The notes below the pieces were generated by a model. The model was not told the DNA's origin and did not search any database. It saw only the letters and a program-made list of their open reading frames with translations. Below, piece by piece: positions 1 to 64,000 of a DNA stretch of 64,000 nt. The first letter of the stretch is position 1; every line of letters starts with the position of its first letter. The position numbers and the translations under genes were made by a program. Where the stretch lies: NCBI RefSeq assembly GCF_024713975.1, contig NC_091111.1, positions 9,792,501 to 9,856,500 of the forward strand, written 5' to 3'. This DNA is from Paralichthys olivaceus. Taxonomy: Eukaryota; Chordata; Actinopteri; Pleuronectiformes; Paralichthyidae.

Positions 1-1300
1 CCGGTGGCATTTAAAGCCTTTGACATAAGAGGGTAACCTGTCAAAGAGAGGAACGAGCATCAGACATCAGCAAATCAGTTACATATTGAAAACCACAAAG
101 TAAAAGTCACGAAATGTCTCACCCTGCTCCTGCTGCATGACATCAGAGTAACAGCCATCAAATTTTAACATATCCACTTCCCAGTCTGCGAAGGTCTGAG
201 CATCGATCTCGATCTTGTCCAGTGGGGTGCCGGGGTAGCCCCCACAGGTGTGCGTGCCCATGTCCGCGTAGATCCCCAGCTTGAGTCCTCTGTCATGCAT
301 GTAGCGTGCCAGTCTTTTGATGCCTCCTGGGAATCTAAGGGGAAGCATGATAAACAGTTCCTGTTTGTTTACAAAGCTTTAAATGGTCTTGCCCCTCATT
401 ATATCACTGATTTCTTAATCCCACATTTTGCCCCCAGATCACTTAGAAAATCCTCACAACTCCTCTAGTCCCACGTTCTCGTCCAAACACTTAAGGGACC
501 AGCTTTTTTCTGTCCATCCCACATTAGGTCTTGTCCCACTATCGATACTTGAAATCTAATTTAAAGTCCTACCTTTCAATCTTGCTTTTAATTCAGCTTG
601 ACACTGTCTAATGATTCTGTTAGTGTTTGTCATTATTTTTACCTTTTTCAGATATGATGTGTCTCTAATTTTTCCTCTTTCTTTTTATCCCTACGTTTCA
701 TTTTGCCATGATAAAGCACTTTGGCTCAACTCATGTTGTTTTTTCACAAAGTAATACAGTATATTGATTAAGTGTGTAAAAGTCAATGCAAGGTTTTCAA
801 CTCGATGAAGAGTGAACTGTTCCTTTTCATCACTGCTTTTGTATAAATCATAGTCTGCAGCAGAACAACCAATGTAAATAACTCAACTGCATCATTCAGA
901 TGTCTCTATTATAAAGTTAATGTTAGGAAAGAATGAAAAAAATTAATTAACAATGCATTTAAACTATCATTTATACCTCTACTCATACATAAACTGAACA
1001 ATATGGGTTTCCAGTCACATAGCGAAGCTCTAACTCACTAAAGCCTGAAGCTGTTCATAACTACAGTGTGATTTCCTCATCATGTATTTTCACTTCCACC
1101 TTTCAGGGAGGTGTGTTATGTTTTAATATGCTGATGCCGCATATAAAACATGTTGATGCAGTAACGCTGCACGCAATCCAATCTGCTGGTTAATGTTTTG
1201 GTTATATAAATGCATGACTGTCACTCTGTCTCACCAACCGTTTTATTGACATGCCTGTTTAAAGATCACATATAAATGTTTGCACTTTGGAGTAATGACC

Positions 1301-1384
<84 letters not shown>

Positions 1385-2189
1385 GTTGAGCATATAGCGT
1401 GCATATACTATATACCTCTTTGGGTCCGCCTGCAGCCGACCCTGCTTGTCTCTCTCCATGGATGCCCAGCAGTCATCTATGTTCACATAGACGTAGCCAA
1501 GCTCCTTCCAGCCGTCCTCGAAGAGTCTGTCTGCCATGTCGATGAACAGATTCTCACTGGAAGAGAAAGAGTAACGTCTCATTAGAAGGTGTAAACAAAA
1601 ATATGTCACTGTCATTTGATAAATGTATTGTTTGGACTTTTCAAAGAACATAAAGAAAAAACTAGGAACTGTGTCAAGTATGACAGAAGTACAAGGATTA
1701 ATTCCCCATACTGAAGATAAAGTGAAGTAGCCATGTAGAGAATAACATTTGAAATGCCACATTAGCTCTTATACTACAGACAGAGAGCGTAGGTATCCAT
1801 AGTCTTTCCCACAGCCAAGCTGATTGTGCTTAGATCAATTCTGACTGTGGCGTTGTTCTTGTTTACTGTTGGCTAATATCTTTATCATTGAGGAAGAACT
1901 ACAAAACATGGAGAAGTCACAAGGTATGCGGTTCGCCAATAAACCCTGTTTTTAAAGCTCAATGGGATAGCATTAAATGAATGTTAACATAACATGAGAT
2001 CACAGTGTGCTATGTTTGTGCTGTGTTGCCTCACCTGATGCAGTTCTTGGGGTCATTGTCGCAGTCAATATCACAGCGGTATCGCTCCCAAGCCAACCAG
2101 CCCATAGGAGGGGTCAGCATCAGTCCGTTGTCGAGGGCCAAGGTGGTCAGAGGGAGCGCCGAGGCGAGTAAGAGCACCGCCAGATGCAT
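1..2189 (-). CDS. naga: Alpha-N-acetylgalactosaminidase, 5' part (partial)
   Basis: Lysosomal glycosidase of family GH27 that removes terminal alpha-N-acetylgalactosamine from glycoconjugates. Coding exons on the minus strand are 2189-2035, 1556-1416, 334-123 and 37-1; the last is cut by the window edge. All junctions are GT-AG and keep phase. The protein starts with a hydrophobic signal peptide ([18 protein letters not shown]), followed by [21 protein letters not shown], typical of a mature GH27 N-terminus. Exon 2 has the NIDDCW motif. Exon 3 has [17 protein letters not shown] and DMLKFDGC, whose Asp is the expected catalytic nucleophile. The first residues of exon 4 read [13 protein letters not shown]. 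The GYPGT/LDK pattern and short loop favour NAGA over alpha-galactosidase A. An upstream in-frame ATG (2213) lies behind a clear acceptor (cctctgcag), so 2189 is the likely start. Confidence 0.93.
345..770 (+). mobile_element. Degenerate LINE 3' fragment (L2/Rex-like reverse transcriptase tail)
   Basis: The + strand encodes [18 protein letters not shown] then [10 protein letters not shown], the C-terminal signature of many fish non-LTR retrotransposons (KALNGLAP.Y...L, followed by RSLRSS..LL). It is followed by frameshifted remnants and a tail containing aaagcactttggctcaac. Stops interrupt it, so it is a dead fragment. It sits in the intron between naga exons 2 and 3, about 10 bases from the exon 3 acceptor. 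Confidence 0.7.
1301..1383. repeat. (TG)n microsatellite in naga intron
   Basis: About 40 TG dinucleotides with one interruption (TGTATG near 1325). It lies just beyond the donor of naga exon 2. Confidence 0.98.
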
Positions 2190-2648
2190 TCCTGCAGAGG
2201 AAAATAACATCAAGTTGAATCAGATGCACTATGCTGTACCCTGCACTGCATCAAAGTTAAATACAAGGCTACAGTGTTTTACAGTCACTATATGTTTGGT
2301 TCCTGCATAACCTGCAGCGAAACCTGCTTTTTCCTTTGTTCGCTGACAGGATCAGTCAGGACTGACAGGGTGTGACTGTGGCTGAAACACAGCTGATCAC
2401 ATCCACACTCAGCACTTACTGCAGAAAACAGCATGGCAGATATAATGCCTGAGCAATTAAATACACATCACACCGAAGCAAAAATCATTATCCTGACTGT
2501 TTCCTATTACATAAATTGTAATAATGTGCAAAGAATTAACAAGGAAAGTATAAAAAAATAATTGACTGAGGTACTTTAAAATAGTTTAACTGTCGGTGTT
2601 TCTGGTGCAGGTTCCAAACAACCAGTGGGAAAAGGTGAGTTCACTTAC

Positions 2649-2760
2649 TGTGATTCAGCGGTGACGTGACGCTGCAGGAGGGAAAACTAAAAGACGAAGA
2701 GTTCACGTCTCCTCGATTCTTCTATTCAACTGAGCTCGGCCCGTCACACAAATCACATGC
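2649..2760 (-). other. naga: Probable 5' untranslated exon and promoter of naga
   Basis: On the minus strand the sequence ending at 2649 is followed by a consensus donor, GTAAGT (2648-2643). The coding exon begins at 2191 behind a good acceptor, so a noncoding first exon fits. The upstream border is not visible and 2760 is a guess. Nearby are TGACGTGA-type motifs at 2661-2670 and 2831-2840. Confidence 0.5.
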
Positions 2761-2826
2761 TGAACTTTAGAAAATGTCGACAACGGTAGATAAACCGAAC
2801 TGCTGCCCGAGAAGCAGGAAGTGAAA

Positions 2827-2836
2827 GTCATGTGAC
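2827..2836. promoter_or_regulatory. CLEAR-like E-box upstream of naga
   Basis: The sequence GTCATGTGAC differs by one base from the palindromic CLEAR element GTCACGTGAC, which TFEB/TFE3 bind in front of lysosomal genes. It lies about 180 bp upstream of the inferred naga 5' exon end. The match is visible; function is inferred. Confidence 0.35.
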
Positions 2837-2979
2837 GTGAAGTGTCAGCTGACCACAGAGCAGGAAGCTAAAGGGGATAGAGGAGGCGGGGCCGTTTAGT
2901 TTTTGACTCACCTCACTTTCTGTCATTTCTCATTTTGCTGAAGTTTCTCATCTAAAGTTTATATTCTCATCTTTTTAAA

Positions 2980-3370
2980 CACAACTTCATAATTATGATA
3001 ATGATAAAACTTGTATGGTGCTTCTCAAGAAACTCAAAAACACTTTCACAGAATTGAAAAGAAAGACACAGTAAAGATAAAAACATAGAATCATCACACA
3101 TTGAAAGCAGTTCTGAAGAAGTTCTTTACATATATATATTATATTTCCCTTTATGTATAGTTAATTAGTCAGTTATTGTCTTTATTAATCAGTTCCAATA
3201 TCTACAGCCAGGTTATGATAAAGCCTCCTTTAATATGATCTGTTTTGCAATTAATAGAGAGACCTCCAAAGTCGTAAAGTACCCATTTATGAAGCAAATG
3301 TTAATCAATCACCAATCAATCAATGTAGATAAATGATAAACGATTAATAAAGGCTTCACAGTAATCCATC
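2980..3370. repeat. Degenerate interspersed repeats between naga and adcy3
   Basis: The segment at 2990-3120 (ttgtatggtgcttctcaaga..., cactttcacag) resembles the fish repeat family with a 'tatatagcacttttcaa' signature. The segment at 3295-3360 is rich in aatcaatcacc and attaataaaggcttca motifs seen in other fish repeats. Assignment is by resemblance only. The rest of 2890-3780 is AT-rich with no gene seen. Confidence 0.3.
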
Positions 3371-3789
3371 AAGTTTGCAGTGGTATTAAGGCGTCTGGAC
3401 TAAACATGGATTTTGGTCCTGCAGCCCTTCTCTGGATGCTATTATTGAAAAACACTTCAATTATGGGGTATTTTAATAAAAATGTAAGCAATTTATGAGA
3501 AGACAAATAAGGTGTCATGTTAATGGAGGATTTTCCACAACCTGGTAACCTTAAAAGTGGTTCTTATTGAAGGCCTATATTCATATGTGAGTTGTTAAAT
3601 ATATCTCTAGAACACTCAACTAACAGTGTCATGTTGTATTTCTCCATAACCTGACACAACAGGTCTTTTGGCTGTCACCTGTTACCCACAACACACTGAG
3701 TAAAGTTTTATCTGGTTGGTTCTACCTAAATGACCTAAGTACTTTCAACCTGTGGTGACTAATAGAACACACGTGAATTCATTCCTAAT

Positions 3790-4580
3790 GTCTTCACCTC
3801 TCCCAGGAGTTTTTATTGTGGCGTCGACACGCAGGGCGGCAGCCTTTGCATTTGAAGGAAGTGTATTATTTGCAGTTGAGCCCACACTGACTGAAACAGC
3901 GACGCTGGCTGCTAGTCAAGCCGGTTCCACAGGCATCGGAGTGGTGACGGTGACGTGCCTTGTGTTCACCTCATTGCTTGTTTCTCTTGTGGGGGGTTTA
4001 ACACAGCTAGCATTCTTCCACTGTGGATCTTCTTTGCAGCCCAAGTCGTCCTTGTCCTTGTAGTCTACTCATACTCGAAAATGATGATGTCTGGGCCCAG
4101 GGGTGACTGGAGAGGTCGCTGTGGGAGCTGCTATGATATCCTCAGTGTCACTGAGAGTTATTCTGGGATCCAGCTCATCCCTTGAGGCCTCCAGCAGCAT
4201 GGGGGGGATGTAAGGAGCAGGGGTGTCACTCAGAGCTGCAAGTGTTGCAGCAAAACAAGCGTTTGCATCAAGAAAATCAACATTAGCAGTAGGTTCACTT
4301 GTTGTTGGTGCGATTCCTGCCACACAAGGCGTAGCATTGACAGCAACTATGTGTTCCACACTCAGGTGAATCTACAAAGGGGTCTTCTCACAGGGCCAGA
4401 CCTAATTAAAGGAATCGGCATGGAGACGGTCATCGCAGCAGCGGCACCTATCGGAGCCGGGGCACTTGGGGCTGCGCCTTTAGGCACCGAGGCCCTGAGG
4501 AGACTGGGGACTGAAGGAGTTGTTGTGGCTGTATTGTTGGCCTGGGGAAGCTCTCTGAGTGCAGGTAAATCACACAGAGA
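3790..4580 (-). pseudogene. Unidentified coding-like GC-rich island, possibly a decayed gene
   Basis: This stretch is clearly GC-richer than its flanks. Its minus strand has an uninterrupted frame at 4359-4069 (96 residues from an ATG, rich in Ala, Pro, Thr, Asp) that ends in a stop. The next frame continues as a Lys/Asp/Thr-rich peptide over about 4065-3922 and, after another stop and frame change, as an Ala/Val/Ser-rich peptide to about 3785. The pieces read like one low-complexity protein broken by stops and a frameshift, but I recognise no family. The plus strand is also open over 3752-4063 and 4351-4584 and ends in a donor-like GCAG/GTAAAT at 4564, so a plus-strand exon is not excluded. 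Confidence 0.25.
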
Positions 4581-5482
4581 ATGATTAACGCTATCTTTTT
4601 CTCCTGCCTGTCATGCGCCTGATTATGCCATTTTATTTTGTAAAGACTGTTTTTTTTTTACTTTTGTTCCCTGTCTACACTGACATAAAAGTAATATTGT
4701 AATTGAAATTACTTTATTGTGTCTATCAGTTTTGAATAAACAGGTGTGAACTGTTAACGTGGTGTATTCACTCACTGATGTCATATTATTCCCTGAGAAA
4801 AAGGAAGACTGATTAATGGAGAGCATTTTAAACTGTTGATTGTTGACTTTTTTCCTGAGTAGCTTTAATCACCTCATTTCCACTCTTCTTCACACCATCA
4901 CCTCCCCAGACGTGGTCACAAGCCGACAGTTACTTTGGTTTCGTCTTAGCAACAGTAACAGAGGACTTGGTGTTCAGAGAAGGGGGAGGGTGGAGGTGGG
5001 AGGAGGAAGAAGAAAAAGAGTGATATCAGAAGACAGAATAGATTAGAGTAGATGTATGTTGTGGAGAGCTCACAGTGATTAGAAGGAATATGGATTTGCA
5101 AACTAATATATGGTGTCATTTGGTTTGAGGAGTTGATGTGCATAGTGCAGATGGACGTCCAGCTGTGGCTCATGGTTTTGAAGATGCAAAAAGTTTTTCC
5201 TCCTGAAACAACAGAGAGATAAACAGCACTAAACTTATGGAGAAACATGGTAATAAACTCTTAAGGTAAGAGATTTTTCATGGTGAATCTTTTGGAACTC
5301 TTCACTCTGGAATGGGATTATCTTCTGCATTGAAATTGCATCACTTCCCTGCACCATTAAAACCTTGATAATGTAATCATCTCCAAAGATGGGACACAAC
5401 ACAGCTTCTCCGTGGGTCATCCAGTGCGCTTCGGCACCACTAACCCAGTATTACATGCATCAGGAGGATTAACCTCACCATC

Positions 5483-8400
5483 ATGTCTGTGAACCGGGTC
5501 CACACCACAGACACGGAGCAGTCTGCAGGCTACTCTCCGGAGTATTCATTGCAGGTTCCCGGCAGTGACCCGGGTCACGAAACGGGCCTTGCACGGGAGG
5601 TGACTGTCCTTCAGTCCAGCTGCTGCCGCTGCCTGCCCCGCGCCGTGCGCCTCACCTTTACGCCCGAGTCTTTGGAGAGGCTTTACCAGAACTACTTCCG
5701 CCGCCAGAGACAAGAAAACCTGCTGGTTCTGGTGATGTTCGCCGCTCTCTTCAACAGCTTCATCATCATCATGTGCGCGGTGGTGTACACCGAGGACAAG
5801 CTGGCCATGGTGGTGGTGGCAGCCGTGGGTCTGGCCGCGGACATCGTCCTTTACGCGCTGTGCTGGTTCCAGAAGCTCCCTGCGTCGCCGGTCTCCCGTG
5901 GAGCGGTGCCGTACATTCTGTGGCTGATGGTCACCGTGCACGTTTTATGTTACATGGGACTCAACTATGAGCGTTTCTCTCACGCCAGTGACTCGGTGGG
6001 CTGGCAGGCCTTCTTCAGTTTCTCCAGCTTCCTGACGCTGCCCCTGAACCTGGTGCCTCTCCTGCTGCTCACGGCCCTGTCCTCCGGGATACACACCCTG
6101 GTGTTGGGGGTGACTGTGGCTCAAAGGTTTGATGCCAACCTGCAGGGGTCCATGCTGGTGAGACAGGTAAATGTTGCGTCAAGATTGCATATGGCTGTGG
6201 GTCACTTAAGCCAATGATGTAGAACTTCTGGCCTCTTGTGGCCCCTGAGAAAATGGATGAGCCTAAAGTTGTCCACTTGTAAAAATGTAAATGTGGCCCA
6301 AATATTCCAAAACAAATGTGGGCCTTTTTTGGCAAATATGTGTTGCTCTTGGGAAGTTGTCATCTGGATGTAAACCTAAGCTGCCCCATGTGATGAATGG
6401 TGAATATGGCACAAATAGCACAAAAACAAATTTGGGATACCATTGGCAGCTTTGGTTGACATGCAGTATGGATATGGTTTACGATGGCAAAAAGGAGAGG
6501 ACCACCCAAGTGCTATCATTCCACACAATATTTCAGGCCACATGAAGTGCGACAGTGTGGGCCAGATCTGGGCCAAAACAATTTTGCTGTGCAAGGCCAA
6601 AAGTGTGTCACACAGATGTGGAGGAAAATTGGGAGGAAAGGGGAGCAGTTGGAAAAAATAATGTGTCACAAGATTGATAAGATAATATGAGTTTAAAAAA
6701 ACTCTGTTTATTCTTTTCAAATTGTTTTTATATATAATCGTAGACAGTGGCAGCAAAGTGACAATAAACCTCACAAACACCTCTCTGCCTCCTCAGCTTT
6801 TCGCCAACATTATGCTGTACCTGTGTGCAGCCATGGTGGGCGTGATGTCGTACTACATGGCGGACAGGAAATACAGAATGGCCTTTTTGGAAGCGCGTCA
6901 GTCGCTAGAGGTCAAACTCACCCTGGAGGAGCAGAGTACCCAGCAGGTAAGTGGGACAGACACACACTGTCACGTGTTCTTTGCTTTCCTATTTTCACTG
7001 TGCACCTATGCACGAGGACACAAATATGCCAGTGAGGTAGAACACCCTGTGCTGCCTAATTATGGAGTGTTTTGCACGGTGCACGGCTAATAGGTTGATT
7101 AGAGAGACAGTTGTTTTCACCAGCAGAGACACCGTCAGGGACAAGACACACCGATACAACCTTTAGCAAAAACATGGCAGGCAATACTTCAATATTTTAA
7201 AAAGAATAGTATTTATTTTATTATTATTGTGTATTTACTGTCCTTTTGTGTTTGTGCCTTTACCCTTATTCTTCTAAAAGTGCACCACTTTTTTTTAATG
7301 CTGTTTTAGAATTGCTTCTCTTTCTATCCTTCATTTTGCAGCTACCTTTTCTCTTTTCGACCACAACGATTATTGCTTATAAGCTAATTATCTTAATTGA
7401 CTTAATTGAGGCTATCATTTATGGTTTTCCAATAAGAGGCTGGGCAGCACAGTGGTACAGTGGTTAGCACTGGTACCTCACAGCAAGAGGGTTCCTGGTT
7501 TGAGTGTGCATGCAAATTGACCATAGGTGTAGTTGTTTGTCTCTGTATGTCGGCCCTGTGATACGCTGGCGGTCTGTGCAGGGCGTACCCCACCTCTCGC
7601 CCAATGTCAGCTGGGATTGGCTCCAGCTCATTCGGCGACCCTCAGAGGAAAAGAGGTATATATACCAGATGAATGGATGGAAATATGAGAATGGAGTTTG
7701 AAGGAGTGAACTTATAGTTAAGGCCTCGTAATTGTTTCGGTGAAATCATATCAAATTATGAGCAAACGTTTACACAGCCGTTCTATCCCATTATATTCTC
7801 CCTGTCAAGCCACAACTTGAAAATTCATCACTGCTTCAATATATTGAAGTTAAAGATGAAGTAACATACGTTGTCTGCAACCTTGATTATATTAATTTAA
7901 TTCTTTCACTCTGGCTTTATTGTTCCGTGTTCCTGTCTGTGACAATCTGTTGAGTAAAGTGAGCAGACCTGTGAGAGTTGTTTAGGCGGGGGTGGATACG
8001 ATGGGGATATGCAGACAAGAATGAAGAGACGATGGAGGTAGATTTCCCAAAGGGTTCTGGGAGAAGACAGATAGAAGCAGCCGACCAGAACATGTCTGAC
8101 CAGTTGACAGGATCTCTAGAGGATCACTTTACCGCCTCAGTCATGCATTTGACACACACACACCAAACACACACACGGAGCAAATAATTTTTTCTGTCAT
8201 TACCATCACAAACTCACACTTTCCTCGACTGTGTGTCCACATACAGGAGGAATTATTACTGTCCATCCTGCCCAAACATATCGCTGATGAGATGCTGCAG
8301 GGCATGAAGAACCAGGCCGATCAGCAGGAGGGGCAGCAGCAGCAGTTCAACACCATGTACATGTACCGCCATGAAAACGTCAGGTCAGCTTCACGAAATC

Positions 8401-11400
8401 ACACAAATCCAATCCTTTTGTTCTGGGAAGTTTTAAAGTCAGGATGTCACGAGAGGGTTTTTCAGTGTCTCTTTGCAACATCCGTTCTCTCACTGCAGTA
8501 TCCTGTTTGCTGACATCGTGGGCTTCACCCAGCTGTCCTCAACCTGCAGTGCCCAGGAGCTTGTGAAGCTGCTCAATGAGCTGTTTGCAAGCTTTGATAA
8601 ACTGGCAGCAGTGAGTATCCGTGTGTATTTCACTGTATTTTCTGTCTGTCCTCCTGTCCAATATAGATTGTAAGTCATATTTCACAAATCAGGACGTTTT
8701 TATGACTGACACCATTTCAAGTAAATTCTACCAAATACCTCCAGAAACTTGATAACCCATTTGTTACATGTTATTTAAATCTCATTTAACAGCAACATCA
8801 CCAATTGAGGATTAAGATTCTTGGCGACTGCTACTATTGCATCTGTGGTCTTCCTGACTTCAGAGAGGACCACGCTGCCTGCTCCATCATGATGGGCCTC
8901 GCAATGGTAGAGGCCATCTCGTAAGTAGTGACTTTACTTTCACACGTAAGACAAGATAATAAAACACAATTTAGAGACAAAATAAATTCCTGCAACATCA
9001 GGAATTTACAATCAATAATGGAGAAGAAAATAAAAGGAGAGAAAGAGAGAGTTAATCACATTTAAATAAATCAAGGAGAGATAGATGGGCACAGATAGCA
9101 AAGCACATTCAGAATAAGGACAGGGGGATTCATCAGGAAAGACAGACCCTTACAATAAAAAGGTTTTTTGTCTTATATAACTTCAAGGACACCTCATTGA
9201 TCCTTTGCCTTCCCTCTTTTTCCAGTTACGTGCGAGACAAGACAAAAACCGAGGTGGACATGCGTGTGGGCGTCCACACAGGCAAGGTGCTGGGAGGAGT
9301 GCTCGGTCAGAAAAGATGGCAGTTTGATGTTTGGTCCACAGACGTCACCGTAGCCAATAAGATGGAGTCTGGAGGGATTCCTGGGTAGGAGAGAAATAAA
9401 GATTACATCTGGCCGACTGCTTGTGCCCTTTATTTTAAATCGTTTGTTATGTTACCCAGGAGAGTGCATATATCCCAGAGCACCATGGACAGTCTGCATG
9501 GAGAGTTTGAACTGGAGACGGGGAACGGTGGAGAGAGGTGCGAGTACCTGCTGGAGAAAGGCATCGAGACATACTTGGTTCTGGTGCCTAAACAGGTGGC
9601 AAATGGACCTAATGGAAAAGTGAGTGGATTCAGCGCCGTTCTCGTTTCACTCAGGCCGTGAGATTAATCATTCACACACTTAATGTTTGTCTTCAACGAA
9701 AAACTCCATGTAGAAAGAGATTACATCTTTATTCATGTAGCATTGTTTGTCCTGCTTCTCCTCCATCAGTCACTCAGCAGACTGTCCAACAGAAATTCAA
9801 ACCAGTTGATCAACACTACAGCGACCAATGGGAACGCAGCCTCACCCCAGTCAACACCCACTGAGTGTAAACAGGAGGTGATCCGTCATAAATGTCTTTA
9901 CTCATGGTGATGTCTATAAACCTGTGTTGAAAATAAACCTCTACAAAGACGCAGGAGTTCATATCAGACCTCATGGGGGATGCACATGTTTCAAGAGAAA
10001 CACACTTCATTCATGATAAATATTCTGTAAAATCTCAGACGGTAAAAGCACTTGATAAAATGACCCCTATCTGATCTGTGTTTTACTTATACTCAGAGGA
10101 ATAAGATGGTTGAGGAGCAAGTGATCAACAGGCGACTGCAGCAGGAGCTTCTGGAGAGAGAATCTCGACAAATGTAAGAAAACAGGTGAAATAAAAAAGG
10201 CATTGTAAAAGCAGAGGAGGCAGCAGAAGGGCGTTAAAGTTAGTGAAAAATGAAACAAATGTACACTGTTATGAAATGATCAACTCTGTGTCTCTCGCAG
10301 ATTGAAGGATCATCAGATCAACCCTGTGTCATTGCGTTTTGTGGACGGAAAGCTGGAGGAGCATTACTCCTCAGAGAAGGAGAAGCGCAGCGGAGCGGCC
10401 TTCTGCTGCTGCATGATTGTGTTGTTTTTCATCACGGCGATGCAGGTGTTCATAGATCCACAGTGAGTTTACTCATATGACCTTGACATGTGCAAATAAT
10501 ACACATCTAATATGAAAGCTAAATTCATGAAGGTGGTAACTTTAATTTTGCCCAAACTTTATTCTGGCGGCAGTTTATTTGTTTGAAATTGCTAGAAATT
10601 GGCTGACGTGTGTTCTTGCTCTAGGTTGGCTGTGAACTATGTGACTTTCGTAATAGGAGAAGTTTTGTTGCTGATCCTCACAGTTTGCTCCCTGGCTGCC
10701 ATTTTCCCCAAGGTGAGAGAGCAAAAATAATCGTCTGTGATTTTAATGATGAAACAGAATTTATTTTAGAATGTGTCAAATGGGCGATTGTACTTCTCAG
10801 TACTGATATTTAAAATTTGATTTGTAATTTCAGATTGAGGTCAATTTATAATTACACGCAGCATTTAGAGGATTTGCATAGGAATGAATGCTCCTTTTAT
10901 TTATTACATTTATAGCCTGCTGACACTTGATCATGTTTGTTTGTCACAGATGTTCTCCAAGAGGTTGGTTTCTTTCTCAGCGTGGATTGATCGCACCCGA
11001 TGGGCAAGAAACACATGGGCCATGGCAGCCATATTTGTTCTAACCATGGCTGTGATCGCTGACATGGTAATGACGTGACCAGATTCTGATACACTATTTA
11101 CCTGTCTGTGTGTGTTTTTTATGATTGGCCAATAACATATCAACATACAAAAGTGATAACATATCTAAAAAGTGCAAAATAGTGTAGCCACTATTGTGTG
11201 TTGTATGTCATCATATCAGCTCCTCTGGGTGTGTGCGTCTCTCCAGTTGTGTGTTTCCACCTTGTCCTCATCAAACTATCACTGGCTTTTATGTGTCTGA
11301 CTACATGTTCCCAGTGGGGTCCATTAGCCGTCTGTCTTGCCGCCTGCTGGTTCATGTGGCACGGCCCCACAGGAGCAGCTTGTTACACACACCGCTGCCT

Positions 11401-14047
11401 TCACAGTCTGACGACGCCAAAGTGAACATTCATTTGTCTGTGTTAGCTGTCACGTTAAGGTGACTGACAGTCACACTTGGAAAAAAGAAAGGAATTGACG
11501 GTGTTTTACTGCTCCTATTGTTGCCATGGTAGCAGCTTCTTTCACAGCATATTGTATCACCAACTCTTCATATGTTAAAACTACAAATTATGTTTTAAAT
11601 GTGTCTTAGCCAGGTTCATGTTTGACCTTAATAAAATTTTAAAAATAATTTACTGAAAGAGTTTTCATGCTACAAATAACACACACACACAAACAAAAAA
11701 AGACACATAAGAGTTGTTCACTTATAATCACTCACTCTGTTTCTTTTTGATGCTGCAGTTAAGTTGCAGCCCACCAGCCATCCAGGTCTTCAACAGCACC
11801 TCAGGCACCATCTTGGAGTCAGTCGGTGACCAAAGCTGTGCAGAAAATCCAAAGCACTACAGCTTCATGGCTGTGATGTCACTCGTCGCAACTGCCATGT
11901 TGGTGCAGGTCAGCCAGCTGATTAAACTGGGCCTCATGGTGCTGGTTGTGACGGCAACTGGAGCCGTGAACATCTACAGCTGGAGGGACATTTATGACCT
12001 TTACGACTACATACAGTTTGCCACCTACAGGTGAGAAATTGGTCAAACGGAACCACGATTGACGGATTTTACTGTGAATGAAAATTCATATTATTAAATA
12101 AATACATTTTGATAAACAGCACATAAAGCTAAATGCGTTATTGCTAAATTGTTGTGTCTTTGTGTTTTCAGAACGTCTATAGTGCCATCTAAGTATCTGA
12201 TGACCATGATGATTATCATCATGATGATTTGTTTCTACTTCTTCGCTCGTCATGTAAGTCACTGTGCTGCCCACCCACACAGTGTCACACATCGGGGTCT
12301 CAAAACTTCCTTTCTGCTCTTTGCAGACAATGTGACTCCATTTGCTTTGACAGACCAGATTGATGGATGGATGGATTGTCCATCTAAATATCTTGCCGAC
12401 CTCCTCTCATCTTTTTCATGTTGTGCGTGTGTATGCAGCTGGAGTGTCAGTCCAGAAAGCTGTTCCTGTGGAAGATTGGCGTCCATGACCAGAAGGAGAA
12501 AGTGTTTGAGATGAGACGCTGGAACGAAGCCCTGGTCACCAACATGCTGCCCGAACATGTGGCTAAACACTTCCTGGGCACCAAGAAGAGAGATGAGGTA
12601 CATACAGTATGAGTTATAGTATAATTTAGATATGTAGGTGTTTTAGGGGCCCATTCTAGGGTAAAGAAAAAATGCATTTGTACAATTTAGATGAAACACA
12701 CTAGTGAAAACATCCCTATGATTATTTTATTTTCAATTTCTGCCAATAGATCCCTTTCACCTAAAGTAAAGATGGTACAATATGTGACACCTAAAATGCA
12801 ATTCATTGCATAACAGTGCCATCTTGTGGTAGATTTCATAAAAACATATTAGTGCTCTGGTGTTTTTTTTTAATAATGGGTTTTATCAGAGAAATGAATA
12901 GAGATATAAATTGAGAGCAAACTAACATCTTCATTCATTATTTATAGGAGCTGTACAGTCAGTCTTATGATGAAATAGGTGTGATGTTTGCTTCCATCCC
13001 CAACTTTTCTGACTTCTACACTGAAGAGAGCATCAACAATGGAGGCCTCGAGTGCCTCAGGATACTCAACGAGATCATCTCTGACTTTGACAGCGTGAGT
13101 TCTGGCAGTATTTCTAAAAACGGTGGTAAATATTGTGATTTAGCAGTTCTACTCTGATGTGTCATCATGTTAACAATGAACTAAAGACGGTTTAAATGCC
13201 TACGACTATATGATGCCCACTTTCCCAAACAGTTGCTGGACAGGGACGAGTTCCGCTTCATCACTAAGATCAAGACAATAGGAAGCACCTACATGGCTGC
13301 ATCAGGACTTACTCCTGAGAGCAACACCAATGGCTACAGCAACCGCAAGGTGTGACACGTCTACAGCTTCTACCTTACAAATGCAGCTTGTTGCAAATAG
13401 AACAATCAGCTGCTGATGACGGTCATCTTTAAAAATACATCCCGTTGTCCCACAGCCAGAGGACCAGTCTGTGATTGAGCGCTGGCAGCACCTCGCTGAC
13501 CTGGCAGACTTTGCCTTGGCCATGAAAGTCACCCTCAACAATCTCAACAAACAGTCCTTCAACAACTTTATGCTCCGAATCGGTCAGTGTGTGTGTGTGT
13601 GTGTGTGTGAGTGTGTGTCTGTCTTGTTTATTGATTTCTGTGATGATCCCCCTCAGGTCTGAACAAGGGAGGAGTTCTGGCGGGAGTGATTGGAGCTCGT
13701 AAACCTCACTATGACATCTGGGGCAACACAGTCAATGTAGCCAGCAGAATGGAGTCCACTGGAGTGATGGGAAACATCCAGGTAGCACGCACGCACGCAC
13801 GCATGCACTCACACACAGGAACATCTACTATTAGTTCCCTCAAACTTTCTTTTTCTGCCCTCAGGTGGTGGAAAGCTGCTATGACATCTTGAAGGGGTAT
13901 GGCTTCCGCTTTGTCCGAAGAGGGCCCATATTTGTGAAAGGGAAAGGGGAGCTGCTGACATTCTTCATGAAGGGCAAAGACAATCGCAATAACAATGGTG
14001 GCCCAGTGACCACTGCTCTTCCACACCAGGTTGGGGACGTTTCTTGA
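5483..14047 (+). CDS. adcy3: Adenylate cyclase type 3
   Basis: Membrane adenylyl cyclase (ATP to cAMP) of olfactory and primary cilia. Coding exons: 5483-6166, 6797-6946, 8247-8383, 8499-8610, 8793-8920, 9226-9384, 9460-9619, 9770-9877, 10097-10173, 10301-10462, 10625-10712, 10950-11066, 11759-12030, 12172-12253, 12439-12597, 12948-13094, 13233-13349, 13456-13582, 13657-13781, 13865-14047. They sum to 1,097 residues in phase; the mammalian protein has about 1,144. Exon 1 encodes the N-terminus and first six-helix bundle. C1a has FADIVGFT (metal Asp about 329) and LGDCYYC (Asp about 373). A second helix bundle follows, with an N-glycosylation site NSTSG. C2 has [11 protein letters not shown] (about 926) and [12 protein letters not shown] (Asn about 1022, Arg about 1026), so both catalytic halves look intact. 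SYYMADRK and the ending LPHQVGDVS match type 3. The start ATG is in the context accatcATGT. Exon 8 (C1b) is short and the least conserved. Confidence 0.97.
6290..6620. repeat. Interspersed repeat with gtgggcc(a) motifs in adcy3 intron 1
   Basis: Phrases such as atgtggcccaaat, aaatgtgggcc, agtgtgggccagatctgggcc and cagatgtgg recur over about 330 bp, with the irregular internal repetition of a fish transposon body. No ORF of note. Family not assigned. Confidence 0.35.
7439..7690 (+). mobile_element. tRNA-like SINE-type repeat in adcy3 intron 2
   Basis: It begins gctgggcagcacagtggtac with box A-like gtggttagcactgg and box B-like ggttcctggtttgagt. A conserved body follows (ctgtgcagggcgtaccccacc, agctgggattggctccagc), and it ends with agatgaatggatgga. 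This layout is a very common dispersed element of teleost genomes. It is not a functional tRNA gene. Confidence 0.65.
12640..12780 (-). repeat. Partial copy of a TTAA-flanked MITE-like family (adcy3 intron 15)
   Basis: The stretch ccattctagggtaaag ... acaatttagatgaaacacac ... attttcaatttctgccaat ... ccctttcacctaaa matches, in reverse orientation, the first half of the complete element at 54214-54562. The terminal repeats are not preserved here. Confidence 0.6.
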
Positions 14048-14490
14048 TTAATTTCACCAGCGGAAACGTCATGAACACGAAGATAAGCCTGGGCAAGACG
14101 ACCATGTTGCTCCATTTCTCTCATATACACATTTTTTAGACTTTTTTCATACATAACTGTAGCAATGTAAAGCTTATGGAGGTAGACCAACACAACACAA
14201 TAATATCATGAGCATTATAACAGTGAAATATAACTTCACCAACAAAGAAGTTTAAGAACAGAAAGGGATTTTGTAGCTGTATATAATTCAGGGATACACT
14301 TTAATATCTCACATGAATTCTGCATAAAAGATTTGTACTTGACTGATAGAGTGCTATGTGGATTACAAGCTTGAAACAGTCTAAATAAATTACTTTCCTA
14401 TGTTGTTTTACCTCTAGGCAAGGTTTTGTAAAATAATGTAGGTTGATCAAACTGTATTTATACTGTGTTAATAAAAAATGTTTGCACTAA
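14048..14490 (+). other. adcy3: adcy3 3' UTR and polyadenylation signal
   Basis: The stop codon TGA is at 14045-14047. AATAAA at 14470-14475 is the first canonical signal downstream, giving a 3' UTR of roughly 440 bases. Confidence 0.6.
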
Positions 14491-16232
14491 ACTTGGTAAG
14501 TTGTTCTTGCCACAGGATGTAGATGGTTTTGTTAGAAGGTGGATCTGGGGTCTAGAGACAGTTATTTAACACATGCAGCTTTTATGTGGAGGGGTCTGGA
14601 TTAATCAGATGAGGATGACACATGTAAGATTTGTAATCACATTTTGTTTTGCTGGAAAATAATCACAATTAATTATCTATGCTAAAGGCACCGGAGGCAT
14701 TCATTATTTATTCATTAATTTAGTCTGATTGGTAATGTGAACTGATTACTTTGATAACTTATCTAATTATGAATACGATGGAATATTCTTAGGCCACTTG
14801 ATGCTTGTTTATTCATTCATTAATTGATTCATTTGCACACAGGGCCTGCTACCAAAAACCAAAACAATTGAAACCCAGCTCTTATTATGCAGACCAGGTC
14901 ACTAGAACGGCACACTGAGACAGGTTAATTATATTAGTTAGACCTGAGCTGTTACAGCTATGACTATTTAAATGTCTGCAATAAGAAGGGTCCTATTTTG
15001 TTAGTGTTTCTCTATATATATTTAATTTACCTAAGAAAAAGTATCACATATATTAAATTAATATTAATAATCAGAACCATGATATTACTGTTTTTTAAAA
15101 TTATGTATAAATTAAGTGTTACTAATATTTGTTATCAAAACTCTGAGCTTTGCGTAGTTTGAGGGAGCAGCTTAAAGCTGCATAATGTATAGAATATATT
15201 CAAGTACTCTCAGATGAGTTGAAGTGAAGGCAATAGTGTAACTATATCCATGGAAAGTAGAAGTACCCAACACAAAGAGGGCCCTAAAAAAATGTTAATA
15301 AAAGTTAGTGTTTATCTGCAATTTGTAAATTAGACATGTTTGCCATGTAAAGTATGTTGGTTTTTATAAAAAGTTTGGCAGATTACTTTTGTCAAAGATT
15401 CATACAGTAATTAAAGCTGGTTGAGAAAAAGTGACAAGACATTTTGACATTTCAGATTGTGCAGATTTTTTTCAAATGCACACAGAACATTGTTTCTGGA
15501 TTCCAACTATAACTGCAACAACAAGTCAAAACTGATCAGTTGATTGATACAAAATTATCCTGCAAATATTTTGTTGGTAAGCTGTATTCGGTTTTAAGCA
15601 AAATGTCAAACATTTGGGGCTTCCAGCTTCTCAAATATGAGGATTTGATTAATACATTTTATCTCCTTTTTAGAGGATTAATTTGGTTCCACATGATTTA
15701 TTGTGATGAATGGTTTAGTTTAGAAATAGTGCAGCAATAATAAACTGTTGATTTAATTCAGTTGGTTTGAGTTTAAAAACAAACGATTAATCCATTGAGA
15801 GAAAATAACAAAAGAAATGAATGGTTAAAAAATTAACGCTGAAAATATGTGTGCTCACTTGTTGATTACATTTTTTTGCAAAGGAAGGTTTTTGGTTGGG
15901 GGTTTGATTTAATTCTAATCAGTTTCTCTATTTTTTTTTTAATGAATATTACTTTACTTTTAATTAAATTTATATTTTCTGAGGATTAATTTTGTGCCAC
16001 ATGATTTACTGTGGGGGGAATGGTTCACTTTCAAAATAGCGCAACGATAATAACAACAAACTGGACGAAGACAATACGACCCGTTATGCTGATGTCAAAT
16101 TCCTGAAATGATGTTAATTATCTGTCCAAACAAACAGAGATGAGATTATTATGTCTTCTTGTTGTCAGATGATCTTTAAACTAAATTCTTATGCACCACC
16201 CATGGATTATATTCTACCCGGAAGCTTGGTAG
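14491..16232. other. AT-rich intergenic spacer adcy3-wdr26
   Basis: No gene-like frame, splice pattern or RNA gene seen. It contains an imperfect direct repeat of about 70 bp: 15673-15742 and 15981-16051 share gaggattaattt, ccacatgattta and a ...gcaataataa ending. The last 50 bases become GC-richer and hold ETS-like CCGGAAG (16219) and TTCCGG (16242), consistent with a wdr26 promoter. Confidence 0.6.
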
Positions 16233-16676
16233 TGTAGGAATTTCCGGTTACGTCAGGGCGTGAGGACTCCATTAGAGCTGCAGCTGTTTGGAGAGAAACA
16301 ACAACAAAAACGGGCGAACTGTCAGGGCCGCCGGAGTGACAGTCCGTCCACAGCCCGACAACGAGCCCTCAAACCTGGAAGCGCAACCTCCATTTCCCAC
16401 CCGGAGCTCCGCCGGCTTCTAACCACGGCCGCTCTCGGTGAGGAAACTCTGGCCTCCGCTTCCTCCTCCTCCGACTCGGACACCGGCGGTGCGTCGCCGC
16501 CCCCGCGGAAGAAGCACCGAGCCTCGGCGGCGGAGGGAGCAGGAGAGCCCGGGGCTTCAGCAGTTGTGACAGGCCTCTCCGGAGTTGCCCTAGGACTTGC
16601 TTCGCACTCCCCGCACTCTCAAGCCACCTCCGCCATCCAGTTCAACCGAAGCGTCGTCAACATCCTCAGCGGCAGC
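16233..16676 (+). promoter_or_regulatory. wdr26: GC-rich wdr26 leader, open in frame with the CDS but without ATG
   Basis: From the in-frame TAG at 16230-16232 to the ATG at 16677 there are 148 codons with no stop and no ATG, in the same frame as wdr26. The conceptual peptide is Ser/Ala/Pro-rich with a basic patch (PPPRKKHR). It is most simply 5' UTR. Non-AUG initiation (for example CTG near 16275) is possible but unsupported. Confidence 0.5.
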
Positions 16677-27258
<10,582 letters not shown>

Positions 27259-29002
27259 TGGTCACTCATGGAGCAAATAACATCTCTCTTTGACAACAAT
27301 CCAAGAATCCCACAGTGAAACGAAATCTAAACTGGCAAATAAAATCCAACAATGGAAGCAAAGTCAAGACACAACAAAAGCCACCAAGACAAAAGAGAAA
27401 ACAAAAAGCGAGAAAAACTCGTCTCCTGACTGGCCTAGACAAAATGGTGGAGGTGATGATGGACACTCTGAAAATTCAAGTCCTCATCCAAAACTTGATC
27501 TTGACCCAGAGGCCTGGAAACTCCAGTCAGTGCCCGTCGGGAATGCGGCCGACATCCAGTGGCGTTGTGACAGGCTGTTCCCCTCCCTCAACTAACCCTC
27601 CTCCCCTCCCCTGTCTCGCTGCATGGTCACCTGCCATGCTAGTTCCTCTTAGAGTTTCCCAGGAAACCCACCTCCACCTTGAGCTCGGCACACATCAAGT
27701 TCCTGTGACACCGCCAGACTGACATGGCAGACCAACCATCTACCTATTGGACTGCATTTGTCTGCCTGTTTTGTCTCACGTTACCTGTAAAATGTCTCAA
27801 TGGACATGGGTGGGGGGTTTTCAGGGCAGGATGATGCGTAGGGGGATATAGCAACTTCTGTATGTATTCCCCCCCCTCCCTTTTTTGCTATATTCTTCAC
27901 ATTGTTGGACAAAGGCCGAAAATCCACAGTTAAAAAACAAAAACTGACCGACCAGCTGACAAAGAACACAAAAACAAGGCTATGCTTAAATGTTGGAAAT
28001 TTATTTTAATGATAGTCATAGCATTTATTCTCATTTAAGAGGTGAATCTTAGCTCGAGAGCTTTAGCTTGAAGATTCCACTTTCTGTTTCTCGACATTAG
28101 GAAAACAAAACTTTTTATTCCTTAATTTAACTCCTAACACGGACAGTCGCTGCAATGTTTCCAACTTGACAGCCCCCCTCCACCCCAAATAAAAAAAAAT
28201 CTCCTCTGTCAAGCTAGCTACCGCACAACTTCATTACATTTGCCTAAGAGGAGACGGACAGAGGGATTACAGGTCACATATCAGCAGTGAGGGAGGGTGC
28301 AGACGTTATACAGTCGCTATGATCCCTTCTCAAAAGACATGCAAGGGTTCGAGTGCAATTTCAATTGCAGGCCGGTGACTGCTGTCCCTCTGTGTGTGAG
28401 TGAGAGTGTGAGTGCAAGAGTTTATGCATACACACATTAATGTGAGAGATGACCTTTGTGGGCGCAGGTTTAATTGGCTCGTGTGTTTTTGTATGTGTTC
28501 AATTCACACCAGCAGAAAATACTCGCCCCTACCCCCTACGCTCCTATAATCCCATAGTAAAATTGTAAAGAGGATTTTAAACTGATTCTAAGTTATCCAA
28601 AGCCCCGTAAGGACCTCTATCTGTGGAACAAAGAATACTTGAGAGCCATTTTGTAAAAGAAAAACTTTTTTTAATCTGGGGCTTTGTTTTTTACATTTGT
28701 TTGGCTTTTCTCCTTAACCATGTGGCATTCAAACAGCACTGAGTTATTGGCATCCAATCATCTTTGTGGGGAGAAATTTAAGAAAGAGCAATTTGGTCGA
28801 GGCATGTTTAAAAAAAAAAAAAAAAAAAATGAAAAAAAAAAAAAGAAGCTGTTAAGTGTTGTGTTTATTAGCAAAGGGTCATTTCATATGGGAAGTTTGA
28901 TGATTGTAACGTACTGAATGAGTAGTTAGCACGGCCCCAGAGAGAAGAAGGAGGCACCAATAATCACAACCATGCTCTGAGCCGGCAGAGTTAAAGAGCG
29001 AA

Positions 29003-29086
<84 letters not shown>

Positions 29087-30505
29087 CTGCCTTCCTGTTC
29101 ATACAGTTGCACACAAACCTTCAGTATGTATGAAACCCCTCCCTCCACCCAACTGCACTCTGAGTGGTCACCTTGCCATCTTGCACCTACTGCAGTGGCA
29201 TGAATCCTTTAGGGTCTTGTAGCCTTGCGGTCACCACGCTCGCCAGACTTTTGGCTTTAAACAAGGCAAAGACTTAAAAACAGGAAGGAGATCGCTAAAG
29301 GAATCCAGCCCTCTCTATGCATCCAAAAGCAGTGACTGATTATTACATTGTAAAACTCTTTGCATAAAAAGCAGCCTTCATCTGGAGGGTGCCACTCTTG
29401 GAGCTTAGAGAGAACTCAGCATTAACTCCCCCATTGCTCTCCAGCCAAGTACTTCAGTGGTCAGTGCACCATTCAAAGCTTTCTTCCTCCCTTTTTCAGG
29501 GTATGTAATGACTATTTGCTACAGACTGATATACAGTGGAAATGTTTAAAAAAAAACAGTGCTTTTCTGTCTGTTTTTATTGAAATTTTTTGTTACTTAA
29601 AATTTGTTTTGTTCACATTATATCATTTTTTTTTTTTTTGGGATTGACCTTTATCCCTGTATGATCATATTAAAATATAACCAGACACTTGGGAGTCCTC
29701 ACTTTTTTTAATCTTTACAAATCCCTCTTAACTTTCTTTTATACTTTTTTTTTCTTTGTTTCTTTGTGTTCAGTTGAATTTTATCTACCACGACAATTAC
29801 AAATGAATATGCACAGTAACACCCATGCCAATCGGAGCGGGAAGAGAATTTGTAGGAAGTGTGTTACCTATTATCAAATCAGGTTTGAACTATCCACCCC
29901 TCGCCTTTAAGAGTTTCCTTCATGTGAGAAGCTTCTTTATCGCATGTCTGTGTAATTAAGCGAAATCTCTCTCTTGGTGTGCCATTGTTGATTTGACAGT
30001 TGCCACTGCTCTGACCCGTATTTAAGCCAAATGACTTATATTCACAGTCTTGAAACCCTCGACTCCCCGACTGCAGAACGGACTCCGCTTCCACACTCAC
30101 ATCATTTCAAAAGACCCCAGGCAAATCACACACTAATGAACCCTAACAGGAGTTTCAGTAAAGTCCATTATTCACCTGCTGGTGGCAAATGCTATGTCTG
30201 TATGCAACCTGGTGTCTATTCTGTTCTTCTGTCTTGAGTTTACCAAGGGAGTTGTTTCTGATTTTAAATACGTCTTATTTCTCTCTCTGAGGTGAGGGTG
30301 GTGGTTGTGGGTGAGGGGCTGGGTGGGGATTACTAAGGGCTTGCTGTAGCATCTCTGAGTTCCTTGGGTGAGGGCGGGACGGGTGATGTGTGGGTTTTGC
30401 GTTCAGTGTGTTATTTACAAAAGTGATTGTACTGTTTTGTATTGTTGTGTAGGAAAAGTGTTATGTATGCATATTTTCAATAAAGCATTCAGGGTTTTGA
30501 AAAAA
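27259..30505 (+). other. wdr26: wdr26 3' UTR with polyadenylation signal
   Basis: No coding frame follows the TGA at 27256-27258. AATAAA at 30479-30484 is followed about 15 bases later by an A-run (30500-30510), a plausible cleavage region. The UTR of about 3.2 kb contains a long A-tract (28810-28845) and a CA microsatellite. The exact end is inferred. Confidence 0.65.
29005..29085. repeat. (CA)n microsatellite in the wdr26 3' UTR
   Basis: About 38 CA units after a short acatacacatac lead. If the inferred 3' UTR is right, this would be transcribed in the mRNA. Confidence 0.97.
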
Positions 30506-32957
30506 AAAAAGAAACATAGTCCATGGAAGTTTGATGGGGCAGGAGCTTGTGAGGTCTACCTATCAGATGCCAAGGTCGGCCCATCAGATGCCAATGAAGC
30601 CCCCCCCCCTCGCTGTGCAGATCCAGGTTGGCCCTGAACCACTGTCTTAGGAAAGAGCATGTGTCATGATGGAAAACACTGGGTTTGAATTTTCTGTTTT
30701 GTGAATTCAGTCTTGATATCTAAATGTTTTGACAGCAATGTGTGGGGCCAGACCAGGAGAGAGGGGATCTCCAATGCCAGAATAATTAGGAATGACAAGA
30801 ACAATTGCCAATAAAGTGACATTATTTTGAGTAAGCTTTGTTGTTGGCCATACATTTCTATAGAAACGTCACCTTCTTGGAAACAGGTTCTCCAGGCATG
30901 GATACTGGTAAAATGTGAGACCCAAATTAATTTATAGTAAAATTATGAAGAAGCCATTACGGAAACAATCATAAAGATTAATGCACACAACATGTAATAA
31001 AACCTGTAACTGGAAAAAAATCCTGAAGATTTTCACTTGATTGCAGACAAATAAGAGACTTGATCCTGTTTGTCTATGTTGCTATGAATGTTTCATACTA
31101 AACAAATAACCTACACATGTTTTGACTTCCTAACTCTGATTTATAACAATGTAAAAAGAAGCAGGATGAAGTAATTTTATAGGATTCAACACCTATTGGA
31201 TTATTTCACAATTTCATGGTTATATGTTATGTCTGATTTAGTCATATGGTTATTTTAGAATATATATAAAGGAACACTGGGGTCTCCATAAGTCAACATC
31301 AGATTAATTGCGCCACCTGGTGGAAGTCACACAATCTTGTCATTTTGGCATCCATCAGAATAACATTAATTCTAATGGTATTTATTCAATGAATCAGCAT
31401 TTATGTATAAAAGCAAATGGTTTTCAAATGAGAGAAGCTCACTCTTTCAATGAGTAGTATCATAGGACGGTCAAAACTGAACAAGGACAACAACAAAGAC
31501 TGAAAACAAATCTGGAAATAATATTAGGATTAACATGGTGAACATATATGTTAGAAAGCAATAAATAACATGTATATAAGTATATGTATTTGATAAATTA
31601 TATCAAATATATGATTTATATGATGTGATAATCACAATTAATCTACTAATGGGTACTGGTTCTGCATTATATTGATATACCTACACATTTAATTTACAAT
31701 ACACTTCTACTTCTACTTTTATCTTCATTTATACATCGGACTTAATTCTTTTTTTTACTGTATTCTATTCTACTTTATATCATTCTGTACTGTTATCTTG
31801 GAGCAAGCAGGCACAACAATTTCCTTAGGTATTAATAGTCTTATCTATAACAAAATGGCAGCAAATAAGCACATGAGAAAACATAAAGGCAAATAACAAA
31901 ACACAACAAATCACAAAACTTGACAATATTAACTTCTAACAGAAAGGAACTTGCTATTGACGACTTTTGATGATTCATTTATAAAAAGTGGAATGCTAAT
32001 AAAACGTGTTTTAGTATTTAATTGGGTTTTTATTGTTTTTTGTGATTTGCTCTTCAGGGTCACCATATTACTGGACTGAACTGATGTCCCAGCCTGTGAC
32101 ACCTTGACAATTCAGTGTGCATAATTTAGTGGCATCTAGTGGTGAAATCGCATGTTGCAGCTGAATACCCCTCACCTTCCAAACATGACAGAGAGCCCGT
32201 GGTATCTTTCAGTTGTAATAGAAACTCCAAAGGTGTTTAAGTTTGTCTAGTTTGGGCTACTGTAAAAAAAATGTTGGCCTTCATAGAGAGAGGAGCTGCT
32301 TCTGATGTAAATATAAAGTTTAAATTTAAATGGGGCCATCATAGGGTAACAAAAACAACAATAGGTCCCTTTCACCTAAATCGTACACACTGGACCTTTA
32401 ACTCCCTGAGGCAAATAACGGACTAACTGTACTTTGCACAATCCAGTCTGTAATATTTACTTACTATGTATTGCACAATCCCCTCCCCTGGTGCTTGTAG
32501 TATTTTTTATATTCTGTTGTTTTTTTAAATTATGTATACTTGCACAAATACACCACAGCACACTTCTTGTATGTGTGAACCAGATTCTGCTGCAGAGACC
32601 AGGACAGCAGATTTAAAGGGCTTCCTCTACAAAGCTCTATGTTGATGTTTGTATCTTTAATGCAGGAAAGATGCAACGTGTCTGTTCCGATCAGATGATT
32701 CAGTGAAGACGTTGTTTTGTGGTGCACAACGTAAACAGAGCTGCAGTCACGTTCAGTGTGAAACTCATCAGACCTGCTTTGTTTTGCTCCATCTCAAAGA
32801 GGCGGGGCGTCCACTCTGACGTCACCCCCTCTCTCTCTCTCTCCCTCCCTCTCTCTCCCTCTCCCTCTCTACCGTCTCCTCCTGAGTCCCACAGCCGAAT
32901 CCAGAGCTCCATCGCCCGGGGAACGTTCGGGCTGTGTACCGAGCTCCCGCTGCAGTC
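30506..32957. other. Intergenic spacer wdr26-fez2
   Basis: Mostly AT-rich with no gene-like frames. It holds a MITE-like element (32105-32401), possible repeat tail sequences (31640-31850, 32402-32620), and a CT-rich tract (32828-32875) just upstream of the fez2 start, which is probably fez2 5' UTR or promoter. Confidence 0.55.
32105..32401 (-). mobile_element. MITE-like element, near complete, reverse orientation
   Basis: Reverse-complement relative of 54214-54562. Shared blocks include gcatctagtggtgaa, catgttgcagctgaatac, cctcaccttccaaacatga, tagtttgggctactgtaaa and cacctaaatc...acacactggaccttTAA. The right end is TTAA at 32398-32401; the left end is more decayed. Confidence 0.65.
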
Positions 32958-33616
32958 ATGGCGGCGCCGTTAGCCCACTTCGACGAGGACTGGCAGGACT
33001 TCAATGAATTCAAGGCGTCCTCCGCCGAGTCCGCCGACCGCCTGGACCTGCTCAACTCCAATGTGGGCGACCCGTCGTCGGGCCTGGACGATTTCTCCGA
33101 CCTGGACCGCAGCTTCTCCGGGGAGATCTGCAGCTTCAAGTCGATGGAGGACCTCGTCCACGACTTCGACGAGAAGCTGACAGTGTGTTTCCGGAACTAC
33201 AACACGGCGACGGAGAACATCGCTCCGATCAAACCCATCTCCGAGGACAACTACCTGAAAGACGACGAGTGAGTGCGGATTGTTTGTTAACTTTTAATCT
33301 CTTAGCTAGCTGGCTAGCCGCGTTAGCCTCTCCGGGCTACAGCCGGCGATCAGGAGGGGACCTCGGCTCAGTTTGAACTGTCGAGCAAAGGTTAGACCGC
33401 TGGTACGTGTTTGTTCAACGAGAATACACTTTCTGACGTATTATAAGAAAGTACGTTCCTCCTGTTTTATCATTTGTTAGTGTCTTAACTTCAGGCAGCC
33501 TTTCAGAAAGTACAAGCTAATGACTAATACTAGTTGTTAGCATCTTTTGACTGTCTGGTTCTTTTAAGGGCCAAATTAAGAGTCTTCATCTTTCAATAGT
33601 TGTCTTATTGATGATC

Positions 33617-33660
<44 letters not shown>

Positions 33661-36600
33661 GAAGGCAGGGGAGGTGTCATGCCACGTTACCAGCCCTTGA
33701 TTTTTACTCTAGATTTGTTTGTATTAGCTGAATGTTGCTAACTTTGAATATGTGAAGTCTTGTGTTAACCCTCCCTGCTAACAGACACACCATGCTCTGT
33801 TTGGTGCATGGAATCACTGCTCTCTCAATGTTTACACTGCCAGCATCTCTTCTCACCACCACCTCTGTTATCTCAGGCAGAGGTCCTTTATATTACAGCA
33901 ACACATTCGCATCAAATCAAATACACTCCATTGTCTTCATGTGGACATTTGTCTCGGGCCAAAGTGTTGCAGCAGCTGCAGAACAGCACATTGTGTAACA
34001 GACAACAAAAAACAGTCCGCAAGGACATATCGTGTAAGACCCAGATGACATGACAACATGGTATATCTTAGCAGGAACTAGTCTCAGCCATCCCACACAT
34101 GAGCACAGACATGACTGTAACTACAGATCTGCATGAATCATCCTCCTCTTGCCTTCTGGCATCTCCTCCACCAGCACGACATTGTGACACTGTTGGATCT
34201 GGTCACATAATAAAGTCTCCTCTGCTCGGCCACAGTGAGAAGTCATGAGTGTTCACTTCTACACACAAATGTTGCTTTACATGAATCTTGCAGCCAGAAT
34301 ATTTAACATGGAACTCAAATCAAAGAATTTTTAATGTTGCTCGAAATTGTACCCAACTAATATACGGCTCACAGTTCGATGGAGGAACAGACAGTTCAGT
34401 TATATAAATAACTGATGAAGACTACAACAGATGCTGATTAGTCTTTCCCAATTCATGTACTGTTAGATTGTCCGTCACATTTTCCTGAAGGGTTTGGGTG
34501 CTGCCTTTTTTCTATATTTTGTTCAGTCAACTGTTTATAACCAAAACATATACAGTTTACTACCTCACAGTAATTAGTATCAGTTGAACAACTCCAGCTC
34601 TATATGTGTGTGAAGTAGCTGGTGTATTTTATACATGAGCCCTGAGGACTTGTGACTGGATTGAGAACAACATAGTTGCTTGGACCCTTAGTAATTAAAC
34701 AGGAGCACCAGACGTTAATACACAGGAGGGTTTGTAGTAATGGAAAAGCACTGTCAAGGTTGTTCAAAATATCTCAGGGAATTCAGATGAGGAAAAAGCT
34801 TCAATGCTTGTTACAGGTAAAGAAACAGAGAAAGGGGGAAATGAAATAATTGGATGCAAGCCTGCTGAAGCCCAAAGAGCAGTGCCAGGCTCAGTGAGAG
34901 TCTTTTCTGGATGGCTGCGCTTTTTTTCCGGGACGTGCCTAGACCCTTAACAAGTTCTCCACTAAGAGCGAGGCCGAGATGAACAACGGGGCCTGAAAAG
35001 TAGGAAGTGTTTATTAAGGAAGTGTGTATTATGTTCCCCCATGTGCACAACAACATAAAACAGCATACATGTATTTGAGCAAATAATCCAGACAAATTGT
35101 CTCAGAGCTGAAGTAGAAACAAGTGAACTGGTTCCTCAAAATCTCGAGGAGGCTTGTTTTTTTAAAAATACTCTCAGTGAAACTGAAGCTAATTGTGCTT
35201 TCTGGCGTTCACTCGTGTCACGTGTCTGAGACCGTGTCATCGCTTGTGGCGCAAGAGATATTTCCTGCCAGCCTTTGCCCTATTTAGAACAACCCAGCAG
35301 CCCCTAACTCACCAAGCTGTGCAAGAGCACTTCAGGGAGAAACATGCAAGTTACATAAACATTTGTCCGCGTTTGTGTGTGGACGAGGGGGTATGACGAT
35401 GCAGAGCCACTCTGACACATGGGTTCACAGCATCCATCCCCGCTCTGCTCGCAGCAGTCAGTGCCAAGAACAAAAACACAGAGACTCGCATGTGGTTATG
35501 AATTTTGATGCATCCTGTGTTTTTGTCATGGTGTTTGAAAAACATGCGTAATGCCGGCAGTTGTTAATGTATTTCTGCCACATTATGGCAATTTCGAAAT
35601 CACCTGGAACCATGAACCTCAGCCGTTTTCAAACCAGGCTCCACTCCAACGTCTGCTCTGCTGTGACATGTTGTCTGCCAGCTTTCATGCTCCACAGTAC
35701 TGCAAACATTAAACCATCTGCTGTTATAATGTACTGTTTCTTAATTAGCCGGTGTTAACTGCGTGTTAGTGATATAGACACACGGTTCATGGGCTATCAA
35801 AGCACACTTCAGTTTTAAGGTTGAACTACCGTCAGTGTGTCTCACTGGTGATTTGGGAGTTGTTACATTCATCAATGGATTCAGCCGACTGCTTTAAGAT
35901 GCAGCAGTAGGAACACGGTGACGTGGTGAGGGGGTGGTCTGAAAAGAGGCCAGTAAAGCTGTGTCACAGTAAAAAGAGAAGGACGCAGGGTTTGTCTGAT
36001 AACCCTTCGCTGTCTTGTTCAATTTTTTGATATGATGTTATTCCTGCAGTCCTAATTAAATCACTTGTCCCTTTTCCTTTGTTCCAGGGTGTGGAACGCT
36101 CTGACAGATAACTATGGCAACGTGATGCCTGTAGACTGGAAGACATCGCACACTCGCTCACTACACCTGCCCATCCTCAACCTCACAGATCATGAGGTAT
36201 AACACCCTCACAGTGTGTGGGGAAATGTTTGTTTGTCTTAATGTTCTTCCTTCCACCTGCTCAATCCCATTTTTGTTCTATCATCCATGTTCTCTCTTTC
36301 TCTCTCTCAATCCTTCCCTGATGGACAGAAGTTGGATAACCAGTCTCTTGATCTGTCTGATGATGAGGAGCTGAGGGAGCAGATGGATATGCACTCAATC
36401 ATCGTCTCCTGCATTAACGACGAGCCGCTCTTCACAGCTGAACAGGTGATACATGCATTCACACATATGTGCGTGAATTGAGCCCCTTTGTGTGAATTGT
36501 AACACATGGTGATTATAGTTTGATCACATGTAACTTTCATGAGAAGGAAACTCCAGACAGACTGAACTGAGAGGATCTAAAACAATGTTGCAGAATGAGT

Positions 36601-39600
36601 TTGATTAGATACCTGAAGCTGTTGTAACTATTTATATCTTAGAGCCGCACATACATTCCGTTTGACTACACATCGCCTCATATTCTCCTTTGGGCTTATG
36701 CAAACACTGGCTGTGGTGAGTAATGTGTGTGCGTTTGTTTTGTTTGTGGTGTTGTCTAGGTGATAGAGGAGATAGAAGAGATGATGCAGGAGTCTCCAGA
36801 CCCAGAGGACGATGAGAGTCCCTCCCAGTCCGACCTGTCCATGCTCTCTCAGGACCTCCACGCTCTGAAACGCTCCGGCTCCAACACCAGCTACGAGGAC
36901 CGTGAGTACCACGAGTACCACCGTGTACATTTACAGTGAAGAGAAGGAAAATCACAAAGCTTTTAAAGTAACTGTGCCCGTCGCCTTGTGAGCGCAATGT
37001 GCTTGCGCCTTTACACACTCGACAGAGCTTCACTCAATGAAGTGTGATAGGTCACATGCAGAAACAGCTACACACATGAGATACCATTCTTATGTAATGT
37101 GTAACAAATACAAACTGACAGCAGTTGTGTTATAACTATGTGTTATATAAACAACAGCATACATTTGGCCTGAACACAATTTCTATTCTCAGAGCTTATA
37201 CTGAGCAGCAGAACCCAATTTGCTTTCAGGCTGTAGATTTTATCTCAGTTATCTGTCTATATAATTACAGTATGTTGTGTGTTTATATAGTAGACTGCCC
37301 CTAATGAGTGCGACAAAGTGTATTTACAATATTTATACTTAGACATTTGCTCTATCAGGTCGATGAACAGGTAGTTAAACATATTAAACGAGACGTGTAA
37401 GTTTACATCTTTTTCCTTTTTTAAGTTGAAATGTCCAGAATTGAGTTGAAATAAACTTTTTTCCTTCTAAAAAGAGTTGTTTATCTGAAGGGTCTGTCTT
37501 TTTATACACCATCTCCAGGGCTGCGTCAGCTGTCTGTTTCTGAGCTGACTGAGACTCTGGAGGAAGTGGAAACAGCCATTCGCCGCTACAGCGAGGAGCT
37601 GATCCAGGCTCTGGCCCTGAGAGATGAACTGGAATATGAAAAGGAGGTACTAATTCTTTTCTGTGTTGCATCAATGTTACTACAACAAGGCAAGAACACA
37701 AACAAGATCTGTGTCTGTTGAGATTTTAAAAGCGGACAACCTTGACAAAAATTACCAGATTATTTTTTACAGCATTCAATTGAACTTAAAATCAACTTTA
37801 AAGTAATGCGTCATTTAAAGGACCCTTTGAAATGTTAAAAACACAGTTTTGAGAGTTGGATAATTTGAACATCTGTTGTGCAGTGAGAGCAGACTGCAGT
37901 GCTCACAGCGTTACACAGGTCAGTGAGGAAGGTCAGCGAGTCGCTGGCGGCTTCATTTTACATTTTAGTTTGGTCATGTGTTTATCCTAGTCAATTTTTA
38001 ACTCTAGATAAAAAGTGTCTTTGCCTGTGTAAATAAATGCAAAACGTAAATTTGAATGTGATGTTGAAATCAGCGTGAGTAAACCGGTTTTGTGTCTGAA
38101 AACAGGTGAAGAACAGCTTCATCTCGCTGCTGATCGACGTGCAGAACAGACAGAAGGAGCACCGCGAGCTGCTGCGCAAGAAGAAGAAAATCCGAAGTAC
38201 GACTACGACCTCATCCAACGGCCAGAGGACAACCAGCACGCACATACCCGGCACGGTGAGTCATGTGATGATGACAAGTGAAACTGACATATTAACGCAA
38301 CGCACTTGTAGTTATAATTAGGATGATGAAGACCTGACTGTTTGCATGGGGAAGCTGCTTATTCCAGCCCTGGGTTTGTGGCTAGACTTTTCCTTCTATC
38401 CTCTGTAGATACCTCCTTATCTCTCTTCATGCTCTTCCTTTCCCCTCTTTCCTCTCGCTCCTTTTAGCTCCTCACTTTGGAGGGACTCTCCAATGTCATT
38501 CAAAATGGTCTCCGTCAAACCTTTGGCAACACAGGAGGGGACAAACAGGTGCCCCTGCTTTTTATTCCCACTGCAGTAAAAATCGGTTTAATTTTTCTTT
38601 CTTTCTTTCCACTGTGGCACGTTTGTTTTCTTTTCTACAGCTTCCATCGCTGGCGTTTGGTGTGTTCTGTCATTTCTTCAGTCTGTCTCATCTTTGTGGT
38701 TGATTTTTCATTTTTTTTCTTCACTTCATATTTAAAACTTGATTTCAACAAAGCATTAATCACTCATCATTTTTATTTTGCAGATTTTCCTGTGTCATAA
38801 TCCCATTTTCCTTTGTTTTAAACCAGAATGATACTGTTACAAAATCTGTGCTTTTAGATTTTTTTTTAATAGGCCCCTGAATGGCTAAAACCATTGAAAT
38901 CTTCATTTATCATATATTCACATCATCTACATATTACGCTGGAAAACTGCATATTTTATACCGTTGTCACGAGTTATTCCTAATGTTCTTCTCAGTTTAA
39001 ATTAGATGACTCTAATTCAAATATGAAGTGTCATTGTTTTTTTACATGATGTTTTCCTCTCAGTACCTGACCACAGTTATCCCTTATGAGAAGAATGCTG
39101 GCTCCCCGTCAGTAGAAGACCTCCAGATCCTCACAAAGAGTGAGTGCACCCACACACATGCACAGACACACATAATGACCAAAGTTAGATGTGGTCATTT
39201 TATTTGTTTTCCCTCAGTTCAAAATATAACGCACTGCTTTCTCTCTCTCTCTCTCTCTCTCTGCTAGTCCTCCATGCCATGAGGGATGACAGTGAGAAGG
39301 TACCTGCTCTGCTTACAGACTACATCCTCAAAGGTAAACACACTTAACTGTAGTTAAGTCAACATTGTTTCTCACAGCAAAAGTCTTTCAGGAGGAAAAT
39401 AATTAGTTCCTAACAAGCGACACATATTTAGAGATAAGTGTGTCACAGCCTGTCGACTTTTTATCCCTGTTGAGACCTGGTATGAACATCTGTCCTGAGA
39501 TCCGAACATTCGGACCACATTCAGAGATGGTCTAGGCAACATCCTTTTTACTTTTTGAAAGCAAATGCATCCTGGGCCACATATGAAAGAACGCCTGCTC

Positions 39601-40500
39601 AGCTGACGTCCTCTGACCTGCCACAGTTTCAAATAAATCAAAAGTATGCTCATGCTGCTCTGTGACCATCCATTGTTTTTTTTGTAGTCACTGACACCAT
39701 GTAATGATTTCTTTCTTTCTTTTTTTCTTAAATTCTCAAACATAAATTATGTAAGTGTTTATTTGCATTGAATGGGGAAGTGAGATCCGATCGCAAAACA
39801 CATGAGACGCATTCGGAATGCATTTTAGAGCTTAACTCTGTCAGCTTGTGATCAGATCTCTCAGGACGGGTGTTAATACCAGGTCTGAACGGGACCTTTG
39901 ATTGTTTCACCTGGCAACGCAGAGAAAAGAAAACAGTAACACCAAATGTTTAATAAAGGAAGAAAACAGATTCTTTTCTTGCCGCACTTCACTGTTGACC
40001 ATGTACCTTCCTTGTCTCTCGTCTGTGCTGCACTGTCCTTAGCTCTGGTATGAGAGCAGTGGAAACTGAGGTTTGTGAGGCACTGGCACATTAACACTGA
40101 CTCTTCACCTTCAGCCTTCAACTCTCAGCCCCTTTTCTCTTTCTCTCTCTTTCTTTCTGTGTAGTAGCACTTTCTTCCTCCCCCTCAAAGCAGAGGCCTC
40201 CACTCTCTTGCTCTTCGCTGTAGCGCCTGTCACGCCGCGCAGTGCTTGTGGCCGCACTACACCTTCCCCAAAACGCCCCGAACACACTCACACACATAAT
40301 ATCCTTTTAACTGTGATCTTGTAGCATCAGCTGTTCTCATCCGCTTTTCATCAGTAGCTTGTTTCCTCACTGACCACCACCCCACACTTCTCCCTCTGGT
40401 AGATGCTCTTCCATCCTTCATAGATCTCACTGCTTTCACCGAACAGCACAGCTGATCAACAAGTCAACTTTTTGTCTCCACAGTTCTTTGTCCCACGTAA
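32958..40500 (+). CDS. fez2: Fasciculation and elongation protein zeta-2
   Basis: Cytosolic adaptor of the FEZ family, which links kinesin-1 transport and autophagy-related partners. Coding exons: 32958-33268, 36088-36196, 36329-36445, 36760-36901, 37519-37646, 38106-38255, 38468-38548, 39064-39139, 39268-39333, 40484-40500; 398 residues, in phase. Exon 1 carries DWQDFNEF and SFKSMEDLVHDFDEKLTVCFRNYN (family N-terminal block). EVWNALTDNYGNVMPVDWK, DDEELREQMDMHSIIVSC and NDEPLFTAEQ|VIEEIEEMMQESPDPEDDE are FEZ2-like. A coiled coil (SELTETLEEVETAIRRYSEEL...VKNSFISLLIDVQNRQKEH) follows. The C-terminus YILKVLCPT is the family ending, with the last six codons in a 17-base exon. DWQDF and DNYGNVMPVDW separate it from FEZ1, although exon 7 is FEZ1-like. 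Confidence 0.95.
33620..33657. repeat. (GT)n microsatellite in fez2 intron 1
   Basis: About 19 GT units. Confidence 0.97.
39239..39261. repeat. (CT)n tract forming the polypyrimidine tract of fez2 exon 9
   Basis: An uninterrupted CT run directly precedes the acceptor ctgctag at 39261-39267, so a length-variable microsatellite serves as splice signal. Confidence 0.85.
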
Positions 40501-43305
40501 AAGCCAAAGGCGAGGCCTCATGTTTCCAGGACCTTCCACTGGACCATCAGAAGAGGGTTGATCTGGTAATCTGGAAGAATCTAGGCGATGGATTAAAATC
40601 CAAACCTCCTTTGTGGTATTTTTTTTTTTCCTCTGCCACATTGTTGTTCCTAAAATTTTAACTCTAGATATAACTCCCTGCTTTGTAAAGTTATTTTTAA
40701 TCCTTTAATTTTTTCTACGACCTTCTATTTCCTGACTGTAAGATGACTTTGTCTAATGATGCCAGTATTAGTCTGAACACCTCACTTCCTGATTTGCCGG
40801 TGGCTCTTGAATGATGAAGGGTCAGGGAAACATGTCAGTGTTCTGTTTTTTACTTTTTTGATTCTGTGTGAGGGAACTGTTGTCCAGTTCATTTTGTATG
40901 TTTTATTAATTTGCATCTGTCTAGTTCAGTCCTTGCACAGAAAACACATACTGGTTGAATCTCTGGATGTTAAAAGAGCCAGCCAAGTCTCTATTAATTA
41001 TAAATCCTGTTTTTCCTGCTTGGAAAACTTAAAGTAAGCCCTTTAATTTAAAAATCATTGTAGCACCTACTGTGTTTGCATGTCAGTTTTAAGTTGATGC
41101 TGAATATTAGCTGTTATTTTGAATGTTCAAAGGAAATATTTTGTATACTATCATTGCAGTTTTGGGATCGTTTCACTTTTTAAAAAAAGGGAACAAAGTG
41201 ATTAGACTTAAAAAAAAAGGAATTGCTGGATGAACAAACATGTATAGAATATTTTTGGATAAGTTTTTTTTATGAGATTAGGGACTTGCCAGTCACTACT
41301 TTTGTGACCACGTCGCAACATCGTTTTGTAAATGCTGCCCGTTGACCTCTGAACCCTCGAGTAGTGACCCCATCCCAAATATCATCATCACCTCCTGTGA
41401 GTCATCATCACACGAGTCTGCAGATACCTCATGTATTGCATTTTTTTGCATCTGGTTGTATCTTTGGATGAATAGTGTAGTTAAGGTTTTGTCAGATATG
41501 ATAATTGTGTAGCTTCTATAATAAGTTATGAGTTTTCTCTCTTATCTGTTCTGTAAACTTTAGGGATTATGCAGTAGCACTTAAGTCACTGTAAGTGTTC
41601 TGGTTGTGTAGTGGTGGAATATGTGATGAGCGTACTTTAGAGTGTGTCTCACTAAGTGTTAGACAAGGCTTAGGAACTTAGGCAAGTGGCACAGAAAACC
41701 TGTTCCACTGCATTTTTGTCATCATGTATCCCGTTCCATCTACTTATCAGTCAGCATGCAAATTAAGAGTCGTAAAAGGACACTCCACTAGTTTCCACAC
41801 TTTCCAAACAAAAATCAAAACCAGAGGAGCTTTGTCAAAGTCGAGACTTAATGTTTTTCTTGGGCTTAAGAGTACAACATTTACAACTAAGTACTGACTG
41901 ATTAAAACTTACGGCATGGAGATTCAAAGATGCCAGTGTTAGAGTCTAACAAAAACATGGCATCAAGTTGCATTGTGGTCAACGTAGTATCCATGTGATG
42001 GGCTAAAAATCAGGTATCTCATCCTCGGCCTCATCAGTTTTAACCGCTTTGTTTTTAGTGCATGTCTGTAAAACCATGTAACACCAAATCTAGTGTAATC
42101 TTAGGTATGCAATCAGGTGAACCAGAGTCTGTCGGATCAGGTCCAGTCGAGCTCTCCGATACGATTGTACAGGTTTAAAATCTTGTTTAGAACTCTACTG
42201 ACTACAATCCCTGAGTCTGTGATTCTGACATTGTAACATCTAAACTTCAACTTCTTGCACTTTTGTCTTTTTCACACTAAATCTCATCTAAAACACCCGG
42301 AGCAGATGGAGGCGATCATGGTAGCCTCTTGACTAAATCAGGGTAGCATTACACATGCTGCATATGTCACGTTTGTTTGAAACGGTTCTAAAAGCCCTCA
42401 GCAATAGTAGTAGTATTAGTAGTAGTAGTACTGTAGGTGTAGCCAGCAGTTTAATGACACATACGACGGCCTCTCAGTAGCATCTGCTTGTTGTAGCAGT
42501 AACAGTTAGTGGCAATAACATAAAGTTGTAACAAGAGGAAAAAAAGGGCAGATGAGGAAGAAAAAGGGGCGATAAAGATAAACATGCGGTTTGGGGAAGA
42601 TTGCACGAAGGGTTGACATTTTCCTCGTGCTATATTTAACTATTTATATGTACTGATGCCAGCTTTGAAAACATTCACTGCCTAGCATGTGCTGCATGCA
42701 CTTTACTGCTGCGAACAGATTCTTCATCATTTTTGTTTACAGATATTTTGATATCACAAGAAAAAGGAAAGTGCATGTTGGAAGGTTTTAGGTTTTGAAA
42801 TAGGGAACGGAAAACTCGAGGGTGATTCATGAGCCTTTTTAAGAAAACATCAATCAGCTGATCATAATCTGGGAAATAAAATTTCAGAGAAAATTGTTTT
42901 GACACCAACTTTGTAAATGAACTTTTTATCTTCTAATGAAATGGCAGTCAACTTGGAGGTCACTGCAATATCTAATCTCGGGCCTGAGCCGCTCTCCTAG
43001 CAGACATATCAGTGTATCTACAATTTAGAGATTTATATTTATATAAATGTACGACAGAACAAGCAACAGAAAAAAGGAGGCTGCCTTTGTAAATGCCTGA
43101 AACCTTTTTGTACTAGTTCCTGTTTTTGTTTTTAATGCAATATAATTTCCCCGTTTCATGTTTACTGTCTTGTGTGGTACTGCAGTATATTAATTTATTA
43201 TGTAAATGTTAATTTTGTAACTTTATTGTTGACTGTAATGGTACAAGTGTTTGTGACCACATTGCATTGCATCTCATTTCAAATAAATTGATATGTGAAG
43301 ACTTG
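40501..43305 (+). other. fez2: fez2 3' UTR with polyadenylation signals
   Basis: No coding frame. AATAAA at 43282-43287 follows a U-rich stretch and is the best candidate end, giving about 2.8 kb of UTR; another AATAAA lies at 43509-43514. A short AGT trinucleotide run is present at about 42406-42432. Confidence 0.6.
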
Positions 43306-43880
43306 AATGTGGTTTGGATTCTCTGTGTAAATCATGAAGCACATTTCCATCACAAACATTGCTCACCATTTTTATTAAAACAATTGTGTTTTTTGGGGGG
43401 TGCAGATTCAGGAAATTATGTATGACTTTCTGTAACATGCTTTGACGTTTCCTTTTTGATTTTTTTTAAAATAAGGCTTATTTAGTTCACAGATATTAAT
43501 TGGTACCAAATAAATTGATTGAAATCCTATGGAATGGTGCAGGTTTTTGTGTCAGAGCTGCTCAGTGTTCACAGTCCATGCTCACCAGGGAATTGCACCT
43601 TCTGTGTACATGGTTGTCTCAGTTACAGGCCCTCATGGCTCTTTGCAAGCTGCAGCCGCAAGATTAATTCAAGTTCCCTGGGATCCATTACATAAACACA
43701 ACACATTTTGGTTTTCCTTCACCAACAAGCACCCAAAGCATACCACTAGTGTTTGTATGTTGTTATATATGGAATATAAAACAATGCTTTCTCATTGATG
43801 AGGTGACCATTGATCACCAGATTTTCCACAACAGCCTTTACAACCTTTGATGTATTCATGTGCCACTTCTGAACTGTGAC
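43306..43880. other. Spacer fez2-drc3
   Basis: AT-rich with a secondary AATAAA (43509-43514). No gene seen. The last 150 bases before 44033 are probably the drc3 promoter. Confidence 0.5.
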
Positions 43881-43919
43881 AACAAAGGCAGCTGCCTTTA
43901 AACAGTGTGGAAACATAGA
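43881..43919 (+). promoter_or_regulatory. 31-bp ciliary-gene-associated element upstream of drc3
   Basis: The unit (43884-43914) starts with the 16-bp perfect palindrome AAAGGCAGCTGCCTTT and ends AAACAGTGTGGAAAC. Its end lies 119 bp before the drc3 ATG. GGAAAC (43909-43914) and GACAAC (43878-43883) match the RFX X-box half site RRNRAC. The same unit occurs upstream of dnai1 and at 48754-48790. A regulatory role is inferred. Confidence 0.5.
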
Positions 43920-44032
43920 TGCCACCAGAAGCATGATTTGAGCTTGCTACTACTGCTAAAACGTGTTGTTTAGGCAGAAGTATTTTGCGTTCGAAAATTT
44001 CAGTGAAGTGAAGCGACCCAACCAACAGTAGC

Positions 44033-47000
44033 ATGAGCTGGCAGTTTGCACCTCAACCCATTTTGATGGATGACGAGGTTGTGCAGAAGGCAGTGGATGA
44101 GCAGATTTCTCAAGATCAGGCTGGGAGAATTGCCAGGAATGAAGTCTCCACTTTATATCTGGACTTCAAATGTAAGAAAAAACATGAAAAGAAAAATATC
44201 ACTGTATTAAAGTGAATTGTGCTTAGGTGTGTGTGATATCGTCTGTTCACAGACATCCTGAAGATTGAACACCTATGGGACTTCACATCCTTGACCAAGA
44301 TTAATTTAAACAACAACCTAATAGAGAGGATTCGGGGCCTGGACAATCTGGTGAATCTGAAATGGCTCAGTAAGATGAAGTTTTGTATTTGCATTGTTCA
44401 TGAAATGGTTTAAATAGAGAAAAGCACATACTGAGCACAACAACTACCAAGAATAACCAACATCATACTGAATGTGTCTTTTAGATCTGTCATTCAACAG
44501 AATCGAAAAAATCGAAGGCCTGGAGACTCTGCAGAAGCTTGAAGTTCTGAATTTGACCACCAATAGAATCTCTGTCATTGAAAACATCTACCATCTTGAG
44601 AAACTCACCCATTTCTACATTTCAAACAACCTCCTTGAACAACTGGATAATGTAAAAAAAAAATCCCTTTGTCTGTCACATATATTAAACGTACAATAGT
44701 GTGTAACATTTGTGTACTGCAGTATCTTTACACAACATATACCCTAATGTAATTCAAATTCATTTTAAAGGTGCTCTCTCTCAAGAAAGTTAAGAAACTG
44801 GGCGCCCTCAACCTATCTGGAAATCCATTGTCAAAGAAGGATGATTACAAATTATTCATTGCTGCCTTCTTTCCAAACTTGACGTGCTTTGACTACAAAT
44901 TAATTAGTGCGGAGACTGTAAGTATAAATAATGATACAGTTGTAATCCATTGTTTTCTGCTTTGAAGCAAACATATATCAAACATATATTTTATAGCTAA
45001 TGTTCTTTAAAGCCATGACAATGTCTACGTCTCTTTTCGTGTTGATATTGTATTAAAACTGTCTGTGCAGAAAAAGGAAGCATCTATCAAATACTCCAGT
45101 GATGTTGAGAAAATGAGAAAAGAAGAGCTGCAGAAACAACAAGCTGATGACGCTGAGCAAAGCCGGAAAGAGGAACTCCAATTACACATGGTAACCTAAA
45201 GCTCTTGTTCACTGTCCACTGAGCTCTCAAATTTGCAAAAGTGTGACAGGTCAGTTCTTTTGTCCTACAGGACGCCTTTGTGGAGTTCCTGAATGGATCT
45301 AATCTGTTTAAGAGCATGTTCAAAGATGATCCAGAAGCAGAGACACTACGTTCTGTGACAGAAGTGGCTGATCTGCTTCAAAGATATCCATTGATTGTTG
45401 GCTTTCTCATCCGTGCGGGTGTATTAATGACATATTAATCTGGGAAATCAGTCCTTAAATTCCTTGACCCAACATTTACATTTGAGCAGCAAATGGTGGA
45501 ACTTTGTGAGCAGTTATTGGAAATAGGCTTGGCAGAGCATAAACAAAGAGAGGCAGAGGTAAACTCCTTCCTCAGTGGTCGCACAAAAGTTCTGACAGAC
45601 TACAAGAAGGAAGCATGGCACAAATTGGAAGAATTTGAGCAAGAACAACACCAGGTGAGCTGGGCCATACATAACGTTTCTAAAGGACTTGCACTTTGTA
45701 ATTTAAACAGATAATAACTCATTAAATCTGAAAAATAATTAGTAGATAAACATCGCTAATGACACAAGTGAATTTTCCTGGTGTGGAATCTATAAAGTTG
45801 ATCATTATTTTATGCCTTTCTAGAGGATGGTGGAGTTGCAGCTGATATCAGACTCAGACAAACTGCAGGTCAAGATCAGCCACTGCGTTGATTCAATCAA
45901 CAAGTTCTCAAACAGCCAGATGTCACTGGAGCTTAAGCTCAGCAGCCAGTTGGACGTAAGTGTGTGTGTGTGTTTATGTAAGCTGACAGTCAATTATTTT
46001 TAGAATTTAGTCATTGGAGTTGAGCTGCTTTTCATGTAACTGTACAAATTATTAAAGATGCTATAGATTTAGATTAAATATTATATATATATATATAAAG
46101 ATTATTTTTTTCATTTCAGGACCTCATCAAAGAGTTGGACATCAACATCTCAGACATGGTTAGCAGCTTCACTGACAATGCTAAAGGAATATATCCTTTT
46201 CATTTGTTGAGACATTGTAAAGTCACTTTTTATTATATTTAAATGAGAGACAATATCAAGCTACATCTTAATACAATGCCAGATTAATGCACCAAAGCAT
46301 AATGGCAAGAACTAACTCTGTCTACCATGATGAGGAATCAGAAGATTTGAATTTAAACTTGATGCATCAAAGAGACCAGAAAGTGCAACAATATACAAAC
46401 GCTAACAGAGTAAAGTAGTAGTCTTACCCTGACTTGTGAACAAGATCTTAAGAAACCACCTTCACTTTCTCTTAATCCAATTTGACCTGGATTCTATTTA
46501 AATTGAGTCCTACTCCCGTCAACTGATTTCCCTGTCGATAATTAAGTCCTGTGTAAATTACATCTTTAACACAATCATACATTTGCCCAATGTCGAGATC
46601 TGGAGGATAATTATCATCAGGATATGCAAGATATTGCTTCGGCAACTCTTGAGAAAGTGGCCTCGGGCAGTGTGGAAGAGGACATGTCAGGTGACGTTAG
46701 ATGGGTAAGTGTTAAATCTTTTGTACCAAACTGGCTAAATGACAGGATTATAGTCACTGTAGACTGCTATAGCCTCATAGTAAAAGCACTGATTACTGCA
46801 TGTCACTGTCTGCACACTGACATGTGACACTCCAGTGTCATTCTATAGCCAATACTGTTAAAACCACATTTTCTTTCTCACTTCATGTTATATAGAGCAG
46901 AATTATAATCTAATGTCAACGCTGATGATGGAGATTAATCTCAATTGGTCAGATGATGCAAACACATGTGTCATTACCAGTGTCAGTGCCCTCACCCTCT

Positions 47001-47383
47001 CGTATCCTGTGGTCTCTCTGTAGCTGTTTAGAGACAAAAACATGGTGATGGACGCACTGGCAACTGGCCACAATAACCACCTGCAAAAGATCGATGACAG
47101 AGAGACTGAGATGGTTGCACGTGTCAATGCCTGGAAAGTTTCCCTCATTAAAGGGGTAGGGAGCTGGAATTACCTTACAACCAGCAGCCCAGTTCATATT
47201 TTTATCATTGACAAACCTCCTTCACAACTCACTGTCTTGTTATTGTTTGCTTTTTGTCTTTATGGCTTATTACAGATACAAGACACAGAACTGAAGCGGA
47301 ACCGCACAAGCATCTCACACAACCTCAAATATAAGGAAGAGTGGTTGGAGCAGCTCGGAGAGTTCCAGTGGCAAGATCTTTGA
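44033..47383 (+). CDS. drc3: Dynein regulatory complex subunit 3 (LRRC48)
   Basis: Leucine-rich-repeat and coiled-coil subunit of the nexin-dynein regulatory complex of motile axonemes. Coding exons: 44033-44171, 44253-44369, 44485-44651, 44771-44917, 45071-45190, 45271-45396 (or 45420), 45490-45654, 45824-45955, 46120-46190, 46581-46704, 47024-47155, 47276-47383; 515 or 523 residues (human 523). The start MSWQFAPQ resembles the orthologue (MSWMF). LRR units run from about residue 45 to 190 (LWDFTSLTKINLNNNLIERI, LNLSFNRIEKIEGLETL, NRISVIENI). A cap motif NLSGNPLSKKDDYKLFIAAFFPNL and coiled coils follow, with AFVEFLNGSNLFKSMF and AQCRDLED diagnostic for DRC3. All introns are GT-AG except intron 9 (AT-AC). 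Exon 6 has two possible in-phase donors: GTTGGC at 45397 or GTATTA at 45421. Confidence 0.94.
46191..46580 (+). other. drc3: U12-type AT-AC intron of drc3 (intron 9)
   Basis: The intron starts ATATCCTTTT, the U12 AT-AC donor consensus. It has a U12 branch-site match TCTTTAAC at 46563-46570, followed about 11 bases later by the terminal AC (46579-46580). Joining ...GGAAT to ATTTGCC... gives AKGIFAQCRDLEDN, which lines up with the conserved AQCRDLE of DRC3. No AG acceptor in the right place would do this. Confidence 0.9.
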
Positions 47384-47801
47384 GGCAAACATTGATTTAA
47401 TTCACATCCTTGTTATTAACATGGAACAGGACATTCTCACAGCCTTCTGTCGGTTGTTTTATGTATTTGTTCCATTACCAATAACATATTTAGGAATAAT
47501 TTCCCCTTTCCTTTTTCAATCTCTTTCCACCTGTTCTGAGACAATAAAGAAATCTTGATAACCAATATGTTGCTTCAGCTCTGTCCTTGTTCCCCAGATG
47601 AGCAAATATGTGTATCTGGTTTTACTGTGTTCACAACTCTCTTTAAAAACAAAGCTATTTAATTTGTATTGCAAGACAAACAACAAGGAGTGTCGACCAA
47701 AAAGAAAAATATATGGACAGGAATTAAAACCACGTGGTTGAGTGCGGGAACGCAGTAGAGGGGGGAATGTTTATAAAGTCATAAATGTTAATGTTAACAT
47801 G
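47384..47801 (+). other. drc3 3' UTR and spacer to the dnaaf6 fragment
   Basis: AATAAA at 47543-47548 probably ends drc3, with a short UTR of about 180 bases. The remaining 250 bases hold nothing I recognise. The next coding sequence is on the other strand, tail to tail. Confidence 0.6.
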
Positions 47802-48038
47802 TTATTGCATGTTTATAAAGTCCATGGGCCGTTTCAGAAACAGCGTCACCTCTAGCTCCTCTTGCTCGCTGAAGAATCGAGCTCTGCCCTTGTGGCGGTG
47901 GACAGCATTTGGGAGATGGAGACCCAGTTTGTGGATTCGTAGATCAAGGAACTTCTCTTTTACATCCAGGACAACATCTGTTGCTTTTGTGTCTGGCAGT
48001 TTGATTTTCACCAGCATGTTGTTTGAATCATAGTCCAT
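47802..48038 (-). pseudogene. dnaaf6: DNAAF6/PIH1D3-like C-terminal fragment, intact short ORF
   Basis: A 78-codon frame from a true ATG to TAA. It encodes VKIKLPDTKATDVVLDVKEK, then FLDLRIHKLGLHLPNAV, ELEVTLFLKRPMDFINMQ. This corresponds to the C-terminal CS-type beta-sandwich of DNAAF6, a cytoplasmic factor for preassembly of axonemal dynein arms (vertebrate proteins are about 200 residues and end ...DFINF-like). The N-terminal PIH region is missing, and I find no exon for it within 1.4 kb upstream. It could be a truncated duplicate, a young short gene, or the last exon of a gene whose other exons I missed. No stop or frameshift is inside. Confidence 0.6.
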
Positions 48039-48357
48039 GCGTTGTGACGTTCAGTGAACGTGAATGCTATTCCTGTTATCTGATATTACTATTTGATGAT
48101 AGATTACACGTCTAATTACATTATTTCTAGCGAGAAAAGTGCCCTTTACTTTCACAATCTTCCACCAGTTCATGCTTATGGTATGTATCTTATTAGTTTA
48201 CTTACTAACTTATTTTTTCAGATCACGCCAGAAAATTGTAGAACTGTAACGTTTTAATCGTCGCTATGGAGTTGCTACGGACTCTGCGATCCAAGAAACG
48301 GCGTGGTTGCGTGTTGTTTGAATCGTCGTCCATGCATCGTGACATTCAGTGTGAATG
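48017..48357. repeat. Imperfect direct duplication around two ATG codons
   Basis: Both 48017-48064 and 48313-48357 read tgttgtttgaatc.t.gtccatgc.t.gtgac.ttcagtg on the plus strand. On the minus strand each contains an ATG followed by GAC-Tyr/Asp-GAT-TCA-AAC-AAC; copy one starts the dnaaf6-like ORF (48038), copy two (48336) opens only a short frame. Confidence 0.8.
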
Positions 48358-48554
48358 TTCACATGTCTATGTTTTTCCAAGTGGACCAACGTAGCTATTA
48401 CACGTTTTCAGATGAGACTGGGTTGTTAATCCCAGAAATATTAGCTACTGCTGTTTAATCTCAGATAATAACAAAACGTAGAAACGCGTCACAACTGAAA
48501 ACACTGCACACTGCTGTTGACACTCTCTTTCCTTGGAGACTAGCAGACTCTGGG

Positions 48555-48568
48555 GTTGTCACAGTAAC
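48555..48568. promoter_or_regulatory. RFX X-box match
   Basis: GTTGTC-AC-AGTAAC fits the X-box consensus RYYNYY-N(1-3)-RRNRAC at every defined position. It lies about 0.5 kb upstream of the dnaaf6-like ATG on the minus strand. Binding is inferred from the motif only. Confidence 0.45.
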
Positions 48569-48753
48569 CAGTGACATCAACGATGGAAATAAATGCTTCC
48601 TTTGGCAGTAAGTGGTGATATCGCTATCACTACAGACAGATCAACAGATCTGTTCAGGTTAAAAACACTCTTGTTTTTCAAGCTTAGGGGTAGTTAGAGT
48701 GGTAGCTTGTAGAGGCACTTCCTAGAGGTAACAGAAACTGCCACTGGTATGCG

Positions 48754-48790
48754 AAGGCAGCTGCCTTTGTTACCACACTGTTTAGATGCA
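48754..48790 (-). repeat. Third copy of the 31-bp element
   Basis: On the minus strand it reads CTAAACAGTGTGGTAAC then AAAGGCAGCTGCCTT, a circularly shifted copy of the element at 43884-43914 with GGTAAC as the half site. Confidence 0.75.
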
Positions 48791-49292
48791 GCTTCCTAGT
48801 AAAATGAGCTATCTGGAACACAAACACCTTGATAATCTAAATCATGTCCCAGGGCAGAAAAAAGATGCTATCAATTTACTCTGTCTCCAAAACACATCTG
48901 AACATGCATTAACATTATGTCATGGTCTAAACTCTGCCTACGTAAACTATCTGGACAGAAAGACATTGACACCTTGACACCTCTCTTTGAGAGAGATTCA
49001 AAAGAAGTAGGCAGATTTGTGCTGCTCAATTTCTTTGTTTACTTGGTCAAAACATGTCAGAGTTGCCAAACAATCATGCTGTTCTGCAGGGAGAAAATAG
49101 TTAGGAGGAAACAGGACTTTTCACAGGAATAGACGAGTCACGACAGCAGTCTCATAATCAACCTCTTGACTTCGGCTACATTAGCAGCTATGATATCTCT
49201 GATCATTCAGAATAAAATAAATTCTCAAATAAAATTTAAGATGTATCAACTGCTGCAATATCAATACATTAATTATTAATCAGTCATCAATC

Positions 49293-49430
49293 AATGAAAA
49301 TGTATTTGTATAGCCTTTATTCACAAATCAAAATTTGTCTCATAGGGCTTTAACAAAATGATAGGAGAGTGAGGAAAAACTACCAAAAAAAAAAAATCCT
49401 TAACAGGGAAAAAAGAATGTAGAAACCTCA
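49293..49430. repeat. Interspersed repeat, shorter relative of 52162-52340
   Basis: Shared phrases: atttgtatagcc, ttcacaaa, agggcttta, gaggaaaaac and aacagggaaaa. On the minus strand it supplies AATAAA (49321-49316), about 165 bases beyond the dnai1 stop, a possible polyadenylation signal. Confidence 0.6.
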
Positions 49431-49484
49431 CAGAGAGCCTCTCCTAAGACCTGGTATCAGGTTTGTGTGTTGGGGATAGAAAAA

Positions 49485-51704
49485 TTAAACTGGGCTTTGC
49501 CGCAGCAGACTTAGCAGCTTCTCCATTTTGGCTTCTTCGAATTCTGGACCTTTGGGCACCTCCTGACCCTTCTTTACCTTGGGTTTCGTGCGAAGGTTAG
49601 GGGAAAGTTTGAAGCTGGTGACGTACCCTCTGTCATCACCCACTGTGATGATGGGATAGGTAGGGTTAAATTCCAGGTGCGTCAACTTCGTCTTTTCATC
49701 CACAACAGACTGCTGACAGATGGACTCATATTCGTTGATGCTGAGGTCAAAAACGTGAACCTTCCCATCTGCTGTGACAGCAGCAAATACAGTGGAGGAA
49801 TATGGAGACCAGGAAACATCCCTGACAGCAGCTCTCAGGTTAAAGGTGAACATGGGCGTATTGATGGTATGGTCCCAGATCTTGACATTCCAGTCTGAAC
49901 TGCAAGAGATAAAAACCTGTGGGTGGAAGTAGTTCCATTTCACAGTGTCCACTGTCATGCTGTGGGCATTATACGTCTCTAGGAACTGGCTGGAGTAAGT
50001 CTTTGAGCACTTATGTATTTTCCCTCCCTCTGTGCCAACCAGGAAGAGAGAGTCGATCTGTTTGTGGAAGTCAAACGCTCTACCATAAGTGAAGATGGGC
50101 AGCTGTGCATCTTCTGGCCCTTCAGATACAGCACCATTCAGTCTGATAATGTCTGTGTAGACCAGCTCATTCTTAACAAGTGTCCAAGACACAACTCGGC
50201 CATCAGATGACATAGAATAGAAATTGGTGTTGTTGTCCATGTCATTGTTCTGCCAGCGTACCTGCCAGACAGGGTCAGTGTGCTTACCAGTCTTAGCTAT
50301 GCTCTTGTGCATGGGCTCCACTCCCTCAATGTTTAAATTGTAGACGGCCACACAGCCATCATAGAGGCCCACCACCACCAGGTTAGAATGCTGCTTGTGG
50401 ATGTCGAGACACAGGACGCCAGACTTGGTGGGGTAGATGTACTCTGGAAATGATGAGTTCTTCAACGAATACAAGACAACCATGCCACCTTCCTGCTTCC
50501 TGGAGTCATACGATCCCATACCCACAGCAAACAGATCCTCAAATTTCGTACTCCAGCAGAGGGCAGTGACAGACAGTGTTTTAGCTTTGTCATATTGGAA
50601 CTTCCACAAAGGGAGAAGGGTGCCCTCCTCATCCCTGAGCTCATCAGAGGCATCTTCAAAGTATTTGAAATTTTGTGCTATTTCATCAAATGTATTTTGA
50701 TGGACCATTCTTTCAGACATCTTGACTGCTTTTCCTACTTTGGTGAGGTCTTTGTGCTCCATCAACCATTTTGGTAGTGTGGCTTTCTGCTTCTCTTTAT
50801 TTTGTTCTTGTTTTTGTGTCTCTTCCATGTACGCATCATAGATCAACCACTGATTAGTAGTGGCAGAGAAGTCGCAGCAAGGAGGACGTACAGTCTGACT
50901 GCTTTTTTCCCTTAGTGGGTTATTGAAGGTCTGGGTGACCCTCCCACTGAAGTTGATCTGGTTAGTAATTTTCGGCTGCTTCTTGTCTGTTTTGAGGGCA
51001 ACACTGTCTGGTCTTTCTTCTTCTCCAACTTCCTCCACTGCCCCTTCGTCTTTTACAGGTGTAGCCAGGGTGTCGGTTTTCTCCTCATCAGGTTCTGTTC
51101 CTGTTTCCACTGTTACAGCCTCTTCTGGGAGATCCCCCATGGCCCTTAGTCTTCTGGCCTCATCAGAGTTTCGATGTATAAGCCTTCCCTCCAACACAAA
51201 GTGAACAGCCATTTGATCCACAACAACAGGCATGAAGGATTGTTCCTTGAAGCTGTAGCGTACAACATTTTGGGGTGCATTTGGGTTATTGGCATTCAGG
51301 ATCCTTGTGATTTCCTCATTTAACTCAGCCTCAGTGAGCTCCAGTTGATCTGCAGGTTTAGTAAGTCCTTTACCTTGAGTCTCATCCAAGCCAACACCCT
51401 TATCCACATGTTCCTCATCATCCTTTGTCTTTTGTGCAGCTTTGGTTGGCTTCACTGCAGGTACCTTCCGAACAATTGAGCTCTGTGTAAACACAAACAG
51501 CAAAAAACTTTATGGCTAAAAGTGATAGTGAAAGATGACATAACACTTACTTAACTAAGTGTAATGCTTTCAAGTAAGTTCAAGATAAGTGCTTGAGACA
51601 GAAAATAACCAGCTACAGTTAAATAAACGTATAAATAGATATCATAGATAGACACTCACCTTTCTCACAGAGGTTGTAACCTTGCGTTTCTGCACAGACA
51701 TCAT
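49485..51704 (-). CDS. dnai1: Axonemal dynein intermediate chain 1
   Basis: WD40 intermediate chain of the outer dynein arm. Coding exons on the minus strand are 51704-51660 (15 codons, [15 protein letters not shown]) and 51482-49485 (665 codons plus TAA), giving 680 residues against about 699 in human. The intron is 177 bases, GT-AG, phase 0. Visible features: [20 protein letters not shown] and [13 protein letters not shown] (N-terminal conserved block), an acidic variable segment, [31 protein letters not shown] and [16 protein letters not shown] repeats follow ([70 protein letters not shown]), then [17 protein letters not shown]. There are no internal stops or frameshifts. The mammalian gene has about 20 exons, so this form is strikingly intron-poor and suggests a retrogene. 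Confidence 0.95.
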
Positions 51705-51720
51705 GACAGGAACCTTGTTT

Positions 51721-51735
51721 GTTGTTTTAAACAAC
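51721..51735. promoter_or_regulatory. dnai1: Palindromic X-box-like site next to the dnai1 start
   Basis: GTTGTTTTAAACAAC fits RYYNYY-N3-RRNRAC and is nearly a perfect inverted repeat. It lies 17 bases upstream of the ATG, so it would be in the core promoter or 5' UTR. Confidence 0.35.
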
Positions 51736-51823
51736 AGTTGTTTGGCCAAGGTCTATATTTCCACAAAAAGTTATAAAAGTAAAAACCTGTTCTTTGCACT
51801 TAATGTATATTAAAAAAACTGTG

Positions 51824-51994
51824 TGCCTTTGTTGCCACACTGTTTAGAGGCAGTTGCCTTTGTTGCCATGCTGTTTAGAAGCAGTTGCCTTTGTTGCCAC
51901 GCTGTTTAGAAGCAGTTGCCTTTGTTGCCACGCTGTTTAGAGGCAGTTGCCTTTGTTGCCACACTGTTTAGAAGCAGTTGCCTTTGTTGCCATG
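51824..51994 (-). repeat. 31-bp minisatellite upstream of dnai1 (about 5.5 units)
   Basis: Units begin at 51824, 51855, 51886, 51917, 51948 and 51979, with few differences. In dnai1 orientation each unit reads AAAGGCAACTGCC(T/..)CTAA, then ACAGTGTGGCAAC, carrying GGCAAC half X-boxes. The array starts 120 bp from the dnai1 ATG. Confidence 0.95.
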
Positions 51995-52161
51995 ATAGCA
52001 AAGGTGCACAGAGATACCACTGCTCATGTAGCAATTTATTGACTACAACTGGACCAAAGTAGATGGAAATACCACAAAGGAACAACGTTTTTAGGAAAGG
52101 TAGAACCAGGCACAATCCCATTCGCATTAATTTTCTCTCTAGGCTGAATAAACATATTCAA

Positions 52162-52340
52162 ATCAAATCAAATCAAATTTTATTTGTATAGCCCAAATTC
52201 ACAAAACACATTTTGCCTCAGAGGGCTTTACAATCTGTACAGGTAGTGACACCCTCTGTCCTCAGACCCTCGGTTCAAGTGAGGAAAAACTTGCCCACAA
52301 AAAACCCATTTAACAGGGAAAAGAAGGTGGAAGTGTTTTT
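52162..52340. repeat. Teleost interspersed repeat (tttgtatagcccaaattcac type)
   Basis: A run of aaatc repeats leads into ttttatttgtatagcccaaa, gagggctttacaatctgtac, gacaccctctgtcctcagac, gaggaaaaacttgccc and aacagggaaaagaaggtgg. This phrase set is common in many fish genomes; no ORF. Confidence 0.65.
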
Positions 52341-54213
52341 GTGTTACAAGAGAGCAAAGAGAGACACACAAAATTGTGCTTTCCAATTGCATATAAACCA
52401 TTTACAGTTTTATTTACTATCTTTGGCCCAAATGTTTTCCTTATGACGGGGTCTCATAAGCATTCTCCAAGGACACTTAGTTAAATACACTAACATCCAT
52501 AAGAACATTTAAAATTGGCTTACTGTTGGCTAAAATATTTTTTAAGAGTTCTGAACTTCTATGGTATAAAAGCATCAATGCATATACTAGACAAATAACA
52601 AACAAAGCTGTACACAACAAACAGCTACTCACCTATTACTTGTAAACCAAGTTTTTTTTACAGTGTTCAGTATTTATATGGATTTAATTAACTGACAATG
52701 ACTCCATGGACAGCAATATTTATACAGGCTGGTTTATCCTGTTAAAATAAAGTGAAATGTACTGATATTAAAGCAAACTGTTTCCTGGTTATCCAGTAAT
52801 TTCAAGTACATCTACACCAAGTACAACATGACTTTTTGTTTTTAACAATGGAACCTTAAAAGGGCTACAGAGCTGCAATAACAGACACAAACAGCAGGTT
52901 TTACATGTGTCAAAGATAGCAAAGGTATTTTAATAAGAACTGGGTTAAAGTGACTTTATTCAACTATATTATATATAACTATATTTATTAGACTATATTA
53001 TGACTATTATTAAAACATCTTTAAAGTTCACAAGACACGAACATTAATTGGCTAATGATACATTAATAACAGCTTCTCACCATCATCATTTCAGACAGAG
53101 GAGTAAAGTCATAGCAAATTTGGGTCTTTTTATGTAACTCATTGAAAAGAAAGCAGGATTTCAGTTTCAGTCATTAAGCATCATGTTCCACTGACATCAC
53201 TGCCAAGTCCTATGAAATTCATCTGTACCAGGTTGTTGTACATCGTTTTTCAATTCTCTATCAACATCTAAAAATGATGCACTAGCACAGAAAGTAACAC
53301 CATTCCTTTTGGCATCAGAAACTGGTTACACCACCTTGGTAGTCTTGACATGATTTACCCAGAGACTATTCTGTGGATTGAACAACTGGGTCAGTTACAC
53401 TTTCAAAGTAGGTCATATGTTGACTGTGTAAAAACACAGATGTGCAAATAAAATCTGTGTGTTTATTCTACCTCAGCATTTGTTTCTGTGTAGGAATAGA
53501 CTTTATGCATAAGAACTAGATAGAAGAGAAAGCCTGTAGACACAGACTGAACCCCTAACTTTATTTGTTTTAGAAGAAGACAAAACGTTGTGCAATATGT
53601 TGCATAGAACATACTTGGCTTTTGGAGATTGAAATGAACAGCAGAGATATATGAAAAAACTACAGCTTGAAATACGCCTTTAGTGTTTCTTTACAGCATG
53701 AAGGGAAGGTCCAAATTCTTGGCCCCATCAGTTGATCCTAAACCATGCCAAAATTTAAAGGGTTCCTCCCTGACCCACAATACATCATTTCACCTTGGTA
53801 ATCATCCCATTAGTTTTTGCATAATCTTGCTTAATGATAGACACACAGACAAACAAAAAGATAACCTCCTTGATGGAGATAATAATGTCATAATTCTAGG
53901 TTGAATTATCATTTTTAAATTCTTCTTACACATGAGTGACTTGTAATTTGCTGTGTAACCACATGATGGCGCCACACAGCTACAGCTGGCTGTGTTTTTG
54001 TGAGGCAGCCTCTAGTTTGATGAATCATTAGCATCAGGTAAGGAACTCTTTGTGAAACTATGACTGCAGAGCCTCTTATCTACACTCCCTGCTATTAATA
54101 CAATAACATCATGCTAAGAATGCATGAATGGGTAATGATACTGTACTTCAATAGGTACAGTTCCAATAGGTTTATATGCAAAATTATGAAATTAGTCACA
54201 TGTCAAGTGTCCT
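52341..54213. other. AT-rich intergenic DNA, nothing recognised
   Basis: No coding frame with splice signals, no RNA gene and no clear repeat seen. Confidence 0.5.
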
Positions 54214-54562
54214 TTAAAGGTCCAGTGTGTAAGATTTAGGTGATTCATTGGCAGAAATTGAATGTAAAATAATCCTAGTGAGGTTTTCAATAGTGTGTTT
54301 CATCTAAATTGTAAGAATTGTTGTTTTCTTTACCCTAGAATAGACCCTTTATATTTAAATACTTTATATTTACATCAGGAGGGGGGTCCTTTTTTACAGT
54401 AGCCCAAACTGGACAAACTAAACACCTTTTGAGTTTTTATGACAACTGAAGGTTACCACAGGTTCTCTTTCATGTTTGGAAGTGGAGGGTGAGGTGAGTG
54501 GTATTAAGCTGCAACATGCACCTTCACTAGATGTCACTTAATTCTACACACTGAGCCTTTAA
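54214..54562 (+). mobile_element. MITE-like element with TTAA ends, complete copy
   Basis: Starts TTAAAGGTCCAGTGTGTAAG and ends CTACACACTGAGCCTTTAA. The ends are imperfect inverted repeats (TTAAAGG..CAGTGTGTA), with TTAA at both extremes, as in piggyBac-type insertions. It is 349 bases with no ORF. Related copies lie at 32105-32401 and, in part, 12640-12780. Confidence 0.7.
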
Positions 54563-57500
54563 CATGTACAGCTGTCTGTCTGCTGTGAGGGAACAATTGA
54601 GATTGACACAGAATTTGTGTGTTGGGGTGTTAGTGCTGCAGGGCAGTATGAAAGTTTTAAACGTGAGCAGAGAATATAAGGAGGTTGGATCAGGACCATT
54701 CTATCTCACTGCTTTGTGGTTGTGTTTTCTTCTTCTGCTAGAAAAGTTGCTGAATTAAATATGATGTACCAAGCAGCACTGGGCAATGGAGGCCTCTGAG
54801 ATGATCAGATAATAATGAGATGTATTTTCTACTAAATATTAACGTTTCACCCCACACAAAAAGTAATGGCTTATATGTTGTTGCCTTATTTATTTCATTT
54901 TCGTCCCCTGAAAGAGAGTTTCGTTGCGCTCACCTTAAAGGGCAGTTGAAGAAATATTTGAACAAGCGTGTCAAAACATGTCTAAAACTGTGTTATTTAT
55001 TTTTCATTTATTTATTATTTCAACCAGGAAAAAGGACCAGATTTAAAGAGTTTGTTGAAGTGGTTCAATTTCAAATTGCAATCAGAAATACATCTGATAA
55101 TGTCCTAATTGAGCTGAATATGTTAAAGTTTGAATGGAGTCTCCATGTTGCAGCAAGTATCAGTTGTTTAGAATCCAGACAGTGGCAGCACAATAGAAAA
55201 CTATAATAATACAGCATAATACAACATAAGCTGGCGATCTGTCCAGGGTGGACCCCACCTCTTGCCAAGAGTCAGCTGGCGTTATAGCCCCCTGTGGCCC
55301 TCAAAGGATAGATGGTGTAGCTGATGGATGGAGGTTTGGAGGTGATCTGACATTTTTGAAATTCAGTAAGTAAAAATTGTAATCATAGTAAAGCTGACAC
55401 CATTATCACACCCATCCCAACATATCACCATTTTCCAAGACTATTTTTTTGAGATTAACACAGGGTTAGTTGAATATTAAAGGAAATTACCAGCTAACAA
55501 GGACAAATGTGATATCAGATGCGGAGAATATATGAGGACTAACTAATGATTTAAGATTTCTTTCGAATATTTAGTCCTTGGCTCCCGACATCACCGCTCC
55601 GTATCAAAAGGGCCCCAACATTAACTAACAGCACATTTGATTTATTTTTACACAGCAGCTCTCCTCTGTCTAATACCCTCATCAGCATTCATACCTTGCT
55701 GTGATGATTCGGGACAATGCTTCTTTATTGAGGAAGTGATCTCACCCTTGAGTGCCAGAATCAGCCTTTTTTACAGCCCATCTCCTCGGGGCCTCATCCA
55801 TCACCAAGGTGTCTGGGCGACACGGCCACTAGACACATACTAACTCATTTAAGGAGCGGGACGCACGGGGACGTATCACTCAAGATCACTAACTCACTTA
55901 GTGACGGAGGATGTGCTGAAAAATCTCCAGCCAGCTCCAAGTCCCTTAGTGAGAGTTTTTGACCACAGGTAAATAAGCAGGTTATTTTGCTCCTGCTGAC
56001 AGATAAAAAGGGACAAAGGACAAATGGCTTCATTTGATTTTTGATTTGTCTTTCTATTCATCCATCTTTACTCTTATATGGTTTTACTGACAGTCTACTC
56101 CTCCCATCTCCTGTTCAAAATTAAGATTCAAAATCAATTTTTTCCCGTATTGTACGAACAAATTAAATCACACGCTTCACGTTACAGACAGTAGTGACTG
56201 ATTGCAGCTGAAGGCAAGCGTGTCCGTCGACTTAACACTTTATCGACTGTAAACTCAATCAAACACCATGTAATCCAAACTAAATATCTGTTTCTCCAAT
56301 CACCTCCCTTATAAAAATACGGCTCTGCTCCTCAGCCTGAGAAATTTCAAATTACATTTTGAAAATCAACGCTGTAAAACATGGTGTACAGATGGATCCA
56401 CCTCTAATAAATACTATAATCTACTTTATTTATTACATTTTAACATGTATTTAAGCCTGAGTTCTCTGACGTATTTGGATTTTGGATATTTTGATTAACC
56501 TTAATGATAATAAACGTAATGTTATTGTAGCTGAAGTTGCTGTTTTTAGCCCATGTTAAACTGTTTGTAAAACATGTTGTTTTATTATTATGTTTGAAAT
56601 TGGAAATTGTATTATTTTCGTAACAAACAAACTACATCTGTTGCACTGGGCTCATTTTCATTCTCATTTGACTTTACCCATTGTGCTGCATCAAGCACTT
56701 TGAGCTTCATATGCAGTATTACTTTTATATTATGGCTTCTCACATTGTTTAATTCATCCATTTTCTACATTCTTTTGTGTAACATCTTTCCATTTTTTTA
56801 AATAATGTCATTTCTAATGTGCAATAAAGTTATTTATGAAGCTCCTAAGTTGGTTGTTTTATTATGAAGCATATCTGAAGTGAATTTTAACAAGATAATA
56901 ATAAAACAACATCACACTGATGGAGGTTTTGTAGGAATTTCTTGTTAAATAAAAAGGTATTTCTGTGTTTACTTGAATAAACAGCAGTATGTGAGAGTGT
57001 TTATTAAATGATGTTGTCCTTAACACTGATATGAATAATCTAAAGATTGTTTTGCTTTTCTTTTTCATATATACTTTTCTATGAGGTTGCTAGATCAGAA
57101 ATCTGAAAAAATGTCGTTGTATGGCTGTACCGCCCGGGTAGAGGATGGTATTTGGCACTGAAAACTTGAGGAAAAAAAGCATTACTGAAGAAGGAGTAGA
57201 TGAAAAAATTTGAATTTTATTAACAAAAAGGTACTGCATGAGAAAGACAAAACAATCCCTGGGAAAGTACTCAAACTAAATCACACTAGAGACAGAAAAA
57301 GAGCACCAAACTATACACATCTGCAGCCTCACCACGCAAGCTGCTAACCCCCCCTCATCACTACTGACTGGCATTTGGCTTTATAGCCTCACCTGCCTGG
57401 AACCTACCACCTGCACTGGTAAGTATAAGGTGAGCTCAACAGAAAGACAAATAGAAACCACACTCAAGACAAGACCAAGTTTGAAGTCTGGGTTACTGCT

Positions 57501-58736
57501 GACCTCACAATTCAATCTATCGGCACAAAAACACGAGATACATGCAATAGGTAGGCTAAAGTGTAATTCAATGCAGCATACTTCACCCATTCTCTGTCAC
57601 TTTGAGTGTGCCCAGCCCCTCCTTTCACAGAGCCCTGATCATGCAAACCTGCTGTCACTCTCCCTGATTGACCTGCTGATCTGAACCCACATACCTGGAA
57701 AAAACAAAAACCAGTCAAACAGAGAAACAGCACAAACATAACAGAAGAACTGTTAACACATGCAACACACAACCTGAAAAAGATTATCTACATAATTTAT
57801 TTGATATTCAGATTTTTAAATAACTGATCAAAGTGAGACATGGCCTAGTGAAGAAGGAGGAGAAAGCACCCTTTTCACAGTCTTAGGTTTGTTTTATTCA
57901 AATGACTATGTTGAAGATATAAAAGTTGTTTTTAATAAAACAAGTAAAACAAACTAAAATATCACTGAAAATCATACTGTATCTCAATTTATCTCTCATC
58001 ATATAGTATGTCAGCTGAGATAGATGGATGGATGGACAGTATGTTTGGAGGTGATCTCTTTTTGTTCAGTAAAATTCAGCACGTTTGTAGAAAAGATGGA
58101 CAGACAAACAAATGGATGGAGGGATGGATGGATGAGTTTTGATCACAGTTTTAAATCTCAGTTAATGACTTGTACATGTGAAAACATCTATTGTAACTGA
58201 CTGTATAAGGATTTGTTCTTGTGAGATTGTGTGATGAATTGGCAGAAAATATGATGGACACAGCTACACAAATTGAAATTGTTAAATATATAAACGGAAG
58301 AAATCAGTGTTACAAAATAAGCTAAACAAAAATACCCTTGGATGATTTCACATCGTGTTATAAACAATGTATAAAGAATCCTAATGCTGCCTATAAATGC
58401 AAAAAATTGAATAATGACATGATGAAAATGATGAATTGGCTGTGACTCCCTCAGCAGGCATCTGGTGACCAGCGCCCCCTGGAGCAACTGTTAGACATCA
58501 TTATATTACAATTGTTAATTATTAATCTCCATCCAGCTGGGCTCTCGTGGCCTAAATGTGACATAATGGGCTTTACTTTGAAATGACAGCCCATTGTCAG
58601 ACCATGCAGAATACACTGCGTCTACATACCATACCTTTGATTCAAAGCCCACCCCCCCACCCACCCGACACCGCTTCTCTTTATCCAGAAAGATGACACT
58701 CGGGCATAATATGAGCTTTTCATTATGGGGAACATC
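54563..58736. other. Intergenic DNA between dnai1 and esrrg
   Basis: Contains a 3' fragment of the SINE-type repeat (55224-55330: ctggcgatctgtccagggtg, agtcagctggcg, gatggatgg) and GGAT/GATG-rich short tandem runs near 58021 and 58114. No gene-like frame was found. Confidence 0.5.
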
Positions 58737-60799
58737 TTTATTGCCCAAGAATCCACCTGAGAATGAAATAGCACGGCACAACTCATCCAAAACAAAGCTT
58801 ATTTGCATCTTTAAACATCTCTGTTGGCATAGGACATGACTTATATACAGCAAAATGTACAGAACATACATTTAAAACTGCCATATCGCTGCGCTCATCA
58901 AAAAATATGCATTGAGGAGTAAAATAAGGAGCACAGCTATTTGTTGAATTGTACTGAGATTCCTTCCTTCCGAGTTTAATCCCTTCATTTAATATGTGCA
59001 GCAAAGGACACATTTTCATATAGAACTACTCTTCACACAAAACACACTAGGTTAGCAAAGCGCCATCACCAGTTTACCCCAAAACGTTGTGGCTAAAAGC
59101 AAAAATAGTGCACAAATTTCATACTACACATCGATTTCTACCATAGAATGGACACAGAGCGCCTCCCAAAATCCAGATTATACAGTATGGCAGCCATTTT
59201 ATTACATAGTTAAAGTTATATCTATGGGTCTACACATCCCTACGACATTATGGATCTTCAAGTTCAAGTACAGACTCCACTTATAATCATGTAGTCTCGA
59301 TTCTTAATGATATGGTACACGTAGATATCAGTGCTGCAGCAGAGAAGCTAGTAAAAAAATTATCTTACAACGATATCATTTAAAAATCTTTAAAAAATTA
59401 TCATCCACTGTAATTGCTTTAATCTACTCTTTGTTATATTAATGCCACGTTAGTAAATAAAAAAACAGCAAAAGAACAGAGCCACTTTTAAATAAATATC
59501 ACATTACTGTTGTACCATTGTATTATGACATGTTACGTACTCATTCCCTGAACAGGAGGCCGATTATTGTGTTATATGAGACGCTGATAGCTCAGTCGCT
59601 CCCGTTTGATCGTCTAAATATATGAATGCAGAGACTGGATAGATATTTTTGCAGTGCGCAATAGAGCAGGGATGCAGGTTATGTGAATGTCTTACAGACC
59701 ACATAATGTTGTGGACGTTTGCTGGTATTATTCAATCGTACAAGTCTTCACTCTTTGGCAAGACTTGGGCTACATCCACACTACTACGTTTTCAAACCAC
59801 CTCTGTCCACAAGAGTATTATGATAGCTCCCCTTTAAAACACACATCCCATGACCACTTATGTGCACGTGCTGGTATTCACAAGAAGGCAAGTGCATCCC
59901 GCTCAGGTCCCGCTGGACACAGGAATTGCTGCAGATTGCTTGAATAATAGTTTGTCTTCTGCTGCACGACAGCTATTAGTAAAGACAACACAGTAAGCTT
60001 ATGGTTGATTTTCTATGTTGTAATCTATACTGGTAGCCGAGGCTAATGCAAAATGTTTTCTTCTGGGAGGAGGTCATGTGATAGGAGCCTGACCAATCAG
60101 CGAAGGCTACAGCAAAAGACATGAATGTTTCCGAAACTCTGTTCCTGCTTGTCTTATACTAAAACGCAGTACGGGAATTTTCAAGCTAAATTGGGGTCAG
60201 CAGTATTTCCAAACTTCTCCATTTTAAAACTCTACATGAGTGTGGATGCCAGGAGTCACTGTAGCATAGTTTATGCTTTTTTAAAATGAAACCGTAGTAA
60301 TGTGGATGTAGCCTTACTGAACCCCTTAGGACATGTTTCCCTTTTCCTATACAAAAAAGGCTCTAAATGCACTAGAATGCATATTAACAGGCTTCAAGAT
60401 GGATGAAATAATCCACAAGGATCTTCAAGTATCAGGTGGTCTTTTGACAAAAGAAGCTCTACTTTTGGCATGTAACTGTAAATATCTCTAGAAGGCGATT
60501 TCTCCTGCTTTTATGTGTCTGGTCATCTGCCATCTGCGTTCGATGCAGCTTAGATTAGGGTCACGAAACAGCACAGATGACAAACGTCCGATGGCGTCCA
60601 TACACTATATGCAAATATGACTGCTTTTCCAAACACTCATTGGGCATAGGAGGGGTGCAGCTCTAAAAATATATTCCAGCTGCTTTCTGCAAATTCAAAA
60701 CCTTACTTTCAAATGCAAGCTGAAATGGACAAATACATGGCGTCACACCCCACCATTACCCGTTATCCTTCACTTTTCTGATCACTGTCTGTGCTCAGG
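58737..60799 (-). other. Probable 3' UTR of the esrrg-like gene
   Basis: No coding frame follows the stop at 60802-60800. The minus strand has AATAAA at 58742-58737, a candidate polyadenylation signal. The boundary is a guess. Confidence 0.35.
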
Positions 60800-61428
60800 T
60801 CAGGCTTTGGCCTCCAGCAGTTCGAGGAACAGTTTGTGCATAGGCACGCGGCCATCCTGTTTGATGCTGCAGAAGTGCTGGACTGCACGGGCGGCCGTCT
60901 GACGGAGAAGGGGCAGGGTCATGATCAGTTTGCCGGCACGTCGGGGGTCCTCTGGGTGGTGGGTGGCCTCATAATCTTGGAGGGCCCCGTGAAGGACGTC
61001 CTGCAGTCTTTGAACGGCCTCTGAGTCCTCGATCTGCATGGAGTCTAACAGAAGAGATGGAATTAAAAAATCAAAAATGCTTTAGAACAAAATACACAAT
61101 ACACAAGAGTGCAGGTAAAGAAGAATGAAAAAAGTCAGCCAAAGAACCCTGAGGATACCTGAGTTGGCGAGTGCGATGGCCTTGAGAATCACAAATTCCT
61201 CCTTCTCCAGCCCCATGGTTTTGTACTTCTTCGCCAGCTGCAGGATGGCGTTGTTAAGGTCGAGCAGGCCCGCCAGCTTCGACTGCTCCTCGTCCATTAT
61301 GTAGTCCTCAGCATACACCAGCTTATCCTCCAAGGCCAGCGAGCGGAACACCACTCGCAGGATCAAGATCTCCATCCAGCCGCTCTGCAGTAGACTCATC
61401 TGGTCTGCGAGTGAGAGGGAGGGAAAGC
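60800..61428 (-). CDS. esrrg: Estrogen-related receptor (gamma-like), last two exons (partial)
   Basis: Orphan nuclear receptor, transcription factor of energy metabolism genes. Exons on the minus strand are 61428-61159 (270 bases) and 61044-60800; the junction AACTCA-G|AC-TCC is in phase. The protein reads [20 protein letters not shown], then [60 protein letters not shown]. The C-terminus has [20 protein letters not shown] and the AF-2 helix [12 protein letters not shown]. This is ligand-binding-domain helices about 5 to 12. [20 protein letters not shown] and ALANSDS favour gamma over alpha and beta. Several changes (ILRVVFRS where Gly is usual, [10 protein letters not shown]) suggest a diverged paralogue. 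DNA-binding-domain exons lie beyond the right edge. Confidence 0.88.
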
Positions 61429-64000
61429 CTAAAACCAGAGAGGATACAAAGGACCAGTTAGAGATACCACAGAGTGTTATAATTAATTAATTACATATAT
61501 ATATTATAATATTTGGTATTATAATAATGGGTTAAAACATCATGATTGGCAGCTGAGACTGTCTCGAGCATGTTTATCCACGGGACTTTGATACTACAGC
61601 TCCATTCCTCCATCGCTACTGTGCAGACTCTAGCTCTCTGGCAAAATGTACAACATATGACTTCTCCCAATAAAACAATGAGAAAGGTGTATTTTATGAC
61701 ACACTGAAGCAGCGTGGAATCATGGGAGTTGTTGCCTTCACCACCATTGACGATGAGATTCTACCTGATGCTCAGTTGTATTAAAGTGTTATTCACGTTT
61801 CACAGCAAATGGCAATGAATAATCGTGATCCATTACGTTGACCAAAACAAACAGTGGAAGGTTAAACAGCCGCCTGGCTAACTGGTTCACAGTGTGTTTT
61901 TCATACATCATCCATTGTTTGCCCTGAAAGTTAAAGCAGTTATGTGCAAAGTGACGGATGAAGCAAATACCACAAAATCAAAAGACGGCCAAAATGAAGC
62001 ATCTTGTTACCTTGAATAAAACTGTGGATTTCTCTGGATATGAACATTGTTGAAAACATTTTGGATAATGTATGTACACAAATCAACAAAATATACAACA
62101 GAAGTTGAATCAACATTTTATGACGGATTGTTACATGTTATATGTTAAATATCACTGATAACGCAGAATGTGTTTGTGGCATTATTTATTTCAAAGCGTG
62201 CGACTAAGCAAAGGGCAAAACAAAGGACAGGAGTGAACGGGTGGTGGATTTAATCACTCTCTGTGGGACACACCTACTTTGATTGACAATTACACCCCAC
62301 AGGAGTATGATTAAACTTGATCACCCTCTCCACATAAACCTGCACACACACATGCACGTTTACGGTAATTAAAAAGATGATTTTACAGAGCGAGGGGAGG
62401 CGGGGCGGACGTTTGTGTTTTTGACACCATCAGTGATGGTTATCAGGATTCGCTGCTCTTTACAATCACCACGGGAACGTCAGTGGCGCCCATTTCCCCA
62501 CTATCGCTCCCTGATTGATTAGAAATGCTGTCTGTGCACAGTTTCATTGGTCGATAGGGATCGGTATTCTGGCACTGGACCATCGATCAGGGACAGGGAC
62601 CTGTGTGAATGTGAGTGTTTGGGCCTGTGTGAAATCTCAGGGAAATACATTGATTGATTTTAAGGTCATATACGAGTTAAACCATCAATAAAGAGAAAAG
62701 AGCAGGAGACTTGAGGAAAAAACACTGAGGGCAATGAGGAGTGTTGACATTTTGGGAGAATTGCGTTGCCAGCGTTGGTTGTGTCTTATCAGCAACAACA
62801 ACAGCAACACAAAGCTGCTCTCACACTCACGTTCGACGGCCAACTCACAGCACAGACTCATAAAAAGGCCAAAAGCAAAGAGGGCAGTTGGTCTTTGGCC
62901 AGCTCATCTGCCAGTCTGGCCCTCAGACTTCAGACCACATCACTGTCAATCTGCCTGATGCGAGCCGACACAGAAAGAGGGGGGGAGCAGCCAGGACAGT
63001 TGCCCCGTCACACTCACCTCCCCTCGGGCTGAGAACTCAGATGGCCCGGGCCACTTCGCCCAGGACCCTGGTTCTCATAGCGATGAGGGCCATGTGCCCT
63101 GCCACTCATCCAGAGCCGATGTGACATGGTTATTACGCTGCTAGGAGGGGACGGTCTTTTTCTGTTTAAATACCCATTCTTTCTATGTTTTTGTCTCTTC
63201 TGTTTACCTTTGTTTTTTGTCTCTTTTGCCACATCAACCTGCTTCTTGAATGATGCTATGGTCCCTTTTTGTCAGGTCACTCGCATATTTCCCATTTCTG
63301 TCTTTCTGCTCATCCCTTTTATCTCTATCTGCCCTTATCGCCATCTTTCTGCCTCTGTCTTTCTGTTTTTTATTTGTCTTTTTGTTTTAAACTGAAATAG
63401 CTGACCGGTGACACCAACCACAATTTCTCAGTCAAATGGGGGACAATGTTTTCAATTACACTGTAATATCAGTTTATATCGTAATATCAGCTGCAATTTC
63501 TTTTTAGTATTTATAATTGCTTTTAAATCTTTAATTAAAAGATGAACTTATGTGGCTGGTCGGGAGAACAGATTGTCTCTAATGTTTTATTTGGTGTATT
63601 TTTGTGCCGCTTTCGTTTATTTTTTTGACAAGTTCTATTTGATTTAGTCTACAAAGCCTGATAGGAAGAATGTCTCAGTAGAGGGCTGATTTCAATCAAA
63701 ATGCACCAAATTTCACATACATTAATATTTGTTTAATAAAAATTGGACCTCTACAGGCCTGCTCCAGAAATGTTTTTAATATATCTGTACAGTGCTAATA
63801 AAGATTTCTTGAATATTTTAGATTAAAAGTAGTTTAGTCTTGAAATTAGCTGCAGTATTTAGAAAAGTATTTGTTTTTAGCTTTAAAAGAAATATTTAAA
63901 AACGAACTTATCCCAAAGTAGATCTTTAAAACTTTCTTTCTTCCTTTATCACATTTATTTGGCTTAAGTCACCTGATGGACGTTCACCCTCTGTTGCATT
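61429..64000 (-). other. Intron of the esrrg-like gene, to the window edge
   Basis: No further ligand-binding or zinc-finger exon is visible. A GC-richer patch at 62390-62480 and the region 62740-63125 are more complex than their surroundings, but I see no splice-supported frame. Confidence 0.5.

Follow-up and report, generated by a model that had tools for sequence, protein, structure and literature searches.

A dispersed repeat upstream of drc3, a dnai1 retrocopy and other motile-cilium genes as a putative mobile promoter block

In the 64-kb window (the whole stretch of DNA that was analyzed), copies of a repeat built of 31-bp units stand upstream of drc3, a dnaaf6-like ORF and a retrocopy of dnai1, and an ~80-bp end block of the same element precedes further axonemal genes elsewhere in the genome. 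The best reading of these data, toward which we lean without firm conviction, is that the element is a mobile promoter block which has been kept at cilia genes; its promoter activity and the selection acting on it at these genes are putative. The features of the window are as follows.

43874..43918, plus strand: 31-bp unit in ~1.4 copies, preceding drc3 (core TAAACAGTGTGGAAAC at 43899-43914)
43930..43955, plus strand: probable end-block remnant AGCATGATTTGAGCTTGCTACTACTG beyond the drc3 unit (alignment)
44033..47383, plus strand: drc3 (dynein regulatory complex subunit 3), multi-exon (PDB DRC3 chains, E 9.5e-45)
47805..48038, minus strand: dnaaf6-like ORF, 78 aa (Pfam PF18201, E 1.3e-5)
48698..48751, minus strand: first two thirds of the end block, facing the dnaaf6-like ORF (BLAST E 8.3e-8)
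48762..48797, minus strand: single 31-bp unit, core TAAACAGTGTGGTAAC (pattern matches and alignment)
49485..51482, minus strand: dnai1 retrocopy exon 2, the remaining coding region in one open frame (ORF; PDB DNAI1 E 8.8e-251)
51483..51659, minus strand: dnai1 retrocopy, retained intron 1 (76% identity in a 215-column match to the parent; boundaries set by eye)
51660..51704, minus strand: dnai1 retrocopy exon 1, ATG at 51704 (alignment to the parent)
51824..51992, minus strand: 31-bp unit array (5.5 copies) upstream of dnai1 (TRF, 94% matches)

The identity of drc3 comes from a search of its conceptual N-terminal exons against the PDB, and the dnaaf6-like ORF, which holds only the C-terminal PIH1 CS-like domain, is a fragment or truncated copy. 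With up to 3 mismatches allowed, TAAACAGTGTGGNAAC matched the window 10 times, where shuffles gave a mean of 3.61 and a maximum of 9; 7 of the 10 are true 31-bp units: four exact (43899-43914 on the plus strand; 48769-48784, 51831-51846 and 51955-51970 on the minus strand) and three more in the dnai1 array with 1-2 mismatches. The other three, at 41791, 56736 and 59179, each have 3 mismatches and do not exceed what chance would give. Under the same mismatch limit the 22-base GTGTGGCAACAAAGGCAACTGC matched 7 times where 0.00 matches were expected, and this count, together with the genome searches against reversed controls given below, rules out a chance origin of the unit copies. Inverted repeats I2-I5 relate the drc3 copy to the dnai1 array at 81-88% over 42-44 nt.

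Pattern searches and TRF found the unit at all three places named in an earlier note on this DNA, and its orientation is, as stated there, identical relative to drc3, the dnaaf6-like ORF and dnai1. The equal distance to drc3 and dnai1 that the same note had claimed depends on the measuring point: the 119 bp at drc3 (GGAAAC end at 43914 to the ATG at 44033) is correct, whereas the 120 bp at dnai1 is counted from the array edge at 51824 and becomes 127 bp like for like, from the matching GGCAAC end at 51831. The partial end block at 48.75 kb (C19:9841198-9841251) covers block positions 4-56 of 81 and lies directly downstream of the unit. The stretch at 43930-43955 near drc3 is probably a remnant of the ~80-bp block, as judged by its alignment; BLAST alone gave it a 13-base match (E 0.20), and it is absent from the 31 block matches genome-wide. 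Between the dnai1 array and the dnai1 gene no end block was recognised.

A genome-wide search for the unit, named in the earlier note as a check, was run on the fish genome to which the window belongs and recovered it far above the reversed control: exact matches to unit patterns numbered 81 vs 2 in the first search, and 471 vs 6, 302 vs 0 and 254 vs 0 in further ones, the places known for dispersed units being a lower bound. Viral contigs had no match to the one exact unit pattern searched there. Five isolated exact matches of 15 specified bases (C2:7.11, C6:9.56, C6:14.08, C11:16.42 and C13:8.37 Mb), around which no further similarity was found, were set aside as chance or unresolved; the reversed control predicts about two. 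Head-to-tail satellite arrays of the unit occur on five contigs (C3, C8 with two, C10, C11 and C19), with 78 units at C8 and 322 units in 10 kb at C19, and the C19 array region also contains part of the longer element (C19:421679). These arrays are what would be expected if an ordinary minisatellite or satellite had seeded stray copies, some of them near cilia genes by chance. We regard this as improbable: the dispersed copies have a second block in common, stand close before genes and in 6 of 30 cases precede axonemal ones. A pure satellite is likewise insufficient to account for at least 31 dispersed end-block copies.

Outside the arrays, the 31-bp unit belongs to a larger dispersed element, whose interior consists of units and whose end is formed by the ~80-bp block (at least 31 matches in this genome, the weakest at E 8.3e-8). 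In 7 of 35 aligned ends (L025, L034, L036, L038, L039m, L043 and L044) the element finishes exactly in TTACTG and the similarity stops there; several more finish a few bases off this hexamer, and several rows of the alignment have no terminus. Pairs of ends face outward at L018, L024, L030, L037, L039 and L045/L046, with the terminal 8 bases differing between the two end types. The flanking 8-mers of five pairs, with ends set by hand and L018 left out, agreed at 7/8, 5/8, 7/8, 3/8 and 1/8 positions, so that a target duplication was not seen in two of the five; the true pairing was the best of 120 permutations, again with hand-set ends and with L039 in a CTG-rich stretch. Among the ORFs of at least 60 aa in the C1 interval L052, the sole interval read, no transposase was recognised by eye; this interval holds a coiled-coil ORF, and L045 and L046 may therefore be separate copies. 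That ends face outward in pairs, some of them flanked by candidate 8-bp target duplications, suggests a DNA transposon; the element most probably represents the end of a non-autonomous one with imperfect inverted ends.

Of the block copies, 30 lie outside the window, and 6 of these have an axonemal gene downstream; for most copies the flank was read on the side to which the block points, so that the gene orientations reflect this choice of side. These genes are dnai2, dnai4, drc4/gas8, mns1, dnah6 and dnajb13 (PDB E-values: DNAI2 1.7e-81, DNAI4 8.7e-10, DRC4 1.4e-18, MNS1 8.9e-47, DNAH6 5e-17, DNAJB13 8e-60). Under assumed axonemal-gene backgrounds of 1.25%, 3% and 5%, the binomial P for 6/30 is 1.8e-6, 2.3e-4 and 3.3e-3, respectively. 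The element also lies upstream of dynlt1 (Tctex-1 domain) and of an ankyrin-repeat gene, which we take to be ankef1; the ORF to the left of the latter had no credible PDB match and no Pfam family. Such a large share of motile-cilia genes behind the element suggests that a spreading repeat gave some cilia genes a common promoter. The spread with a ciliary bias envisaged in the earlier note is borne out to this extent, but the remaining 24 copies are not at confirmed axonemal genes, many having no identified gene, and the unit is a satellite as well. Their neighbours include rbbp6-like (3), topors-like, ubiquilin-like, rpap3, arl2, dynlt1 and wdr47-like genes, and two copies stand 2.5-3.6 kb upstream of a gene judged by eye to be muscle creatine kinase; the names wdr47, arl2, topors, ubiquilin, muscle creatine kinase, FEM1 and that of a carrier adjoining dnajb13 are tentative assignments. 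A coiled-coil gene on C4 (L026) obtained no identity from PDB, Pfam or the protein database.

It is well established that testis expresses axonemal genes strongly. The main rival is a passive insertion bias, in which a small DNA transposon prefers open male germ-line promoters and has no regulatory role; since axonemal genes are highly active in the male germ line, passive copies would accumulate at their promoters. The copies close before rbbp6-like, ubiquilin-like, topors-like, rpap3 and arl2 genes agree with such a bias, as does a motif content equal in axonemal and other copies. We nevertheless consider it rather unlikely, as the block ends very near the start codon (read by eye): 2 bp before it at gas8, 3 at dnai4, 4 at dynlt1, 14 at dnajb13, 30 at dnai2 and 77 at drc3, with the ATG 2-30 bp after the block in four of the six axonemal cases. 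A block so placed would supply a large part of the 5' UTR and probably include the transcription start.

The dnai1 copy of the window bears on the same question. It is a retrocopy of a multi-exon relative at C2:19.5155-19.5330 Mb, the parent; the homology to the parental 5' flank stops 73 bp upstream of the retrocopy ATG, and the retrocopy is without the parent's upstream region, which argues against purely passive insertion. The position held by the 31-bp array is in the parent that of an X-box-like site with 1 mismatch, a second such site occurring elsewhere in the 3.5 kb scanned. In the dnai1 promoter, RGYAAC occurs 11 times vs 1.8 expected and TAAACA 6 times vs 0.8.

The factors that would act on the unit are putative. 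The earlier note took the one varying base at the unit's end for the N of an RFX half-site, and half-sites of the RRNRAC/RGYAAC kind are indeed present; however, the drc3 and gas8 copies contain no RGYAAC (the GGAAAC of drc3 fits the looser RRNRAC), and axonemal copies have no excess over the others. RFX and forkhead half-sites are enriched across the family, and cilia copies are no higher than others: RGYAAC was found 24 times vs 9.9 expected in the 8 copies labelled axonemal and 57 times vs 27.5 in 24 others, about twice the shuffle expectation in both, and RFX specificity of the axonemal copies was not supported. The two-sided X-box GTNRCC N0-3 RGYAAC was perfect at 1 of 32 copies (L030, minus strand, just outside the block) and had 1 mismatch in 3 (dnah6, dynlt1 and one on C15), a level equalled by 3-5 of 20 shuffles, and 2-3 mismatches in the remaining 28. 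The RFX argument for the unit is thus weak. As to forkhead sites, the units carry YTAAACA, which is without the leading R of the RYMAAYA core; of 10 copies examined, 8 had RYMAAYA at no more than about twice the expected number, the other two being the dnaaf6-like copy (1 vs 0.27) and one C15 copy (3 vs 0.52), and TAAACA is ~3-fold over expectation in element copies. A reading of the unit as a genuine FOXJ1/RFX composite site, convergent or gene-converted between cilia promoters with no transposon involved, would agree with TAAACA and, mostly, GGNAAC in the units, with RGYAAC and TAAACA above expectation in the dnai1 promoter and with the consensus motifs quoted in the HEATR2 paper (PMC4168999). 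We think this highly improbable, because the homology runs ~80 bp past the motifs and reaches non-cilia genes, a perfect X-box is absent from nearly all copies and drc3 is without RGYAAC.

In the mobile promoter reading, the element is a low-copy dispersed repeat made of a run of 31-bp units and a terminal block of ~80 bp, the best copies ending in GCTTGCCCTTACTG, with the unit also amplified into satellite arrays. Copies would have inserted immediately upstream of genes, and those at motile-cilium genes would have been retained for their promoter activity. An ETS-like core, CCGGAAGTG, is present in the terminal block, which may position the transcription start, and the units, through the forkhead-type TAAACA core and the RFX-type GGNAAC half-sites, may supply cilium- or testis-specific activation. 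Within the window, drc3, the dnaaf6-like ORF and a dnai1 retrogene have such copies in common, the retrogene having arrived bare of the parent's upstream region and adjoining the array where the parent has its X-box-like site. A bolder version is possible, though we would sooner doubt it than accept it: a fish-lineage DNA transposon that brings along its own start-site block and units of the forkhead/RFX type may have rewired part of the axoneme battery, placing outer-arm, inner-arm, N-DRC, radial-spoke and microtubule-inner-protein genes on one mobile promoter and making the dnai1 retrogene usable.

hAT-type MITEs, a kind of non-autonomous DNA transposon, have terminal inverted repeats and make target duplications of 8 bp. 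The element resembles them in putative inverted ends ~75 bp long, a terminus that is abrupt in the best copies, candidate duplications of 8 bp and insertions near genes; unlike them, it has ~35 copies found, differing end termini, tandem 31-bp units inside and no transposase relative found in the one C1 interval read (L052). As quoted in the HEATR2 paper, the RFX X-box is RYYRYY N1-3 RRNRAC and the FOX/RFX signature of motile-cilia promoters consists of short motifs (PMC4168999). Most units share with that X-box a 3' half-site of the GGNAAC kind, and at drc3 and dnai1 it lies within ~130 bp of the start, but their 5' half-site is degenerate and, unlike an X-box, unit and 80-bp block are wholly homologous. 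With the signature as given there (PMC4168999) they share a forkhead-type TAAACA beside an RFX-type half-site near genes; here, in contrast, one repeated block of common descent takes the place of short motifs. Co-regulation of cilia genes is usually ascribed to old single motifs; if our reading is true, one repeat would be the shared promoter of dnai2, dnai4, drc4, dnah6, mns1, dnajb13, drc3 and the dnai1 retrogene, which is directly testable and would explain the promoter source of a cilia retrogene. Transposon-borne promoters and enhancers are known to wire gene batteries of the Britten-Davidson type. No repeat-wired axoneme battery was found in the portions of the literature available to us. 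As in the Britten-Davidson batteries, one repeat gives several functionally linked genes the same cis sequence; unlike in those cases, the battery here would be the axoneme.

Within the window, the 31-bp unit is a genuine, non-random feature. Searching for TAAACAGTGTGGNAAC at up to 3 mismatches returned 10 matches (shuffle mean 3.61, largest 9), of which four exact ones and three at 1-2 mismatches are units, the remaining three, with 3 mismatches each, lying elsewhere at chance level; a 22-base part of the unit gave 7 matches vs 0.00 expected. The principal features are as follows.

51824-51992: array of the 31-bp unit, period 31, 5.5 copies, the sole array reported by TRF
49485-51704, minus strand: dnai1, lying in a single stop-to-stop ORF of 674 codons
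47805-48038, minus strand: dnaaf6-like ORF, 78 aa, C-terminal PIH1 CS-like piece only

Matches to solved structures identify drc3 (E 9.5e-45) and dnai1 (E 8.8e-251), and the dnaaf6-like ORF seems to be a truncated copy or a fragment. A 43-bp near-duplicate pair (48014-48056 and 48309-48351) accompanies this ORF. The unit had been described as equidistant from drc3 and dnai1: the 119 bp to the drc3 ATG, measured from the unit end, is confirmed, whereas the 120 bp for dnai1 holds from the array edge and becomes 127 bp from the same unit end as in drc3.

Across the window's own assembly (588 Mb, 25 contigs), in which the window occupies C19:9792501-9856500, the exact unit core occurred 81 times, vs 2 for a reversed control. 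Most of these matches sit in long 31-bp arrays on contigs C8 (1.84 and 2.235 Mb) and C19 (0.37-0.42 Mb), and allowing mismatches added arrays at C11 25.72 Mb and C10 25.38-25.49 Mb; one at C3 26.51 Mb is read from match positions, among the matches listed with mismatches allowed. The arrays lie at most ~0.4 Mb (C11, C19), ~1 Mb (C10) or ~2 Mb (C8) from a contig end. Because such long arrays occur on several contigs, the unit is a satellite, an outcome that the earlier note had named as possibly fatal to its ciliary co-regulatory module, but which refutes the module only where bias towards ciliary promoters is lacking. That an ordinary satellite merely seeded stray units, some near cilia genes by chance, seems to us very unlikely; most non-satellite copies also have in common a second block after the units.

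Among these dispersed copies, 4-5 units immediately precede dnajb13 (C15) and dynlt1 (C19:13.45 Mb), and at C19:4.54 Mb a copy is separated by ~0.9 kb from the downstream ankyrin-repeat gene that we take to be ankef1, counted to its first recognised exon. Others precede a coiled-coil gene on C4 and a RING/FEM1-like gene on C7 (the FEM1 name is presumptive), or occur at C16:1.60 Mb and, upstream of what is presumably muscle creatine kinase, at C15:20.70 Mb. The C7 and C16 copies have no end block; these two (C16:1.60 Mb and C7:0.783 Mb) are instead flanked alike by CACTGCTGAGGAG, which shows the unit to be dispersed in more than one context. An 81-base block consensus found at least 31 copies (weakest E 8.3e-8), a lower bound by the search tool's own note, and 25 of the 31 were read in 22 further genome stretches.

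We aligned 35 ends: to the 31 block matches we added four weaker matches, from the ankef1 side, from drc3, from C4 and from a third C15 copy. An exact TTACTG terminus, beyond which similarity stops, is present in 7 of the 35 rows; other rows deviate from it by some bases, those of type B finish differently, and it is missing from several. Type A ends are usually preceded by units and in the best copies finish in CCCTTACTG, and type B ends finish in about TGTCTCTC. The two form outward-facing pairs, back to back, at L018, L024, L030, L037, L039 and L045/L046 (genome stretches around copies), the arrangement predicted if they are the inverted ends of a single element. Flanking 8-mers of five pairs, whose ends we placed by hand, were identical at 7/8, 5/8, 7/8, 3/8 and 1/8 positions, and the true pairing, on the same hand-set ends, scored best among 120 permutations. 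The 3.8-kb interval L052 contains a coiled-coil ORF but no recognised transposase. Given this, the end pairs and the 8-mer matches, we call the element transposon-like. Satellite and dispersed element are tied together by a 161-base sequence taken upstream of a B end: of its 7 matches, which include itself, one falls within the satellite region of C19 (C19:421679).

Of the block copies, 30 lie outside the window, and six of these have a PDB-confirmed axonemal gene downstream.

Axonemal genes downstream of block copies, with E value of the PDB match
DNAI2: 1.7e-81
DRC4/GAS8: 1.4e-18
DNAI4: 8.7e-10
MNS1: 8.9e-47
DNAH6: 5e-17
DNAJB13: 8e-60

At an assumed background of 1.25%, 3% or 5% axonemal genes, P = 1.8e-6, 2.3e-4 or 3.3e-3, respectively. 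Other neighbours include RPAP3 (PDB match 2.7e-89), DYNLT1 (Tctex-1 domain), three rbbp6-like genes (the one tested has a DWNN domain, 3e-25), and a RING gene, a ubiquitin-like gene and a LisH protein, which we take to be TOPORS, ubiquilin and WDR47; another is presumably ARL2. No gene was identified at the remaining copies among the 30. The rbbp6-like genes (L031, L041, L050) have a common upstream element, probably copied along with the gene. The C16:23.161 Mb locus, ~8 kb beyond the dnai4 copy, was also matched by a DNAI1 query (34%). L017 (C15:14972632-14982631) seems to hold a tandem duplication, in divergent orientation, of dnajb13 and its neighbour, presumably an uncoupling-protein-like mitochondrial carrier. 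At C4:2.83 and 2.74 Mb (L026 and L049), element copies accompany two short genes whose first exons resemble each other; for L026, whose conceptual protein is the longer one, neither PDB, Pfam (above cut-off) nor a protein search gave a relative.

With start codons read by eye, the block ends 2 bp before the ATG of gas8, 3 bp before dnai4, 4 bp before dynlt1, 5 bp before the ubiquilin-like gene, 5 and 17 bp before two unnamed genes, 14 bp before dnajb13 and 30 bp before dnai2; longer distances were found for drc3 (77 bp), arl2 (84 bp) and two rbbp6-like genes (145 and 147 bp). Recognised exons of mns1 and dnah6 start ~0.2 and ~1.7 kb downstream, and the distance script did not locate the rpap3 start codon.

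A multi-exon relative of the window's dnai1 lies at C2:19.5155-19.5330 Mb (15 matches spanning 39-88% identity, all but one at 61% or more). A stop codon interrupts five of these matches. Intron 1 is retained in the window gene, and homology to the relative's 5' flank stops 73 bp before the window ATG, as for a copied transcript; the window dnai1 is a semi-processed retrocopy with an open reading frame. Two copies of one dispersed repeat flank it at 49293-49412 and 52171-52322 (82% over 60 nt, 78% over 45 nt). At 130 bp before the ATG of the C2 gene stands GTTGTCTTGGCAAC, which differs from a strict X-box at one position; the site is weak by itself, since a second one-mismatch site occurs in the same 3.5 kb. 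As the array runs from -120 outward, the retrogene adjoins it where the parent has its X-box-like site. The C2 stretch (~2.8 kb upstream of the ATG) had no unit at up to 3 mismatches and one 4-mismatch match on the other strand.

Motifs were counted in 452-base stretches around 32 copies against shuffle expectation. X-box and forkhead consensus forms follow PMC4168999. In the eight copies labelled axonemal (the six confirmed genes, ankef1 and drc3), RGYAAC occurred 24 times vs 9.9 expected and TAAACA 11 vs 3.7; in the 24 others the counts were 57 vs 27.5 and 28 vs 10.4, a similar excess of ~2-3-fold. The dnai1 promoter was the strongest single case (RGYAAC 11 vs 1.8), and the ETS-like CCGGAAGT was exact in 14 of 32 copies. 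On the minus side of L030 (C16:23.1529 Mb), immediately beyond the element end opposite dnai4, there is a perfect two-sided X-box, GTTGCCATAGCAAC. RGYAAC, an RFX-type half-site, exceeds shuffles, but the counts single out neither RFX nor FOXJ1. The similarity between axonemal-labelled and other copies is compatible with a passive insertion bias towards germ-line promoters, without regulation, which we nonetheless think unlikely.

Judged by titles and abstract starts, such an element is described in none of the papers listed by searches that combined minisatellites, tandem repeats, transposable or transposon-derived elements with RFX, cilia, axonemal dynein or FOXJ1, or that addressed teleost satellites or named genes found here. 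The motif content fits a promoter-bearing element, and we lean modestly towards a mobile promoter block of units and end block retained at cilia genes. A tentative, somewhat doubtful reading is that a fish-lineage transposon carrying a start-site block and forkhead/RFX-type units rewired part of the axoneme genes and made the dnai1 retrogene usable. Confidence in both is lowered by the drc3 block, weak by BLAST, the partial block of the 48.75-kb copy and the parent's X-box-like site, which is one of two in its stretch.
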